DNA of 64,000 nt from Streptomyces sp. Q6 (lineage in GTDB: Bacteria; Actinomycetota; Actinomycetes; Streptomycetales; Streptomycetaceae): NCBI RefSeq assembly GCF_036967205.1, contig NZ_CP146022.1:2852001-2916000 (forward strand). The letters are read 5' to 3'. The translations under genes and the position numbers were made by a program. How positions within the stretch are numbered: the first letter of the stretch is position 1; each line of letters opens with the position of its first letter. Below, piece after piece: positions 1 through 64,000 of this stretch. The notes below the pieces were generated by a model. It made no database searches, was not told the origin of the DNA, and saw only the letters and a program-made list of their open reading frames with translations.

Positions 1-1
1 G

Positions 2-2161
2 GTCCGCGCCATCGCCGAGGTCGCCTCCGCGGTGACCTCCGGCGACATGTCCCGCTCCATCACGGTGGAGACCCAGGGCGAGGTCGCCGAGCTGAAGGAC
101 AACATCAACCTGATGGTGGCCAACCTCCGCGAGACGACCCGCGCGAAGGACTGGCTGGAGTCGAACCTGGCCCGCCTGGCGGCGCTGATGCAGGGCCACC
201 GCGACCTGATGGAGGTCGCCGACCTGATCCTGCGCGAGCTGACCCCGCTGGTGAACGCGCAGTACGGCGCCTTCTTCCTCGCCGAACCGGACGAGGACGA
301 CACCCCGATCCGCTCGGCCATCCCCACCAAGGGCCTCGCCTACATCGCGGGGTACGGCTCGGCGGCGGCCCTGGTCGTCGACACGGGCGGCATGCCGGTC
401 CACGGGCTCGTACGGCAGGCGGCGCTGGAGAAGAAGCGCATCCTCGTGGAGGAGGCGCCGCCGGACTACATCAAGATCAACAGCGGTCTCGGTGAGGCCG
501 CGCCCGCCTCGGTCGTCATCATCCCGATCCTCTTCGAGGACAAGCTCCTCGGCGTCATCGAGCTGGCCTCGTTCTCCCGCTTCTCCGACGTCCACCTGGC
601 CTTCTTCGACCAGTTCGTGAACACCATCGGCGTCGCGATCAACACGATCATCGCCAACTCCCGTACGGAGTCCCTGCTCGGCGAGTCCCAGCGCCTCGCG
701 ACGCAGCTCCAGGAGAGGTCGGACGAACTCCAGCGCCAGCAGGCCGAGTTGCAGCGCTCGAACGCCGAACTGGAGGAGAAGGCAGCCCTTTTGGCGACGT
801 CGTCCCAGTACAAGTCGGAGTTCCTGGCGAACATGTCGCACGAGCTGCGCACGCCGCTGAACTCCCTGCTCATCCTGGCCCGTCTCCTCTCCGACAACCC
901 GGACGGGCATCTGAACGACCAGGAGGTCCAGTTCGCGACGACGATCCACCGCTCGGGCTCGGACCTGCTCCAGCTCATCAACGACATCCTCGACCTGTCG
1001 AAGATCGAGGCCGGGCGGATGGACGTACGGCCCAAGAAGCTCCCCCTCATCAAGCTCCTCGACTACGTCCACGCGACGTTCCGGCCCATCACCCTCGACC
1101 GGGGCCTCGCCTTCGAGGTGTCGGTCGGCGAGGACGTGCCGCGCGAGGTGTTCTCCGACGAGCAGCGCCTCCAGCAGATCCTGCGCAACCTGCTGTCGAA
1201 CGCGATCAAGTTCACCGCGAACGGCAAGGTCGAGCTGCGCGTCAAGCGGATCAAGGATCCGGAGCACACGCTCGTGCGCGAGACCGACGACCTGCTCGCC
1301 TTCGCCGTCTCGGACACCGGCATCGGCATCGCCCGCGACAAACTCCCCGTCATCTTCGAGGCGTTCCAGCAGGCCGACGGCACCACCAACCGCAAGTACG
1401 GCGGCACGGGCCTCGGCCTGTCCATCAGCCGCGAGATCGCCGGCCTGCTGGGCGGGCGGATCATCGCCGAGAGCGAGCCCGGCGAGGGCTCCACGTTCAC
1501 CCTGTACGTCCCCGTGGTCTATCCGGGCCACGACCCGGCGGCCGACTCCCCGCTCGAACTGCCCGCCCCGGACCAGGCGCCGCTCGTACCGGCCCAGCAG
1601 GGCCAGAGCGCGGACACGTACACGATCCACGAGCAGGAGGACAACTGGCCGACGCCGACGAAGCTGGAGCAGTGGCGCAAGGGTCAGGCGGGACAGATCC
1701 TTCCGGGCCGCCGCGTCCTCATCGTCGACGACGACATCCGCAACGTCTTCGCCCTCACCCATGTGCTCGGCCGGGTCGGCATGCCCGTCCTGTACGCGGA
1801 GAACGGCCGCGAGGGCATCGAGACGCTCGACCGCAACCCGGACATCGAGCTGGTCCTGATGGACATCATGATGCCGGAGATGGACGGCTACGAGACCATC
1901 TCGGTCATCCGCAGGACCCCGCGCTGGGCCGGGCTGCCCATCGTGGCGCTCACCGCCAAGGCGATGCCCGGCGACCGCGAGAAGTCGATCGCCAAGGGCG
2001 CCAACGACTACGTCCCGAAGCCGGTGGACGTGGACCAACTGCTGACCGTCGTCTGCGACCTGCTGGCCCCCGAGGCCGCTGACCGACCCGCCGGCGAACC
2101 CGCTGAGCCGGGGACATCCGAGAGCGAAGGGGAAACCGTCGCCCCGCCGACGATCGAGTGA
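2..2161 (+). CDS. Hybrid sensor histidine kinase, HAMP-GAF-HisKA-HATPase-REC (5' truncated by window edge)
   Basis: The frame is open from base 2, so the start lies outside the window. The first visible residues (AIAEVASAVTSGDMSRSITV) read as the end of a HAMP unit, probably one of several in tandem as in Nik1-type kinases (family inference). A GAF domain follows at about nt 200-680, then a coiled-coil linker to about nt 790. The HisKA box MSHELRTPLNSL has its His codon at 839-841. The ATPase N, G1 and G2 boxes (DTGIGI, KYGGTGLGLSI) lie near nt 1310-1430. A C-terminal receiver domain (VLIVDDD, LMDIMMPEMDG, phospho-acceptor Asp at 1862-1864) fills nt 1710-2060. No transmembrane segment is visible in this part. 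The stop is 12 nt before the next response regulator, so the two form an operon and probably one phosphorelay. Input signal unknown. Confidence 0.93.
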   Translation, partial: VRAIAEVASAVTSGDMSRSITVETQGEVAELKDNINLMVANLRETTRAKDWLESNLARLAALMQGHRDLMEVADLILRELTPLVNAQYGAFFLAEPDEDDTPIRSAIPTKGLAYIAGYGSAAALVVDTGGMPVHGLVRQAALEKKRILVEEAPPDYIKINSGLGEAAPASVVIIPILFEDKLLGVIELASFSRFSDVHLAFFDQFVNTIGVAINTIIANSRTESLLGESQRLATQLQERSDELQRQQAELQRSNAELEEKAALLATSSQYKSEFLANMSHELRTPLNSLLILARLLSDNPDGHLNDQEVQFATTIHRSGSDLLQLINDILDLSKIEAGRMDVRPKKLPLIKLLDYVHATFRPITLDRGLAFEVSVGEDVPREVFSDEQRLQQILRNLLSNAIKFTANGKVELRVKRIKDPEHTLVRETDDLLAFAVSDTGIGIARDKLPVIFEAFQQADGTTNRKYGGTGLGLSISREIAGLLGGRIIAESEPGEGSTFTLYVPVVYPGHDPAADSPLELPAPDQAPLVPAQQGQSADTYTIHEQEDNWPTPTKLEQWRKGQAGQILPGRRVLIVDDDIRNVFALTHVLGRVGMPVLYAENGREGIETLDRNPDIELVLMDIMMPEMDGYETISVIRRTPRWAGLPIVALTAKAMPGDREKSIAKGANDYVPKPVDVDQLLTVVCDLLAPEAADRPAGEPAEPGTSESEGETVAPPTIE

Positions 2162-2173
2162 GGCAGCGTCACC

Positions 2174-2755
2174 ATGACCACCACCGCAGAGACCGGTTCT
2201 CCCGATCGGGCCAGCATCCTGCTGGTCGACGACATGGAGGACAACCTGGTAGCCCTGGAAGCCGTCCTCGGATCGCTCAACGAGCCCCTCGTGCGGGCTC
2301 GTTCGGGCGAGGAGGCCATGAAGGCGCTGCTGCGCCGCCGCTTCGCCGTCGTCCTCCTGGACATCAGGATGCCGGGCATGGACGGCTTCGAGACGGCGAC
2401 CAACATCAAGCGCCTGGACCAGACGAAGGACGTCCCGATCATCTTCCTGACGGGGACGGACGCGGACGCCGGCTACGCCTTCCGGGGCTACGCGACCGGC
2501 GCCGCCGACTACCTGACCAAGCCGTTCGACCCGTGGGTGCTGCGCGCCAAGGTCACCGTCTTCCTCGACCTGCACCGCAAGAACCGGCAGCTGGAGCGGC
2601 TGCTGGCCCGCGAACAGCAGCAGTTCGAGAGCCTGGCCGCACGCATGGACGCCATCGAGCACAGCCTGGCCGCCCACACGGACCCGGACGTGAACCAGCT
2701 GCGCACGCACATCGCCCGGATGGAGGAAACGCTGCGCACGATGCGGCGCCCCTGA
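2174..2755 (+). CDS. Receiver-domain response regulator with C-terminal coiled coil
   Basis: 193 aa. A complete CheY-like receiver spans residues 13-130, with acidic pocket D19-D20, phospho-acceptor D63 (LLDIRMPGMDG) and Lys at K116 (YLTKPFDPW). After it comes a 60-residue Glu/Gln/Arg-rich helix (about 132-190) predicted to be coiled coil. No DNA-binding or enzymatic output domain is present, so it probably acts by protein contact. The ATG is preceded by GAGG 10 nt upstream, and the gene starts 12 nt after the hybrid kinase, which is the likely phosphodonor (inference). Confidence 0.93.
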   Translation: MTTTAETGSPDRASILLVDDMEDNLVALEAVLGSLNEPLVRARSGEEAMKALLRRRFAVVLLDIRMPGMDGFETATNIKRLDQTKDVPIIFLTGTDADAGYAFRGYATGAADYLTKPFDPWVLRAKVTVFLDLHRKNRQLERLLAREQQQFESLAARMDAIEHSLAAHTDPDVNQLRTHIARMEETLRTMRRP

Positions 2756-2767
2756 CCGGGGCGCCGC
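2743..2767. terminator. Hairpin between convergent response regulator and acyl-CoA ligase
   Basis: A perfect 10-bp GC stem (2743-2752 with 2758-2767, loop TGACC) overlaps the stop codon of the response regulator. It ends just before the stop of the opposing gene and could terminate transcription from both sides. There is no U-tract. Confidence 0.6.
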
Positions 2768-2773
2768 CGCGCG

Positions 2774-4657
2774 CTAGCCCTCGCGGCTGCCCGCGTACAT
2801 CTCGTCGAGCAGGCCCTTGTACTCGCGCTCGACGACCGGCCGCTTCAGCTTCAGGCTGGGCGTCAGCTCGCCGTGCTCGATGTCGAGATCGCGCGGCAGC
2901 AGCTTGAACTTCTTGATGGTCTGCCAGCGCTGAAGCCCCTGGTTCAGCTCCTGTACGTAGCCCTCGACGAGCTGCACCGTGGCGGGCGCGGCCACGACCT
3001 CGGCGTAGGACTTCCCGCCGAGTCCGTTCTCCTTGGCCCACTCCAGGATCGACGGCTCGTCGAGCGCGATGAGGGCGGTGCAGAAGTTCCGGTCGGCGCC
3101 GTGCACCAGGATGTTGGAGACGTACGGGCACACGGCCTTGAACTGGCCCTCGACCTCGGCGGGCGCGATGTACTTGCCGCCCGACGTCTTGATGAGGTCC
3201 TTCTTCCGGTCGGTGATCCGCAGGTAGCCGTCGACGGACAGCTCGCCGATGTCACCGGTGTGGAACCAGCCGTCGGACTCCAGGACCTCGGCGGTCTTCT
3301 CCGGCAGCCCGTGGTAGCCGGCCATGATGCCGGGCCCGCGCAGCAGGATCTCGCCGTCGTCCGCGATCCGTACGTCCGTGCCGGGCAGCGGCTTGCCGAC
3401 CGTGCCGGTCCGGTACGCCTCGCCGGGGTTGACGAAGGACGCGGCCGACGACTCGGTCAGGCCGTACCCCTCAAGGATGTGGACTCCCGCGCCTGCGAAG
3501 AAGTAGCCGATCTCGGGCGCGAGCGCGGCGGATCCGGAGACGCAGGCCCGCAGCCGTCCGCCGAACGCCTCCCGCAGCTTGCTGTAGACGAGGGCGTCGG
3601 CGACCTTGTGCTTGGACGCGAGTCCGAAGGGCACCGAACTCACCCCGGTCCTGCGGAAGTTGTCCTGGCTGACCTTCGCGTACTCGCGCGCGACGCCGGC
3701 CGCCCACTGGAAGATCTTGTACTTGGCGTTGCCCCCGGCGCGCGCCTTCGCGGCGACGCCGTTGTAGACCTTCTCGAAGATGCGCGGCACGGCGGCCATG
3801 TACGTCGGCTGCACGACGGGCAGGTTCTCGATGATCTTGTCGACGCGTCCGTCGACCGCGGTGACGTGCCCGACCTCGATCTGACCGCTGGTGAGTACCT
3901 TGCCGAAGACGTGCGCGAGCGGCAGCCACAGGTACTGCACGTCGTCGGGGCCCACGAGCCCGGTCGCCGCGATCGCCTTGGCCATGTACGACCAGTTGTC
4001 GTGCGGGAGCCGGACGCCCTTGGGGCGCCCGGTCGTGCCCGAGGTGTAGATGAGCGTGGCGAGCTGGTCCTTCTGGATCGCCCCGACCCGCTCCTTGACG
4101 ACCTCGGGGTTCTTCTCCAGGTAGGCGGCGCCGCGCGCCTCCAGGTCCTCCAGGGTGAGCAGCCATCCGTCGGGGTCGGCGGCGTCCGGCTCGACCCCGG
4201 TCGCGTCGATCACCACGACGTGCGCGAGCTCGGGCAGCTCGGCGCGCTGGGCGCGTGCCTTGGCGAGCTGCGCGGCGTCCTCGGCGACCAGCACCTTCGA
4301 CCCGGAGTCGGCCAGGATGAACGCCGACTCCTCGGCGTTGGTCTGCGGGTAGATCGTCGTGGTCGCCGCGCCCGCGCACATGATGCCGAGGTCGGCGAGG
4401 ATCCACTCGACCCGCGTCGAGGCGGCGAGCGCGATCCGCTCCTCAGGCTGCACCCCGAGCTCGACGAGACCGGCGGCGATGGCGTAGACGCGCTGCGCGG
4501 CCTGCGCCCAGCTGAGCGACTTCCACTCGTCGGGGCCGCTGCTCGCGGGCACCGGGTAGCGGTATGCCTCGGCATCCGGTGTGGCCGCCACGCGCTCCAG
4601 GAAGAGAGACGCCACGGAGGGCGGACGGTTCTCGATCAGGGTCTGTGTGTCGCTCAC
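2774..4657 (-). CDS. Long-chain fatty acid-CoA ligase (FadD15-like, AMP-forming)
   Basis: 627 aa, the usual length for the ANL-superfamily long-chain acyl-CoA synthetases. It activates fatty acids with ATP and CoA for beta-oxidation or lipid synthesis. Visible motifs are the P-loop YTSGTTGRPKG (about residue 200), the adenylate motif GYGLTESSAASF (about 395), GWFHTGDIG (about 460) and the hinge DRKKDLIKTSGGKYIAP (about 478). The C-terminal subdomain is complete. The gene is single, with its own upstream region. The ATG at 4657 follows a GGAGGA-type ribosome site (rc of 4664-4671). A possible operator sits 38-53 bp upstream. Confidence 0.94.
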   Translation of the reverse strand: MSDTQTLIENRPPSVASLFLERVAATPDAEAYRYPVPASSGPDEWKSLSWAQAAQRVYAIAAGLVELGVQPEERIALAASTRVEWILADLGIMCAGAATTTIYPQTNAEESAFILADSGSKVLVAEDAAQLAKARAQRAELPELAHVVVIDATGVEPDAADPDGWLLTLEDLEARGAAYLEKNPEVVKERVGAIQKDQLATLIYTSGTTGRPKGVRLPHDNWSYMAKAIAATGLVGPDDVQYLWLPLAHVFGKVLTSGQIEVGHVTAVDGRVDKIIENLPVVQPTYMAAVPRIFEKVYNGVAAKARAGGNAKYKIFQWAAGVAREYAKVSQDNFRRTGVSSVPFGLASKHKVADALVYSKLREAFGGRLRACVSGSAALAPEIGYFFAGAGVHILEGYGLTESSAASFVNPGEAYRTGTVGKPLPGTDVRIADDGEILLRGPGIMAGYHGLPEKTAEVLESDGWFHTGDIGELSVDGYLRITDRKKDLIKTSGGKYIAPAEVEGQFKAVCPYVSNILVHGADRNFCTALIALDEPSILEWAKENGLGGKSYAEVVAAPATVQLVEGYVQELNQGLQRWQTIKKFKLLPRDLDIEHGELTPSLKLKRPVVEREYKGLLDEMYAGSREG

Positions 4658-4694
4658 GACGTCCTCCGGGCCCGCGGCGGTGCGGCTGGCTTGT

Positions 4695-4710
4695 TTAACT
4701 GGCGAGTAAC
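4695..4710 (-). promoter_or_regulatory. Possible operator upstream of the acyl-CoA ligase
   Basis: TTAACTGGCGAGTAAC is an imperfect palindrome (core ACT-GGCG-AGT) and the most AT-rich patch in the intergenic region. Position and shape would suit a TetR-type lipid-responsive repressor, but no cognate regulator is encoded nearby. This is inference only. Confidence 0.28.
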
Positions 4711-4880
4711 TATGGAGCAGTGATCAGGGTAAGGGTCACTCGCCCGCCGCGTAAGAGGCTCCGGCCCTCAACTTCCGCCGCGCCGCCCCCCGTGGCCCCC
4801 TGCCCACACAGGGTTCACACAAAAGCGGTGGGGCCACCACGCCTGTGTGCGTCGGCCCCACCGCCGGTACGGAAAACGCC

Positions 4881-4915
4881 GAAGGCGCCTGTCCGGGTCA
4901 CGGACAGGCGCCTTC
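4881..4915 (-). terminator. lepA terminator
   Basis: Perfect 14-bp stem (4881-4894 with 4902-4915) with a 7-nt loop, 29 nt downstream of the lepA stop. As often in Streptomyces, there is no long U-tract. Confidence 0.8.
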
Positions 4916-4943
4916 GACGGAACGCCGCACAACGGCTTCCGGG

Positions 4944-6815
<1,872 letters not shown>

Positions 6816-7038
6816 GCAGGGTCCTGTCTCTTGAGGCGCCTTATGCCTCGGGTCGGATCGATACGTAGCTTCCATGGTCCCACGGCCGCGGGACTGCGCC
6901 AGGTTTGGGCCGGTGGGAGGACGGCTGGTACCGTGGGCAGCTGTGTCTCATGCCCTCTCAGCGCGAGGCACACTCGGTAAAAATCATCGGTACGGGTCCT
7001 TCATCGGGCCTGTGCCTGAACCTGAAAAGGCTCATTTC

Positions 7039-7305
7039 GTGGCGAACATCAAGTCCCAGATCAAGCGGATCAAGACCAACGAGAAGGCTCGGCTGCGCAA
7101 CAAGGCCGTCAAGTCCTCCCTGAAGACCGCGATCCGCAAGGCCCGCGAGGCCGCTGCCGCGGGTGACGTCGAGAAGGCCACCGTCGCCGCGCGCGAGGCT
7201 GCGCGCAAGCTCGACAAGGCCGCCTCGAAGGGCGTCATCCACAAGAACCAGGCCGCCAACAAGAAGTCGGCGCTTGCTTCGCAGGTCGCGTCCATCAAGG
7301 CCTGA
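7039..7305 (+). CDS. rpsT: 30S ribosomal protein S20
   Basis: 88 aa, very Lys/Ala/Arg-rich, matching bS20 throughout ([20 protein letters not shown] near the N terminus, [16 protein letters not shown] near the C terminus). It binds 16S rRNA early in 30S assembly. The start is GTG, preceded by AAAAGG (7025-7030) at 8-nt spacing; the frame is open upstream but that part is not S20-like. Divergent from lepA, so the 220-bp gap carries both promoters. A hairpin follows the stop. Confidence 0.97.
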
Positions 7306-7312
7306 ACCTGTC

Positions 7313-7333
7313 GTTCGGGGCATGTCCCCGAAC
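7313..7333 (+). terminator. rpsT terminator hairpin
   Basis: 8-bp stem GTTCGGGG/CCCCGAAC (7313-7320 with 7326-7333), 5-nt loop, 7 nt after the rpsT stop. No clear U-tract. Confidence 0.6.
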
Positions 7334-7451
7334 ACCTGATCTGAACGCCGGAAGGACCCGGGCGGGCCCTCTCTCATCCGCCCCCGACCGGCCCCCGAGC
7401 CGCACGCGGCCTGCGTTCGCCACGCGGGTGCGGCTCACCTCATGCGTGAAC

Positions 7452-7483
7452 CGAAGCCCCGCCCTCTTCAGGGCGGGGCTTCG
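7452..7483. terminator. holA terminator (convergent with rpsT)
   Basis: Perfect 14-bp stem (7452-7465 with 7470-7483) closed by a CTTC tetraloop, 17 nt beyond the holA stop. It sits between convergent rpsT and holA and could work from either side. Confidence 0.8.
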
Positions 7484-7500
7484 GCGTGCGGTCCGGCTTG

Positions 7501-8487
7501 TCAGCGGCCCCGGGCCCGCGCCGCCCGCGCGACGGTGACCACGGCCTTCTCCAGCGCGTACCCGGGGTCGCCTCCGCCGCCCTTGACTCCGGCGTCGGCC
7601 TCGGCGACGGCCTGCAACGCGATGGCGACCCCGTCCGGAGTCCACCCCCGCATCTGCTGGCGCACCCGGTCGATCTTCCACGGCGGCATCCCGAGCTCCC
7701 GCGCCAGATCCGCGGGGCGCCCGCCCCGCGCGGACGACAGCTTCCCGATGGCCCGCACGCCCTGGGCCAGCGCACTGGTGATCAGAACCGGTGCGACCCC
7801 CGTCGACAGCGACCACCGCAGCGCTTCGAGCGCCTCCGCGGCCCGGCCCTCCACGGCCCGGTCGGCCACGGTGAAGCTGGAGGCCTCGGCGCGTCCCGTG
7901 TAGTAGCGCCCGACGACGGCCTCGTCGATCGTCCCCTCGATGTCGGCGACGAGCTGGGCGGCGGCGGAGGCCAGCTCGCGCAGATCGCTGCCGATCGCGT
8001 CGACCAGCGACTGGCACGCCTCGGGCGTGGCGGAGCGCCCGAGCGCCCGGAACTCGCCGCGCACGAACGCAAGGCGGTCCGCCGGCTTGGTCATCTTGGG
8101 GCAGGCGACCTCACGCGCCCCGGCCTTGCGGGCGGCGTCGAGCAGCCCCTTGCCCTTGGCGCCGCCGGCGTGCAGCAGCACCAGCGTGATCTCCTCGACC
8201 GGCGAGCCGAAGTACGCCTTCACGTCCTTGATGGTGTCGGCCGAGAGGTCCTGTGCGTTGCGCACGACGACGACCTTGCGCTCGGCGAACAGCGACGGAC
8301 TCGTCAGCTCGGCGAGCGTGCCGGGCTGTACCTGGTCCGGCGTGAGGTCGCGCACGTCCGTGTCCGCGTCGGCGGCCCGCGCGGCCGCCACCACCTGCTG
8401 CACCGCGCGGTCGAGCAGCAGATCCTCCTGGCCCACCGCGACGGTGACGGGGGCGAGCGGATCGTCGTTTGCAGGGTTCCTGGCCAT
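7501..8487 (-). CDS. holA: DNA polymerase III subunit delta
   Basis: About 328 aa. The clamp-loader delta subunit opens the beta clamp during replication. It matches the actinobacterial HolA pattern: an N-terminal APVTVAVGQEDLLLDRAV block, then LAELTSPSLFAERKVVVVRNA, and a C-terminal clamp-loader helical domain ending DPGYALEKAVVTVARAARAR. An in-frame ATG at 8505 would add six residues. I prefer 8487 (MARNPANDDPLAPVT) by family resemblance, although neither start has a strong ribosome site. It sits directly downstream of comEC and comEA on the same strand, a common bacterial order. Confidence 0.92.
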   Translation of the reverse strand: MARNPANDDPLAPVTVAVGQEDLLLDRAVQQVVAAARAADADTDVRDLTPDQVQPGTLAELTSPSLFAERKVVVVRNAQDLSADTIKDVKAYFGSPVEEITLVLLHAGGAKGKGLLDAARKAGAREVACPKMTKPADRLAFVRGEFRALGRSATPEACQSLVDAIGSDLRELASAAAQLVADIEGTIDEAVVGRYYTGRAEASSFTVADRAVEGRAAEALEALRWSLSTGVAPVLITSALAQGVRAIGKLSSARGGRPADLARELGMPPWKIDRVRQQMRGWTPDGVAIALQAVAEADAGVKGGGGDPGYALEKAVVTVARAARARGR

Positions 8488-8562
8488 CGCGGTCAAGCAT
8501 CCCACGCGGCACTGACAGCCCGGCCCGCCCGCCGGGTGCTCCCGGTACGCCGGGCGCCGGGC

Positions 8563-8826
8563 CTACTGCTCCTCGCGCCAGCCGTCCCACTCGCCGGCGA
8601 ACGCGTCCAGCTCGTCCGGGTCGAGCCGCCCCGCCGGGTCCTCGACGACGAGCAGCCACTGCGCGTCCTCGGCATCGTCCTCACCGGCCAGGGCGTCCCG
8701 TACGAGCTGCGGCTCCTCGGCGACCGCGAAACGCTCCTTCAGCGCCTCAGCGGCCTCGTCCGCCGCGTCGCGGTCCGGCAGCACCAGTACGTGTCTCTCA
8801 TCGCTCACGAAACCATTTTCGGACAT
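8563..8826 (-). CDS. Small acidic protein of unknown function
   Basis: 87 aa, starting MSENGFVSDERHVLVLPDRD. It is strongly acidic (EEAL, DALAGEDDAEDAQW, DPDELDAFAGEWDGW), with no membrane segment, cysteine motif or recognised domain. Composition and GC3 look like real coding sequence, and it lies between holA and the YceI gene on the same strand. The frame is open further upstream but there enters a repeat-rich low-complexity region, so ATG 8826 is chosen. Function unknown. Confidence 0.72.
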   Translation of the reverse strand: MSENGFVSDERHVLVLPDRDAADEAAEALKERFAVAEEPQLVRDALAGEDDAEDAQWLLVVEDPAGRLDPDELDAFAGEWDGWREEQ

Positions 8827-8856
8827 GACGGCGACTGCCCCGCACCGGGGCGGAGG

Positions 8857-8911
8857 GACAGGCAGACAGGTCGGCAGACAGACAGGTCGACAGGCAGACA
8901 GACAGGCAGGT
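8857..8911. repeat. CAGACAGG-type simple tandem repeat
   Basis: About 55 bp of irregular tandem units (GACAGGCA, GACAGGTC, GGCAGACA and similar), of lower GC than the surroundings. It lies just upstream of the start of the small acidic protein, within its probable promoter region. Confidence 0.8.
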
Positions 8912-8984
8912 GGCGGTCGGCGGTCGGCCCTCGGGTCGCGAGGGACCCGAGGGGCGCGGGGCGAGGGGCCCAAGAGGCGTGGGG

Positions 8985-9032
8985 CCTCGGGGCGACGGGC
9001 CCTCGGAGCGACGGGCCCTCGGGGCGACGGGC
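8985..9032. repeat. Three copies of a 16-bp tandem repeat
   Basis: Units begin at 8985, 9001 and 9017 (CCTCGGGGCGACGGGC; the middle copy has one G-to-A change). They lie 10 bp beyond the stop of the YceI gene. The last copy forms half of the adjoining hairpin. Confidence 0.85.
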
Positions 9033-9038
9033 CCGAGG
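9017..9038 (-). terminator. Possible terminator of the YceI-like gene
   Basis: 7-bp stem CCTCGGG/CCCGAGG (9017-9023 with 9032-9038), 8-nt loop, directly after the stop at 9042 in the direction of transcription. No U-tract. Confidence 0.45.
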
Positions 9039-9041
9039 CGG

Positions 9042-9923
9042 TCAGCCCTTGGGCACGACCTGTACGTCCAGCTCGATCTTGACACTGGAGCCGACGACGG
9101 CGATGCCCTTGGCCAGCATCGTCTGCCAGCTGACGGTGAAGTCGTCGCGGTGCAGTTCGACGGTGGCGCGGCAGGCGGCACGGGTCTCCCCCTCCATGCC
9201 GTTGCCCAGGCCCAGGTACTCCGCGTCGAGCGTGACCGTGCGGGTCACACCGTGCAGCGTGAGCGCGCCGGTGACCGCCCAGCGGTTGCCGCCCTTGTGC
9301 ACGAACCGCTCGCTGTAGAACTCCAGCGTCGGGAAGCGGTCGACGTCGAGGAAGTCAGCGGACCTGAGGTGGTCGTCGCGCATCTTCACGTTCGTGTCGA
9401 TGGACGAGGCGTCGATGACGACGTGCATCGCGGACTGCTCGATGCGCTCGGCGACACGCAGCGCCCCGGCGAACGTGTTGAACCGGCCGTGGATCCGGGC
9501 CAGCCCGATGTGCCGGGCCGTGAACGCGATCGACGAGTGCATCGGCTCGATCTCCCAGTCGCCGGGCCTGGGCAGCTGCGGCGGCGGGGTGACCTGGAGC
9601 GTCACGTCGCCGAGCGAGGCGTGCCCGCTCTCCGTGACGGTGGTGCTGACGCGATAGGGCGCGTACCCCTCGGCGGAGACGGCGAGCCGGTAGTCACCGG
9701 CGGGCACGGCCGCCATGAAGGAGCCGAACGGATCGGTGCCGCCACCGACCACCTTGCGCCCCATCACATCGCTCACCGCGAACTCGGCTCCGCGGACCGG
9801 CTCATTGACGGGGTCCAGAACGCGACAGCTGAGCACCCCCGCGCTGGGCGGCACCGTCAACGCCGCCAGTGGACTTGTCCGTTGAGCCCGGTTCGTACGG
9901 TTTCCCAGCCAGCGGCCGAACAT
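9042..9923 (-). CDS. YceI family lipid-binding-like protein with N-terminal carboxypeptidase-regulatory-like domain
   Basis: 293 aa in two parts. Residues 25-110 look like a carboxypeptidase-regulatory/TTR-like beta-sandwich (SCRVLDPVNEPVRGAEFAV, PAGDYRLAVSAEGYAPYRV). Residues 120-292 are a YceI lipocalin-like beta-barrel (WEIEPMHSSIAFTARHIGLA, HLRSADFLDVDRFPTLEF, GALTLHGVTRTVTLDAEYLG, FTVSWQTMLAKGIAVVGSSV). YceI proteins bind isoprenoid or long-chain amphiphiles. There is no signal peptide, so this one is probably cytoplasmic. Ligand unknown. The upstream region holds a perfect inverted repeat. Confidence 0.9.
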   Translation of the reverse strand: MFGRWLGNRTNRAQRTSPLAALTVPPSAGVLSCRVLDPVNEPVRGAEFAVSDVMGRKVVGGGTDPFGSFMAAVPAGDYRLAVSAEGYAPYRVSTTVTESGHASLGDVTLQVTPPPQLPRPGDWEIEPMHSSIAFTARHIGLARIHGRFNTFAGALRVAERIEQSAMHVVIDASSIDTNVKMRDDHLRSADFLDVDRFPTLEFYSERFVHKGGNRWAVTGALTLHGVTRTVTLDAEYLGLGNGMEGETRAACRATVELHRDDFTVSWQTMLAKGIAVVGSSVKIELDVQVVPKG

Positions 9924-9960
9924 GAACTACCCACCCCAGGTGCGTCTTGACAACGTCCGT

Positions 9961-9981
9961 TACTTCTTCAACGAAGAAGTA
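9961..9981 (-). promoter_or_regulatory. Perfect inverted repeat upstream of the YceI-like gene (candidate operator)
   Basis: TACTTCTTC-AAC-GAAGAAGTA: 9-bp arms with a 3-bp centre, 38 bp upstream of the ATG at 9923. It is unusually AT-rich for this genome. The geometry is typical of a dimeric repressor site, but the regulator is not identifiable. Confidence 0.5.
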
Positions 9982-10391
9982 TTCGATCACCGTTGCGGCT
10001 TTCGAGGCAACACGAGGTCACATCGCAAGAATGCCGAGGAAGGTGCACTGCTGCCCACGACTGCTCCGAATTACCCCTTCCGGTTGGCGTTTGCCCAGCT
10101 CAGCGGCATTTCTACTCACGGGTAGCAACGGCACCGCCACCGTCCGCCCATCTTCTTGCCACCCGCACCGATCCCTTGTCATGCACGGCGCGCAGGGCAT
10201 GACACGCAGCGCTCGCACCGCGCCTTCCGGGGCGCGTCGCACCCTCACGGCGGGTCCTCCCGGCTTCCCGTCACTCCCCGTGGCCATCCGTGGCTCTCCG
10301 TGGCTCTCCGTGGCTCTCTGTCGGTTTCCGTCGGTCTCCGTCGGTCTTCACGACCCTCTGCGGCTCCTCGTGGTCCCGACCGGGGCGTGTT
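9982..10391. other. Gene-free stretch between the YceI gene and comEC
   Basis: The strip holds the rest of the YceI promoter region and, from 10261, a 10-bp-periodic repeat. A 67-codon + strand frame (9922-10125) has no ribosome site and no recognisable domain. No RNA gene is seen. Confidence 0.6.
10261..10350. repeat. Nine-unit 10-bp periodic repeat downstream of comEC
   Basis: Consecutive 10-bp units such as TGGCTCTCCG, TCGGTTTCCG and TCGGTCTCCG run from 10261 to 10350, most ending in CCG. It is non-coding and sits beyond the comEC stop. Confidence 0.75.
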
Positions 10392-10440
10392 TCAGGGACT
10401 CAAATGCGCCACCTCCAGGTCGGCCCCGCCTGGCTCGCCA

Positions 10441-10536
10441 GATCCGCCCGATCCGTCCGATCCGCCTGATCCACCTGATCCACCTGATCTGACCGATCCG
10501 AACGATCCATCCGATCCATCCGATCCGCCTGAGCCG
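10441..10536. repeat. 9-bp repeats encoding the Gly/Ser/Asp tail of ComEC
   Basis: A run of GATCCGCCN-like 9-mers encodes GGSGGS/DGSDGS triplets at the extreme C terminus of the comEC reading frame, beyond the last MBL-domain strand. Confidence 0.75.
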
Positions 10537-12701
10537 CCCCCTTCCCCTCTCCTGCCGGCTCCCCCTGGCCCGTCCGCCCCTTCCGCCCCGCCCGCTCGCC
10601 CCTTTCGTTCTCCCTCACTCACGACAGCGACCGCTCCGTCCCGGTCGGTCCGCAGTACCGCCGCGCCCCGGTCCCGCAGTGCCGCGACCGTGCGCGGGGC
10701 GGGGTGGCCGTAGGGGTTGTCGGCGCCACAACTGATGAGCGCGAGCCGGGGCGCGGCCCGGCGCAGCAGCTCCGGGTCCTGGTACGCCGAACCGTGGTGG
10801 GCGACCTTGAGCACGTCCACCGGCGGCAGCCCGGCCCCCGCGCCGGATCTCAGCAGGGCGCGCTGCGCTGCCGGTTCGAGGTCGCCGAGGAGGAGCAGCG
10901 TCAGGCCCGCGGTGCGCACCAGCAGCGTGACGCTCTCGTCGTTCGGGCTGTCGGGCGCCGGTCCCGGGCGGGCCGCCGGCCACAGCACCTGCCAGTCGAG
11001 CGGTCCCGCCCGGCGCCGCTCCCCGCCACCGCCCTGGTCACCGGGATGCCGCGCGCCGCCGCGAGGGCCCGCACGGACGCCGCCTGGTCCGCCGGCCGCG
11101 CGAACCCCGTCGTCTCGATCGCCCCGACCGAACGCCCCCGCAGCACTCCCGCCAGCCCCGCCACATGGTCCGCGTGGAAGTGCGTGAGCACCACGAGCGG
11201 AACGGTGGTGATGCCCAGCGACCGCAGACACCGGTCGACGAGCAGCGGGTCGGGCCCCGCGTCCACCACCACCCCCGCCCCCGCGCCCGCCGCGAGGACG
11301 AGCGCGTCGCCCTGCCCCACATCGCACATGACCATGCGCCACCCCGGCGGCGGCCATCCGGTGACGATCCGGGCGAGCGGCGCCGGCTGCACGAGCACCA
11401 GGATCAGCACGAGCACACATATCCCGCTGATCCAGGGCGACTTGAGCACTCTGCGCCCTACGACGACGAGCACGGCCGTACCGAGTGCGAGCAGCGCGCC
11501 TCCGCGCCAGCCGCCCGGCCAGTCCACCCCGCTGCCCGGCAGCGCGGCCCCGGTGCGGGCGATGTCCACGATCCAGCCCGCGGGCCAGCCCGCGCACCAG
11601 GCCAGGAACTCGGCCACCGGCATCGCCACCGGCGCCGCCGCGAGCGCGGCGAACCCGAGCACCGTCGCCGGAGCCACGGCGAACTCCGCGAGCAGATTGC
11701 ACGGCACCGCCACCAGGCTCACCCGCGCCGCGAGCACGGCGACCACCGGCGCGCACACGGCCTGGGCGGCAGCGGCGGCCCCGAGCGCCTCGGCGAGCCG
11801 CGCCGGAACACCGCGCCCCCGCAGCGCCGCGCTCCACCGAGGAGCCAGCGTCAACAGCGCCCCGGTGGCGAGCACCGACAGCAGGAATCCGTAACTCCGC
11901 GCCAGCCAAGGGTCGTACACGACGAGCAGCAGCACGGCCGTGGCGAGCGCCGGGATCAGGGATCTGCGGCGCCCGGTGGCGACGGCGAGGAGCGCGATCA
12001 GCCCGCACGACGCCGCGCGCAGCACGCTCGGTTCGGGTCGGCAGACCACGACGAAGCCGAGGGTGAGCACCCCGCCCAGGAGCGCCGTCGTTCTGAGCGA
12101 CAGGCCGACGCGGGGCGCGATACCACGCCGCTCGACGAGGTGCGCTGTGCCGGGTGGGCCGATCAACAGGGCCAGCAGAATCGTGAAGTTGGCACCGCTG
12201 ACAGCCATGAGGTGGAGCAGATCCGTCGCCTGAAAGGCCGCGTGCAGCTCGGGTGTGACCCGGGCCGTGTCGCCGACCACGAGGCCGGGCAGCAGGGCCC
12301 GCGCGTCCGCCGGCAACCCGTCCGTCGCCTCCCTCAGCCCCGCGCGCAGGGTCCCGGCCAGGCGCTGCGGCCCGCTCGGCGCACCGATGACGCGCGGCCG
12401 CTCGTCCTGCCCGACGCGCAGCACCGCGGCGATCTTCTCACCGTCCCTCAGCGGGGGCGCGAGCCCGCCACGGACCCACAACCGGGTGCTCGGCAACAGG
12501 GACAACCAAGAGGAGGCGGGGGAGGAAGCGGAGGAGGAGACGAGGGAGGAAGCGCCGGGCGAGCCAGCCCGATCGGCCGGCCCTGGCTCGCCAGTGACTC
12601 CACCGACCCAAGTCGCTCCACTGCCTCCCGGGCCTCCAGTGGCTCCACTGGCTCCAAGGCCTCCAGTGGCTCCAGTGCCTCCACTGACTCCACTGCCTCC
12701 C

Positions 12702-12860
12702 GCCGCATCAGCCTCGCCGACCCGTTGAGCCGCGTCAGTCGCATCAGCCCCGCCGACCCCTTGAGCCGCGTCAGCCGCATCAGCCCCGCCGACCCCTTGA
12801 GCCGTGTCAGTCGCATCAGCCCCGCCGACCCCTTGAGCCGCGTCAGTCGCATCAGCCCCG
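12702..12860. repeat. 36-bp minisatellite inside comEC
   Basis: Near-identical 36-bp units start at 12725, 12761 and 12797, with a 28-bp partial copy at 12833 and a degenerate unit at 12702-12724. The length keeps frame and encodes a 12-residue unit (GGADATDAAQGV) repeated about four times. A second set of 9-bp repeats (12600-12700) encodes Gly/Ser/Thr-rich sequence. Tandem with no spacers, so not CRISPR. Confidence 0.9.
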
Positions 12861-13553
12861 GACCTCCGGTCGGCCTCGTCGGCCCTGTCCGCCGCATCGA
12901 CGAGCACCAGCACAGGCGTCCGCGTCCGCGACTCCGCTCCGTCCGGCCCCGTCACCCGCACCACGTCCGCCTCGATGAGCACCGAGGTCGGCGCCGCGTG
13001 GTCACCTCTGATCCTCGGCCGCGTGAGCCTCGGGTCGGAAGTGACCTCCAACTCGGCTCCCACCCGGGCGTATTGAGCGGCGAGACCGGGCACGGGCCCC
13101 CGGTGCAGATCGGCGGCGTGCAAGCCCGAAGAGACGGCCGCCGCCGCGACGCACAGGAGCAGGGCGGCCACGGACGACCGCCGCCACGGCAGACCCCTGG
13201 CCCGGCCGGTCGCCGCAGCGGCCGTCCCCTCGGGCACCCGGTCGGAGGTCGACGGGTGCGGGCTCTCCGCGTCTGTCCGCCCCGTCTCCCTCCCCGCTCG
13301 GCGCGCCCGCGCGCGTACTCCGCCACCAGCAGCCCGGCGCCCACGACCAGGCACACCGCCGCCACCCCCGCCGTCCAACCGGCCGGCGCTGTCAGGGCGA
13401 GAGCCGCCGTCGCCCACGCCGCCAGCGCGGGCGGCACCAACCGCAGGTCCGGCGGCCCCTCTTGGCGCGGATCCGCGTCCCCGAGGCGACCTGCCGCGCG
13501 CCGCGCCTCTCCGCGTGACCGCTCGACTCGCCGCCCCTGCGCGGCCGTACGCG

Positions 13554-14596
13554 TCATGGCCGTACGAGATTCTGGAGATCCTCGAAGCGGCGGTCCCCGA
13601 TGCCGTTGACCTCGCGCAGTTCGTCGACCGAACGGAAACCGCCGTGCTCGGTGCGGTAGTCGATGATGTGCTGGGCCAGCACCGGGCCCACGCCCGGCAG
13701 GGTGTCGAGCTGCTCCAAGCTCGCCGTGTTGAGACCGATCGGCCCGGCGGACCCCGCCGATCCCGCCGACGCCGATCCCGGCGGGCCACCCGGCGGCGCG
13801 GCGGCGGCACTCGCCGGAGCGCCCACCAGCACCTGCTCGCCGTCCGTCAGGAGCCGCGCCCGGTTCAGCCCGGCGGTGTCGGTGCCGGGCCGGACTCCCC
13901 GGCCGCCCGCAGCGCGTCCGCCACCCGTGCCCCCGCGGGCAGCCGGTGGACCCCGGGCCGCCTGACCTTGCCGCTGACGTCCACCACGATCCCGGCACTG
14001 ACACCGGCCGACGCCACGGCGGACGGCTCTCCCGTCCCCGGCCCGCCCTGTGCCTGCTCGCTCCCCGAGGGATCGCCCTCCGCCGCAACGGCCTCCGGGG
14101 CCGCCGCACGCACGGCCTCGGGCGCCCGCACCGGCTGCGTACGCCCGGTCCAGAAGTGCTGCACCGCGAAGAGGGCCAGCACACCGAGCACCACGACCAG
14201 CGCCGTCGCGCCCCGCCGCTCGATCCCGCACCGCGTCTGCACCCACAGCGGCATCCGGTCGCGCACGGCGAGCAGGGCCCGCTCCCGCCAGGAAAGCACC
14301 GGCGGCTCAGGATCAGGCGCGTGCTCGGGCGCCCGCGCGACAGGCTCCCGCAGCCCGGAATCCCGCGCCGCCCCACTCTCCGGCCCCGGATCCCGAGGTA
14401 CCGGCGTCGGCACGGCGTACCGCTCGGGCGGGGCGAACAGCGCCTCCGCGCGCAACCGGGTCTGCTCCGCCGCGATGCGCCTGCGCCGCGCATGCCGCCG
14501 CACCACGTGCCGGTGCCGGGCGCGACCGTCGGATGCGGGGCCGCGTCCCGGCCCGCTGGATGCCTGTGCTGTCCGTGACAGTGATCGAAGTGCCAT
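13554..14596 (-). pseudogene. comEA: comEA: helix-hairpin-helix DNA-binding competence protein, frameshifted
   Basis: ComEA is the membrane-anchored receptor that binds incoming duplex DNA. From ATG 14596 (MALRSLSRTAQ) the frame gives an Arg-rich N terminus, one transmembrane helix ([20 protein letters not shown]) and an SLBB/soluble-ligand-binding segment ([20 protein letters not shown]). After VADALRAAG it runs to a stop near 13865. The rest ([20 protein letters not shown], then the HhH block [20 protein letters not shown] to NLVRP) is in another frame. One extra G in the G4 run at 13897-13900 rejoins them. Its stop overlaps the comEC start. Either a true mutation or a sequencing error. Confidence 0.85.
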
Positions 14597-14792
14597 GCCA
14601 CGAGACGGTAGGCACCCCGCCACGATTCAGTGGATCTTGGTCAATTCCCGGGGAGAACCAGGCAGTTGTGGATAACTCGGCCACCCTCACAGATGAAAAA
14701 CCGGCGAACCCCACCACGCCCACCCACGACTACGCCGTCCCCGCCCCCGACGATCAAGGCGAGACCGGCGAGACCGGCGACCGACGCGAAAC

Positions 14793-15641
14793 CTACGACC
14801 GCGGCGAGACCACCGCTCCCAGCAACCCCGGCCCGGTGTGCGCCCCGATCACCGCCCCCACCTCGCTGACGTGCAGCTCGACAAGGCCGGGTACCCGCTC
14901 GCGCAGCCACTCCGCCAGCGTCTCGGCCCGTTCCGGCGCGGCCAGGTGGTGGACGGCGATGTCCACCTGCCCACTGCCCGCACGCTCGGCGACGATCTCC
15001 TGGAGCCGTGCGATCGCCTTGGACGCCGTACGGACCTTCTCCAGGAGTTCGATGCGCCCGCCGTCGAGCTGGAGCAGCGGCTTGACCGCGAGCGCGGAGC
15101 CGAACAGCGCCTGCGCGGCGCCGATCCGCCCGCCACGCCGCAGGTAGTCCAGGGTGTCGACGTAGAAGAACGCGGAGGTGCCCGCGGCCCGCTTCTCCGC
15201 GGCCGCCACCGCCTCGTCGACGGTGCCCCCGGCGTCGGCCACCTCGACGGCCGCCAGGGCGCAGAAGCCGAGGGCCATCGCCACCATCCCGGTGTCCACG
15301 ACGCGCACCGGCACCGGCGCCTCGCGCGCGGCGAGGACCGCGGCGTCGTACGTTCCGGAGATCTCGGACGACAGATGGAGCGAGACGATGCCGGTGGCGC
15401 CGGACTCGGCGACCTTGCGGTAGGTCTCGGCGAACAGTTCGGGGGCCGGTCTCGACGTGGTGACCGAGCGACGCTTGCGCAGCGCCTCGGCGACCGAGCG
15501 TGCGGAGATCTCCGTGCCCTCTTCGAGGGCCCGGTCGCCCAGGACCACGGTCAGCGGCACCGCCGTGATGTTGTGGCGCTCCATCGTCCGCTGCGGCAGG
15601 TAGGCCGTTGAATCGGTGACGATCGCGACATGGCGGGACAT
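14793..15641 (-). CDS. DegV family fatty-acid-binding protein
   Basis: 282 aa, complete. DegV/FakB proteins bind a fatty acid between two alpha/beta domains, and FakB presents it to a kinase. Visible are the N-terminal VAIVTDSTAYLP, the fatty-acid headgroup loops TTSRPAPELF and SLHLSSEISGTYDAA, and the middle signature FFYVDTLDYLRRGGRIGAAQ. The ATG at 15641 begins MSRHVAIVTDS. No FakA-like kinase is nearby. It lies upstream of the com genes on the same strand, with about 200 bp between. Confidence 0.94.
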   Translation of the reverse strand: MSRHVAIVTDSTAYLPQRTMERHNITAVPLTVVLGDRALEEGTEISARSVAEALRKRRSVTTSRPAPELFAETYRKVAESGATGIVSLHLSSEISGTYDAAVLAAREAPVPVRVVDTGMVAMALGFCALAAVEVADAGGTVDEAVAAAEKRAAGTSAFFYVDTLDYLRRGGRIGAAQALFGSALAVKPLLQLDGGRIELLEKVRTASKAIARLQEIVAERAGSGQVDIAVHHLAAPERAETLAEWLRERVPGLVELHVSEVGAVIGAHTGPGLLGAVVSPRS

Positions 15642-15724
15642 GCACCGGAGGTTACCCGCCGGGGCCCCTCGACGGCAGCCCGGCCCCCTCCGGGCGGCCG
15701 GTCAGCGGCGGCTGTCGGCCAGGC

Positions 15725-16429
15725 TCAAGTCGTGCTCTCGGGACGGGGTTTCTTCTGCCACGGATACACCGGCCGCACACCTGGTGGGGTGAGCGCGGAC
15801 CGGGACGGCTCCTGCGCGGACCGCGCGTCGCGAGCGCCCTGCCGGGAAGTCCCCGGGCCCTGAGCGGCCTGCCCGGTCCGCGGGGTCTCCGTCGTCCAGT
15901 GCCGCAGCGCCCCGGCCTCCAGGTCGATCTGCGTGCTCAGCGAGTCCAGGTCGTCGTCGGCGAACCGGGTGGCCCGGTCCCTGGCGGCGTGCCGCAGGGC
16001 GTCGGCGGAGCTCGTGATCTGTTCCGTACGCGCCCGCAGCTCGGGCAGCACGCGTGCCACCTGGGCCTTGTCGGGCTCGCTCTCCAGTCGCTTGAGCTCG
16101 GCGTCCACCTCGTGCCCGTGGGCGCTCAGGCGCTCGAAGAGGCCGATGGACTCCTGGAGCGAGGCGTCCTCGGCCACACGCGCGTGCAGGGCGTCCTGGG
16201 TGGCCCGCATGGAGGTGCGCAGCCTCAGCCGCAGCTGGGCCAGCTCGCTCGCCGCCCCGGGCTGGAAGGTCCTGGCCCGCAGCGTGGTGTCCTCCACCGT
16301 GCGCCTGGCCTGCGCGACCGTGCGGTCCACCCCGCGCTTGGCGGCGCCGACCGCCTTCACCGTCGCGTACGCCCCGAGCACCACGAACGCGACGAAGAGC
16401 AGCGCCACGATCACAAGCACGACTTCCAT
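15725..16429 (-). CDS. Membrane-anchored coiled-coil protein of unknown function
   Basis: 234 aa. One N-terminal transmembrane helix (residues 2-22, EVVLVIVALLFVAFVVLGAY) is followed by a long charged helical region (about 25-180) with heptad character (SELAQLRLRLRTSMRATQDA, ERLSAHGHEVDAELKRLESE) and a Pro/Gln/Arg-rich tail. The ATG at 16429 has GGAGGAG 6-7 nt upstream, which fixes the start although the frame is open further. No enzymatic motif. A structural or scaffold role is a guess. Confidence 0.83.
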   Translation of the reverse strand: MEVVLVIVALLFVAFVVLGAYATVKAVGAAKRGVDRTVAQARRTVEDTTLRARTFQPGAASELAQLRLRLRTSMRATQDALHARVAEDASLQESIGLFERLSAHGHEVDAELKRLESEPDKAQVARVLPELRARTEQITSSADALRHAARDRATRFADDDLDSLSTQIDLEAGALRHWTTETPRTGQAAQGPGTSRQGARDARSAQEPSRSALTPPGVRPVYPWQKKPRPESTT

Positions 16430-16521
16430 GGTGCTCCTCCACATCGTCCCGCTGCCGGTCCGCCACCGGTCGGTGCCGGTCGGGTGCCGGTCTTCCCGCC
16501 GTCTCCACCGTAAACGGAACA

Positions 16522-16558
16522 GGCAGGCCGAGGGTTCCATCGGAACCCCCAACCTGCC
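16522..16558 (-). terminator. leuS terminator hairpin
   Basis: Two nested stems downstream of the leuS stop: outer GGCAGG/CCTGCC (16522-16527 with 16553-16558) and inner GGGTTCC/GGAACCC (16532-16538 with 16542-16548). Confidence 0.55.
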
Positions 16559-16581
16559 CGTAGGGAACAACCCCGAGTGCG

Positions 16582-19485
16582 TTACGCAGGCACGATGTTC
16601 ACCAGCTTCGGCGCCCGCACGATCACCTTGCGGATGCCGGCGCCGTCCAGCGCCGCGACGACCTTCTCGTCGGCCAGGGCCACCTTCTCCAGCTCCTCGT
16701 CCGAGATCGACGGGGAGACCTCCAGGCGGGCCTTCACCTTGCCCTTGATCTGCACGACGCAGGTCACGGCCTCGTCGACGACGTACTGCGGGTCGGCGAC
16801 CGGGAAGTCCTGGTGGACGACCGAGTCGGCGTGGCCCAGCTTGCGCCACAGCTCCTCGGCGACGTGCGGGGCCAGCGGCGCGACCAGCAGCACCAGGCGC
16901 TCGGCGACGGAACGCGGCAGCGCGCCGCCCGCGTACGTCTTGACCAGGTGGTTGTTCAGCTCGGTGACCTTGGCGATGGCGGTGTTGAACCGCATGCCCT
17001 CCAGGTCGCCGCGCACCCCGTCGATCGCCTTGTGCAGCGCGCGCAGCGTGGTCGGGTCGATGTCCGCGTCGGCGGCGTCCACGACGGTGACCTCACCGGT
17101 CGCCTCGTCGACGATGTTGCGCCACAGTCGCTGCAGCAGCCGGAACTGACCGACGACCGCGCGCGTGTCCCACGGCCGCGACACGTCCAGCGGACCCATC
17201 GCCATCTCGTACAGACGCAGCGTGTCCGCGCCGTACTCGTCGCAGATCTCGTCCGGCGTGACGGCGTTCTTCAGGGACTTGCCCATCTTGCCCAGCAGCC
17301 GGGAGACCTTCTCGCCCTGGTAGTAGTACGCTCCGTCGCGCTCCTCCACCTCGGCGGCCGGTACGGCGATGCCGCGCGCGTCCCTGTAGACGTACGCCTG
17401 GATCATGCCCTGGTTGAACAGCTTGTGGAACGGCTCGGCCGACGAGACGTGCCCCAGGTCGAACAGCACCTTCGACCAGAAGCGCGCGTACAACAGGTGC
17501 AGCACCGCGTGCTCGGCACCGCCCACATACAGGTCGACACCGCCGGTGGGCATGCCCTCGCGGGGGCCCATCCAGTACTGCTCGACCTCGGGGTCGACCA
17601 GCTTCTCGCTGTTGTGCGGGTCCAGGTAGCGCAGCTCGTACCAGCAGGAGCCGGCCCAGTTGGGCATGGTGTTGGTCTCGCGGCGGTACTTCTTCGGGCC
17701 GTCGCCCAGGTCCAGGGTGACGTTCACCCAGTCCTCGTTGCGCGACAGCGGCGTCTCCGGCTCGGTGTCGGCGTCGTCCGGGTCGAAGGTCCGCGGGGTG
17801 TAGTCGTCGACCTCCGGCAGCTCCAGCGGCAGCATCGACTCGGGCAGCGCGTGCGCGATGCCGTCCTCGTCGTAGACGATCGGGAAGGGCTCGCCCCAGT
17901 AGCGCTGGCGGCTGAACAGCCAGTCCCGCAGCCGGAAGTTGACCGTGCCGTGGCCGATGCCCTTGCGCTCCAGCCACTCGGTCATCCGGGCCTTGGCGTC
18001 GGCGACGCCCAGACCGTCCAGGGAGACCTCGTCACCGCTGGAGTTGACCAGCTTCGCCTCGTACGCGACGAAGGCGTCGTCCCACGTCGAGGTGTCGGTG
18101 CCGCGGTCGTCCGACGGCTCGACCACGCACCGCATGGGCAGCTCGAAGGCGCGCGCGAAGGCGAAGTCGCGGGCGTCGTGCGCCGGGACGGCCATGATCG
18201 CGCCGGTGCCGTAGCCCATCAGCACGTAGTCGGCGATGAAGACGGGAACCTTCTCGCCGCTGACGGGATTGGTGGCGTACGCGCCGGTGAAGACGCCGGT
18301 CTTGTCCTTGGCCTCGGCCTGGCGCTCGACGTCCGACTTGGACGCGGCCTGCTTGCGGTACGCGGCGACGGCCTCGGCGGGCGTCGCGTGACCGCCCGTC
18401 CACACGTCGTGCGTGCCCTCGGGCCACGCGGCGGGCGTGATCTTCTCGACCAGGTCGTGCTCGGGGGCCAGCACCATGTAGGTGGCGCCGAACAGCGTGT
18501 CCTGGCGGGTCGAGAAGACGGTGATGGCGTCCTCGGCCCCGACCTTGAAGTCGATACGGGCGCCTTCGGAGCGGCCGATCCAGTTGCGCTGCTGCAGCTT
18601 GATCGCCTCGGGCCAGTCCAGGCCGTCCAGATCGTCCAGCAGGCGGTCCGCGTAGGCCGTGATGCGCATGTTCCACTGGCGCAGCTTCGCCTTGAAGACG
18701 GGGAAGTTGCCGCGCTCCGAGCGGCCGTCGGCGGTGACCTCCTCGTTGGCCAGGACGGTGCCCAGGCCCGGTGCCCAGTTCACGGGCGCGTCGGAGGCGT
18801 ACGCCAGGCGGTACTCGCCCAGGATGTCGGCGCGCTCGGCCTCGCTCAGCGCGGACCACGAACCGCCGCCGGGAACCGCACGCTCACCGGTCTCGAACTG
18901 CTTGACCAGGTCGGCGATCGGACGGGCCTTGTCCAGGTCCTCGTCGTACCAGGAGTTGAAGATCTGGAGGAAGATCCACTGCGTCCACTTGTAGTACTCG
19001 GGGTCGATCGTGGCGAACGACCGGCGCTTGTCGTGGCCCAGACCCAGGCCGCGCAGCTGCGCCTTCATGTTCTCCATGTTGGCCTCGGTCGACGTGCGCG
19101 GGTGGGTGCCCGTCTGCACGGCGTACTGCTCGGCCGGCAGGCCGAACGCGTCGAAGCCCAGGGTGTGCAGCACGTTGTGCCCGGTCATGCGCTGGAAACG
19201 GGCGTAGACGTCCGTGGCGATGTAACCCAGCGGGTGGCCGACGTGCAGGCCCGCACCCGAGGGGTACGGGAACATGTCCATGATGAACTTCTTGGGCCGC
19301 GCGGCGAGCGCCCTGGCTTCCTGGGTGGCCCCGGCCAGGTCACCCGTCGGGTTCGGCGCCTCGTAGGTGCCGTTCTCGTCCCAGAAGTCCTGCCAGCGTG
19401 CCTCGATGTCGGCGGCCATGGCCGCCGTGTAGCGGTGCGGCGCGACCGCCGCCTCGGACGTGGCAGCGGAATTCGTCTCGCTCAT
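16582..19485 (-). CDS. leuS: Leucine-tRNA ligase
   Basis: 967 aa class I aminoacyl-tRNA synthetase that charges tRNA-Leu. HIGH motif is HVGH at residues 81-84 ([20 protein letters not shown]). KMSKS motif is KMGKS near 733 ([17 protein letters not shown]). The CP1 editing domain lies between them (TTR-type loop [17 protein letters not shown]). Anticodon-binding and C-terminal domains are complete. The ATG at 19485 ([20 protein letters not shown]) follows a GAGG-type site; the frame stays open through the leader but is not synthetase-like there. Expression is probably controlled by the leader-peptide attenuator immediately upstream. Confidence 0.97.
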
Positions 19486-19541
19486 GATCCTCAAAGCTCC
19501 ATCGATCGTCTCTGCACAGCAGCCCATCGGCTTAGGAAATG

Positions 19542-19567
19542 AAAAAGCCCCTCGCACAGGAGGGGGC
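19542..19567 (-). terminator. leuS attenuator (intrinsic terminator in leader)
   Basis: Hairpin GCCCCTC/GAGGGG (19547-19553 with 19560-19567), followed in minus-strand sense by five U residues (A5 at 19542-19546). It lies about 60 nt upstream of the leuS ATG and 46 nt after the leader-peptide stop, the layout expected for ribosome-mediated attenuation. Confidence 0.7.
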
Positions 19568-19612
19568 GCCGCGCCGATTCCGACCACACGCTCAGGGGCG
19601 GGTCGGGACTGA

Positions 19613-19651
19613 TCAGCGCGGCTCGCTAAGCAGAAGGCGTACGGCACGCAT
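19613..19651 (-). CDS. Leucine leader peptide for leuS attenuation
   Basis: 12 codons, [12 protein letters not shown], with three consecutive Leu codons (CTT CTG CTT) followed by SEPR and TGA. Ribosome stalling at the Leu run when charged tRNA-Leu is scarce would favour an antiterminator over the hairpin at 19547-19567. Classical attenuators upstream of leuS have been predicted in some Streptomyces by comparative genomics, and this region fits. The antiterminator pairing itself was not worked out. Confidence 0.72.
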
Positions 19652-19872
19652 GGCGTCAGGGTACCGCAGCCCTCAGGCGGGCCGCGACGGGCTTCCGTCC
19701 GCCCCACCGAGGGCCAAGGGTTACTCCGCGTACCGCCCGCTATCGGGGCAACACAAATACCGGGCGGCGTCTAGATAACGGCGAGATAACTCAAACCTCG
19801 TACTGGCTGGTATTCATCGACCTAGAGTGCGGGCTGTGGGTCCACTGTGCCGAACCATTCGGAGTCGCCCCC

Positions 19873-21126
19873 ATGAACCCTCGAACGTCGAACCATCTGA
19901 ACTCCCTTAACACGCTGCGGAGTTCAGGCACCACTAGAAGTAGCCGCCGCAGAACAACGGGGGTGTTGAGTGCGGCGGCACTCGCCCTCATACCCGTGGT
20001 CGTGGTCACAGGGAGCGACGCCTTCCGGGCGGCCCTCGACTTCACCACGGGCGTGCTGTCGCTGGTCTCCCTCACGGCGTCCGTCGTGTGGGGCCTGGTC
20101 GCGTCCGACCGTCTGTTCCTGACCTCACGGCAGCGGCTGCTCGCCCAGGCCGTGCACCGGGCCACCGCCGTCGGCTCGATCGGGTTCCTGCTGCTGCACG
20201 TCAGCGTGAAGCTGGCGCTCGCCCACGTGACGCTCATCGGCGCGCTGATCCCCTTCGGGACGGGCGTCGCCGGCAGCAGCGGCCTGATCGGCCTGGGCGT
20301 CCTCGCGGGCCTCCTGATGGTGGCCACCGGCGTCACCGGCGCGCTGCGCAGCTCGATGGCCTCCCCGGCCCGCCTCGCCGCTCGCTGGCGGGCGACCCAC
20401 ATGCTCGCCTACCCGGCCTGGTGCATGGCCCTCGTACACGGCCTGTACGCGGGCCGCGCCCCGAAGACGTACGTGGTCGTCCTGTACTGCCTGTGCCTGC
20501 TCGCCGTCGCCGGCGCGATGGGGCTGCGGGCGGCGCCGCTGTCGGTCAAGCGCAAGGTGGCGGCGCGCGTCCTGGAGTTCCTGGACCGCGGCCCCCGCGC
20601 GCCCCGCGACGTGGCCGAGCAGCCGCTGCCCGCCACCCAGCCGCCCACGCCCGCCAGGCCGGCCGCGGACGAGCGGGCCAGGCCCGCGCCGGCCCCGGCC
20701 GGAGTCGGCTTCGCGGCCGCCTACCGCGCGGTCTCCGCCGCTCCCCGCGCGGAGGCCCCCACGCAATCGCTGCCCTACGTGGATTACGTGGTACCGGCGC
20801 AGACCTCCGCCATGGAGGCCATGGAGGCCATGGAGGCAGCGCCCACCCAGCGCTGGCCGGCCCCGTCCCCGCCGCCGCCCGCCGAGGCGCCCCCCTCGGC
20901 GTACGACCCGCCGTACGACACCCCGTATGGAGGCGTGCCGGCGTATCCGCCCACCTACGGAGAGAACACGAACACCGGCACCTACGAGAGCGCCTACCAG
21001 AGCATCTACGAAGGCACTTATGAAGGCGCCTACGAAGAAGGCGATCCCCCGACCGAACCGCTCCCCGGCCCCTTCCAGGCACCCACGTCCGGTGAGCCAT
21101 GGACCACGCCCTACGGAGGCGCGTAG
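19873..21126 (+). CDS. Six-helix bis-heme (ferric reductase/NOX-like) membrane protein with Pro/Tyr-rich tail
   Basis: 417 aa. Six hydrophobic helices lie at about residues 30-50, 60-78, 98-119, 134-156, 174-193 and 196-218. Histidines H95/H109 (spacing 14) and H176/H189 (spacing 13) have the same spacings as the two heme-ligand pairs of ferric-reductase/NADPH-oxidase domains, so two stacked b hemes are likely (inference from spacing). No FAD/NAD domain is fused. Instead, a ~200-residue cytoplasmic tail is rich in Pro, Ala and Tyr, with MEA triplets and YxxxYE repeats (YESAYQSIYEGTYEGAYEEG). It overlaps the next gene as TAGTG, so the NuoF-like protein is its probable electron donor. Annotators may simply call it hypothetical or cytochrome b-like. 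Confidence 0.85.
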   Translation: MNPRTSNHLNSLNTLRSSGTTRSSRRRTTGVLSAAALALIPVVVVTGSDAFRAALDFTTGVLSLVSLTASVVWGLVASDRLFLTSRQRLLAQAVHRATAVGSIGFLLLHVSVKLALAHVTLIGALIPFGTGVAGSSGLIGLGVLAGLLMVATGVTGALRSSMASPARLAARWRATHMLAYPAWCMALVHGLYAGRAPKTYVVVLYCLCLLAVAGAMGLRAAPLSVKRKVAARVLEFLDRGPRAPRDVAEQPLPATQPPTPARPAADERARPAPAPAGVGFAAAYRAVSAAPRAEAPTQSLPYVDYVVPAQTSAMEAMEAMEAAPTQRWPAPSPPPPAEAPPSAYDPPYDTPYGGVPAYPPTYGENTNTGTYESAYQSIYEGTYEGAYEEGDPPTEPLPGPFQAPTSGEPWTTPYGGA

Positions 21127-22700
21127 TGAACACGGCGCTGCCCGACGTCCCCGAAGTCCGCGTCGTCGGCCTTCCCCAGCTCACTTCGGGGTTCGACCTC
21201 GTGGAGCGCCTCGACCTCGACATGCACCTGAAGGTCCACGGCCCGCTGGAACCCCTGGCGGGCGAGCAGCTCGCCCGGCTGGCCCAGGCGGTGTCGCTGC
21301 GCGGCCGCGGCGGCGCGGGCTTCCCCTTCGCCAAGAAGCTGCGCGCGGTCGCAGAGGCGGCGATCCGGCGCGGTGTGCGCCCCGTGGTCGTCGTCAACGG
21401 CAGCGAGGACGAGCCCGCCTGCCGCAAGGACACCGTCCTGATCAACCGGGCCCCGCACCTCATCCTGGACGGCGCCCTGCTGGTCGCGGAGGCGCTCGGC
21501 GCCCGCACCCTGATCGTGGGCGTGACCCGCGACTCCACCGAGGCCTCGATGCAGGCGGCGCTCGCCGAGCGCGGCCTCACGAACCGCCGCAACGCCCCGC
21601 TCCGCGCGCGCGTGCAGCGCAATCCCGTACGGATGGTGACCGGTGAGTCCTCGGCGCTGATCCGCTCCGCGGACGGCGGCCCGCCCAAGCCGCCCGGCCG
21701 CAAGGTGCGCGCCTCCGACTCCGGGGTCGGCGGCGCCCCGACGCTCCTGTCCAACGCGGAGACGTTCGCCCAGCTCGCCGTCGCCGCCCGTACGGGCCCC
21801 GAGCGCTTCTGCCGCACGGGACTGCACGACGAGCCCGGCACGATCCTGCTGACGCTCTCCGGGGCGGTCGCCCGGCCGATGGTCCTCGAAGTGCCCTCCG
21901 GCGTCCCGCTGCGCTACGTCCTTCAGCTCGCGGGCGCTCCCCCGCTGCCCCAGGGCGTCCTGACGGGCGGCTATCACGGCAAGTGGCTCGACGGGGTCGG
22001 GGCGCAGGACGCGATCGTCTCCCGGGCCTCCCTGGAGGCGTGCGGCGGCGCGCTGGGCGCGGGCGCGATCCTGCCGATCGGGCCCGACACCTGCCCGCTC
22101 GGCGAGTCCCTGAAAGTCGCGCAGTGGCTGGCGTCCGAGAGCGCGGGCCAGTGCGGCCCCTGCTACCTCGGGCTGCCGGCGGCGGCACGCGGCCTGGAGG
22201 ACGTCCTGAACGGCGGCGGCCCCACCGCCCTGGAGGCGCTGCGCGAGGTCACCCGCGCGGTGAAGCGGCGCGGCGCATGCAAGCACCCCGACGGTTCGGC
22301 GGCGTTCATCGAGTCGTCGATCTCGGCCTTCACGGACGATCTGGCCGCGCACGTCCTGGGCGCCGGGTGCGGTCGGCCGGTGCGCGGCGTGCTGCCGCTG
22401 CACACGCAGGCCCCGGCGAGCGCGGCGCCGAGCGGCAAGCGCCTCGCCGTCGACTGGACGCTGTGCCAGGGCCACGGCCTGTGCGCGGACATCGCGCCGG
22501 AGCTGCTCCAGCTCGGTCCGGACGGGTTCCCCACGGTCGCGGAGGCGGCGGTACCGCGCTATTCGGAGGCGAACGCGGTGCGCGCGGTGCGTCGCTGTCC
22601 CGCGCTGGCGCTGCGCATCGAGGAGGACCCGGCGGCGACCCCGCCCCGTCCCGTCCTGCCGCCGGCGCTGCCCCCGGGCCGCAGCCGGGCCCGCAGGTAG
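21126..22700 (+). CDS. NuoF-like FMN/NADH-type oxidoreductase fused to a C-terminal ferredoxin
   Basis: 524 aa. Residues 20-320 resemble the 51-kDa NADH-dehydrogenase flavoprotein (NuoF): glycine-rich RGRGGAGFP (59-67), FMN loop VNGSEDEPACRKD (about 85) and an SLBB-like region. The iron-sulfur region has C343, C346 and C385, but the first canonical Cys of ESCGxCxPC is Ala (A340). From residue 440 there is a single-cluster ferredoxin, C447-xx-H450-xx-C453 and C491-P, as in actinobacterial [3Fe-4S]-type P450 ferredoxins. GTG 21126 overlaps the previous stop, implying translational coupling. No other complex I subunit is nearby, so this is not respiratory complex I. Predicted to pass electrons to the bis-heme partner. 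Confidence 0.9.
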   Translation: MNTALPDVPEVRVVGLPQLTSGFDLVERLDLDMHLKVHGPLEPLAGEQLARLAQAVSLRGRGGAGFPFAKKLRAVAEAAIRRGVRPVVVVNGSEDEPACRKDTVLINRAPHLILDGALLVAEALGARTLIVGVTRDSTEASMQAALAERGLTNRRNAPLRARVQRNPVRMVTGESSALIRSADGGPPKPPGRKVRASDSGVGGAPTLLSNAETFAQLAVAARTGPERFCRTGLHDEPGTILLTLSGAVARPMVLEVPSGVPLRYVLQLAGAPPLPQGVLTGGYHGKWLDGVGAQDAIVSRASLEACGGALGAGAILPIGPDTCPLGESLKVAQWLASESAGQCGPCYLGLPAAARGLEDVLNGGGPTALEALREVTRAVKRRGACKHPDGSAAFIESSISAFTDDLAAHVLGAGCGRPVRGVLPLHTQAPASAAPSGKRLAVDWTLCQGHGLCADIAPELLQLGPDGFPTVAEAAVPRYSEANAVRAVRRCPALALRIEEDPAATPPRPVLPPALPPGRSRARR

Positions 22701-22730
22701 GGACCGCACAGGACGAGCGGACACACGAAA

Positions 22731-22756
22731 GCGGGCCATCCGATCGGATGGCCCGC
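22731..22756. terminator. Bidirectional terminator between the NuoF-like gene and tRNA-Ala
   Basis: Perfect 26-bp palindrome (13-bp arms, GCGGGCCATCCGA and its complement), flanked by AAA on the left and TTCT on the right. It serves the + strand redox operon and the - strand tRNA. Confidence 0.8.
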
Positions 22757-22768
22757 TTCTCATTACTG

Positions 22769-22841
22769 TGGAGCTAAGGAGAATTGAACTCCTGACCTCC
22801 TGCATGCCATGCAGGCGCTCTACCAACTGAGCTATAGCCCC
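22769..22841 (-). tRNA. tRNA-Ala (GGC), copy 1
   Basis: 73 nt. The acceptor stem is GGGGCTA/TAGCTCC with discriminator A. The D-arm is AGCTCAGTTGGTAGAGC. The anticodon stem-loop CCTGC-ATGGCAT-GCAGG gives anticodon GGC. The T-arm contains GTTCAATTC. CCA is not encoded. Identical to the copy at 27237-27309. Confidence 0.97.
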
Positions 22842-22989
22842 TTGCTGTGGGTTCCGCCCGGTGTTCCTGTCGGTTTCCCCGGCGGCGACGCCAACATTAC
22901 ACGGTCCCCCCGGTGCATCACCAAATCGTTTCCTGTCTGCCCCGGTCTGTAGGGAAAGGTGTGGGATACGACCACTACTGTCGCGTGAC

Positions 22990-24180
22990 GTGACCGTGCT
23001 CGTCCTGCCCCACGCCCACCGCCGTGTGCCCCTCGCCCTGGGCGCCTGCCTGCTCTCCTTCGTGGCCTTCTGGGCCGCGCAACGCGCGGCCCACGTCTCG
23101 ATGATCGACCTCCTGGTCTACCGGGCGGAGGGCGCGACCGTACGGGCAGGCGGCGACCTGTACGCGCTGCGAGCGACACAGGCCCGCCTGCCGACCACCT
23201 ACCCCCCGTTCGCCGCTCTGCTGTTCACCCCGCTGACGCTCCTGGACGTCGCGGCCATGAAGGCGGCGGCGACCGTCGCGAACCTCGCTCTTCTTGTCGC
23301 GTTCGCGCATCTCTCCTTGCGGCTCGTGGGCCGCCACGCGCGCGTGGAGCACGCCTTGTGGGTGGCGGCGGGTGCGGTGTGGTGCGAACCGGTGTGGACG
23401 ACGCTGCGCTACGGGCAGGTCAATCTGCTGCTCGCCGTGCTGGTCCTGTGGGATCTGACCCGGCGGCCGGGACACCGCTGGGCGGGCGCGGGGATCGGCG
23501 TCGCGGCGGCGGTCAAGCTGACACCGGCGCTGTTCGCCGTGTTCCTGCTGGGTACGGGGATCGCGCTGGCGGTTCGGGGCGGTTCCTGGCGGCCGTGGCT
23601 GCGCCGCGCGCGCGTGGCGGCGTACGCGTTCCTCGGGGCGACCGCGCTGACGGCGCTCGTCCTGCCGCTCGACTCCCGCCGCTTCTGGACCCGGATGATC
23701 TTCGCGGCGGGCCGGGTCGGCCACGCCGAGGACACCGCGAACCAGTCGCTGCGCGGCGCCCTGGCCAGGGTCCTGCACACCGGCGACCCGGGCCTGTGGT
23801 GGGCCGCTGCCGCCGCCGTGACGGGCGCGGTCGGACTCGCGGTGGCGGTGGCGGCGGCGCTGCGCGGACGGCGGGCGCAGGCCGTCCTGGCGTGCGCGGC
23901 GACGGCGCTCCTGGTCAGCCCGGTCTCCTGGTCGCACCACTGGGTGTGGTGCGTGCCGCTGGTCCTGCTGGTCTGGGAGTCGGGCCGGCGCCGCGCGGCC
24001 GTCCTCGCGGCGCTGCCGTTCTGCTCGTACGCCCTGTGGTGGGTGCCGCACGGTCGCGGCAGGCCCGAACTGCACCAGGACAGCGGTCAGTTGCTGCTGT
24101 CGGCGCTCTACGTAGGGGTGGGCTGCGCCTTCCTGGCGCACTGCGGCGTCAGGCTGTGGCGAACGAGTAGAACCGCTTGA
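22990..24180 (+). CDS. GT87-like membrane mannosyltransferase/glycosyltransferase
   Basis: About 396 aa, multispanning (about 9-10 helices), Ala/Leu/Arg-rich. An early acidic motif in a periplasmic loop (MIDLLVYRAEGATVRAGGDL) and the segment RATQARLPTTYPPFAALLF resemble the GT-C glycosyltransferase 87 family of polyprenyl-phosphate-mannose-dependent alpha-1,2-mannosyltransferases. Later come LRYGQVNLLLAVLVLWDL, AAAVKLTPALFAVFLL and SPVSWSHHWVW, all typical of the family. The start is uncertain: GTG 22990 or 22996, neither with a clear ribosome site. The last 32 bp overlap the convergent zinc-ribbon gene. Substrate unknown. Confidence 0.85.
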   Translation: MTVLVLPHAHRRVPLALGACLLSFVAFWAAQRAAHVSMIDLLVYRAEGATVRAGGDLYALRATQARLPTTYPPFAALLFTPLTLLDVAAMKAAATVANLALLVAFAHLSLRLVGRHARVEHALWVAAGAVWCEPVWTTLRYGQVNLLLAVLVLWDLTRRPGHRWAGAGIGVAAAVKLTPALFAVFLLGTGIALAVRGGSWRPWLRRARVAAYAFLGATALTALVLPLDSRRFWTRMIFAAGRVGHAEDTANQSLRGALARVLHTGDPGLWWAAAAAVTGAVGLAVAVAAALRGRRAQAVLACAATALLVSPVSWSHHWVWCVPLVLLVWESGRRRAAVLAALPFCSYALWWVPHGRGRPELHQDSGQLLLSALYVGVGCAFLAHCGVRLWRTSRTA

Positions 24181-24382
24181 GGGTGCAGTGCTCGTCCAGA
24201 AGGCGCCCGTAGATCGGCTCGCCCTCCAGTTCCCGATACGTCTCGATCGGGTCGCCCTTTATGATCAGCGCCCGCGCGCATTCCTCGCACCAGTACTGGT
24301 AGTCGGGATTCACCGGCTCCATGTCGCGCACGATGGGCGTACCGCTGTCGCACCAGTCGCACTTTCTCCTGTGTGCACCCAT
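24149..24382 (-). CDS. Small zinc-ribbon protein (conserved in Streptomyces, function unknown)
   Basis: 77 aa. Two CxxC knuckles (C8-C11 in KCDWC and C32-C35 in WCEEC) form a likely single Zn site; the tail is ELEGEPIYGRLLDEHCTLKR. It starts 3 nt after the stop of the other zinc-ribbon gene, so they form an operon. Its 3' end overlaps the convergent glycosyltransferase by 32 bp. Confidence 0.83.
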   Translation of the reverse strand: MGAHRRKCDWCDSGTPIVRDMEPVNPDYQYWCEECARALIIKGDPIETYRELEGEPIYGRLLDEHCTLKRFYSFATA

Positions 24383-24385
24383 CGA

Positions 24386-24595
24386 TCAGCTCCAGCTGTG
24401 GCCGCAGGCCGTGCACACGTACGAGATCCCGCCGTTGTCACCCAGCATCTGGGCGACATGGGAGGAGCCGCAGGACGGACAGTTGAGGAGAAGCGGGGCG
24501 TCTCCCGGGACGGTTTCGGAAGGGGTCGGGGACTCGGTGGATATCACTGCCACGCCGAGGGGGCGGTCGGCCTCCTCGTTGATGCTCAAGGGCAT
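24386..24595 (-). CDS. Small C-terminal zinc-ribbon protein
   Basis: 69 aa. A flexible N terminus (1-35) is followed by a four-cysteine zinc ribbon, C39-P-S-C42 ... C61-T-A-C64-GHSWS. Such ribbons are common in small RNA-polymerase or RNA-binding proteins, but no specific family is recognised. First gene of a two-gene operon with the 77-aa zinc-ribbon protein. Confidence 0.82.
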   Translation of the reverse strand: MPLSINEEADRPLGVAVISTESPTPSETVPGDAPLLLNCPSCGSSHVAQMLGDNGGISYVCTACGHSWS

Positions 24596-24683
24596 CGCGT
24601 ACTCCCTCCCGTCGGGCCGTCTTCATCGGTCGGACGCAGCCCCCTTCCGGCCGTCCGATTCTGCCACGGCCGGAGCAATACGG

Positions 24684-26156
24684 TCAGCGACGCCTGCGTA
24701 CCAGTCCGGACACGGCACCCAGCGCCGCCGCTCCGGCCAGCGCATAAGCGCACACCAGGAGCGCGTCTGCCGAGGAATACGCCCCCGAAGCCCCTGATGC
24801 CTCAACGCGGTTGAGGAAAAGTGTGCCGAAGGCGGCCACGCCGACGAACTGGCCGAGCTGGGTCACGGTGGCGAGCAGTCCGCTGGCGTCGGCGGCGTCC
24901 TCGGGCCGTACCGCGGCCAGGGCCCGGGTGAGCGTCGGACTGAAGCCGAGCGCGAGCCCGGCACCGACCGCCACGAACGAGACATAGAGCCAGAATCCGG
25001 CCCCGGCGCCGTCGCGCAGCGCGAGGGCGGTACCGAGGCTTCCGGCCGCGGCGAGCACGAACCCGGCGGGGATCATGGCCCGTTGCCACCGCTCCGGCCA
25101 GCGCCGCCAGGTCAGTCCCACCGCGCCGAACACCACGGCGATCGGCGCGAAGGTGAGCCCCGCGCGCAGCGCGCTGTAGCCGAGCCCGGCCTGGACGTGC
25201 AGGGTCATCGCGAAGAGGAATCCGGCGTTGACCGCCATCACGGCGAGCACCCGGAAGACGGCGAGGCCGATGCCGGGCAGCGCGAGGACCCGCGGCGCGA
25301 TCAGCGGGGCGCCCCCGCGCCGGGCGAGAGCGGACTCGTAACCGCAGAACAGGACGAACAGGGCCGCGGACGCGACGAGGCACAGCCAGGACCACAGGGG
25401 CCAGCCCTCCTCCTGGCCGAGCACCAGCGGCACCGCGCACAGGGAGACGGCGCCGCCGAGCAGGAGGAGACCCGGCAGGTCGAGCGGGCGGCCGCGGCCC
25501 TGCCCCCGGGTCTCGTCACGCGGCAACTCCCGGCGCCCGAGCGCGAGCAGCGCGAGCCCGACGGGCACGTTCACCAGGAACACCAGGCGCCAGCCGGTGC
25601 CGAAGAGGTCGGCGCTGACCAGCACGCCGCCGAGCACCTGTCCGGCCGCGGCGCCCACGGCGATCACCGCGGAGTACGCGCCGAGCGCCCGCAGCCGGGC
25701 CTGCCCCGCGAAATGGCGCTGGATGAGGCTGAGCACCTGCGGGATCATCAGCGCGGAGCCGGCGCCCTGCACCATCCGGAACGCGATCAACTCGCCGCCG
25801 CTCTGCGCCAGTCCGCAGGCCAGCGACGCCACGGTGAACCCGCAGAGCCCGACGAGCGTGACGCGCCGGTGCCCGAACCGGTCGCCGAGGCGCGCGCCGG
25901 TGATCAGCAGGACCGCGTACGTGATGGTGTATCCGGCGATGACCAGCTGCAACGCGGCGCCGGACGCGTCGAGTTCGGTGCCGATGGTGGGGGCGGCGAC
26001 GTTCACGATGAACACGTCGAGGACCGCCATGAACTGGACGGCGAGGACCACCGCGAGCAGCAGCCCGCGACCGGGCGCCGGGCCGTTGTCAGTGCCAGGG
26101 GCTTTACTGGATCCGGGAGTTGGGGACTGCGGACTTTCCGGGACGGTTGTCGTCAT
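24684..26156 (-). CDS. MFS transporter, DHA2/EmrB-type drug exporter
   Basis: 490 aa, about 14 transmembrane helices. Motif A is GARLGDRFGHRRVTLVG; motif C-like sequence is VIAVGAAAGQVLGGVLVS; DHA2 signature VLDVFIVNVAAPTIG lies in TM1. It should be a proton-coupled efflux pump of the inner membrane. The ATG at 26156 (MTTTVPESPQSPTPG) is chosen because upstream codons are in the divergent promoter. It is divergent from an XRE/MmyB-type regulator 104 bp away, a common regulator-exporter pair. Substrate unknown. Confidence 0.93.
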   Translation of the reverse strand: MTTTVPESPQSPTPGSSKAPGTDNGPAPGRGLLLAVVLAVQFMAVLDVFIVNVAAPTIGTELDASGAALQLVIAGYTITYAVLLITGARLGDRFGHRRVTLVGLCGFTVASLACGLAQSGGELIAFRMVQGAGSALMIPQVLSLIQRHFAGQARLRALGAYSAVIAVGAAAGQVLGGVLVSADLFGTGWRLVFLVNVPVGLALLALGRRELPRDETRGQGRGRPLDLPGLLLLGGAVSLCAVPLVLGQEEGWPLWSWLCLVASAALFVLFCGYESALARRGGAPLIAPRVLALPGIGLAVFRVLAVMAVNAGFLFAMTLHVQAGLGYSALRAGLTFAPIAVVFGAVGLTWRRWPERWQRAMIPAGFVLAAAGSLGTALALRDGAGAGFWLYVSFVAVGAGLALGFSPTLTRALAAVRPEDAADASGLLATVTQLGQFVGVAAFGTLFLNRVEASGASGAYSSADALLVCAYALAGAAALGAVSGLVRRRR

Positions 26157-26260
26157 GCGTCGAGCCTGACGGCGATCGGATACGGGTAACGAGAGCCCGC
26201 TGATGCTGGTAGCGGCACCACCCGGTACGCGCCTTCCGGGGCGCGGCACCGGCGCACACG
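26157..26260. promoter_or_regulatory. Divergent promoter region between MFS exporter and MmyB-type regulator
   Basis: 104 bp serving both genes. It contains TACGGGTAACGAG and the short palindromic element TGGT-AGCGGC-ACCA (26207-26220), which could bind the neighbouring regulator. Promoter boxes are not clear. Confidence 0.35.
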
Positions 26261-27196
26261 ATGGGGGATGTGACGACGATGACCACGACGGAGCACACGA
26301 CCGCGACGGGCCGCGCGACCACGCCGGAGCACCCACCGGCCCCCGGCCGGGACCGCCGCAGGACGCGGCCCGAGCTGGCCGCCTTCCTGAAGAGTCGCCG
26401 GGCCCGGGTCACCCCGGCCGACGTCGGCATGCCCGCGGGCCCCCGCAGGCGCACCCCGGGCCTGCGCCGCGAGGAGGTCGCGCAGCTCTCCGGCGTCGGC
26501 GTCACCTGGTACACGTGGCTGGAGCAGGGCCGCCCGATCAACGCCTCGCCGCAGGTCCTGGACGCGGTGGCGCGCACGCTGCGGCTCGACCCGCCGGAGC
26601 GGGAACATCTCTACCAGCTGGCGGAGGTGCCGTACGAGCCGGCGCGGGTGGCCGGCGGCGAGACCGTCGGGCCCGACATCCAGGGCATCATCGACGCGCT
26701 GGACCCGCTGCCCGCCGTGGTCTACAACGCCCGGTTCGACCTCCTGGCGACCAATGCCGCCTACCGCGCGCTGTTCATCCTCGCCCCCGAGACCCTGCCC
26801 CGGACGCCGAACGCACTGCGCACGCTGTTCCTGGCCCCCGAGGCCACCTGCCCACTGGTGCTGCGGGAGACCGAGCTGCCGGTGATGGTGGCGACCCTGC
26901 GGTCGGGATACGGGCGGCACGCGGGCGAGCCGGTCTGGGAGGACTTCATACGCGGGCTGATCACGGCCAGCCCGTACTTCGCCGAGCTGTGGGAGAGCGG
27001 TGACGTCGCGCCGCCGGGACCGCGGGTGAAGACGTTCCGGCACCGGGCGGTCGAGGGCGAGCTGCGGATGACGTCGACCTCGCTGTCGATCAACGGCATG
27101 CCGGAGTGCCGGATCGTCGTCTACTCGCCGGTCGACGAGGAGACCCATGAGCGCCTGGCGGCCGTGCGCACGGACAACGAAAAATCCCGCCCCTGA
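26261..27196 (+). CDS. XRE-family transcriptional regulator with MmyB-like ligand-binding domain
   Basis: 311 aa. Residues 35-115 are an XRE helix-turn-helix (LAAFLKSRRARVTPADVGMP, GLRREEVAQLSGVGVTWYTW, LEQGRPINAS). Residues 130-300 match the MmyB PAS-like ligand domain (LPAVVYNARFDLLATNAAYR, WEDFIRGLITASPYFAELW, KTFRHRAVEGELRMTSTSLS). Such regulators often control a divergent oxidoreductase or exporter; here the neighbour is an MFS pump. GGGGGA near 26263 also suits an alternative ATG at 26279. The stop lies inside the tRNA-terminator hairpin. Confidence 0.92.
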   Translation: MGDVTTMTTTEHTTATGRATTPEHPPAPGRDRRRTRPELAAFLKSRRARVTPADVGMPAGPRRRTPGLRREEVAQLSGVGVTWYTWLEQGRPINASPQVLDAVARTLRLDPPEREHLYQLAEVPYEPARVAGGETVGPDIQGIIDALDPLPAVVYNARFDLLATNAAYRALFILAPETLPRTPNALRTLFLAPEATCPLVLRETELPVMVATLRSGYGRHAGEPVWEDFIRGLITASPYFAELWESGDVAPPGPRVKTFRHRAVEGELRMTSTSLSINGMPECRIVVYSPVDEETHERLAAVRTDNEKSRP

Positions 27197-27207
27197 CGGG
27201 ACGGGAT
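27184..27207. terminator. Hairpin between the MmyB-type gene and tRNA-Ala copy 2
   Basis: Stem ATCCCG/CGGGAT (27184-27189 with 27202-27207), with further GC pairing inside, preceded by a run of A (U on the minus strand). A second small hairpin CGGTTC/GAACCG lies at 27211-27226. Confidence 0.6.
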
Positions 27208-27236
27208 CTTCGGTTCCTGTGAACCGGAACTTCCTG

Positions 27237-27309
27237 TGGAGCTAAGGAGAATTGAACTCCTGACCTCCTGCATGCCATGCAGGCGCTCTACCAACTGAGC
27301 TATAGCCCC
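27237..27309 (-). tRNA. tRNA-Ala (GGC), copy 2
   Basis: Identical over all 73 nt to the tRNA at 22769-22841, with a few matching flanking bases (about 81 bp in total). Anticodon GGC; CCA not encoded. Confidence 0.97.
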
Positions 27310-27443
27310 TTGCCTTCGTCCGCTCCCCCCGGTGTTTCCCCCGGCGGGCCGAACAAGAAGAACTTTAGCCTGCGACCTGCCGGAAAGTGAAATCCGGTCC
27401 CTGCGGCCCGCAGGGACCGGCCACAACCGTCCCGACCAGGGAC

Positions 27444-28094
27444 TCAGTCGTCGTCGCCGAGGACCGGTTCCGGCAATGTGCCGGCGTTGTGCTCCAGCAG
27501 CCGCCAGCCGCGGGCGCCCTCGCCGAGGACGGACCAGCAGCAGTTCGACAGACCGCCGAGCCCCTCCCAGTGGTGGGACTCCAGACCCAGGAGGCGACCG
27601 ATGGTGGTGCGGATGGTGCCGCCGTGGCTGACCACGACGAGCAGGCCGTCGTCCGGCAGCTTGTCCGCGTGCCGCAGCACGACGGGCGCCGCCCGGTCGG
27701 CGACCTCGGTCTCCAGCTCGCCGCCGCCCCGGCGCACGCTCTCGCCGCGCTTCCACGCGGCGTACTGCTCGCCGTACCGGGCGATGATCTCCTCGTGCGT
27801 GAGGCCCTGCCACTCACCGGCGTACGTCTCGCGCAGCCCCTGGTCGTACGTGACGTCCAGGCCGGTCAGGGCGGTCAGCTCGGCGGCGGTGGCGGCGGCC
27901 CGCTTGAGGTCGGAGGCCACGACGGCGTCCGGCTTCAGGGAGGCGAGCAGGCGGGCGGCGCGCTTGGCCTGCGCGACGCCGGTCTCGGTCAGCTCGATGT
28001 CCGTGGTGCCCTGGAAGCGGCGCTCCAGGTTCCAGGACGTCTGGCCGTGGCGCCACAGGACGACGCGGCGGCCGCGAGGTGAAGCGGTGGTCAA
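27444..28094 (-). CDS. Histidine phosphatase family protein (phosphoglycerate-mutase-like)
   Basis: 216 aa. The catalytic RHG is in VVLWRHGQTSWN (residues 11-22), with the later catalytic His in VVVSHGGTIR (about 153) and the Glu of YAGEWQGLTHEE. It belongs to the broad-specificity phosphatase/GpmB branch. The start is a TTG whose bases overlap the TGA of rsfS (TTGA), so translation is probably coupled. Last gene of the nadD-LCP-rsfS-phosphatase operon. Substrate unknown. Confidence 0.9.
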   Translation of the reverse strand: MTTASPRGRRVVLWRHGQTSWNLERRFQGTTDIELTETGVAQAKRAARLLASLKPDAVVASDLKRAAATAAELTALTGLDVTYDQGLRETYAGEWQGLTHEEIIARYGEQYAAWKRGESVRRGGGELETEVADRAAPVVLRHADKLPDDGLLVVVSHGGTIRTTIGRLLGLESHHWEGLGGLSNCCWSVLGEGARGWRLLEHNAGTLPEPVLGDDD

Positions 28095-28549
28095 AGGACC
28101 TCACCGCCGAGTTCGCGGATCTCCTCCGCATCCTCCGCGGCCTGCTCGCGCTGGGCGTGCTCGGCGCCCTTGCCCCGGGTGGCCTTGGCGTCGGCGGGCA
28201 GGTCCAGCTCGGGGCAGTCCTTCCACAAGCGCTCGAGGGCGTAGAAGACGCGCTCCTCGCTGTGCTGGACGTGGACGACGATGTCGACGTAGTCGAGCAG
28301 GATCCAGCGGGCGTCGCGGTCGCCCTCGCGGCGGACGGGCTTGGCGCCGAGCTCCTTGTTCAGGCGCTCCTCGATCTCGTCGACGATCGACTTGACCTGG
28401 CGGTCGTTGGGAGCCGACGCGAGCAGGAAGGCGTCCGTGATGGACAGCACGTCGCTGACGTCGTAGGCGATGATGTCGTGCGCGAGCTTGTCGGCTGCGG
28501 CCTGGGCGGCGGCGGTGATGAGCTCAAGGGAACGGTCAGTGGCGGTCAC
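28091..28549 (-). CDS. rsfS: Ribosomal silencing factor RsfS
   Basis: 152 aa. RsfS binds L14 on the 50S subunit and blocks joining to 30S. The conserved core is DIIAYDVSDVLSITDAFLLA, SAPNDRQVKSIVDEIEERL, REGDRDARWILLDYVDIVVH and FYALERLWKDCPELDLP. GTG 28549 (MTATDRSLELITAAAQAA) follows GGAAAG; the open frame upstream is not RsfS-like. A charged Ala/Glu tail follows the domain, as in other streptomycetes. Neighbour of nadD, a widespread linkage. Confidence 0.94.
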   Translation of the reverse strand: MTATDRSLELITAAAQAAADKLAHDIIAYDVSDVLSITDAFLLASAPNDRQVKSIVDEIEERLNKELGAKPVRREGDRDARWILLDYVDIVVHVQHSEERVFYALERLWKDCPELDLPADAKATRGKGAEHAQREQAAEDAEEIRELGGEVL

Positions 28550-28643
28550 TACAAGGCTTTCCGTCGGGGGGCAGATCCCCCGGGCCATGCCTGACGGGGG
28601 TACCTCAAGGGTCTCACGGACAGCCGAACTGCCTCACGGCATT

Positions 28644-28673
28644 ACCGGCGCCCCCGATTCCGGGGGCGCCGGT
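28644..28673 (-). terminator. Terminator after the LCP-like gene
   Basis: Perfect 13-bp GC stem (28644-28656 with 28661-28673) and ATTC tetraloop, 7 nt after the stop at 28681. It lies between the LCP-like gene and rsfS, so it may reduce transcription into rsfS. Confidence 0.75.
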
Positions 28674-28680
28674 AGGTGGA

Positions 28681-30324
28681 TCACTTGCCGGTGTAGTCCT
28701 GACCGAGGACCACGGAGACGTCCGCGTTCGCGGCTGTCTTCCCCTTCCGCACGGCCGAGGTCGGCAGGCCCAGCGTCTTGGCGACCTCGACGGCGTCCTG
28801 CTTGCGGGCGGCGTCGGCGTACGTGACCTGCGACGCCGCCGCGGCGGTGCCGGTGCCGGCCGAGATGAAGGTGTAGCCGCCGTTGACGAGGGTGACGCGG
28901 GCCTTCTCGGTGCGGGTCTTGTCGCCGGTGGCGTTCTTGATGCCGACGCGCAGCGAGTCACCGTCGGACGGGGCCTTCACGGTGCCGCCGAGCACGTCCT
29001 TGACCACGGAGTTCGCGGCGGCGTCGGAGAGCGTGCCGTCGCTCTGCACCGGGAGCAGGGCGGTCTTGTAGTCGCCCTCCTTGGCGTGGTCGGCGAGCTT
29101 GGCGAGGAAGGCGCCGAGGTCCTTCTCCGTCAGCGACGGGTCGAGGATCTGGGCGAGCGTCTGCACGGTGGTCGTCGCGGCCTGCGGGTCCGAGGACAGC
29201 TTGCGCAGCACGCCCTGCATGACCTGCCCGAACCGCATGAGCTGCGCGGTCTCGGCCTCGCCCTTGGCCCGGTAGGTGGCGTAGGCGACGGCCATCGGAC
29301 CGCTGAGGGTCTGCTGCTCGCCCTTGTGGACGAGGGTGGTGCCCTTCTTGTCCGGGTCGGGCACGTCCGTGTCGGTGTTGATGTCGATGTTGCCGACGAG
29401 CTCGACCAGGTTGTTCAGGTAGGGGGTGTCCAGGCGCCAGGTGCCCTGGACGTCGGTGCCGAGGAGGGCGTCGATCGCGTCGCTGGTGCCGGAGGAGCCG
29501 TCGTCGTCGACGGACTTGCCGAGCGTGCTGGTGGTGCCGTCGTCGCCCGACACGGCGAGGGAGTTGGGCAGCAGGACCGTGGTGCCCTGCTGGGTGGTGG
29601 TGTTGTTCACCAGCAGGGCCGTGGAAGTGGCCCCGCCCTTGGTGTTGTGCAGGTGCACGACGATGACGTCACGGTTCTGCGGTCCCGCCGCGGTCGTGCC
29701 GTCGGCCTTCTTGGCGTCCTCGGACAGGAAGGGCAGCTTGCCCGCGGACCAGAGGTAGCCGACGCCGCCGACCAGGCACAGGGCGAGGACGACGATGAGC
29801 GCGACGCCCCGGTTGCGGCCGCGCCGCTTGGCCTCCTCGCGCCGCTCGCTGCGGGACTCCGTGAACTTCAGCCAGTCGATGACGTCTTCGGAGTTCTCGT
29901 CCGGGTCCTCGACGAAGTCGAACTGCTCGGTACGGTAGTCGCGGTCCTGCGCCGGCTCCGGTTCAGGCTCCTGAGGGGCCGGGGCCTGCTGCGGGATGTA
30001 GGCGGTGGCCTGCTGCTGCGCGGCGGCCCGGGGCTGCTCACCGGTTCCGGCGGCGGCGCCGTACGGGTCGTAACCGCCGTGCTGCGCACCGCCGTAGGGA
30101 TCGTACGAAGGCGCGGGCGGGGGCGGCGACGACGGCTGCGCCGGCTGGACGGGCTGCTGCTGCCCGGTCGCGTACGGGTCGTAGCCGTATCCGTACGCCG
30201 AGTACTCTCCGGACCGCTCGTACGACGGCGCCTGTTGCACCTGCCGGTAGACCGGCTGGCCGAACTCGTCGTAGCCGACCAACTCGTACTGCTGCTGGTC
30301 GTAACCGTCGTATCGGTCGTTCAC
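28681..30324 (-). CDS. LytR/CpsA/Psr-like (LCP) envelope protein with LytR C-terminal domain
   Basis: 547 aa. A cytoplasmic Pro/Gln/Tyr-rich N terminus (YDPYG repeats, residues 1-170) precedes one transmembrane helix (about 173-193) and an extracellular LCP-like domain (about 215-440). A LytR_C domain follows (about 450-530, SLRVGIKNATGDKTRTEKAR). LCP enzymes attach polymers to peptidoglycan. Here the usual SIPRD motif reads LLPNSL and the Arg-rich helix reads RFGQVMQGVLRKL, so catalytic residues look altered. The GTG at 30324 has GAGAGGGG 6 nt upstream. It lies 25 nt downstream of nadD. Confidence 0.85.
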   Translation of the reverse strand: MNDRYDGYDQQQYELVGYDEFGQPVYRQVQQAPSYERSGEYSAYGYGYDPYATGQQQPVQPAQPSSPPPPAPSYDPYGGAQHGGYDPYGAAAGTGEQPRAAAQQQATAYIPQQAPAPQEPEPEPAQDRDYRTEQFDFVEDPDENSEDVIDWLKFTESRSERREEAKRRGRNRGVALIVVLALCLVGGVGYLWSAGKLPFLSEDAKKADGTTAAGPQNRDVIVVHLHNTKGGATSTALLVNNTTTQQGTTVLLPNSLAVSGDDGTTSTLGKSVDDDGSSGTSDAIDALLGTDVQGTWRLDTPYLNNLVELVGNIDINTDTDVPDPDKKGTTLVHKGEQQTLSGPMAVAYATYRAKGEAETAQLMRFGQVMQGVLRKLSSDPQAATTTVQTLAQILDPSLTEKDLGAFLAKLADHAKEGDYKTALLPVQSDGTLSDAAANSVVKDVLGGTVKAPSDGDSLRVGIKNATGDKTRTEKARVTLVNGGYTFISAGTGTAAAASQVTYADAARKQDAVEVAKTLGLPTSAVRKGKTAANADVSVVLGQDYTGK

Positions 30325-30349
30325 CGATGCCCCTCTCGGCGGTGCAGGG

Positions 30350-31012
30350 TCATTCGCCTCGGTACAGCTGGCGCTTGTCGATGTAGCGCACCACACCGTC
30401 CGGCACCATGTACCAGATGGGGTCGCCCTTGGCGACTCTGTCACGGCAGTCCGTGGACGAGATCGCGAGGGCGGGGACCTCGACGAACGAGACACCGCCC
30501 TCGGGCAGGCCGGGGTCGGCGAGTGTGTGGCCCGGACGGGTCACGCCGATGAAGTGTGCCAGGGAGAAGAGCTCTTCGGTGTATCGCCAGGTGAGGATCT
30601 GGCCGAGAGCGTCGGCACCCGTGATGAAGAAGAGGTCCGTGTCCGGATTGAGCGCGCGCAGATCGCGCAGCGTGTCCGTGGTGTACGTCGGTCCGCCGCG
30701 GTCGAGGTCGATACGGCTCACCGAGAACTGCGGGTTCTCGGCGGTCGCGATGACCGTCATCAGATAGCGGTCCTCGGCCGGCGAGACCTTCTTGTCGCTC
30801 TTCTGCCAGGGCTGCCCGGTCGGCACGAACACCACCTCGTCGAGGTGGAACTGCGCGGCGACCTCGCTGGCCGCCACCAGGTGTCCGTGGTGGATCGGGT
30901 CGAACGTTCCGCCCATGACGCCGAGGCGTCGCTTGGTCGGTGAGGCCCACTCACGATCCGGGCCGCCGGCCGGGCTGTTGACCGGGCCGGTAGGCATGTC
31001 CTGCGCTCCCAT
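30350..31012 (-). CDS. nadD: Nicotinate-nucleotide adenylyltransferase
   Basis: 220 aa. It makes deamido-NAD from NaMN and ATP. The nucleotidyltransferase signature [20 protein letters not shown] is at residues 31-50 and the C-terminal [10 protein letters not shown] holds the ISSTxxR motif. Substrate-loop residues [13 protein letters not shown] match actinobacterial NadD. Head of the operon nadD, LCP-like gene, rsfS, phosphatase. An alternative start, ATG 30997 (MPTGPVNSP), is possible. Confidence 0.96.
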
Positions 31013-31057
31013 GCGTGCAGAGCCTACTGGCCCGGTCCGAGTGCTCGGTGCCCCGGC

Positions 31058-31222
31058 TCAGCGGTCGCGGTTGAAGCGCGTCGTGATCCACAGCAGCAGA
31101 AGCAGGATGACGAACGCGGCGCCGCCCGTCATGAGGGGGCTGATGCTCTCGTGGTTGCCGCCGTGCTCGCCGCCCTCGGAGGCGAGAGTGGCCAGCTGGG
31201 CAGCGGTGCTGTGGAGGCTCAT
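31058..31222 (-). CDS. Mini membrane protein, 54 aa
   Basis: Translation starts MSLHSTAAQLATLASEGGEH and ends LLLLLWITTRFNRDR. One transmembrane helix (about residues 33-47) follows a His/Gly/Glu-rich extracytoplasmic stretch; the basic tail is cytoplasmic. Located just upstream of nadD on the same strand and close to a second small membrane protein of the same design. Function unknown; coding status rests on composition and architecture. Confidence 0.7.
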   Translation of the reverse strand: MSLHSTAAQLATLASEGGEHGGNHESISPLMTGGAAFVILLLLLWITTRFNRDR

Positions 31223-31337
31223 CTTCAGCAGGACCTATCCGGTGTGGGATCGGGATAAAGACTTCTGACCCATCGTAAGCGGGGCCCTTCCCGCCGCGAA
31301 CGCCGACTCTGCCGTACGGCCTCATCAGTCGTCGGTA

Positions 31338-31499
31338 TCAGTCGTCGGTCCGGTCGTCCTGTTTGTAGCCCCGCAGCAGGAACCAGGCGAGGAGGACCGC
31401 GCCGAGAACACCCACGATCAGCACGACGCGCAGCAGATTGCCGGGCCCCTGCTCCGACGCGGCGCTGATGAGGTGATCGAGGTGATCGGTGTGGTCCAT
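31338..31499 (-). CDS. Mini membrane protein, 53 aa
   Basis: Starts MDHTDHLDHLISAASEQGPG, then one helix (LRVVLIVGVLGAVLLAWFLL) and the polar tail RGYKQDDRTDD. A His/Asp-rich N terminus recalls metal-binding peptides, but that is speculative. ATG 31499 has AAGGAG 10 nt upstream. It is divergent from the M48 protease gene. Confidence 0.72.
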   Translation of the reverse strand: MDHTDHLDHLISAASEQGPGNLLRVVLIVGVLGAVLLAWFLLRGYKQDDRTDD

Positions 31500-31596
31500 G
31501 GCGGTTCGCTCCTTCTGTGTGCTGCCCCGTCACGGTATCTCCGCCTAATGTGGAGTCCGTCTCGGGGGCACAACCACACACACCATGGGGGGCCGC

Positions 31597-32694
31597 ATGC
31601 CCGACGTACCGAACGAAGAGCACGAGAACGTACCCAGCAGGCAGCGCAGGCGCTTCCCCGGGATCTCCTCGCGGGCGTACGAGCACCCCGCGGACCGCTC
31701 CGCCCTGGTGGCGCTGCGCAAGCTCACCGGCTTCGACACGGTCTTCAAGGCGCTGAGCGGTCTGCTGCCGGAGCGCAGCCTGCGTCTGCTGTTCCTGTCG
31801 GACTCGGTGCGTGTCTCCGACGAGCAGTTCGCGCACCTCAACGCGATGCTGCGGGACGCCTGTTACATCCTGGACCTGGAGAAGGTCCCCCCGATGTACG
31901 TCAATCAGGACCCGCAGCCGAACGCGATGTGCATCGGTCTCGACGAGCCGATCATCGTCGTGACGACCGGTCTCGTGGAGCTGCTCGACGAGGAGGAGAT
32001 GCGGGCGGTCGTCGGCCACGAGGTCGGCCACGCGCTCTCGGGCCACTCGGTCTACCGGACGATACTGCTGTTCCTCACCAGCCTGGCGCTCCGCGTCGCG
32101 TGGATCCCGCTCGGCAACCTCGCGATCATGGCGATCGTGACGGCGCTGCGCGAGTGGTTCCGCAAGTCCGAACTCTCCGCGGACCGGGCCGGGTTGCTGG
32201 TCGGACAGGACCTCCAGGCCTCCATGCGCGGCCTGATGAAGATCGCGGGCGGCAACCACCTGCACGAGATGAACGTGGACGCGTTCCTCAAGCAGGCCGA
32301 GGAGTACGAGGCCGGGGGCGATCTGCGCGACTCGGTCCTGAAGATCCTGAACGTGATGCCGCGCTCGCACCCCTTCACCACGGTGCGCGCCGCCGAGCTG
32401 AAGAAGTGGGCCGGGACCCGCGACTACCAGCGGCTGATGGACGGGCACTACCCGCGCCGCGCCGAGGACAAGGACACCTCGGTGACCGACTCGTTCCGCG
32501 AGTCGGCCTCGCACTACTCGGATCACATGAAGAACTCGAAGGACCCGCTGATGAAGCTGGTCAGCGACATCGCGGGCGGCGCGGGCGACCTCGGCGGCCG
32601 GGTGCGGCGCGGCTTCGGGAACTTCGGCGGGACCAACGGCGGCGCCGCCGGCGGGGACAACGCGGGCAACCACGGAACCCGCGACGACGAGTGA
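31597..32694 (+). CDS. M48 family zinc metallopeptidase
   Basis: 365 aa. The zinc motif HEVGH is at about residues 141-145 (VVGHEVGHALSGHSV) and the third ligand region is SELSADRAGLLVGQD. A hydrophobic segment (ILLFLTSLALRVAWIPLG) follows the active-site helix, as in HtpX/Ste24-type membrane proteases. The C-terminal tail is Gly-rich. ATG 31597 (MPDVPNEEHENVP) is preceded by GGGGGG; ATG 31585 is in frame but has no better site. A strong hairpin follows. Substrates unknown; envelope quality control is an inference. Confidence 0.92.
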   Translation: MPDVPNEEHENVPSRQRRRFPGISSRAYEHPADRSALVALRKLTGFDTVFKALSGLLPERSLRLLFLSDSVRVSDEQFAHLNAMLRDACYILDLEKVPPMYVNQDPQPNAMCIGLDEPIIVVTTGLVELLDEEEMRAVVGHEVGHALSGHSVYRTILLFLTSLALRVAWIPLGNLAIMAIVTALREWFRKSELSADRAGLLVGQDLQASMRGLMKIAGGNHLHEMNVDAFLKQAEEYEAGGDLRDSVLKILNVMPRSHPFTTVRAAELKKWAGTRDYQRLMDGHYPRRAEDKDTSVTDSFRESASHYSDHMKNSKDPLMKLVSDIAGGAGDLGGRVRRGFGNFGGTNGGAAGGDNAGNHGTRDDE

Positions 32695-32707
32695 CCTCAC
32701 CCGTCAC

Positions 32708-32730
32708 GACGTGACGACGTGACGACGTGA
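32708..32730. repeat. 8-bp tandem repeat after the M48 gene
   Basis: GACGTGAC repeated 2.9 times in the short gap after the protease stop. Confidence 0.7.
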
Positions 32731-32740
32731 GGGAAGAGGT

Positions 32741-32777
32741 CGTGAGGGCAGGCGCCGGTACGGCGCCTGCCCTCACG
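32741..32777. terminator. Bidirectional terminator, M48 gene versus convergent membrane-protein gene
   Basis: Perfect 16-bp stem (32741-32756 with 32762-32777), loop GGTAC, between convergent genes ending at 32694 and 32797. Confidence 0.82.
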
Positions 32778-32796
32778 ACAGGCGTCGGTACGGCGC

Positions 32797-33885
32797 CTAG
32801 ACGGACGGCTGGGCACTCGGTGCGAGCGCGCCGCACAGCGCGGACGCGGTCGCACTGCCCGTCGCGTACGGGTCGGTGCCCGCCGGGCCGTCCTTCTTCG
32901 CCGTCTGCCCCGCGAGCAGCGGGTGCAGATGCTCGGCCGAGTCCGCGGCGCAGGCGAGCGGCCCGGCCTGGACGTAGGACACGAGCAGTTCGGCCTGGTG
33001 GTTGCGCAGGTCGTCGCGGTCGAAGCGGAAGTGCAGTTCGCGCCGGACCGTGAACAGGGAGGCCTTCGCCCCGGTGGCGGCGCCCGCGGGCCGCAGCGCG
33101 TACACGAACGTGTGGTCCGAGGTCACTTCGAGGGTGTCCGCGTCGGTCTCCGCGACCTGGAGCGCGCCCCGGACGCGGATGTGCGGGTCGGCGAGCTCGG
33201 CCTGGGCCGGGTCGAAGCGGACCAGCCAGCCGGTGGCCGCGTGCCGTCCGTCGGCGGTCGGCTTGTCGAAGCTCCGGTCGAACTGGCCGAGCTGCTGCGG
33301 GTCGACGAGCGTGCGTACGGGGCGCACGGACCCTCCGGTGAGCACGTCCGGGTCGAGCGAGGAGTCGACGAGGTAGTCCTTCGCGGTGGTCAGCGCGGTG
33401 ACGACCTGGCTGTCGGAGAAGTGCGTGGTGCGGCGGATCGACGTGGGCAGCGTTATCCCCCCGGCGGCGACGTGGAAGTGCGCCGCGGGGCTGTGCGCGT
33501 ACAGGTCGGCGACGGAGACGGAGCCGGGCACCTTGCCGGCCGGGGCGAGCGGGATGACGGTCATGCGCAGCGGATCGGTGTGCCGGGCGACGGGGACCGT
33601 GCGGTACGGGCTGCGTACGCCCATGTAGATCGCGGTGCCGAAGGCGATCACGATCAGGGCGACGAGGATGACAGCCTGCCTGGTCAGGCCGCGGCGCAGC
33701 GCGGGGGTGCGGCGTACGGCGGGCGCGTGGTCGGTGATGCGCTCCTGGGCGGAGAACTCCTGGAGACGGGCAGCTTTGACGAACGACTCGTCGAACACGA
33801 CGGATCGGTATTCGTCCTCGCTCCCGCTGCCACCGCCGGGGGTGCCTTCCGGTGTCCCCTCCGGTGGGTCTCCTGGCCCGCCCAT
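32797..33885 (-). CDS. Membrane-anchored protein with cytoplasmic FDExFVKAA motif
   Basis: 362 aa. The cytoplasmic N terminus carries VVFDESFVKAARLQEFSAQER (residues 29-49, key residues FDE and FVKAA). One transmembrane helix follows (about 69-91), then a ~270-residue extracytoplasmic domain with two Cys (LACAADSAEHLH, ALCGAL) near the C terminus, plausibly a disulfide. No catalytic motif recognised. The next gene downstream in genome order (33986-34594) has the same N-terminal motif, so the two are probably functional partners or paralogues. Function unknown. Confidence 0.85.
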   Translation of the reverse strand: MGGPGDPPEGTPEGTPGGGSGSEDEYRSVVFDESFVKAARLQEFSAQERITDHAPAVRRTPALRRGLTRQAVILVALIVIAFGTAIYMGVRSPYRTVPVARHTDPLRMTVIPLAPAGKVPGSVSVADLYAHSPAAHFHVAAGGITLPTSIRRTTHFSDSQVVTALTTAKDYLVDSSLDPDVLTGGSVRPVRTLVDPQQLGQFDRSFDKPTADGRHAATGWLVRFDPAQAELADPHIRVRGALQVAETDADTLEVTSDHTFVYALRPAGAATGAKASLFTVRRELHFRFDRDDLRNHQAELLVSYVQAGPLACAADSAEHLHPLLAGQTAKKDGPAGTDPYATGSATASALCGALAPSAQPSV

Positions 33886-33985
33886 ACCTTCAGGGTAGGT
33901 CTCCGGGACCTCAGGTAAACGCCCTGGTACACGACAAGTTCCGACAGCCGCTCACACCGTCGCGCGGCAGCCGCCCCGGAGCCGG

Positions 33986-34594
33986 TCAGGGGGTCCGGGG
34001 CACCGCCGAAACCGCAGGCTGGGAGTAGTCGGCGGAGGCGGAAGGCGGGCCGGGGAGGCTCTTCTCCAGTTCGGTCGTGGCCGGGGGCGGCACCCGGTCC
34101 TGGCGGCCCGAGGCGGCGCCGCGGTAGACCGCGGTGAAGGCGAGGGCGACCATGCCGATGCCCATGAGGAGGGCGAGTGCCCAGGCGACGGGCCTGCGCC
34201 AGCGGACCATCCCGGAGTACGGGCCGGGCCGGCCCTCCCGGGCGAGTTCCTCCTCGTACAGCTCGTCGAGGTCGCGGTCGAACTCGTCCGCGCCGTCCGA
34301 GATGAACCCGTCGCCGTCCTCGTAGAAGTCGTCGTCGGGGCCGCGGCGTATGCGCGCCCTGCGGGCCTCGGACTCCTGGGCCTCGGCACGGGCCTGCGCC
34401 GCGGCGAGCAGTCGCTCCACCGCGGTGGGCTCATGGACCTCGGCGGCCTTCACGAAGTCCTCGTCGAAGACCACGGAGGCGAACTCTTCGTCCCAGCCCC
34501 CGCGGTCGTGGTCGTCGTCGGGCTCCCAGCCGTCCGGAAACGGCCTGCCCCCCACGTCCTCCGGCACCCGTCCAGAGTAGACCTGAGGGGTCAA
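33986..34594 (-). CDS. Small membrane protein sharing the FDExFVKAA motif
   Basis: 202 aa. VVFDEDFVKAAEVHEPTAVER (41-61) aligns residue for residue with the motif of the adjacent 362-aa protein. An acidic stretch follows (about 85-120, DDDFYEDGDGFISDGADEFD), then one transmembrane helix (about 135-157) and a short Pro/Ser/Thr-rich extracytoplasmic tail. It lies between proA and the 362-aa gene on the same strand. No known family recognised; a role in envelope or sigma/anti-sigma-type signalling would be a guess. Confidence 0.83.
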   Translation of the reverse strand: MTPQVYSGRVPEDVGGRPFPDGWEPDDDHDRGGWDEEFASVVFDEDFVKAAEVHEPTAVERLLAAAQARAEAQESEARRARIRRGPDDDFYEDGDGFISDGADEFDRDLDELYEEELAREGRPGPYSGMVRWRRPVAWALALLMGIGMVALAFTAVYRGAASGRQDRVPPPATTELEKSLPGPPSASADYSQPAVSAVPRTP

Positions 34595-34635
34595 TTTGGG
34601 CAGACGGTAAGGGAATTCACCGAAACTGACGCTGC

Positions 34636-35925
34636 TTAACGGATGTGTCCGTCCCCCGTGACGATGTACTTGGTGCTGGTCAGCTCCGGCAGGCCCATGG
34701 GGCCGCGGGCGTGCAGCTTCTGGGTGGAGATCCCGATCTCCGCGCCGAAGCCGAACTGGCCGCCGTCGGTGAACCGCGTCGAGGCGTTGACCGCGACCGT
34801 CGTGGAGTCGACGAGCTGGGTGAAGCGGCGGGCGGCCGCCTGCGAGGTGGTGACGATCGCCTCGGTGTGGCCCGAGGACCAGAGCCGGATGTGCTCGACG
34901 GCCTTGTCGAGGTCGTCGACGACGGCGGCCGCGATGTCGTACGAGAGGTACTCGGTCTCCCAGTCGTCGTGGTGCGCCTCGACGACGGTCGCCTTGGACT
35001 GCGGGGCGTACGCGAGGATCCGCGGGTCCGCGTGGACGGTGACGCCCGCGTCGGCGAGCGCGTCCAGGGCGCGCGGCACGAACGCGTCGGCGATGTCCTG
35101 GTGGACGAGGAGCGTCTCGGCGGCGTTGCAGACGGAGGGCCGCTGCGCCTTGGAGTTGATCAGGATGTCGACGGCCATGTCGATGTCGGCGGCCGCGTCG
35201 ACGTACACGTGGCAGTTGCCGGTGCCGGTCTCGATGACGGGGACGATCGAGTTCTCCACGACGTTCTTGATCAGCGAGGCGCCGCCGCGCGGGATCAGGA
35301 CGTCGACGAGGCCGCGGGCGCGCATCAGTTCGGTGACGGAGTCGCGGGACTCGCCGGGCACGAGCTGGATCGCGTCGGCGGGCAGGCCGCTGCCGCCGAC
35401 GGCGTCGCGCAGCACACGCACGAGCGCGGTGTTCGACTCGTACGCCGATGAGCTGCCGCGGAGCAGCACGGCGTTGCCCGACTTGAGGCAGAGGGCGGCG
35501 GCGTCCACGGTGACGTTCGGCCGGGCCTCGTAGATGATGCCGACGACGCCGAGCGGGACGCGGACCTGGCGCAGGTCGATGCCGTTCGGCAGGGTGTTGC
35601 CGCGCACGACGGTGCCGACCGGATCGGGCAGGGCGATGACGTCGCGCACGTCGGAGGCGATGGCCCGCACGCGCTCCGGGGTCAGCGTCAGCCGGTCGAT
35701 GATCGACTCGGACGTGCCCGCCTCACGGGCGCGGGCGATGTCCTTGGCGTTGGCCTTGACGATCTCGGCCGTACGGACTTCCAGGGCGTCGGCGATCGCC
35801 GCGAGGGCGTCGTCCTTCTCGGCGCGCGGCAGCGGGGCGAGGTCGTTCGCGGCGGCGCGGGCGCGGTAGGCGGCCTGGGTGACCGGGGTCAGCGAGTCGT
35901 ACGGGTTCAGCGAAGGCGACGTCAT
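34636..35925 (-). CDS. proA: Glutamate-5-semialdehyde dehydrogenase (gamma-glutamyl phosphate reductase)
   Basis: 429 aa, the usual size. Second step of proline synthesis, NADPH-dependent. An aldehyde-dehydrogenase fold with cofactor loop [20 protein letters not shown], catalytic Cys in [14 protein letters not shown] and the C-terminal [23 protein letters not shown] 35925 ([20 protein letters not shown]) is preferred over an in-frame ATG 20 codons upstream. proB is encoded 740 bp upstream with a hypothetical gene between. Confidence 0.96.
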
Positions 35926-36028
35926 GCTCCGCAGCGTAACGGGGGCGCGGTGGGCGTCCCGCACATGTTTCGGGTGCTGAGACATGGCCGAAAACGGGCC
36001 GGGCGCGCCCCTGCCGCCGGGAGCACGG

Positions 36029-36499
36029 TCAGAACGGGTGCACGCCGACGGGGGTGGCCGGCAGCGGGCCGTAGCCCTCCGCGATGCGCTGGTGGTAGGT
36101 CTGGCGGTCGATGACCTCCAGGCCGACGATCTCCCACGGCGGCAGCTGCGAGGTCTGGCGGTGTTCGCCCCACAGGCGCAGGGCGACGGCGGCCGCGTCG
36201 TGGAGGTCGCGGGCCTCTTCCCAGTAGCGGATCTCCGCGTGGTCGACCGCGTAGCGGCTGGTCAGCAGGAAGGGGTGGTCGTGGGCGAGCTGTTCGAGCC
36301 CGCGGCGGATCTCCGCGAGGGGCGCCTCGGCACCGGAGACGCTGAGCGTGATGTGCCAGAGCCGGGGGCCTTCTTCGGCCACGCCGTCCGTGGATTCACC
36401 GGCGGCGCCCGGCTCGTACGACTCTCCCGCGGCCACGCTGGTCAGTGCCCGCTCCGCCGACCCTCGGGACACCTTGGCCCCCGGGCGCGCTCGTCTCAC
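36029..36499 (-). CDS. Hypothetical protein between proA and proB
   Basis: 156 aa. A basic N terminus ([19 protein letters not shown]) is followed by an alpha/beta-looking domain ([60 protein letters not shown]). No named family recognised. GTG 36499 has an excellent AAAGGAGG ribosome site, which fixes the start. The position between proB and proA suggests co-transcription. Confidence 0.82.
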
Positions 36500-36667
36500 G
36501 ACGGCCTCCTTTGCGCAATGGTCGTGCGGAACTTCCCTGCGTGAACTCCCTGCCACAAGAGTTGACCAGGCCACGGAGCTTCGTGGGGTGGTTTTGGGGA
36601 AGGTCCCCCACGGGTGGCAGGCTTTCGGCCGTTCACACAGGTGGTTTCGAAGGCGGAAGGCCGCGGT

Positions 36668-37822
36668 TCAAGCCCGGAGGAGGACCAGATCGTCCCTGTG
36701 TACGACTTCCCTCTCGTACGCGGGACCGAGGTCGCGGGCCAGTTCCCGGGTGGACCGGCCGATCAGCTGCGGGATCTCCTTCGCGTCGAAGTTGACCAGC
36801 CCGCGGGCGATCGCCCGGCCGCCGACGTCGCGCAGCTCGACGGGGTCCCCCGCGCTGAACTCACCCTCCACGGCGGCGATCCCCGCGGGCAGCAGTGACG
36901 TGCGCCGCTCGACCACGGCCCGTACGGCACCGTCGTCCAGGGTGATCGCGCCCTGCGGCGTCGAGGCGTGCTGCAACCACAGGAGGCGGTCGGCGCTGCG
37001 CCGGCCGGTGCGGTGGAAGTACGTGCCGGTGTCGCGGGCGGCGAGCGCGTCGGCGGCGTGGCTGGCGCTGGTGAGGACCACGGGGATACCGGCCGCCGCG
37101 GCGATGGACGCGGCCTCGACCTTGGTGACCATGCCGCCGGTGCCGACGCCCGCCTTCCCGGCGGAGCCGATCTTGACGTGCTCTATGTCGGCGGGGCCGC
37201 GCACCTCGGCGATGCGCGAGGTGCCGGGCTTGGCGGGATCGCCGTCGTAGAGCCCGTCGACGTCCGAGAGCAGGACGAGGAGGTCCGCGTGGACGAGGTG
37301 GGCGACGAGGGCGGCGAGCCGGTCGTTGTCGCCGAAGCGGATCTCGTCGGTGGCGACGGTGTCGTTCTCGTTGACGATCGGGAAGGCACCCATCGCGAGG
37401 AGCTGGTCGAGGGTGCGCGAGGCGTTGCGGTGGTGGGCGCGGCGCGCCATGTCGTCGCTGGTGAGCAGGACCTGGCCGACGCGGACGCCGTAGCGCGCGA
37501 AGGAGGCGGCGTAGCGGGCGACGAGGAGTCCCTGCCCGACGCTGGCCGCGGCCTGCTGGCGGGCGAGGTCCTTGGGGCGGCGGGTCAGTCCCAGTGGCGC
37601 GAGACCGGCCGCGATGGCGCCGGAGGAGACGAGGACGATCTCCTTCTCTCCCCCGCTCCGGTGCTTCGCCAGCACGTCCACGAGGGCGTCGACGCGGTCC
37701 GCGTCCAGTCCCCCCGCGGCCGTGGTGAGCGACGACGATCCGACCTTGACCACGATCCGGCGCGCGTCCGCGACGCCCTGCCTTGCCCCTGACATGGCTC
37801 GCAATTTACGTGACGTGGTCAT
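36668..37822 (-). CDS. proB: Glutamate 5-kinase
   Basis: 384 aa. First, feedback-regulated step of proline synthesis. The amino-acid-kinase domain shows RIVVKVGSSSLTT, IVLVSSGAIAAGLAPLG, FPIVNENDTVATDEIRFGDN and GTGGMVTKVEAASIAAAAGI; the C-terminal PUA domain covers about residues 285-380. ATG 37822 has GAGAG at about 8 nt; ATG 37795 (MSGARQGVADARR) is an equally family-like alternative. A CTCCCCCG octamer inside the gene is intact, useful as a control for the com-locus frameshifts. Confidence 0.95.
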   Translation of the reverse strand: MTTSRKLRAMSGARQGVADARRIVVKVGSSSLTTAAGGLDADRVDALVDVLAKHRSGGEKEIVLVSSGAIAAGLAPLGLTRRPKDLARQQAAASVGQGLLVARYAASFARYGVRVGQVLLTSDDMARRAHHRNASRTLDQLLAMGAFPIVNENDTVATDEIRFGDNDRLAALVAHLVHADLLVLLSDVDGLYDGDPAKPGTSRIAEVRGPADIEHVKIGSAGKAGVGTGGMVTKVEAASIAAAAGIPVVLTSASHAADALAARDTGTYFHRTGRRSADRLLWLQHASTPQGAITLDDGAVRAVVERRTSLLPAGIAAVEGEFSAGDPVELRDVGGRAIARGLVNFDAKEIPQLIGRSTRELARDLGPAYEREVVHRDDLVLLRA

Positions 37823-38046
37823 CCGGACGCTCTCGGGTTTCGAGGGGCGGACAGGACCGGGCCGGCCCGACGGGTATTTGGTCCCCTGCGTTCCGTACCC
37901 TTTGCCCCTTTATCTGGTGATTGATGTCACGGAGGATTGCTACGGGACCGCTGAAAGTCATACGGTCAGTGGTCAGCCTTTTCACCGAGGCGGATCAACC
38001 CCCACTGGTCCCCCCACCCTTCGACCCCCTGCCAGGAGCCCAGCCC

Positions 38047-40158
38047 GTGCCCTCCGCCGGACTTGCCTCGCGCCGCGTCGTGCAGCTCTCAGTGCTGTTC
38101 ACGATGTTCGCGCTCTATGTGGCCCAGCTCGTCAGCGCGCTCGTTCCGTACGTTCCCGTGTTTGTCGCCGCGAGTGCGGCCGGCCTCGCCCTCGACACGT
38201 ATCTCCAGTTCAAGCAGCCGGGCCTGCTGTCCCTCCTGGGCAAGATCCGCTTCGACGTGACCGTGCGGCAGCTGCTGCGCGACATGCTGATCCTGGTCGG
38301 CCTGCTGCGCATCGACGGCATCGACCCGCTCGGCGAGCAGGCGCCGCTGCTCATCGCGCTGCTCGCCGTCTATGTGCTGCACTTCGGCTGCCAGGCCGCC
38401 GCGGTCCTGGTGCGCCGCACCCGGACCCTGCCGATCGTCACCCGCAACATCGACGCCTCGGCGCTGCGCCTGTCCGCCGCGCCGCCGCGCATCCTGGCCC
38501 GCCGCGCCAGCCACCGCATGCTGGCCTTCTCGATCCCCTCCACGGCGGGGCTGCTCCTCACGGCCGCCACCACCGACGCGTTCTGGGGCGGCATCGGCAT
38601 CGGCCTGTCGATCGCGCTGTTCGGCGGCGGCATGCTCTACCTGGCCACCTGGCTGCTGCCCAGGAAGCGGGCGCTGAGCGAGCAGAAGGTCATGGAGTGG
38701 CTGGACCAGTGGCTGGCCGCCTACCAGCCGACCGTGGCCATGTACTTCTCCGGCGGCACGACCTCCGCGTACCAGGCGAACATGTGGCTCTCCACGCTCG
38801 CCGACGTCGACGGCAAGCCGCTCATCGTGCTGCGTGAGCGCTTCATGGTGAACAAGATCGACGCGACCGACGTGCCGATCATCTGCTTCCCCAAGGTCGC
38901 CACGATGTTCTCCCTGGAGAACTCGACGCTGAAGATGATGCTGCACCCGGCGAACGCCGCGAAGACCTCGCAGGTGCTGCGCATCCCCACGATCAAGCAC
39001 GCCTTCATCAACCACGGCGAGTCCGACAAGCTCAGCTCCTGCAACCCGTACGCGAAGGCGTACGACGAGGTGTGGGTGGCGGGCGCCGCGGCCCGCGACC
39101 GCTACCAGCTGGCCGACGTCGGCGTCGAGGACAAGGACGTCGTGGAGGTGGGCCGCCCGCAGCTCTCCCCCATCACCGTCGGCACCGGTCCGGCGAAGGG
39201 CGCGTACACCACCGTCCTCTACGCCCCCACCTGGGAGGGCTGGGACGGCAACCCGGGCAACACGTCCGTGATCCTGGCCGGCGAGAACATCGTGCGGCAC
39301 CTGCTCGCCGACGAGAAGGTGCGGCTGATCTACAAGCCGCACCCGATGACCGGTTCGCAGGTCCCCGCCGCGGGCGAGGCCAACCAGCGCATCATGGCGA
39401 TGATCCGCGAGGCCAACACCCGCCGCTCGGGCGCCCGTCCGGGCCCCGAGGCCGCCGCCGAGCTGACCCGCGCCGCCGCGACCCTCGACCGGCTCACCTC
39501 CACCGCGTTCCGCACCAGTGCGGACGAGATGGAGAAGATGATGCTCCAGGGCGCGCCCGACGGTGACCGCGCCGCGGCCGTGGCCGAGGCGACCGCCGCG
39601 TGGGAGCGGGCGTACTGGGCGTCGTTCCCCGAGTGGGAGCACCTGATCGTCACCGAGGCCCGGCCGGCCATCTTCACCTGCTTCAACCAGGCCGACGTCC
39701 TGATCTCCGACGTCTCCTCGGTCGTCTCCGACTGGCTGAGCAGCGAGAAGCCGTACGCCGTCGCCAACACCTCGGGGCTGTCGGAGGCGGACTTCCGCAC
39801 CGGCTTCCCGACGGTGAGCGCCGCGACGATCCTGACGCCGAAGGCGAAGGGCGTACCTGCCCTTCTCGCGGCCGTTCGCGGCGAGACCGAGGACGCGTAC
39901 GCCGAAGCGCGTCTGGAGCTCAAGGAGCACCTCCTGGGCCCCTCCGACCCGCCTTCCATGGACCGCTTCAACGACGCCGTGCGCGCGCTGTGCGAGCGGG
40001 CCGACGAGCGCCGGGTGCGGATGGCCGAGCGCGGCGACGCGGAGATCCCCTCGCAGCGTGAGGACTCCATCGAGGAGCAGGTCGCCGAAGCCACGGCGGC
40101 GGAGGCGGCCGAAGGCGCCGAGGCGGCGTCCGACTCCGAGGACGCGGTCACGGCGTAA
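38047..40158 (+). CDS. CDP-glycerol glycerophosphotransferase-like (TagF/TarF-type) membrane enzyme
   Basis: 703 aa. The N-terminal third has about six hydrophobic helices (VQLSVLFTMFALYVAQLVSA, LLIALLAVYVLHFG, GIGIGLSIALFGGGMLYLA). The C-terminal GT-B-like domain matches the CDP-glycerol glycerophosphotransferase family (IKHAFINHGESDKLSS, VLYAPTWEGW, LIYKPHPMTGS, DVLISDVSSVVSDWL). It should build a poly-glycerol-phosphate or related teichoic polymer. The acidic Ala/Glu tail is low-complexity. GTG 38047 has AGGAG at 8-nt spacing; TTG 37921 and ATG 37924 are in frame but lack a site. Confidence 0.88.
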   Translation: MPSAGLASRRVVQLSVLFTMFALYVAQLVSALVPYVPVFVAASAAGLALDTYLQFKQPGLLSLLGKIRFDVTVRQLLRDMLILVGLLRIDGIDPLGEQAPLLIALLAVYVLHFGCQAAAVLVRRTRTLPIVTRNIDASALRLSAAPPRILARRASHRMLAFSIPSTAGLLLTAATTDAFWGGIGIGLSIALFGGGMLYLATWLLPRKRALSEQKVMEWLDQWLAAYQPTVAMYFSGGTTSAYQANMWLSTLADVDGKPLIVLRERFMVNKIDATDVPIICFPKVATMFSLENSTLKMMLHPANAAKTSQVLRIPTIKHAFINHGESDKLSSCNPYAKAYDEVWVAGAAARDRYQLADVGVEDKDVVEVGRPQLSPITVGTGPAKGAYTTVLYAPTWEGWDGNPGNTSVILAGENIVRHLLADEKVRLIYKPHPMTGSQVPAAGEANQRIMAMIREANTRRSGARPGPEAAAELTRAAATLDRLTSTAFRTSADEMEKMMLQGAPDGDRAAAVAEATAAWERAYWASFPEWEHLIVTEARPAIFTCFNQADVLISDVSSVVSDWLSSEKPYAVANTSGLSEADFRTGFPTVSAATILTPKAKGVPALLAAVRGETEDAYAEARLELKEHLLGPSDPPSMDRFNDAVRALCERADERRVRMAERGDAEIPSQREDSIEEQVAEATAAEAAEGAEAASDSEDAVTA

Positions 40159-40198
40159 CCGCCGGCGCGGGCACGGCAGCCGCGCCGCACCGACAGAA

Positions 40199-40232
40199 CG
40201 AGGGGCCCGGGAGAAGACTCCCGGGCCCCTCG
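40199..40232 (+). terminator. Terminator of the CDP-glycerol transferase-like gene
   Basis: Perfect 15-bp stem (40199-40213 with 40218-40232) with a 4-nt AAGA loop, 41 nt after the stop. Confidence 0.8.
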
Positions 40233-40252
40233 CGCCAGGTTCCCACACCACG

Positions 40253-40516
40253 TCCTCGCCGCCGGCCAAGCACACTCCGGTCGCCACGGCGAACGAGTTC
40301 ACCTGCGCCATGGACCCGGTGAACAACCGCCTGATCGTCCCCCGTCATCACCAAGGCGGGCTCGACGCCGACCTTCCGCGAGCCGGAGGGCCTGGCGATC
40401 CACAAGACGGTCGACGGCGGGGCCTGCCTCTTCCTGGGCTTCGCCTCGGGCCTCGCGGGCGACCGCCGCTCGAACCTCTTCTACAAGAACGTGCTGGTCC
40501 AGCCCCTGGAACGCGG
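40253..40516 (+). pseudogene. Remnant of a secreted beta-propeller-like protein ('teichoic acid biosynthesis protein C'-type)
   Basis: Two fragments in different frames. The first (40253-40340) encodes KHTPVATANEFTCAMDPVNN and RLIV. The second (40344-40513) encodes VITKAGSTPTFREPEGLAIH followed by CLFLGFASGLAGDRRSNLFY. They resemble, in order, the middle and C terminus of a secreted ~380-aa Streptomyces family recalled under the loose name teichoic acid biosynthesis protein C. About 100 residues between them and the whole N-terminal half are missing. It has no start or ribosome site and sits between two terminators. Identification is by memory of the family. Confidence 0.62.
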
Positions 40517-40546
40517 AAGGGCCGCACCCCGAGGGGTGCGGCCCTT
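40517..40546 (-). terminator. obg terminator
   Basis: 13-bp stem AAGGGCCGCACCC/GGGTGCGGCCCTT (40517-40529 with 40534-40546) around a CGAG loop, 28 nt after the obg stop. Confidence 0.8.
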
Positions 40547-40573
40547 GCCTCGACCACGTCGCCGGCAGCGAAC

Positions 40574-42022
40574 CTAGAACGGCTTGAAGTCGTCGAACTC
40601 CTGCTGCGCCTCGTCGCGCGCGGCCTGCCGGTCGCGCCGGCGCTGCTCGGCCGGACGCGGGGCCTCCATCCGGTGGTCCTCGCCACGGCGGCCCAGCATC
40701 TCGGCGCCCGCCATCATGGTGGGCTCCCAGTCGAAGACGACCGCGTTCTCCTCGGGGCCGATGGCGACGCCGTCGCCACTGCGGGCACCGGCCTTCATCA
40801 GCTCCTCCTCGACGCCGAGGCGGTTGAGGCGGTCCGCGAGGTAACCCACGGCCTCGTCGTTGCTGAAGTCGGTCTGGCGCACCCAGCGCTCCGGCTTCTC
40901 GCCGCGCACCCGGAACACCGGCTCGCCCTCGAGCTCCTCGCGCTTGACGGTGAAGCCCGCGTCGTCCACGGCCTTCGGACGGATGACGACGCGGGTCGAC
41001 TCCTCCTTGGGCTTCGCGGCACGGTGCGCGCCCACCAGCTCGGCGAGCGCGAACGAGAGCTCCTTGAGGCCCTTGTGGGCGATGGCCGACACCTCGAAGA
41101 CGCGGTAGCCGCGCGCCTCCAGGTCGGGCCTGACCATCTCGGCGAGCTCCTGGCCGTCGGGCACGTCGATCTTGTTGAGGACGATGAGCCGCGGCCGGTT
41201 CTCCAGGCCCGCGCCGTACTCCCGCAGCTCCGCCTCGATGACGTCGAGGTCGGAGACGGGGTCGCGGTCGGACTCCAGGGTCGCCGTGTCGAGGACGTGC
41301 ACGAGGACCGAGCAGCGCTCGACGTGGCGCAGGAACTCCAGGCCGAGACCCTTGCCCTGGCTGGCGCCGGGGATCAGACCGGGCACGTCGGCGATCGTGT
41401 ACACGGTGTCGCCGGCGGTGACCACGCCCAGGTTCGGGACGAGGGTCGTGAACGGGTAGTCGGCGATCTTCGGCTTGGCCGCCGAGAGCACCGAGATCAG
41501 CGAGGACTTGCCCGCGCTCGGGTAGCCGACGAGCGCCACGTCCGCGACGGTCTTCAGCTCCAGGACGACGTCACGCATGTCGCCCTGGACACCGAGCAGC
41601 GCGAAGCCGGGCGCCTTGCGGCGGGCCGAGGCCAGCGCCGCGTTGCCGAGGCCGCCGCGGCCGCCCTGGGCGGCGACGAAGGTGGTGCCCTGGCCGACCA
41701 GGTCGGCCAGCACGTTGCCCTGCTTGTCGAGGACGACCGTGCCGTCCGGCACGGGCAGGACCAGGTCCTGGCCGTCCTTGCCGGAGCGGTGGTCACCGGC
41801 GCCGGGGGCGCCGTTGGTGGCCTTGCGGTGCGGGGAGTGGTGGTAGTCGAGGAGCGTCGTGACGTCCTGGTCGACGACCAGGATCACATCGCCGCCACGG
41901 CCGCCGTTGCCGCCGTCCGGGCCGCCGAGCGGCTTGAACTTCTCACGGTGGACGGAGGCACAGCCGTGGCCCCCGCTACCCGCGGCGACATGCAGCTCGA
42001 CGCGGTCCACGAAGGTGGTCAT
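40574..42022 (-). CDS. obgE: GTPase Obg/CgtA
   Basis: 482 aa. A ribosome-assembly GTPase; in Streptomyces Obg also affects the onset of differentiation (family knowledge). The Gly-rich OBG fold is residues 1-158. The G domain has [20 protein letters not shown] (G1), [16 protein letters not shown] (G3) and NKID (G4). The C-terminal OCT domain is at about 345-425 and the charged tail ends [17 protein letters not shown] precedes the ATG. Downstream of rplU and rpmA, the usual order. Confidence 0.97.
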
Positions 42023-42098
42023 TGGTCAGTGCCTCCTGGGGGGTCCCCCCGGCCGAAGGTGGGGGGCGTACGGGAATGTCTACAGCTCAACACGCGAA

Positions 42099-42137
42099 AG
42101 GCGGACCCGCTTCCCGAAAGGGAAGTGAGGTCCGCCT
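42099..42137 (-). terminator. Hairpin between rpmA and obg
   Basis: A 17-bp stem with one bulged A, capped by a GAAA tetraloop (outer 42099-42107 with 42129-42137). It lies 35 nt beyond rpmA and should uncouple obg from the ribosomal-protein transcript at least partly. Confidence 0.75.
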
Positions 42138-42171
42138 CGCGAAAATCCGGGTCGAAGCGCCGTCAGGCGAT

Positions 42172-42426
42172 TCAGGCGACCGGGACGATGTTCACGACCT
42201 TGCGGCCGCGGTGGGTACCGAACTCCACCGCGCCGGCGTCGAGCGCGAACAGGGTGTCGTCCTTGCCACGGCCGACGCCGTTGCCCGGGTGGAAGTGGGT
42301 GCCGCGCTGGCGGACCAGGATCTCACCGGCGTTCACGGTCTGACCGCCGAAGCGCTTCACACCGAGCCGCTGAGCATTGGAATCGCGCCCGTTCCGAGTG
42401 GACGATGCGCCCTTCTTGTGTGCCAT
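42172..42426 (-). CDS. rpmA: 50S ribosomal protein L27
   Basis: 84 aa, [20 protein letters not shown] then [20 protein letters not shown] and [20 protein letters not shown]. The N terminus reaches the peptidyl-transferase centre. It begins AHKKG directly, with no cleavable N-terminal extension. 16 nt after rplU. Confidence 0.98.
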
Positions 42427-42442
42427 GTCTCAGTCCCTACCC

Positions 42443-42763
42443 TTACTTCGCAGCCGCGGGGATCTCAGTGACCTTGATCGCCGTGTACTGCTGGCGGTGG
42501 CCCTGACGACGGCGGTAGCCGGTCTTGTTCTTGTAGCGAAGGATGTCGATCTTCGCACCCTTGTGGTGGTCCACGATCTCGGCCTGAACCTTGATCCCGG
42601 CCAGCACCCACGGGTCGCTGGTCACGGCGTCGCCGTCGACAACGAGCAGCGTAGAGAGCTCTACGGTGTCGCCAACCTTGCCGGTGGAAATCTTGTCAAC
42701 CTCAACGATGTCGCCGACAGCAACCTTGTGCTGGCGACCACCGCTGCGCACGATGGCGTACAC
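42443..42763 (-). CDS. rplU: 50S ribosomal protein L21
   Basis: 106 aa, [57 protein letters not shown] 42763 follows AGAGAG; the frame is open 30 codons further but not L21-like. First gene of rplU-rpmA. The ~190 nt upstream should hold its promoter and leader; no structure there was convincing. Confidence 0.97.
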
Positions 42764-42957
42764 GCGGATCTCTCTTTCGCTCGGAACGGAACCCCCGCAG
42801 TCCAGCCGCACGAGGCGGCCTCTCACGCATCCACGGGGAGACCCGGGTTGCACGAGGAAGAAGGTTTACGGGAGTGAAGCGCGTCTATGGACACGCCGAC
42901 GGTCAAGGTTACGGGTCACCCATCAGAAGGGTCAAACCGGCCCCCTGACCGCGGGGC

Positions 42958-44286
42958 TCAGGTGGTCTTCCCCTCACCGTCCTGCGGCAGGGTCTTGACT
43001 CCCTTGCACAGGTTCGTGTTGTCGGAGGCACCCGGGTAGGCGACGTTCCAGACACTGTTGAAGTGTCCCACGTACGTGTTGTGCACGGAGTCGTCGTCGA
43101 TCTTGACGTACGCCTCGTCGTTCTCGCGCAGCGCCGGGTTCGAGGCGTTCTGCGAGCCCGTGAACGTGATCTTGTTGCGGGCGCCGTCGTACATGCCGTC
43201 GATCGCCACGTACTTGGTGTGGATGATGAACGGCGTCCCGAGCTTCACCCCCGGGTTCAGCGGGTCGCGGTCGTCGTTGTAGCAGCGCGCCGGCGGGGCG
43301 CCCGTGGAGTGCATCGACGCCCACGTGCCGCTGTCGGCCGTCGCGTACTCGATCTGGACCGTGCAGCCGGCCTTCTTCAGCGAGACGAGCTTGTCCGCGA
43401 TGGCCTGCCGGGTGATCTGGAAGATCGCGGCGCGCACGACGGTCCGCTTCGTGGTGCCGGTCGCCGCGTCCTTGTACGTGCACGACACGTTGTTGAGGAC
43501 CGAGTACAGCGTGTCCGAGGCGTTGGTGGTGCCGGCCCGCGGGAAGAAGTACGCCTTGTAGTGGCCGTTGCTGACGGTCCGGTAGTCCCAGTTCGCCCAG
43601 TCCTTGTCGACCATGTCGGCGAAGTAGTCGGAGTACGCGCCGTACAGGACCTTGTTGTTGGGCAGCTGGAGCGCGTCGTTGAAGAACCGCGTGCTCGCCG
43701 ACGGCGTCGAGTTCGACGTCGTCTGCACGACGACGTTCGTGGCGCCCTCGACCGCCGAGAACAGCCAGAACTTGTTGTGCATGATCGACTTGCCGAACTT
43801 GGGGTCGCCCAGGCACGACTTGTCCTGCGGGCACAGCTGCACGAACGACGAGGCGGTGCGGCTGGTGCCGAGCGCCGCCACCAGCTGCGCGTACATCGTG
43901 TTGTCCGGGCGGTCGGTCTTGCTGGTGGAGTCGAGCAGGATCTGCACGTTCACACCGCGCGCCTTGGCGCGCACCAGCGCGTTGACGACCGACTGCTCCC
44001 ACACGTGGTAGACGGCGACCTTGATGTACGAACCGGGCAGCGCGGCGTCCGTCAGCTGGATCAGCCGGGTGCGTATCGCGTACTGCTCGTCGGTCGTACC
44101 CAGCGGGTTGTTGAAGATCGGCCCCTCGGTCCAGGTCGGCGTCTCGGCCGACGCGGTGGACGCCGAGACCCCCGCCTGCACACCGGCGGCCGAGAGCACG
44201 GTGGCTATCGCCACCGCCTGCCGTCCGCCCTTGGCCTGCTTCACGGCACGGTGCCGTCCCGTACCTCTGAGACGCACGTGCGCCAT
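42958..44286 (-). CDS. Secreted phospholipase D-like protein
   Basis: 442 aa. A Tat/Sec-like signal region spans residues 1-46 (basic RGTGRHRAVKQAKGGR, then VAIATVLSAAGVQAGVSAST, ASAE). Two PLD-type half-sites: HNKFWLFS (about 172) and HTKYVAID (about 353). The second is a full HxK(x)4D; the first has Ser in place of Asp. Five or more Cys suggest extracellular disulfides. ATG 44286 has GGGAGGGA upstream. Activity on phospholipid or nucleic acid cannot be told. Confidence 0.88.
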   Translation of the reverse strand: MAHVRLRGTGRHRAVKQAKGGRQAVAIATVLSAAGVQAGVSASTASAETPTWTEGPIFNNPLGTTDEQYAIRTRLIQLTDAALPGSYIKVAVYHVWEQSVVNALVRAKARGVNVQILLDSTSKTDRPDNTMYAQLVAALGTSRTASSFVQLCPQDKSCLGDPKFGKSIMHNKFWLFSAVEGATNVVVQTTSNSTPSASTRFFNDALQLPNNKVLYGAYSDYFADMVDKDWANWDYRTVSNGHYKAYFFPRAGTTNASDTLYSVLNNVSCTYKDAATGTTKRTVVRAAIFQITRQAIADKLVSLKKAGCTVQIEYATADSGTWASMHSTGAPPARCYNDDRDPLNPGVKLGTPFIIHTKYVAIDGMYDGARNKITFTGSQNASNPALRENDEAYVKIDDDSVHNTYVGHFNSVWNVAYPGASDNTNLCKGVKTLPQDGEGKTT

Positions 44287-44474
44287 GGCAATCCCTCCCC
44301 TGGCACGGACGTCCGTCTCCCCAACCGACGCCCCTGCATTCACTTCTACGACTGGATGAGTTTTACAGGTAGTTCACCGCGCTCCAAGAGGCGGGGGGTG
44401 AATCCGGTGTTCTTTGGTGCCTCTCCGATCGCTTACGCCACCGAAAACCACGGCAATGCCCGACTTGCGCGCAC

Positions 44475-44515
44475 AAAAAACGACGCCCCCGCACAACGTG
44501 CTGTGCGGGGGTGTC
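44475..44515 (-). terminator. Canonical intrinsic terminator of rne
   Basis: 14-bp stem (44482-44495 with 44502-44515, one G-U pair), 6-nt loop, followed in minus-strand sense by six U (A6 at 44475-44480). One of two hairpins seen here with a real U-tract. Confidence 0.9.
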
Positions 44516-44543
44516 GCTGTGCCCGGTCGCCCGGGCGGGTGCC

Positions 44544-47500
44544 TCAGGCCTCGTCGGCCGCGGCCGAGACGGACGGCAGCGACTGCTGCTCGGCCGCCGC
44601 GGTCTTCTTCGCGGTCGTCTTCTTGGCAGCCGTCTTCTTGGTGGCCGCCTTCTTGGCCGTGGTCTTCTTGGCGGCGGTCGTCTTCTTGGCGGCCGTCTTC
44701 TTGGTGGTGGCGGCCTTCTTCGCCGTCGCCTTCTTGGCCGTCTTACGGGCGGCCTTCTTGGCGGCGGGCGCCTCCTCGGCCTCGACGTCGGCCTGGACCG
44801 TCTCGTCGGGCTTCGGCTCCTCGGCCGCCGCCTCCGTGGCCGACGGGACGACCAGGACGGCCGCCTCCTCGGACGCGGTGGGCGCGGTGGCCTTGCGGAC
44901 GGCGCGGCGGCGCGGACGGGCCGGAGCGGCGGCCTCGGCCTGGGGCTCCTCGGCCACGACCGGCGCGGGCTCCGGCTCCACGACGGGCTCCGGCTCCACG
45001 ACCTTCACCTCGGCGACCGTCACCTCGGCAGCGGCCTCGGAGGACGCCTTCGGGGACCCGGCCGGGGCCGACGCCTTGCGCGTCGCCCGACGGCGCGAGC
45101 GGGGCGCGGGGGCCTCTTCCTGGGCGGGCTGGACGGGCTGCGCGGGCTCGACGGGCTGCGGCTGGACGGCCTCGGCCTCCTTCGGCTCCTCGGCGACGAC
45201 CGGCTCGGCAGCCTGCTGCGGCTCCCGCTGCTCCTTGGGCGCCTTGGCGGACCTGGGGGCCGCCTCCGCCTTCGGGGCACCGGCCGGGGCCGACGCACGG
45301 CGCGTGGCACGGCGACGCGAGCGGCCACCACGGCCGGCCGCGGCCTCCGCCTCGGCGGGGCTGGAGTACAGCTCCTCGTCCGGCACGAAGGCTTCCACCA
45401 GCGGCTCCGCCGCGGACGGCTCGGCCGCCTCCACGGCGACCTCGGGCTCGGTCTCCGTCTCGGTGTCGGCGGTCTCGACCTCGTGCGTGTGCTCGTGGCC
45501 CTGCTCACCGCCGTTGCCGCCGCGGCCGCGCTTCTTGCGCTTGCCGCCGCCACCGGCCGAGGTGGGCTGCTCCATGTGCACGATGACGCCACGGCCGTTG
45601 CAGTGCACGCAGGTCTCGGAGAAGGACTCCAGGAGACCCTGGCCGACGCGCTTACGGGTCATCTGGACCAGGCCGAGCGAGGTGACCTCGGCCACCTGGT
45701 GCTTGGTCCGGTCACGGCCCAGGCACTCCAGCAGACGGCGGAGCACCAGGTCGCGGTTGGACTCGAGGACCATGTCGATGAAGTCGATGACGACGATGCC
45801 GCCGAGGTCACGCAGCCGCAGCTGCCGCACGATCTCCTCAGCCGCCTCGAGGTTGTTCCTCGTCACGGTCTCTTCGAGGTTGCCGCCCTGGCCGGTGAAC
45901 TTACCGGTGTTGACGTCGACCACGATCATGGCCTCGGTCTTGTCGATCACCAGGGAGCCGCCGGACGGCAGCCACACCTTGCGGTCGAGCGCCTTGGCGA
46001 GCTGCTCGTCGATCCGGTACGTCGCGAAGACGTCGACCTCGGACGTCCACTTGGACAGCCGGTCCGACAGGTCGGGCGCCACGTGGTTCACGTAGCCGTG
46101 GATGGTGTCCCACGCCTCGTCACCGCTGACGATGACCTTGGAGAAGTCCTCGTTGAAGATGTCGCGCACGACGCGGACGGTCATGTCCGGCTCGCCGTAC
46201 AGCAGGCTCGGCGACGACGTCGAGATCTGCTTGGACTTCTTCTGGATGTCCTCCCACTGGCCCTGAAGACGCTCGACGTCGCGGCGCAGCTCCTCCTCGC
46301 TCGCGCCCTCGGCGGCGGTGCGCACGATGACGCCCGCGTCCTCGGGAACGATCTTCTTGAGGATGGTCTTCAGACGCGCGCGCTCGGTGTCGGGCAGCTT
46401 GCGGCTGATGCCGGTCATCGAGCCCTCGGGCACGTAGACCAGGTAGCGGCCGGGCAGCGAGACCTGGCTGGTCAGGCGGGCGCCCTTGTGGCCGATCGGG
46501 TCCTTGGTGACCTGCACGAGCACGGACTGGCCGGACTTGAGGGCGGACTCGATGCGGCGCGGCCCGTTGGCCATGCCGAGCGCCTCGAAGTTGACCTCAC
46601 CGGCGTAGAGCACCGCGTTGCGGCCCTTGCCGATGTCGATGAAGGCGGCCTCCATCGACGGCAGCACGTTCTGGACCTTGCCCAGGTAGACGTTGCCGAC
46701 GTACGAGGTCGACTGCTCCTTGTTGACGTAGTGCTCGACGAGGATGTTGTCCTCGAGCACGCCGATCTGGGTGCGCTCGCCGTTCTGGCGGACGACCATC
46801 ACGCGCTCGACGGCCTCGCGGCGCGCCAGGAACTCGGCCTCGGTGATGATCGGGACGCGACGGCGACCCTGCTCACGACCTTCGCGGCGGCGCTGCTTCT
46901 TCGCCTCCAGACGCGTGGAGCCCTTGATGGACTGCACCTCGTCCGCGGAGGTCGACCGCTCGGCGTGGCTCTCCTTCTTGCGCGGCTCGCGGACCTTGAC
47001 GACGGTGCGCTCCGGGTCGTCGGTCGACGGGTCGGCCTCGACGGAGCTGTCACCGGCGCGACGGCGACGGCGCCGACGGCGACGGCTGCTGCTGGAGCCG
47101 GACCCGCCGCTCTCCTCGCGCTCGTCCCCGTGCGCCTCGTGCTCGTCGGCCTCGTCCTCGGCGTCCTCGGCGTCCTCGGAATCCTCGGCGTCCTCCTCGG
47201 ACGCGCCGGACTCGGAGTCGGCGTCGGCGGACTCGCCGCGACGACGACGGCGGCCACCGCGACGGCGACGACGGGTCGGCCGGTCACCGTGCTCGTCGTG
47301 GTCCTCGTGGTCCTCGTGGTCCTCGCCCTGCTCGTCCTGGTCCTCGACGTCGGCCTCGGCCTCGGCGGCCGGCTCGGGCTCGACGGGCTGCGGGGCGGCG
47401 GGCTGCTCGTCCGTGGCGCGACGACGGCGACGGCGGCGCGGGCCCTGCTCCTCCTCGACGGCCGGCTCGGCGACCGGCGCGGCCACGGCGGCCGGAGCCT

Positions 47501-48695
47501 GCTCGGGCTCGGCGACCGGCTCCTCGGCGGCCTCGGCCGCGGCAGCGGCGGCGGCGCGCTCCGGCGTCTGGAACATCGGCTCGGTGAAGACCGGCGCCTG
47601 GAACACGGCGATCGACGGGCGCTTCGGACGGCCCGCGCCCTCGTCGTCCCGGTCGCCCTTCGACGCGGACTTCCCCTTCGCGCCCCGGGCGGCCCTCGGC
47701 TCGGCGAAGCCGCCCGCGGCCTTACGGGTCGCGCGGCGACGACCGCGACGCGGCTCGGCGTCCTCGGCGGACTCGGTGACCTCGGCGGTCTCGGTGACCT
47801 CAGCGGCCTGAGGCGCCTGCCGCTCGGCGGCGACCACGTCGGCGACCTCCGGGGCGGCGGGCGTGGACACGGTACGGGTGGCGCGACGACGACGGCGCGG
47901 AGCCGCGTCCTCGACGACCTCGGCGGCCTCGGCCTCGGAAGCCTCGGGAGCCTGCGGCGCCGCGGCGGTCTCGGCGGCCACCGGGGCGGCCTCGGCCTCC
48001 GGCGCGGAGACGGCACGGGTGGCACGGCGGCGCGAACGACGCGGGGCGGCGTCCTCCGCCGGCTCCTCGGCGACGGCCTCGCGCGGCGCCTCGGCGGGCT
48101 CCTCGGCGACGGCGACCGGCGCCTCGGCGGCGGGCGCGGTGGTGGTGCGGGTGGCGCGACGACGGCGGCGCGGCGCGGCGGCCTCGGCGTCCTGCGCCTC
48201 CTCGGCGGCGGGCGCGGCGGCGACCGGTTCGGCGGCGGCCTCGGCGGCCTGTTCCGCGGTGGGCGTGGCCACGGCGCGGGTGGCACGGCGACGGCCGCGG
48301 CGCGGCGCGGCGTCCTGCGGCTCGTCGGCGGCGACCGGCTCGGCGGCCGGAGCGGCGCTCTCAGCGGCCTCGGCGGGCTCCGCGGCAGCCGTCTCGGCGG
48401 CCGGGGAACCGGCGGGCGCGGAGGAACGGCGGGTGGCGCGACGGCGCGGGCGCCCTGCGGGGACAGCGTCCTGGGCAGGGGCCTCGGCGGCCGGGGAAGT
48501 CTCGGGGGTCTCGGCCTCGACGGTCTCGTCGGCGGCGGCCGGTATGGCCGGCGCGGCCTGCTCGGCCACGGTCTCGGCGGCGGCGCCCTGCGGCGGGCCC
48601 GCGGGTCGCGACGCGGCCCTGCGCCGACGGCGCGGGGGCAGGGTGTCGCTGGGGCTGTCCACGTCAGGAGTGGTGGGTTCGGTCGGCTCGGGCAT
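44544..48695 (-). CDS. rne: Ribonuclease E/G family protein (RNase ES)
   Basis: 1383 aa endoribonuclease for mRNA decay and rRNA/tRNA processing. The catalytic core is central (about 620-1040): S1 domain YVGNVYLGKVQNVLPSMEAA (about 660), catalytic Asp regions VVDVNTGKF (about 925) and DLGGIVVIDFIDM (about 965), and the Zn-link CVHCNGRG (about 1030). Both flanks are low-complexity. The ~600-residue N-terminal extension carries RRRATR motifs between Ala/Glu spacers, plus long Arg runs and acidic runs. The C-terminal region has more of the same motif, then a Lys/Ala-rich tail (KKTAAKKTTAKK). In S. coelicolor RNase ES the PNPase-binding regions flank the core (published), and these motifs are candidates. 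No shift in frame. Confidence 0.95.
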   Translation of the reverse strand: MPEPTEPTTPDVDSPSDTLPPRRRRRAASRPAGPPQGAAAETVAEQAAPAIPAAADETVEAETPETSPAAEAPAQDAVPAGRPRRRATRRSSAPAGSPAAETAAAEPAEAAESAAPAAEPVAADEPQDAAPRRGRRRATRAVATPTAEQAAEAAAEPVAAAPAAEEAQDAEAAAPRRRRRATRTTTAPAAEAPVAVAEEPAEAPREAVAEEPAEDAAPRRSRRRATRAVSAPEAEAAPVAAETAAAPQAPEASEAEAAEVVEDAAPRRRRRATRTVSTPAAPEVADVVAAERQAPQAAEVTETAEVTESAEDAEPRRGRRRATRKAAGGFAEPRAARGAKGKSASKGDRDDEGAGRPKRPSIAVFQAPVFTEPMFQTPERAAAAAAAEAAEEPVAEPEQAPAAVAAPVAEPAVEEEQGPRRRRRRRATDEQPAAPQPVEPEPAAEAEADVEDQDEQGEDHEDHEDHDEHGDRPTRRRRRGGRRRRRGESADADSESGASEEDAEDSEDAEDAEDEADEHEAHGDEREESGGSGSSSSRRRRRRRRRAGDSSVEADPSTDDPERTVVKVREPRKKESHAERSTSADEVQSIKGSTRLEAKKQRRREGREQGRRRVPIITEAEFLARREAVERVMVVRQNGERTQIGVLEDNILVEHYVNKEQSTSYVGNVYLGKVQNVLPSMEAAFIDIGKGRNAVLYAGEVNFEALGMANGPRRIESALKSGQSVLVQVTKDPIGHKGARLTSQVSLPGRYLVYVPEGSMTGISRKLPDTERARLKTILKKIVPEDAGVIVRTAAEGASEEELRRDVERLQGQWEDIQKKSKQISTSSPSLLYGEPDMTVRVVRDIFNEDFSKVIVSGDEAWDTIHGYVNHVAPDLSDRLSKWTSEVDVFATYRIDEQLAKALDRKVWLPSGGSLVIDKTEAMIVVDVNTGKFTGQGGNLEETVTRNNLEAAEEIVRQLRLRDLGGIVVIDFIDMVLESNRDLVLRRLLECLGRDRTKHQVAEVTSLGLVQMTRKRVGQGLLESFSETCVHCNGRGVIVHMEQPTSAGGGGKRKKRGRGGNGGEQGHEHTHEVETADTETETEPEVAVEAAEPSAAEPLVEAFVPDEELYSSPAEAEAAAGRGGRSRRRATRRASAPAGAPKAEAAPRSAKAPKEQREPQQAAEPVVAEEPKEAEAVQPQPVEPAQPVQPAQEEAPAPRSRRRATRKASAPAGSPKASSEAAAEVTVAEVKVVEPEPVVEPEPAPVVAEEPQAEAAAPARPRRRAVRKATAPTASEEAAVLVVPSATEAAAEEPKPDETVQADVEAEEAPAAKKAARKTAKKATAKKAATTKKTAAKKTTAAKKTTAKKAATKKTAAKKTTAKKTAAAEQQSLPSVSAAADEA

Positions 48696-48948
48696 GCGGG
48701 TGGATCTCCCGTCAGGCCCCCGGGCGCCGCGCCTGATCCATGACCGGTGACGTCCGCGGCTCGCTCGCGCCGTGTAGGTAGGGCGCGAGGGCCGCCGGTC
48801 CGGGGCGCGGGCGCCGCACGGGGGCTCTCTGTCTGTTCTCGCCGGTTCCGGTACGCGATGTACGTACGGCCTGGCGAAAGTCCTTGGGTGGGTGCGCTGC
48901 CCGACCCAGGTGGCTCCCGAGTACGAGGGCGGCGCTACGACGACCGCC

Positions 48949-49752
48949 TTACGCGGAACCTTCCACGGCAGGCACCGTCGCGGTGGCAGATCCTGCGGCC
49001 TCCGTTGGGGGGAGGGCCTGGGCTGCCTCGCGGTCGGGCGCGAGCGGGTCGGTCACCGTGCCGGTCTCTTCATCGAAAAGCCCCTGCGCCAGCCTGGTCA
49101 CCGCTGCGGGGACCGGCGGCGCCAGGTCGGCCACGGCGCGGAGACCGGACAGGACGTCGTCGGGTCGAACGGCGGGCGTCACGTGCCGAACAACCAGGCG
49201 CAGTATCGCACAGGCCTTGTCGCTCGGCCTATCAGCCGGGACATCCGCCGCCTGTGCGGCGTCCAGCGCCTCCAGGCTGACGACGGCCTCGCGGGCGTCG
49301 AACGTCCGCATCCCGTTCTTCGTGCGGCGCTGGACCTCGACGGTCTCGGCGGCACGGAACGCCTCGGCGGCGCGCGCGGCCTCCTCGACCGTCACCCCGT
49401 CGAGCCGCAGCTCCCACACGGAGGCGGTGAGCCGGTCGGCCAGGCCCGAGGTGCGGGCCTCGACGGCGTCGATGATGTCGAGCCCGACGGGCATCGACTC
49501 GTCGAGCAGCTCCTTCAGCTTCTCGGGGTCGCGCGTCGCGGTGAGCGCGATCTCCAGGTACTCGGCCTCACTGCCCGTGCCGGTGGGTGCGGCATTGGCG
49601 TACGACACCTTGGGGTGCGGCGTGAACCCCGCCGAGTACGCCATGGGCACCTCGGCGCGGCGCAACGCGCGCTCGAAGGCGCGCTGGAAGTCACGGTGGC
49701 TGGTGAACCGGAGGCGGCCGCGCTTGGTGTAGCGCAGTCGGATGCGCTGCAC
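48949..49752 (-). CDS. TIGR03936/DUF2344 radical-SAM-associated protein
   Basis: About 267 aa. It begins MQRIRLRYTKRGRLRFTSHR, then DFQRAFERALRRAEVPMAYS and AGFTPHPKVSYANAAPTGTG, the signature of the DUF2344 domain that accompanies the TIGR03960 B12-binding radical-SAM protein. That partner is at 51760-53715 on the same strand, separated here by a membrane protein and terD. GTG 49752 is chosen by homology; a TTG at 49848 is in frame but would overlap the upstream gene. Biochemical role unknown; rne follows about 250 bp downstream. Confidence 0.88.
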   Translation of the reverse strand: MQRIRLRYTKRGRLRFTSHRDFQRAFERALRRAEVPMAYSAGFTPHPKVSYANAAPTGTGSEAEYLEIALTATRDPEKLKELLDESMPVGLDIIDAVEARTSGLADRLTASVWELRLDGVTVEEAARAAEAFRAAETVEVQRRTKNGMRTFDAREAVVSLEALDAAQAADVPADRPSDKACAILRLVVRHVTPAVRPDDVLSGLRAVADLAPPVPAAVTRLAQGLFDEETGTVTDPLAPDREAAQALPPTEAAGSATATVPAVEGSA

Positions 49753-49798
49753 CGCGGGTGCGGGCGGCGGGCCTACGGGCTGTCGCTTGCCCAGTGTC

Positions 49799-50959
49799 CT
49801 AATCCTTCGTGAAAACGGTCTTCGTGAGTGAGGTCGTACTGCTACCAAGAGTACGTGTCCGCGCGCCGTCCGGTTCCCGCCCCTGCCTGACCAGCGGTTC
49901 CGGGGCCCTCGATGTGCCGAACAGCATGCGGCGCACCTCGGCGCGGGCCTGGCGGGCGCCGGCCCGGATCTCGCGGCCCACGCGGACCGCGGGACGCCAC
50001 ACCTGGTCGCGCGTGAAGTGGCCGAGCGGCGTGAGCACGCTGCGGTACGCCCAGCGCACCGGTTCCACGAAGACCCACCGCAGCAGCCGTCCGAGGAACC
50101 GTCCGACGGCGCGGGACACGTACCCGGCCACCCGCCACGCGTGTCCGAGCGCGTCCCGGATCTCCCGGCCGAGCACGGCGCAGAACCGGCCGACCGGCAC
50201 GAGCACCCAGCGCCACACCGCGACGGCGGGCAGCACGACGATCCACCGGACGAGTGTCACCACCGTCCGCCGGATCGCGTGCCCGACGGGAGTGAACACG
50301 TACGTGTACAGCCATACCACCGGCACCACGACCAACACCCGCCCGAGCCACCGCAGCGCGTGCCCGATCGGGGTGAGCACGGACGCGTAGAGCCACACCA
50401 CCGGCACCACCAGCAGCACGTGCAGCAGCAGGGCGACCGCTCGGCCGACCGCCTCCGCGCCGGCCCCCAACTGCCGTGCCAGCCACGCCAGTCCATGTCC
50501 CAGCGGTACGAGGACATGCCGCCACAGCGCGACCCACGGCCAGACGAAGACGGCCCACCCGAGCCGGACGAGCGCGGTGCCGAGCACCGCGGCCAGCGCG
50601 GCGACCGCCCGGCCGACCGGCGCGAGCACCCGCGCGTACCACCAGAGCGCGGGCACCACGAGCAAGACCCGTCCCAGCCACGCCAGTCCACGCCAGAGCG
50701 GCATCAGGACGTACCGGCCGAGCGCCATGAGCGGCCACACGAGCACCGCGAACAGCAGCAGGCCGATGCCGCGGGCGAGCGGCACGAGGGCCTTCTCGTA
50801 GAGGAAGCGGCCGCAGGTGACGAGCGCGTCCCACACGAGCCGGACCGGCACCACGAGGACGAGCACCACGATCCGCACCGGCAGCCGGATCGCCGCGACC
50901 AGACAGCCCTCGGGCGGGGCGACGACGGGCGCGGGGGCGGGGCGCTTCTCCAGGTCCAT
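49799..50959 (-). CDS. Membrane-associated protein built of eight ~26-40-residue tandem repeats
   Basis: 386 aa. Residues 30-330 repeat a unit of the form V-x-V-x-P-x-x-x-W-x-Y-x-x-V-L-x-P-x-G-x-x-x-x-x-L-x-R. Clear copies are VVPVVWLYASVLTPIGHALR, VVPVVWLYTYVFTPVGHAIR, VVPALWWYARVLAPVGRAVA, VWPWVALWRHVLVPLGHGLA and VEPVRWAYRSVLTPLGHFTR. Each unit is a hydrophobic/amphipathic helix ending in Arg, rich in Trp. A soluble Arg-rich C-terminal tail follows. No family recognised. It is divergent from terD and upstream of the DUF2344 gene. Confidence 0.85.
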   Translation of the reverse strand: MDLEKRPAPAPVVAPPEGCLVAAIRLPVRIVVLVLVVPVRLVWDALVTCGRFLYEKALVPLARGIGLLLFAVLVWPLMALGRYVLMPLWRGLAWLGRVLLVVPALWWYARVLAPVGRAVAALAAVLGTALVRLGWAVFVWPWVALWRHVLVPLGHGLAWLARQLGAGAEAVGRAVALLLHVLLVVPVVWLYASVLTPIGHALRWLGRVLVVVPVVWLYTYVFTPVGHAIRRTVVTLVRWIVVLPAVAVWRWVLVPVGRFCAVLGREIRDALGHAWRVAGYVSRAVGRFLGRLLRWVFVEPVRWAYRSVLTPLGHFTRDQVWRPAVRVGREIRAGARQARAEVRRMLFGTSRAPEPLVRQGREPDGARTRTLGSSTTSLTKTVFTKD

Positions 50960-51104
50960 GCCCTGTCAGACGCCGCTGAGGGCGCCATGGATGCGGCTCC
51001 GGGCTGTCGTGTTGCGCCGACCCCGGCGTAGCCTGCCCGGACGCAAACGTCGTATGTTCGGGCAGTCTGCGCACCGCAGTCCCGCAGAAGGGGGAGATTC
51101 ACGC

Positions 51105-51689
51105 ATGATCACGCTCACCAAGGAAGATGGCCCGGCGGACCTGGACGGCGTCACGCACCTGTCCATCGGAGTGTCCTGGGACCCGACCTCAGGGAGCAGC
51201 GGCGGGGTGCTGGGTTCCCTGCGCCGCAAGCAGGGCACCGACCTCGACCTGATCGCGATCGCCATGGCCGGCGCCGACCCGGTGCGGCTCGCGGGTCTCG
51301 ACTCGCTGGACCCGATGGGCAACGGCTCGCTGCTGCACAGCGGCGACAACCAGTCCGGCAAGGGCGAGGGGGACGACGAGACGGTCACCGTCGAGTTCTC
51401 GCGGATCCCGCCGAACATCACGTCGGTGGTGTTCATCGCGGCCGCGTACAAGAAGGGCAGCTCGTTCCAGAAGGCCCGCAACATCAGCTTCAAGGTGTAC
51501 GACGCCACGGGCGGCAGCACCCAGCAGGTCGCCGACATCTGGCCGAGCCTGCTCAGCGCCGACAACGGCTGCGCGGTGGCGAAGGCCATGCGCGTCGGCG
51601 GCAGTTGGAAGCTCGAGGTCATCAACACCACGGGCAAGATCAAGCAGGGTGACGAGCACGCGCTGATGCGGTTCGCCGCGAGCAAGTAG
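51105..51689 (+). CDS. TerD family calcium-binding stress protein
   Basis: 194 aa. The TerD beta-sandwich shows LTKEDGPADLDGVTHLSIGV, TDLDLIAIAMAGADPVRLAG, EFSRIPPNITSVVFIAAAY, FQKARNISFKVYDATGG and KAMRVGGSWKLEVINTTGKI. Asp-rich loops bind Ca2+ in this family. Usual tellurite-resistance partners (TerB, TerC, TerF) are absent here. ATG 51105 has GGGGGAG upstream. A lone TerD between the two radical-SAM-associated genes is unusual. Confidence 0.93.
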   Translation: MITLTKEDGPADLDGVTHLSIGVSWDPTSGSSGGVLGSLRRKQGTDLDLIAIAMAGADPVRLAGLDSLDPMGNGSLLHSGDNQSGKGEGDDETVTVEFSRIPPNITSVVFIAAAYKKGSSFQKARNISFKVYDATGGSTQQVADIWPSLLSADNGCAVAKAMRVGGSWKLEVINTTGKIKQGDEHALMRFAASK

Positions 51690-51701
51690 TACGTCGTGGA
51701 C

Positions 51702-51747
51702 GCGAGAAGGGGCGGCCGGTTGTCTCCAACCGGCCGCCCCTTCTCGC
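51702..51747. terminator. 21-bp perfect-stem bidirectional terminator
   Basis: Stem 51702-51722 with 51727-51747, loop TCTC, between convergent terD and the radical-SAM gene. The longest uninterrupted stem in the window. Confidence 0.9.
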
Positions 51748-51759
51748 TGTGCGCGTGCG

Positions 51760-53715
51760 CTACTTGACGACCGTCAGCGGCAGCAGCTTCTTGCCCGTCG
51801 GGCCGATCTGGATGTTCGTGTCCATGGCGGGGCACACACCGCAGTCGAAGCACGGCGTCCAGCGGCAGTCCTCGACCTCGGTCTCGTCGAGCGAGTCCTG
51901 CCAGTCCTCCCAGAGCCAGTCCTTGTCGAGACCGGAGTCGAGGTGGTCCCAGGGCAGGACCTCCTCGTACGTGCGCTCGCGCGTCGTGTACCAGTCGACG
52001 TCGACGCCGTACGCGGGCAGCGTCTTGGCGGCGCACTCCATCCAGCGGTCGTAGCTGAAGTGCTCGCGCCAGCCGTCGAAGCGGCCGCCGTCCTCGTAGA
52101 CCGCGCGGATCACGGCGCCGATGCGGCGGTCACCGCGCGAGAGCAGGCCCTCGACGATGCCGGGCTTGCCGTCGTGGTAGCGGAAGCCGATGGAGCGGCC
52201 GTACTTCTTGTCGCCGCGGATCTTGTCGCGCAGCTTGGTGAGCCGCGCGTCCGTCTCCTCGGCGGACAGCTGCGGCGCCCACTGGAACGGCGTGTGCGGC
52301 TTCGGCACGAAGCCGCCGATCGACACCGTGCAGCGGATGTCGTTCGAGCCGGAGACCTCGCGGCCCTTCTGGATCACGTTCATCGCCATGTCGGCGATCT
52401 GGAGGACGTCGTCGTCGGTCTCGGTGGGCAGGCCGCACATGAAGTACAGCTTCACCTGACGCCAGCCGTTGCCGTACGCGGTCGCGACGGTCCGGATGAG
52501 GTCCTCTTCGCTGACCATCTTGTTGATGACCTTGCGCATCCGCTCACTGCCGCCCTCGGGGGCGAAGGTGAGGCCGGAGCGGCGGCCGTTGCGGGTCAGC
52601 TCGTTGGCCAGGTCGACGTTGAAGGCGTCCACGCGGGTCGACGGCAGCGAGAGGCCGATCTTGTCTTCCTCGTACCGGTCCGCGAGGCCCTTGGCGATCT
52701 CACCGATCTCGGTGTGGTCGGCGGAGGAGAGGGAGAGCAGGCCCACCTCTTCGAAGCCGGTCGCCTTGAGGCCCTTCTCGACCATCTCGCCGATGCCGGT
52801 GATGCTTCGCTCCCGCACGGGGCGCGTGATCATGCCGGCCTGGCAGAAACGGCAGCCGCGGGTGCAGCCGCGGAAGATCTCGACGGACATGCGCTCGTGG
52901 ACGGTCTCCGCGAGCGGCACGAGGGGCTGCTTCGGGTACGGCCACTCGTCGAGGTCCATGACGGTGTGCTTGGACACACGCCACGGCACACCCGACTTGT
53001 TGGGCACGACGCGGCCGATGCGGCCGTCGGGCAGGTACTCGACGTCGTAGAAGCCCGGGACGTAGATGTTCCCGGTCCTCGCGAGACGGAAGAGGACCTC
53101 CTCGCGGCCGCCGGGGCGGCCCTCGGCCTTCCACGCGCGGATGATCTCGGTCATGTCGAGCACGGCCTGCTCGCCGTCGCCGATCACCGCGGCGTCGATG
53201 AAGTCCGCGATCGGCTCGGGGTTGAAGGCCGCGTGGCCGCCCGCGAGGACGATCGGGTCGTCGATCGTGCGGTCCTTCGACTCCAGCGGGATGCCGGCCA
53301 GGTCGAGCGCGGTCAGCATGTTCGTGTAGCCGAGCTCGGTGGAGAAGGAGAGCCCGAAGACGTCGAAGGCCTTCACCGGGCGGTGCGAGTCGACGGTGAA
53401 CTGCGGCACCCGGTGCTCGCGCATCAGCGCTTCCAGGTCGGGCCACACGCTGTACGTGCGCTCGGCAAGGACGCCCTCGCGCTCGTTCAGGACCTCGTAC
53501 AGGATCATGACGCCCTGATTGGGCAGTCCGACCTCGTAGGCGTCCGGGTACATCAGCGCCCAGCGGACGTCGCAGGACTCCCACGGCTTGACCGTGGAGT
53601 TGAGCTCTCCGCCGACGTACTGGATCGGCTTCTGCACATGCGGGAGCAGCGCTTCGAGCTGCGGGAACACAGACTCGACCGCTTGGGGCGCCGCGGCGGC
53701 GGCTTCGGCAGGCAT
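51760..53715 (-). CDS. TIGR03960 family B12-binding-domain radical SAM protein
   Basis: 651 aa. The N-terminal cobalamin-binding-like region (YPDAYEVGLPNQGVMILYEV, FDVFGLSFSTELGYTNMLTA, VLAGGHAAFNPEPIADFIDA) is followed by the radical-SAM domain with RGCTRGCRFCQAG (about 283) and SLPSTRVDAFNVDLANEL. Four more Cys in the C-terminal region (CRWTPCFDCGVCP) could bind a second cluster. ATG 53715 has AAAGG upstream. Its DUF2344 partner is at 48949-49752. Substrate unknown; an RNA- or ribosome-linked role is inferred only from neighbours. Confidence 0.93.
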   Translation of the reverse strand: MPAEAAAAAPQAVESVFPQLEALLPHVQKPIQYVGGELNSTVKPWESCDVRWALMYPDAYEVGLPNQGVMILYEVLNEREGVLAERTYSVWPDLEALMREHRVPQFTVDSHRPVKAFDVFGLSFSTELGYTNMLTALDLAGIPLESKDRTIDDPIVLAGGHAAFNPEPIADFIDAAVIGDGEQAVLDMTEIIRAWKAEGRPGGREEVLFRLARTGNIYVPGFYDVEYLPDGRIGRVVPNKSGVPWRVSKHTVMDLDEWPYPKQPLVPLAETVHERMSVEIFRGCTRGCRFCQAGMITRPVRERSITGIGEMVEKGLKATGFEEVGLLSLSSADHTEIGEIAKGLADRYEEDKIGLSLPSTRVDAFNVDLANELTRNGRRSGLTFAPEGGSERMRKVINKMVSEEDLIRTVATAYGNGWRQVKLYFMCGLPTETDDDVLQIADMAMNVIQKGREVSGSNDIRCTVSIGGFVPKPHTPFQWAPQLSAEETDARLTKLRDKIRGDKKYGRSIGFRYHDGKPGIVEGLLSRGDRRIGAVIRAVYEDGGRFDGWREHFSYDRWMECAAKTLPAYGVDVDWYTTRERTYEEVLPWDHLDSGLDKDWLWEDWQDSLDETEVEDCRWTPCFDCGVCPAMDTNIQIGPTGKKLLPLTVVK

Positions 53716-53756
53716 AACCGTGGACCTTTGTGAGCTGACAGGGGTGACCCTCAAGC

Positions 53757-55274
53757 CTAACCCGCCCCGAGACCCGCCTCAGCCGCCCGAGCCCATACCT
53801 CGGGCAGCTCGCGCTCCCGGTCGGTCGCGGCGGCCTGCTCCTGGCCGTACAGCAGGCCCCAGGTGAAGGCGGTCTCGCCGGCCGCGTGCGCCTGGATCGC
53901 GAGGTTCCGCAGCGCCTCGCGCGCGACGACGGAGTCCTGGTGGTCGCCGAGCACGCTCTGGACGGCCTTCATCCGCTTGGCGAACTTCTTGGCCTGCTTG
54001 CCGAGCGCGGGAACGGCCGCCTCTCCGGCGTAGCGGGCGCGCTTGGCGGCCTTGCGGGCCTCGTGCAGGGCGAGGTCGCGGTCGGTCCCGGGCTCCAGGG
54101 CGAGAGCGTGCTCGACGCGGGCGGCGAGGCGGGCGTGGTCCTTGAGGGCGGCCTTGGTGAGGACTCCGACGGCGGGGCGGTCCGCGGCGGGGCCCAGCGG
54201 CGGCCGGTCGAGCAGGGCGTCCAGGCCGTCGAGGAGTGCCAGGTAGCGCTTGCTGTCGAGTACGGCGACGGTGTGGCGGCGTGAGCCCTGGCGCCGGGCG
54301 ACCGCCCAGATCCGCAGCCGGCCGCGGACCGGGCCGAGGAGCAGGGTGCGCGGGACCGCGTCGATCCGGCCGGTGAGCCGCTCGGTGAGCACTTCGCGGT
54401 CGCGGTCGACGCCGAGCTCCGCCCCGAGCCACTTCAGCTCCTCGCCGAGCGCGGCGGTGACGTCCGGGTCGATGACCTTCTTGTACGTCTTGAACGCGCT
54501 GCGGATCCTGCGGGTGGCGACCCGCATCTGGTGGACGGCGTCGGGCAGGTCGCGGCGGACGGCGGGGTCGAGTTCGACGAGGGCGTCGCGCTGGGCCCGC
54601 AGATGGGCGAGGACGTGGTCGCCCGCGGTGGTGGGCTCGGTGGCCGCGGGAGCCGGCTCGCCGGTGCGTGCCCCGGTCTCCGCCAGGGCGCGGGCCAGTT
54701 TCGAGGCGGAGCCCGAGCGTTCGACACCGGCCTTGCGCAGTCGCTTCTCCACCTTGTCGAGGAAGGCCGGGTCGCCGTCGTCGGCGAGTTCGACCTCGAT
54801 CTCGGACCACTCGGCGGAGCGCTCGCCGTCGGCCCGCTCGGCGCGGACGGCGTCGACGCTCACCTCGGCGAGCAGGGAGCCGTCCGCGGCGCTCAGGTGG
54901 GTGACCTGACGGGAGGACAGCAGTCGGACGACGGGGCCGAGCTCGTCGCCGCGGACCCGGGAGCGGACGAGTCCGGCGAGCGCGCGGGGCAGGTCGTCGG
55001 AGAGCGGGGCGCGCACCTCGTCGCGGGCGTCCGCGCTGACCGCGACGGGCAGTTTCAGGTGCCAGCCGGCGTCGTCCCCGCCGGTGCGGCGGCGCAGCGT
55101 GATCCGGTCGGCGGCGAGCCGCTGGTCCTCGGTGTCGTAGTACACGGCGTCGAGCTCGACGACGCCCTTGTCGATGACGGCCGCGACGCCCGGGACCTTG
55201 CGCAGGTCGGGCAGCCGGAAGTGCTCGGCCGGGGCGTCGTACTTCCGCTCGATCTCGCGCTTGGTCTCCGCCAT
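53757..55274 (-). CDS. CYTH and CHAD domain-containing protein
   Basis: 505 aa. An N-terminal CYTH triphosphate-tunnel domain (ExExK as EIERKYDAP at the start, DAVYYDTEDQRLAADRITLR, WHLKLPV) covers residues 4-195. A C-terminal CHAD helical domain with paired His/Arg/Lys motifs (AVHQMRVATRRIRSAFKTYK, ALHEARKAAKRARYAGEAAV) covers 210-490. CYTH enzymes hydrolyse triphosphates or polyphosphate and CHAD domains bind polyphosphate, so a polyphosphate role is likely (family knowledge). About 40 nt upstream of the radical-SAM gene. Confidence 0.94.
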   Translation of the reverse strand: MAETKREIERKYDAPAEHFRLPDLRKVPGVAAVIDKGVVELDAVYYDTEDQRLAADRITLRRRTGGDDAGWHLKLPVAVSADARDEVRAPLSDDLPRALAGLVRSRVRGDELGPVVRLLSSRQVTHLSAADGSLLAEVSVDAVRAERADGERSAEWSEIEVELADDGDPAFLDKVEKRLRKAGVERSGSASKLARALAETGARTGEPAPAATEPTTAGDHVLAHLRAQRDALVELDPAVRRDLPDAVHQMRVATRRIRSAFKTYKKVIDPDVTAALGEELKWLGAELGVDRDREVLTERLTGRIDAVPRTLLLGPVRGRLRIWAVARRQGSRRHTVAVLDSKRYLALLDGLDALLDRPPLGPAADRPAVGVLTKAALKDHARLAARVEHALALEPGTDRDLALHEARKAAKRARYAGEAAVPALGKQAKKFAKRMKAVQSVLGDHQDSVVAREALRNLAIQAHAAGETAFTWGLLYGQEQAAATDRERELPEVWARAAEAGLGAG

Positions 55275-55290
55275 GACTTGAATCTAGACG

Positions 55291-55324
55291 GGAACCCCGC
55301 GCCCCGTAAGGGGCCCGGGGTTCC
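55291..55324 (-). terminator. Hairpin after rodA
   Basis: GGAACCCC/GGGGTTCC (55291-55298 with 55317-55324) with an inner CCCC/GGGG helix around GTAA, between rodA and the CYTH-CHAD gene. Confidence 0.6.
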
Positions 55325-55362
55325 GCGCGACCAGCCACGACGGCGTCGGACCGCCGGGGGGG

Positions 55363-56565
55363 CTACGCCGACATGGGCCGCTGCACCCTGATCGACTGCA
55401 GCAGACCCACCGCCACCCACACCGCGAACATCGACGAGCCTCCGTACGAGACGAACGGCAGGGGCAGGCCCGCGACCGGCATGATGCCGAGCGTCATGCC
55501 GATGTTCTCGAACGCCTGGAACGCGAACCAGGCGATGATGCCGGCGGCCACGATCGTGCCGTACAGCTCCGTCGTCTCGCGGGCGATCCGGCACGCGCGC
55601 CACAGCAGGACGCCGAGCAGCAGCACGATCGCGCCCGCGCCCACGAAGCCCAGTTCCTCACCGGCGACCGTGAAGACGAAGTCCGTCTGCTGCTCGGGCA
55701 CGAACTGCCCGGTGGTCTGCGAGCCGTGGAAGAGTCCGGCTCCGGACAGGCCGCCCGAGCCGATCGCGATGCGTGCCTGGTTGGTGTTGTAGCCGACGCC
55801 GGCCGGGTCGAGCGCCGGGTTGGCGAACGCCGCGAACCGTGCGATCTGGTAATCGTCGAGGACGCCGAGCTGCCAGACGGCGACCGCGCCGGCCGCGCCG
55901 ACGCCGATGAGTCCGAGGACCCAGCGGTTGGAGGCGCCGGAGGCGAGCAGCACGCCGAGCACGATCATCACCATGACCATGACGGACCCGAGGTCCGGCA
56001 TCAGCATGACGACCATCATCGGGACGGCGGCGAGGCCGAGGGCCTGCACCACGGTGCGGTGGTCCGGGTACTCCCGGTCGCCCGCGTCGACCCGCGCCGC
56101 CAGCAGCATCGCCATGCCCAGAATGATCGTGATCTTCACGAACTCGGAGGGCTGGAGGGAGAACCCGCCGCCGACGATGATCCAGGCGTGCGCGCCGTTC
56201 ACGGTGGCGCCGAGGGGCGTCAGGACGAGCAGCACGAGGAAGACCGAGAGCCCGTACAGGATCGGGACGGCGGTCCTGAGCGTGCGGTGCCCGAGCCAGA
56301 TCGTGCCGACCATCAGCGCGAACCCGATGCCGGTGTTCAGCAGGTGCCGGAAGAGGAAGTAGTACGGGTCGCCCTGGTTCAGCTCGGTGCGGTTGCGGGT
56401 CGCCGAGTACACCAGCGCCGCGCCGATCATCGACAGCGCGACGGCCGACAGCAGGATCGGCCAGTCGAGCCTGCGCACGACCGAGTCGCGGGCCAGGAGC
56501 CGCGACATGGTGGAGCGCTGCTGCGGCCCGTAGCCGGAGACGGAGAAGCCATTGGTGCCGGCCAC
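55363..56565 (-). CDS. rodA: RodA/FtsW/SpoVE SEDS peptidoglycan polymerase
   Basis: 400 aa, about ten transmembrane helices. SEDS motifs include GFSLQPSEFVKI, a conserved Asp in MLMPDLGSVMVM, and the C-terminal LPFVSYGGSSMFAVWV. It polymerises lipid II with its cognate PBP2 (mrdA), 3 nt upstream. In S. coelicolor the equivalent (sfr) belongs to the Mre spore-wall complex (family knowledge). Start ATG 56565. Confidence 0.95.
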   Translation of the reverse strand: MAGTNGFSVSGYGPQQRSTMSRLLARDSVVRRLDWPILLSAVALSMIGAALVYSATRNRTELNQGDPYYFLFRHLLNTGIGFALMVGTIWLGHRTLRTAVPILYGLSVFLVLLVLTPLGATVNGAHAWIIVGGGFSLQPSEFVKITIILGMAMLLAARVDAGDREYPDHRTVVQALGLAAVPMMVVMLMPDLGSVMVMVMIVLGVLLASGASNRWVLGLIGVGAAGAVAVWQLGVLDDYQIARFAAFANPALDPAGVGYNTNQARIAIGSGGLSGAGLFHGSQTTGQFVPEQQTDFVFTVAGEELGFVGAGAIVLLLGVLLWRACRIARETTELYGTIVAAGIIAWFAFQAFENIGMTLGIMPVAGLPLPFVSYGGSSMFAVWVAVGLLQSIRVQRPMSA

Positions 56566-56568
56566 GGT

Positions 56569-58749
56569 TCAGTCCCTCCTGCTGTACGTCGAGGTGGGCA
56601 GCCCGGCCGCCAGCTGCTGCTGGGCCGGCGGCTCTTCCTTGTTCGGCTCGTACGGCTTGATCTTCGGGGAGTCGATCGAGCCGTCGGACTCGATCTTCGG
56701 CAGGGACTTCTGCGGCTCGGGGAGCAGGGCCTTCTTCAGGTCCTGGTTGCCGCTGGCGTCGAGGCCGTAGATCGCGTCGTAGATCTTGCGGACGGCGGGG
56801 CCGGAGGCGCCGGAGCCCGTACCGCCCTGGGAGATCGTCATCACGATCGAGTAGTCCTTGGTGTACGTCGCGAACCACGACGTCGTCTGCTTGCCGTAGA
56901 CCTCGGCCGTACCGGTCTTGGCGTGCATCGGGATCTTGTCCTGGGGCCAGCCGCCGAAGCGCCAGGCCGCCGTTCCGCGGGTCGCCACTCCCGCCAGTGC
57001 TCCGTCTATCTCGTCGCGCGTCTTGGCGGTCATCGGGAGCTTGCCGTTGACCTTCGGCTTGATCTCCTGGACCCGCTGTCCGTCGGCGCTGACGATGGCC
57101 TTGCCGACCTCGGGGGCGTGCAGGGTGCCGCCGTTGGAGATCGCGGCGTAGATGGACGCCATCTGGATGGGGGTGACGAGGGTGTCGCCCTGGCCGATGG
57201 AGTAGTTGACCGCGTCACCGGCGCGCATGAGATTGCCTTCCAGGCAGTTCTCGTAGCTGAGCCGCTGGACGTAGTCGCCGTCCTTCTTGCCGGCCTTGCA
57301 CCAGGCGTCCTTGTTGGCCTTCCAGAACCGCTGCTTCCACTGGCGGTCGGGGATCCGGCCGGTGACCTCGTTGGGCAGGTCGATGCCGGTCTCCTTGCCG
57401 AGGCCGAACTGCTTGGCGGTCTTGTAGAACCAGTCCTGGGTGTCCTTGTTGCCCTTGAGCCCGCCGTCCTTCTTCCACTCCTCGTGGGCGAGGCGGTAGA
57501 AGACGGTGTCGCAGGAGACCTCCAGGGCGCGGCCCAGCGAGATCGGCCCGTACCCCTTGGACTCGAAGTTCTTGAAGACCTGGCTGCCGATGGAGTACGA
57601 GCTGGAGCAGTCGTAGTTCCCGTCGAACGCGTATCCGGCGTTGACCGCGGCGGTCGTCGGGACGACCTTGAAGATCGAGCCGGGGGCCGCCTGGCCCTGG
57701 ATCGCGCGGTTGAGCAGCGGGTAGTTGGACTTCTTGCCGGTGAGCTGTGCGTAGTCCTTGCCGGAGATGCCGCCGACCCAGGCGTTCGGGTCGTACGAGG
57801 GGTTGGACGCCATGGCGACGACGCGGCCGGTCTTGGCCTCCATCACGACGACGGCGCCGGAGTCGGCCTTGTAGTTCTCGCCGGTGTTCTTGTCGAACTC
57901 GTGGCGGGCGGCCTTCATCGCCTCGTTCAGCTCGTACTCGGCGACGGACTGGACGCGTGCGTCTATCGACGTGACGACGTTCGCTCCCGGTTCGGCCTTG
58001 TCGCTGTTGGCGCGGCCGATGACACGGCCGAGGTTGTCGACCTCGTAGCGGGTGACGCCCGCCTTGCCGCGCAGCTCCTTGTCGTAGGTGCGCTCGAGTC
58101 CGCTGCGGCCGACCTGGTCGGAGCGCAGGTACGGGGAGTCGCTGTCCTTGGCCTTCTCGATCTCGGCGTCGGTGACCGGGGAGAGGTAGCCGAGGACCTG
58201 CGCGGTGTTGGAGCCGCCGGGGCCCGCGTAGCGGCGTACGGCGGTGGGTTCGGCGGTGATGCCGGGGAAGTCCTCGCCGCGCTCGCGGATCTGAAGGGCC
58301 TGCTTGGGCGTCGCCTCGTCGGTGATCGGGATGGGCTGGTACGGCGATCCGTTCCAGCAGGGCTGCGGCGTCTTGGCGTCGCACAGCCGGACCTTCTCCT
58401 CGACCTCCTTGGGCTTGAGGCCGAGGACGCCCGCGAGCTTGGTGAGGACGGACTTGCCGTCGTCGTCCATCTTCATCAGGTCGGTGCGCGAGGCGGAGAC
58501 GACGAGGCGGGTCTCGTTGTCGGCGATGGGCACGCCGCGGGCGTCGAGGATCGAGCCGCGCACGGCGGGCGTGACGACCTGCTGCACGTGGTTGCCGGAG
58601 GCCTCCTTGGCGTACTCGTCGCCGTTGCGGATCTGGAGGTACCAGAGGCGGCCGCCGAGCGTGAGCAGCAGGGAGAGGACGAGGATCTGGAGGACGATGA
58701 GCCGGATCTGGACGCGGGGTGTCCGTCCCGTCTCAGGGATGTTGGTCAT
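56569..58749 (-). CDS. mrdA: Penicillin-binding protein 2 (class B transpeptidase)
   Basis: 726 aa. One N-terminal transmembrane helix (RLIVLQILVLSLLLTLGGRL, 16-35) is followed by a PBP dimerisation region and a transpeptidase domain. The active Ser is in APGSIFKVVPT (SxxK, about 356), then the SxN region near SYENC, and HAKTGTAEV (KTG, about 609). Cross-linking partner of RodA. The C-terminal tail is Pro/Lys-rich. Coupled to rodA by a 3-nt gap. Confidence 0.95.
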   Translation of the reverse strand: MTNIPETGRTPRVQIRLIVLQILVLSLLLTLGGRLWYLQIRNGDEYAKEASGNHVQQVVTPAVRGSILDARGVPIADNETRLVVSASRTDLMKMDDDGKSVLTKLAGVLGLKPKEVEEKVRLCDAKTPQPCWNGSPYQPIPITDEATPKQALQIRERGEDFPGITAEPTAVRRYAGPGGSNTAQVLGYLSPVTDAEIEKAKDSDSPYLRSDQVGRSGLERTYDKELRGKAGVTRYEVDNLGRVIGRANSDKAEPGANVVTSIDARVQSVAEYELNEAMKAARHEFDKNTGENYKADSGAVVVMEAKTGRVVAMASNPSYDPNAWVGGISGKDYAQLTGKKSNYPLLNRAIQGQAAPGSIFKVVPTTAAVNAGYAFDGNYDCSSSYSIGSQVFKNFESKGYGPISLGRALEVSCDTVFYRLAHEEWKKDGGLKGNKDTQDWFYKTAKQFGLGKETGIDLPNEVTGRIPDRQWKQRFWKANKDAWCKAGKKDGDYVQRLSYENCLEGNLMRAGDAVNYSIGQGDTLVTPIQMASIYAAISNGGTLHAPEVGKAIVSADGQRVQEIKPKVNGKLPMTAKTRDEIDGALAGVATRGTAAWRFGGWPQDKIPMHAKTGTAEVYGKQTTSWFATYTKDYSIVMTISQGGTGSGASGPAVRKIYDAIYGLDASGNQDLKKALLPEPQKSLPKIESDGSIDSPKIKPYEPNKEEPPAQQQLAAGLPTSTYSRRD

Positions 58750-58891
58750 GGGCGAAGCCCATTCTTCGAAAGGGCGGTGGTGGGCGACGGGCGGGCGTTG
58801 GTCACGGTGGCGTGCTCCCCCTCTCAGTACGTGGACGCGTGGGCGTACGGGTACACGTACACGCTGAAGCTGTGCGTCAACTGCCGTGCCG

Positions 58892-59563
58892 TCACAGTCG
58901 CTTGACCCCCTTGATGCGTCCGGCGCGGGCGGAGCGCGCCTTGACGGCCTTCATGCGCAGACCGCCGCGCTGGCTGCCGATGCGCAGCCCGGTGCCCGAG
59001 GAGAGCCAGCCGGAGGAGACGTCGGCGGCCTTGCCGGAGCCGCCGGTCTCGCCCAGCGGATCGTTCTCGGCGCGTCTGGCGAGGGCCATCACGCCGGGTA
59101 CGACGAACGGCGCGAGCAGCAGGTCGTAGAGCGCGGCGGTGAACAGCAGGCTGCCGAGGCCGACGTGGCGGGCGGCGGTGTCGCCGACGAGCGCGCCGAC
59201 GCCCGCGTACAGCAGGGTCGTGCCGACGGCGGCGCCGACGACCACGAGCATCGGTCCGGCGGCCGAGCGCAGCTGGCCGTTGTCGGGCTTGGCGAGGCCC
59301 GCGAGGTAGCCGATGACGCAGAGCACGAGGGCGTAGCGGCCGGCGGCGTGGTCGGCGGGCGGGGCGAGGTCGGCGAGGAGTCCCGCGCCGAAGCCGATGA
59401 GGGCGCCGCCCACGTGTCCGTACACGAGGGCCAGACCGAGGACGGTCAGCAGCAGCAGGTCCGGTACGGCGCCGGGGAGTTGGAGCCTCGCGAGGACGCA
59501 CACCTGGATGACCAGGGCGACGACGACGAGGGTGGTGGAGAGCAGCATCCGGTTGAAGCGCAT
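58892..59563 (-). CDS. mreD: Rod shape-determining protein MreD
   Basis: 223 aa. About five transmembrane helices (ATG at 59563, MRFNRMLLSTTLVVVALVIQ; VPDLLLLTVLGLALVYGHVG; LGSLLFTAALYDLLLAPFVV), then a basic cytoplasmic tail ending MKAVKARSARAGRIKGVKRL. Membrane component of the elongasome/spore-wall complex. 18 nt after mreC. Confidence 0.92.
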   Translation of the reverse strand: MRFNRMLLSTTLVVVALVIQVCVLARLQLPGAVPDLLLLTVLGLALVYGHVGGALIGFGAGLLADLAPPADHAAGRYALVLCVIGYLAGLAKPDNGQLRSAAGPMLVVVGAAVGTTLLYAGVGALVGDTAARHVGLGSLLFTAALYDLLLAPFVVPGVMALARRAENDPLGETGGSGKAADVSSGWLSSGTGLRIGSQRGGLRMKAVKARSARAGRIKGVKRL

Positions 59564-59581
59564 GGTTCTTGCTCCTCCTGA

Positions 59582-60556
59582 CTACTGCTCGTAGCCGTTG
59601 TCGGCGGCGTTGCCCGCGGGCGCGGACGGGGTGACGGTGACCGTCACGGTGGGGGCCGGCTTGGGCTTGGCGGGTTTGGCCGGCAGGACCTCGTCGCGCG
59701 GGTCGCTGCGCGGGGCCTGGACGACGATGCCGACGATGTCGAGCTTGGTGAACCCGACGTACGGCTGGACGTAGACGGTACGGGTCAGGTCGCCGCCGGA
59801 CGGGTCGACGCGGACGACCTTGCCGACCGGGACGCCGGGTACGAACGGCTTGTCGGCCTGCGAGCCGAACGTGACGAGCCGGTCGCCCTTCTTGACCTTC
59901 GCCTTGCCGTTGAGCAGCTGGACGCGGAGCGGGCGGTCGCCCTGCCCGGAGGCGAAGCCGAGTTCGTCGGTCTTCTCCATGCGGGTGCCGACGGTGAAGT
60001 CGGGGTCGTTGGCGAGCAGCACGGTGGCGGTGTCGGGGCCGACCGTGGTGACGCGGCCGACGAGTCCGTCGCCGTTCAGGACGGTCATGTCGCGCTTGAC
60101 GCCGTCGTCGGCGCCCGCGTCGATGGTCACGGTCCAGGAGAAGCCCTGTGCGGACCCTATGGCGATGACCTGGGCCCCCTTGATGCCGTACTGTCCCGCG
60201 CCCGCCGTCTTCAGCATGGTGTCGAGCTGGCGGATCTTGCTGCGGTTGCGGTCGTCGCTGCCGAGCTTGGCCTTCAAGGCGGCGTTCTCGCGCTCCAGTT
60301 GGCCGATGCGGTCGTGCCGCTTGCCGGAGTCGCGGACGGCGCTTATGGCGTTGCCGATGGGGTCCACCGCGCCGGAGACGCCGTTCTCCACCGGGCCGAA
60401 GACCGTGGCGGCGGCCTGTCGGGCACCGTCGACCGGCGAGTCCTCGCCGCCGCGGATGTCCACCGTGATCAGTGCGAACGCGATGGCGATCAGCAGCACC
60501 AGGAGCAGCCGGCTCTCTCGTGTGTCCCTCACGTGCGGCGGCCGTGCCTTCCTCAT
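59582..60556 (-). CDS. mreC: Rod shape-determining protein MreC
   Basis: 324 aa. N-terminal cytoplasmic RKARPPHVRDTRESR, one transmembrane helix (LLLVLLIAIAFALITV), coiled coil (RIGQLERENAALKAKLG) and the MreC beta-sandwich domain (VIAIGSAQGFSWTVTIDAGA, DDGVKRDMTVLNGDGLVGRV, NDPDFTVGTRMEKTDELGFA). The C-terminal tail is Pro/Lys/Thr-rich. ATG 60556 is used; an upstream in-frame start would run into the mreB-mreC hairpin. Confidence 0.95.
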   Translation of the reverse strand: MRKARPPHVRDTRESRLLLVLLIAIAFALITVDIRGGEDSPVDGARQAAATVFGPVENGVSGAVDPIGNAISAVRDSGKRHDRIGQLERENAALKAKLGSDDRNRSKIRQLDTMLKTAGAGQYGIKGAQVIAIGSAQGFSWTVTIDAGADDGVKRDMTVLNGDGLVGRVTTVGPDTATVLLANDPDFTVGTRMEKTDELGFASGQGDRPLRVQLLNGKAKVKKGDRLVTFGSQADKPFVPGVPVGKVVRVDPSGGDLTRTVYVQPYVGFTKLDIVGIVVQAPRSDPRDEVLPAKPAKPKPAPTVTVTVTPSAPAGNAADNGYEQ

Positions 60557-60598
60557 CGAAATCTGGGGAACTGTTATGCCTTGCCTATATATCAACGA

Positions 60599-60634
60599 TC
60601 CGCCGTACGAAGTGGCAGGCACTCGTACGGCGGA
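60599..60634 (-). terminator. Inverted repeat between mreB and mreC (attenuating hairpin)
   Basis: 12-bp perfect stem TCCGCCGTACGA/TCGTACGGCGGA (60599-60610 with 60623-60634), 12-nt loop, 27 nt after the mreB stop. It may lower expression of mreCD relative to mreB. Confidence 0.6.
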
Positions 60635-60661
60635 CCGCCTATTCGGGTGTCCCCGTCCAGC

Positions 60662-61693
60662 TCATCTGCGCGGCGACGCGTCCAGCACCTGCTGGAGGGC
60701 CTCGAACTCCTCGACGCACTTGCCGGAGCCGAGCGCCACGGAGTCCAGCGGGTCCTCGGCGATGTGGATCGGCATGCCGGTCTCGCGGCGCAGCCGCTCG
60801 TCGAGGCCACGCAGCAGAGCGCCGCCACCCGTGAGAACGATGCCGCGGTCCATCACGTCACCCGACAGCTCGGGCGGGCACTTGTCGAGGGTCGTCTTGA
60901 CCGCGTCCACGATCGCGTTGACCGGCTCCTCGATGGCCTTGCGCACCTCGGCGGCCGAGATGACGACGGTCTTGGGGAGTCCGGACACGAGGTCGCGGCC
61001 GCGGATCTCGGTGTGCTCGTCGGCGTCCATGTCGTACGCGGAGCCGATCGTGATCTTGATCTGCTCGGCCGTCCGCTCGCCGAGGAGGAGCGAGTACTCC
61101 TTCTTGATGTGCTGGATGATCGCGTTGTCCAGCTCGTCGCCGGCGACACGGATGGACTGTGCCGTGACGATTCCGCCGAGGGAGATGACGGCGACCTCGG
61201 TGGTGCCGCCGCCGATGTCCACCACCATGTTGCCCGTGGCCTCGTGGACGGGGAGGCCGGAGCCGATGGCCGCGGCCATGGGCTCCTCGATGATGTGCAC
61301 CTGGCGGGCACCGGCCTGCGAAGAGGCCTCGATGACCGCGCGGCGCTCGACGCCGGTGATGCCGGAGGGCACGCAGACCACGACTCGGGGCCGGGCGAGG
61401 TAGCGCCGCTTGTGGATCTTCAGGATGAAGTAGCGGAGCATGCGCTCGGTGATCTCGAAGTCGGCGATCACACCGTCCTTGAGCGGACGGACCGCCACGA
61501 TGTTGCCAGGGGTGCGCCCGATCATTTTCTTGGCTTCGGCGCCCACCGCGAGGATGCCACCGGTGTTGGTGTTGATCGCGACCACGGACGGCTCGTTGAG
61601 TACGATCCCGCGACCCCTGACGTACACCAGCGTGTTGGCGGTCCCGAGGTCGACAGCCATGTCACGGCCGATGAACGACATTGAGTTCCCCAT
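60662..61693 (-). CDS. mreB: Actin-like cell-shape protein MreB
   Basis: 343 aa. Actin-ATPase motifs: phosphate-1 [16 protein letters not shown], connect-1 [12 protein letters not shown], phosphate-2 [14 protein letters not shown] and adenosine [16 protein letters not shown]. In Streptomyces MreB acts mainly in spore-wall synthesis rather than elongation (published for S. coelicolor). ATG 61693 ([17 protein letters not shown]) is the family start; the frame is open 29 codons further upstream. First gene of mreBCD-mrdA-rodA. Confidence 0.97.
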
Positions 61694-62006
61694 CAGGATT
61701 CGTCTGGCCTTCCCAAGTGGAGCTTTTGATTGCTTATCAGGTAGGCGAGAGGTGGACGCGTGTGGCGTGGAGGCTTCCATCGTAGTCTCGCCTGCACAGT
61801 CACGGCGCGAGGGTCTTCGCCATTGTCAGCAGATGAATCCCCGCCCCGCTAATGGGGACGTGCCGACGGGGGGTCGCGTTCCCCCAATCGGGGCGCATAT
61901 GCCAAAGAGCGGCCCGAAATTATCGGACCGCTCCAGGTCAGTGGCGCTCCGTGACTGACATGACGTCAGAAATCGAATTCCGCCGGTCTCACAGAGCGGA
62001 CAGGTG
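61694..62006. other. mreB upstream region and ndk 3' region
   Basis: 313 bp without a gene. It holds the presumed mreB promoter/leader (no clear boxes), then the ndk terminator hairpin at 61907-61933. Locally more AT-rich around 61715-61735. No RNA gene recognised. Confidence 0.6.
61907..61933 (-). terminator. ndk terminator hairpin
   Basis: 11-bp stem with one mismatch (61907-61917 with 61923-61933), loop AATTA, about 75 nt after the ndk stop. Confidence 0.65.
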
Positions 62007-62420
62007 TTACGCGAGACCGGGGAAGAAGATCTTCAGCTCGCGCTCGGCGGACTCCTCGGAGTCCGAGGCGTGGATCAGGTTCTCGCGGACGATGACGCCG
62101 AAGTCGCCACGGATGGAGCCCGGGGCCGCGGCGATCGGGTCGGTCGGACCCGCCAGCTGGCGGACGCCCTCGATGACGCGCTCACCCTCCACGACCAGGG
62201 CGACGACCGGACCGGACGACATGAAGGCGACCAGCGGCTCGTAGAACGGCTTGCCCTGGTGCTCGCCGTAGTGCTGCTCCAGCGTCTCCTGGCTCAGGCT
62301 GCGCAGTTCGAGCGCGCTGATCGTCCAGCCGGCCTTGCGCTCGATACGGCCGATGATCTCGCCGATCAGGCCACGGCGGACCGCGTCGGGCTTGAGCAGG
62401 ACGAGCGTGCGCTGGGTCAT
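62007..62420 (-). CDS. ndk: Nucleoside diphosphate kinase
   Basis: 137 aa, full length. It transfers the gamma-phosphate among NTPs through phospho-His H117 ([17 protein letters not shown]). Other family blocks are [40 protein letters not shown] and [18 protein letters not shown]. Downstream of folC and the DUF4233 gene on the same strand. Confidence 0.98.
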
Positions 62421-62512
62421 GTTGGCTGGACTCCTTGTACGGCCTGGATGTGCGGTGAGGCCCGAGATTACAGGGAGTCATGGCACGCCCGGCACCGGGG
62501 TTTCCCCGAGCC

Positions 62513-62848
62513 CTAGGCCGCCTGCTCCGCCCAGCGGGCCTTCGCCTCGTCGATCTTGCGGCCGAAGTGGATCGACGCCCACCACAGGCCCGCGAAGCAC
62601 GCGCCGAGGAAGAACATCATCGGAACGACGAAACCGCTGAGGATCAGGGCGATCTGGAGCGCCCAGCCCAGCTGGACGCCGCCGGGGCGGGTCACCATGC
62701 CGCACAGCAGCACGCTGAGGAACATCGCGACGCCGCACACCGTCCACACCACACCGGACGACAGATCGGGGTCCTTCATCGCCACCAGCCCGGCGAAGCC
62801 GATGATGAAGAACTCACCGATCAGGGTCGAGGAACACAACGTACGCAC
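62513..62848 (-). CDS. DUF4233 domain-containing membrane protein
   Basis: 111 aa, three to four transmembrane helices (IGEFFIIGFAGLVAM, VVWTVCGVAMFLSVLLCGMV, LGWALQIALILSGFVVPMMF), with a conserved C terminus GLWWASIHFGRKIDEAKARW. This short actinobacterial family is routinely encoded right after folC, as here (6-nt gap), implying co-translation; its function is unknown. Start GTG 62848. Confidence 0.9.
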   Translation of the reverse strand: MRTLCSSTLIGEFFIIGFAGLVAMKDPDLSSGVVWTVCGVAMFLSVLLCGMVTRPGGVQLGWALQIALILSGFVVPMMFFLGACFAGLWWASIHFGRKIDEAKARWAEQAA

Positions 62849-62854
62849 AGCGGA

Positions 62855-64000
62855 TCAGCCCTTCCCCAGCAACAGCCTGGCCTCGCCGACCGTGATCACG
62901 GACCCGGTGACGAACACTCCCCCGCCCGCGTACTCGCCCTCTTCCTCGGCGAGCGTGATCGCGGCCTCCAGCGCGTCGTCGAGCCGCGGCTCGACCTGGA
63001 CGCGGTCGTCGCCGAACACCTCCACCGCGATGGCCGCGAGCTCGTCGGCGTCCATGGCGCGGTGGCTGGAGTTCTGCGTGACGACGACCTCGGCGAAGAG
63101 CGGCTCGAACGCTTCGAGCAGCCCTCGCACGTTCTTGTCGCCGCTGGCGCCGACGACGCCGATGAGCCGGCTGAAGTCGAAGACCTCGCTGATCGCCTCG
63201 GCGGTGACGCGGGCGCCCGCCGGGTTGTGCGCGGCGTCGAGCACGATGGTCGGCGAGCGGCGGACCACTTCGAGGCGGCCCGGCGAGGTCGCCGTGGTGA
63301 ACGCCTTGCGGACCGTGTCGATGTCGAGCGGCTCCACGCGCTCCGCGCCGACGCCGAAGAACGCCTCGACGGCGGCGAGCGCCACCGCCGCGTTGTGCGC
63401 CTGGTGGGCGCCGTGCAGCGGCAGGTAGATCTCCTCGTACTCGCCGCCGAGTCCGCGCAGCGTCATGAGCTGGCCGCCGACGGCGACCTGGCGCGAGACG
63501 ACGCCGAACTCCAGGCCCTCGCGGGCCACCGTCGCGTTCGCCCCGACGGCCTTCTTGAGGATCACCTGCGCCGCGTCCACCGGCTGCTGAGCCATGATCA
63601 CGGTGGCGTCCTGCTTGATGATCCCGGACTTCTCGCCGGCGATCTCGCCGGGCGTGGAGCCGAGCCGGTCGGTGTGGTCCAGATCGATGGGGGTGATGAC
63701 CGCGACCGATCCGTCGATCACGTTCGTCGCGTCCCAGCTGCCGCCCATGCCGACCTCGACGACCGCGACGTCCACGGGGGCGTCGGCGAAGGCCGCGTAC
63801 GCCATGCCGGTGAGCACCTCGAAGAAGGAGAGCCGGTACTCCTGCTGGGAGTCGACCATCTCGACGTAGGGCTTGATGTCCTCGTACGTCTCGATGAAGC
63901 GCTCGTACCCGATGGGCTCCCCGTCGAGGCTGATGCGCTCGGTGACGGACTGGACGTGCGGCGACGTGTACCGGCCGGTGCGCAGCTCGAAGGCGCCGAG
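62855..64000 (-). CDS. folC: Folylpolyglutamate synthase/dihydrofolate synthase (5' part beyond window edge)
   Basis: The frame is open to the window edge, so about the N-terminal quarter is missing; 381 residues are visible. The Mur-ligase-like ATPase middle domain (SPHVQSVTERISLDGEPIGY, VVEVGMGGSWDATNVIDGSV, VITPIDLDHTDRLGSTPGEI, AGEKSGIIKQ) and the C-terminal ligase domain (TIVLDAAHNPAGARVTAEAI, VTGSVITVGEARLLLGKG) are complete. It adds glutamates to folate. The P-loop lies outside the window. Confidence 0.95.
   Translation of the reverse strand, partial: LGAFELRTGRYTSPHVQSVTERISLDGEPIGYERFIETYEDIKPYVEMVDSQQEYRLSFFEVLTGMAYAAFADAPVDVAVVEVGMGGSWDATNVIDGSVAVITPIDLDHTDRLGSTPGEIAGEKSGIIKQDATVIMAQQPVDAAQVILKKAVGANATVAREGLEFGVVSRQVAVGGQLMTLRGLGGEYEEIYLPLHGAHQAHNAAVALAAVEAFFGVGAERVEPLDIDTVRKAFTTATSPGRLEVVRRSPTIVLDAAHNPAGARVTAEAISEVFDFSRLIGVVGASGDKNVRGLLEAFEPLFAEVVVTQNSSHRAMDADELAAIAVEVFGDDRVQVEPRLDDALEAAITLAEEEGEYAGGGVFVTGSVITVGEARLLLGKG

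Follow-up and report, generated by a model that had tools for sequence, protein, structure and literature searches.

Two adjacent genes in Streptomyces sp. Q6 probably form a split transmembrane electron exporter, in which a six-helix membrane cytochrome would receive electrons from a separate NuoF-like flavoprotein fused to a ferredoxin. The pair lies on the forward strand of a 64,000-nucleotide stretch of the 8.95-Mb genome (the window; G000:C1:2852001-2916000). This reading has its basis in sequence and phylogeny, namely the two parts, four invariant histidines and a conserved pairing; the cofactors and heme content, the donor (NADH or NADPH), the direction of flow, the docking of the two proteins and the outside acceptor are what we infer.

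The first gene (19873-21126) codes for a 417-residue cytochrome b-like membrane protein, and the second for the NuoF-like flavoprotein-ferredoxin fusion, of 524 residues if translated from GTG (21126-22700) or 533 residues if translated from ATG (21099-22700). A preliminary description of the locus had both open reading frames and their overlap right, but the ATG start that it adopted is probably not the one used. Orthologous stretches from 10 same-genus genomes (18 loci, some of them one gene fetched twice) carry a stop codon between the two candidate start positions, and GTG at 21126 is therefore the more likely start. The sequence TAGTG would then combine the stop of gene 1 and the start of gene 2 in a one-base overlap, and a Shine-Dalgarno-like GGAGG, read from the sequence, precedes this GTG at 21115-21119. 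A Pfam scan of seven neighbours returns DegV, LeuRS, GT87, MFS, an HTH regulator, a phosphatase and one protein without a match. As proposed earlier, no complex I subunit, including NuoE and NuoG, is found among these seven, nor is an apbE or FMN-binding gene; the only ApbE and FMN_bind matches in this genome lie near 1.51 Mb, and the gene pair is at 2.87 Mb.

The gene 1 product has a supported bis-heme architecture of the ferric-reductase/NOX type, with the hemes themselves predicted. An AlphaFold2 model of residues 1-236 (mean pLDDT 87.4, pTM 0.80) contains helices that fit six membrane passes. Two histidine pairs on two of these helices, with spacings of 14 and 13 residues, stand in the register of known heme ligands, and all four residues (H95, H109, H176 and H189; codons at 20155-20157, 20197-20199, 20398-20400 and 20437-20439) are invariant in 34 of 34 alignment rows, compared with 16 of 34 for H118. 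An HMM alignment of the family profile to the Streptococcus pneumoniae NADPH oxidase, SpNOX, places the four histidines in exact register with its ligands (positions taken from PMC11564096), with a weak score; H95 aligns with the inner-heme histidine of SpNOX TM3. The helices, histidines and spacings of the preliminary description are thus borne out. Its pairing of H95 with H109 and of H176 with H189 is not, as by the SpNOX register the ligand pairs should instead cross the helices, with H95 and H176 predicted to hold the inner heme and H109 and H189 the outer heme. With helix ends set by hand from the model, the cytosolic segments contain 18 lysines and arginines and the outer segments 4, and both termini should therefore be cytosolic. 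Neither outcome that would have counted against the earlier proposal was seen: the placement of the histidines, judged indirectly from the SpNOX register and the topology, does not contradict it, and the two genes co-occur, as described below.

Similarity searches with this protein give low scores. Its sole Pfam match is Ferric_reduct (PF01794; E 0.22, 12.1 bits, below the cut-off of 28), a profile search with the core finds no family at E≤0.01, and Foldseek alone returns nothing at E≤0.001. In the family, 24 of 34 members match PF01794 at E≤0.01 (best 6.3e-11); the window protein itself stays below threshold. In structural comparison SpNOX is the best match, with STEAP and b561 within about one Z unit. 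In SpNOX (8qt6/8qta) the FAD/NADPH domain is part of the one polypeptide, whereas the donor here would be a separate FMN/Fe-S/ferredoxin protein. In agreement with the earlier observation, Pfam detects no FAD/NAD domain after the membrane core; its place is occupied by a low-complexity tail of 182 residues (20578-21123), rich in P, A, E, T, G and Y and predicted to be cytosolic. The stretch that follows the core ranges from 7 to 376 residues in 11 members of the window clade defined below. A NOX identity for gene 1 was ruled out by the absence of the fused domain, and an MsrQ identity by a score of 12.3 bits against the NCBIfam cut-off of 130 and by the lack of MsrP among the seven neighbours.

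Gene 2 was correctly recognized as a NuoF-like protein joined to a ferredoxin. It contains the 51-kDa FMN/NADH-binding fold of NuoF (Complex1_51K, 21288-21776, 2.1e-30), as well as an SLBB match just below the Pfam cut-off (5e-6; 26.7 bits versus 27), an NADH_4Fe-4S domain (22113-22352, 7.7e-15) and a CxxHxxC...CP single-cluster ferredoxin (Fer4_15, 22446-22619, 1.7e-13). At the NADH_4Fe-4S site C352, C355 and C394 are kept, and Ala349 occupies the position of the first NuoF cysteine. That cysteine is absent from all 68 NuoF-like family rows (63 Ala, 5 Ser) and present in 56 of 58 NuoF-type rows, the other two lacking the motif. C332, which is conserved throughout one 26-row alignment, was considered as a relocated fourth ligand; it was dropped because two rows of a second 26-row alignment lack it (L080, Ser; L081, Thr). 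The family thus departs from NuoF and from HydB of electron-bifurcating hydrogenases in lacking the first of four cluster cysteines, and gene 2 further departs from both in carrying its own C-terminal ferredoxin, with no NuoE or NuoG among the scanned neighbours. The possibility that gene 2 is a stray complex I NuoF was ruled out by this missing cysteine together with tree placement. The ferredoxin motif residues are C456, H459, C462 and C500-P, and the nearest solved proteins by sequence are a cytochrome P450 51 chain and a ferredoxin (8amp). The same CxxHxxC(x)nCP motif is given for [3Fe-4S] ferredoxins that serve bacterial P450s in a 2018 Chem Sci paper (PMC6237146); the window ferredoxin differs in being fused to an NADH-dehydrogenase-type flavoprotein, next to a membrane cytochrome and not next to a P450.

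Comparison with 41 relatives, 25 of them of the same genus, bears out the expectation that the two genes travel together. Both window-type genes are present in 18 of the 25 same-genus genomes, neither in seven and one alone in none (Fisher p 2e-6, uncorrected for shared ancestry), a pairing that exceeds chance in this set. The cuts that define window-type (below 1e-30 for the gene 1 protein, P0001, and below 1e-140 for the gene 2 protein, P0002) were set after the results had been viewed, and "neither" includes one genome with a weaker, ApbE-type pair (G003) and one that is 79% complete with a partial NuoF-like match (G001). The genes are adjacent at 18 of 19 window-type loci, the exception, G008, having them on different contigs. 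Across 396 genomes of the phylum, a NuoF-like gene adjoins 23 of the 24 best cytochrome matches on the same strand, among the matches listed; this set was cut at E≤8.8e-44 after the scan had been viewed, and the exception (G359:C8) has no listed neighbour. Conversely, a cytochrome adjoins 24 of the 38 NuoF-like matches of at least 390 bits, again among the matches listed. A sample of the best 80 matches to the NuoF-like query, unbiased as to the cytochrome, comprises 25 family loci (380 bits or more) and 55 NuoF/HydB-type loci; a cytochrome adjoins 14 of the former, is absent from eight and is cut off by a contig end in three (L066, L068 and L079), and adjoins none of the latter. The closest named loci to the window NuoF-like protein, among the matches listed, are from Streptomyces.

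Gene contexts divide the NuoF-like family into two branches. In loci L025-L144, family membership was set at 380 bits or more, with L057 and L058 (about 318 and 294 bits) added by hand. A same-strand cytochrome lies within 1.5 kb in 49 of 68 family rows, which is not an unbiased frequency, as L025-L059 were picked for cytochrome or NuoF-like matches. ApbE lies within 1.5 kb in 30 of these 49 rows, and a P450 or Rieske match within 5 kb in none, with P450 matches just past that limit, on the other strand, in L028 and L071 (5.2 and 5.6 kb). The 19 family rows without a cytochrome include 12 with a P450 or Rieske match, three at contig edges and four with neither; the 58 NuoF-type rows have no cytochrome, ApbE or oxygenase. 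Among the neighbours, Pfam confirms three P450s, three Rieske oxygenases and one ApbE. An 80-row tree, drawn with a midpoint root and including 11 of the 58 NuoF-type rows after a score filter, is divided by a branch with 100/97 support. One side holds all 50 cytochrome-linked rows (the window included) together with the three contig-edge rows; the 27 rows on the other side are 16 family members without a cytochrome and the 11 NuoF-type rows. Within the cytochrome-linked side, a 14-row clade (100/99) coincides exactly with the set of NuoF-like proteins that carry a fused ferredoxin, the window and 13 others. No ApbE match is found in the flanks of those 13, of which L066 and L068 have short flanks, and among the 18 pair-bearing same-genus genomes six lack any ApbE match and seven any FMN_bind match. 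The window variant therefore seems to be independent of flavinylation.

The claim that this pair belongs to no described system is not supported. According to Meheust et al. 2021 (eLife, PMC8238504), there are 1797 "MsrQ-like" (PF01794) flavinylation clusters, mostly actinobacterial, and 31 of them contain a NuoF-like protein (PF10589), with NAD(P)H proposed as the cytosolic donor. These clusters share with the window a PF01794-type six-helix bis-heme protein and a NuoF-like NAD-side protein, and for them too electron transfer across the membrane, driven by NAD(P)H, has been proposed. They differ in being flavinylation-associated, as a rule containing apbE together with a gene for an FMN-binding protein. 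ApbE was not found in the window-clade flanks examined, and in that clade the NuoF-like protein carries the ferredoxin as a fusion. Of the split electron-transfer proposal, the bis-heme architecture and the NADH-side partner are supported, and because the general pairing is already in print, in one sentence of PMC8238504, novelty narrows to the variant: the fused ferredoxin and missing ApbE link of the window clade, the three-cysteine site of the NuoF-like family, and the cytochrome-free branch found mostly beside P450 or Rieske oxygenases. A search of the open-access literature did not find a fused-ferredoxin variant without an ApbE/FMN-binding partner, the three-cysteine site or the oxygenase-linked sister branch, and guessed S. 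coelicolor locus tags for the pair led to no open-access paper.

A direct repeat, ATAAC-N6-ATAAC, lies upstream of gene 1 (19775-19790) and may be a regulator site. It occurs once in the whole window and is present, within a conserved block, in 12 of 14 orthologous Streptomyces upstream regions, the window included; the window contains no iron-box or Rex-type operator, even when up to 3 mismatches to the consensus are allowed. Several genes adjoin related pairs elsewhere. Lipoprotein_15 lies just downstream in two divergent Streptomyces loci (L032 and L033) and is present in all 18 pair-bearing same-genus genomes, as well as in four of the seven without the pair. A thioredoxin-like protein and a DsbD/CcdA-like gene (DsbD match of 23.9 bits, below the 27.1 cut-off) adjoin the pair in L048; DUF1996 is linked in L032, L033 and L072, and DUF4142 in L071. 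None of the candidate outside partners (Lipoprotein_15, thioredoxin-like, DUF1996, DUF4142) is linked to the window pair. At 19 of the 30 ApbE-linked loci, an open reading frame directly upstream of the apbE match has [ST]G[AG]S as its very last residues, against a background of 23 of 3937 open reading frames of at least 60 codons in the same loci, the 19 included. Most of these upstream frames code for a single hydrophobic segment and a tail of low complexity rich in S, T, G and P, and the one examined has no Pfam match. The sequence [S/T]GA[S/T] is the published ApbE target (PMC11334425; PMC8238504), and the products of these frames may be domain-less flavin carriers.

In the proposed exporter, NADH would reduce the FMN of the NuoF-like domain, and electrons would travel by way of the atypical Fe-S site with its three cysteines to the CxxHxxC ferredoxin in the same chain. 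This ferredoxin would dock at the cytosolic face of the gene 1 protein and reduce the inner heme b (H95 and H176), from which electrons would reach the outer heme b (H109 and H189) and an acceptor at the outer face, for which Fe(III), O2, a protein or a flavin are candidates. NOX-type hemes are usually supplied by a fused flavin domain, and other feeds for such a core include quinone and a free flavin reductase; here the pair would do the job of a NOX with a separate complex-I-type NADH module and a ferredoxin in place of the fused FAD/NAD domain. Reduction of a ferredoxin by the NuoF-like protein, the first half of this path, finds support in the oxygenase-linked branch, and the outward exit of electrons, its second half, finds support in the cytochrome branch linked to ApbE. 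Counting against it are the uncertain cluster site and the potential of this type of ferredoxin, which can be high.

The same parts could be arranged as an NADH:menaquinone reductase, in which electrons would pass from NADH through FMN, Fe-S and heme b to a membrane quinone; the pair would then be a dehydrogenase of respiration and not an exporter. PMC8238504 regards MsrQ-like proteins as homologues of MsrQ, which it describes as a quinone-binding subunit, the weak NCBIfam match of gene 1 is to MsrQ, and Ni_hydr_CYTB is matched by one of the 34 gene 1 family members (E 0.007). Sister loci, however, link the cytochrome to ApbE, a modifier of extracytosolic proteins, and a quinone acceptor is on balance unlikely. 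An enzyme that passes electrons to O2 and releases superoxide at the outer face, as a split NADPH oxidase would, agrees with SpNOX being the best structural match with its four ligands aligned. This appears improbable given that the NOX-defining fused domain is absent, that relatives are linked to ApbE instead, and that STEAP and b561 score nearly as well.

Both NuoF and ferredoxins can run in either direction, so the flow might be reversed, from an outside or quinol donor through the hemes to ferredoxin or NAD+. Such a direction is very improbable, since the oxygenase-linked relatives would require reduced ferredoxin made with NADH, and the seven scanned neighbours of the window pair include no donor gene. 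Lastly, the genes may be co-transcribed without forming one machine, the gene 2 ferredoxin serving soluble P450s, as its P450-partner motif would allow, and the cytochrome being fed by another donor. The 100/97 branch that sets cytochrome-linked rows apart from oxygenase-linked ones, and the lack of a P450 or Rieske match within 5 kb of any of the 49 cytochrome-linked rows, make separate functions very improbable.

A broader reading of the family around the exporter is, in our judgement, evenly poised between right and wrong. A branch of the NADH-input subunit of complex I would have lost one cluster ligand and turned into an NADH:ferredoxin reductase of general use in Actinomycetota, feeding soluble P450 or Rieske oxygenases in one of its branches and a NOX-type bis-heme core in another. 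In the window clade, where the ferredoxin would have been fused on and there is no link to a flavin transferase, the exported electrons would go to an acceptor that is not ApbE-flavinylated. A modular arrangement, in which a complex-I-derived NADH protein with its own ferredoxin supplies the NOX-type heme core, would illustrate how the export of electrons across a membrane can be rewired, and would provide Streptomyces with a defined outward electron route. Because one cluster cysteine is missing throughout the family, and because its oxygenase-linked and cytochrome-linked members fall into separate branches, this idea is directly testable.

A small ORF with the exact C-terminal sequence [ST]G[AG]S lies just upstream of apbE in 19 of the 30 ApbE-cytochrome loci, which are the family rows with a cytochrome and ApbE both within 1.5 kb. 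Among all ORFs of at least 60 codons in the same loci, this exact ending occurs in 23 of 3937, a count that includes the 19. Examples are encoded at L025:14428–14727 and L035:12582–12893, and the remainder are found in L027, L028, L030, L031, L038, L039, L042, L043, L049, L054, L057, L074–L078 and L080. Most of the encoded proteins carry a hydrophobic stretch and a low-complexity tail that terminates in the motif. The motif, located at the extreme C-terminus of the small proteins, resembles the published ApbE flavinylation motif, and FMN_bind has no match in the tested stretches with small ORFs among L025–L043. The small proteins are candidate domain-less flavin carriers.

Other genes are also linked to the cytochrome/NuoF-like pair in relatives. 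Two divergent Streptomyces loci, L032 (gene at 11348–12364) and L033, contain a Lipoprotein_15 gene, coding for a secreted repeat of unknown function, downstream of the pair, together with a nearby DUF1996-type gene; in Herbidospora (L072), a DUF1996 gene precedes the pair. A 20-kb stretch of genome G033 (L025) contains three cytochrome/NuoF-like pairs, one ApbE and a two-component system; the module is locally expanded there.

In the window, a direct repeat, ATAAC-N6-ATAAC (19775–19790), and a conserved promoter block reaching to position 19872 lie upstream of the cytochrome gene. Of 14 orthologous upstream regions, 12 have the repeat. Further along, two minus-strand tRNA-Ala (GGC) genes (22768–22841 and 27236–27309) flank 4.4 kb of sequence that encodes GT87 and MFS proteins and an MmyB-type regulator; this arrangement may have arisen by insertion or duplication at a tRNA gene.

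NuoF-like proteins also occur free of the cytochrome. Rieske oxygenase hits lie within 5 kb of such proteins in L029, L040, L041, L062, L063 and L081, and P450 hits in L060, L064, L083, L084, L087 and L092. The cytochrome-free proteins may represent a family of NADH:ferredoxin reductases, descended from complex I, that serves oxygenases.
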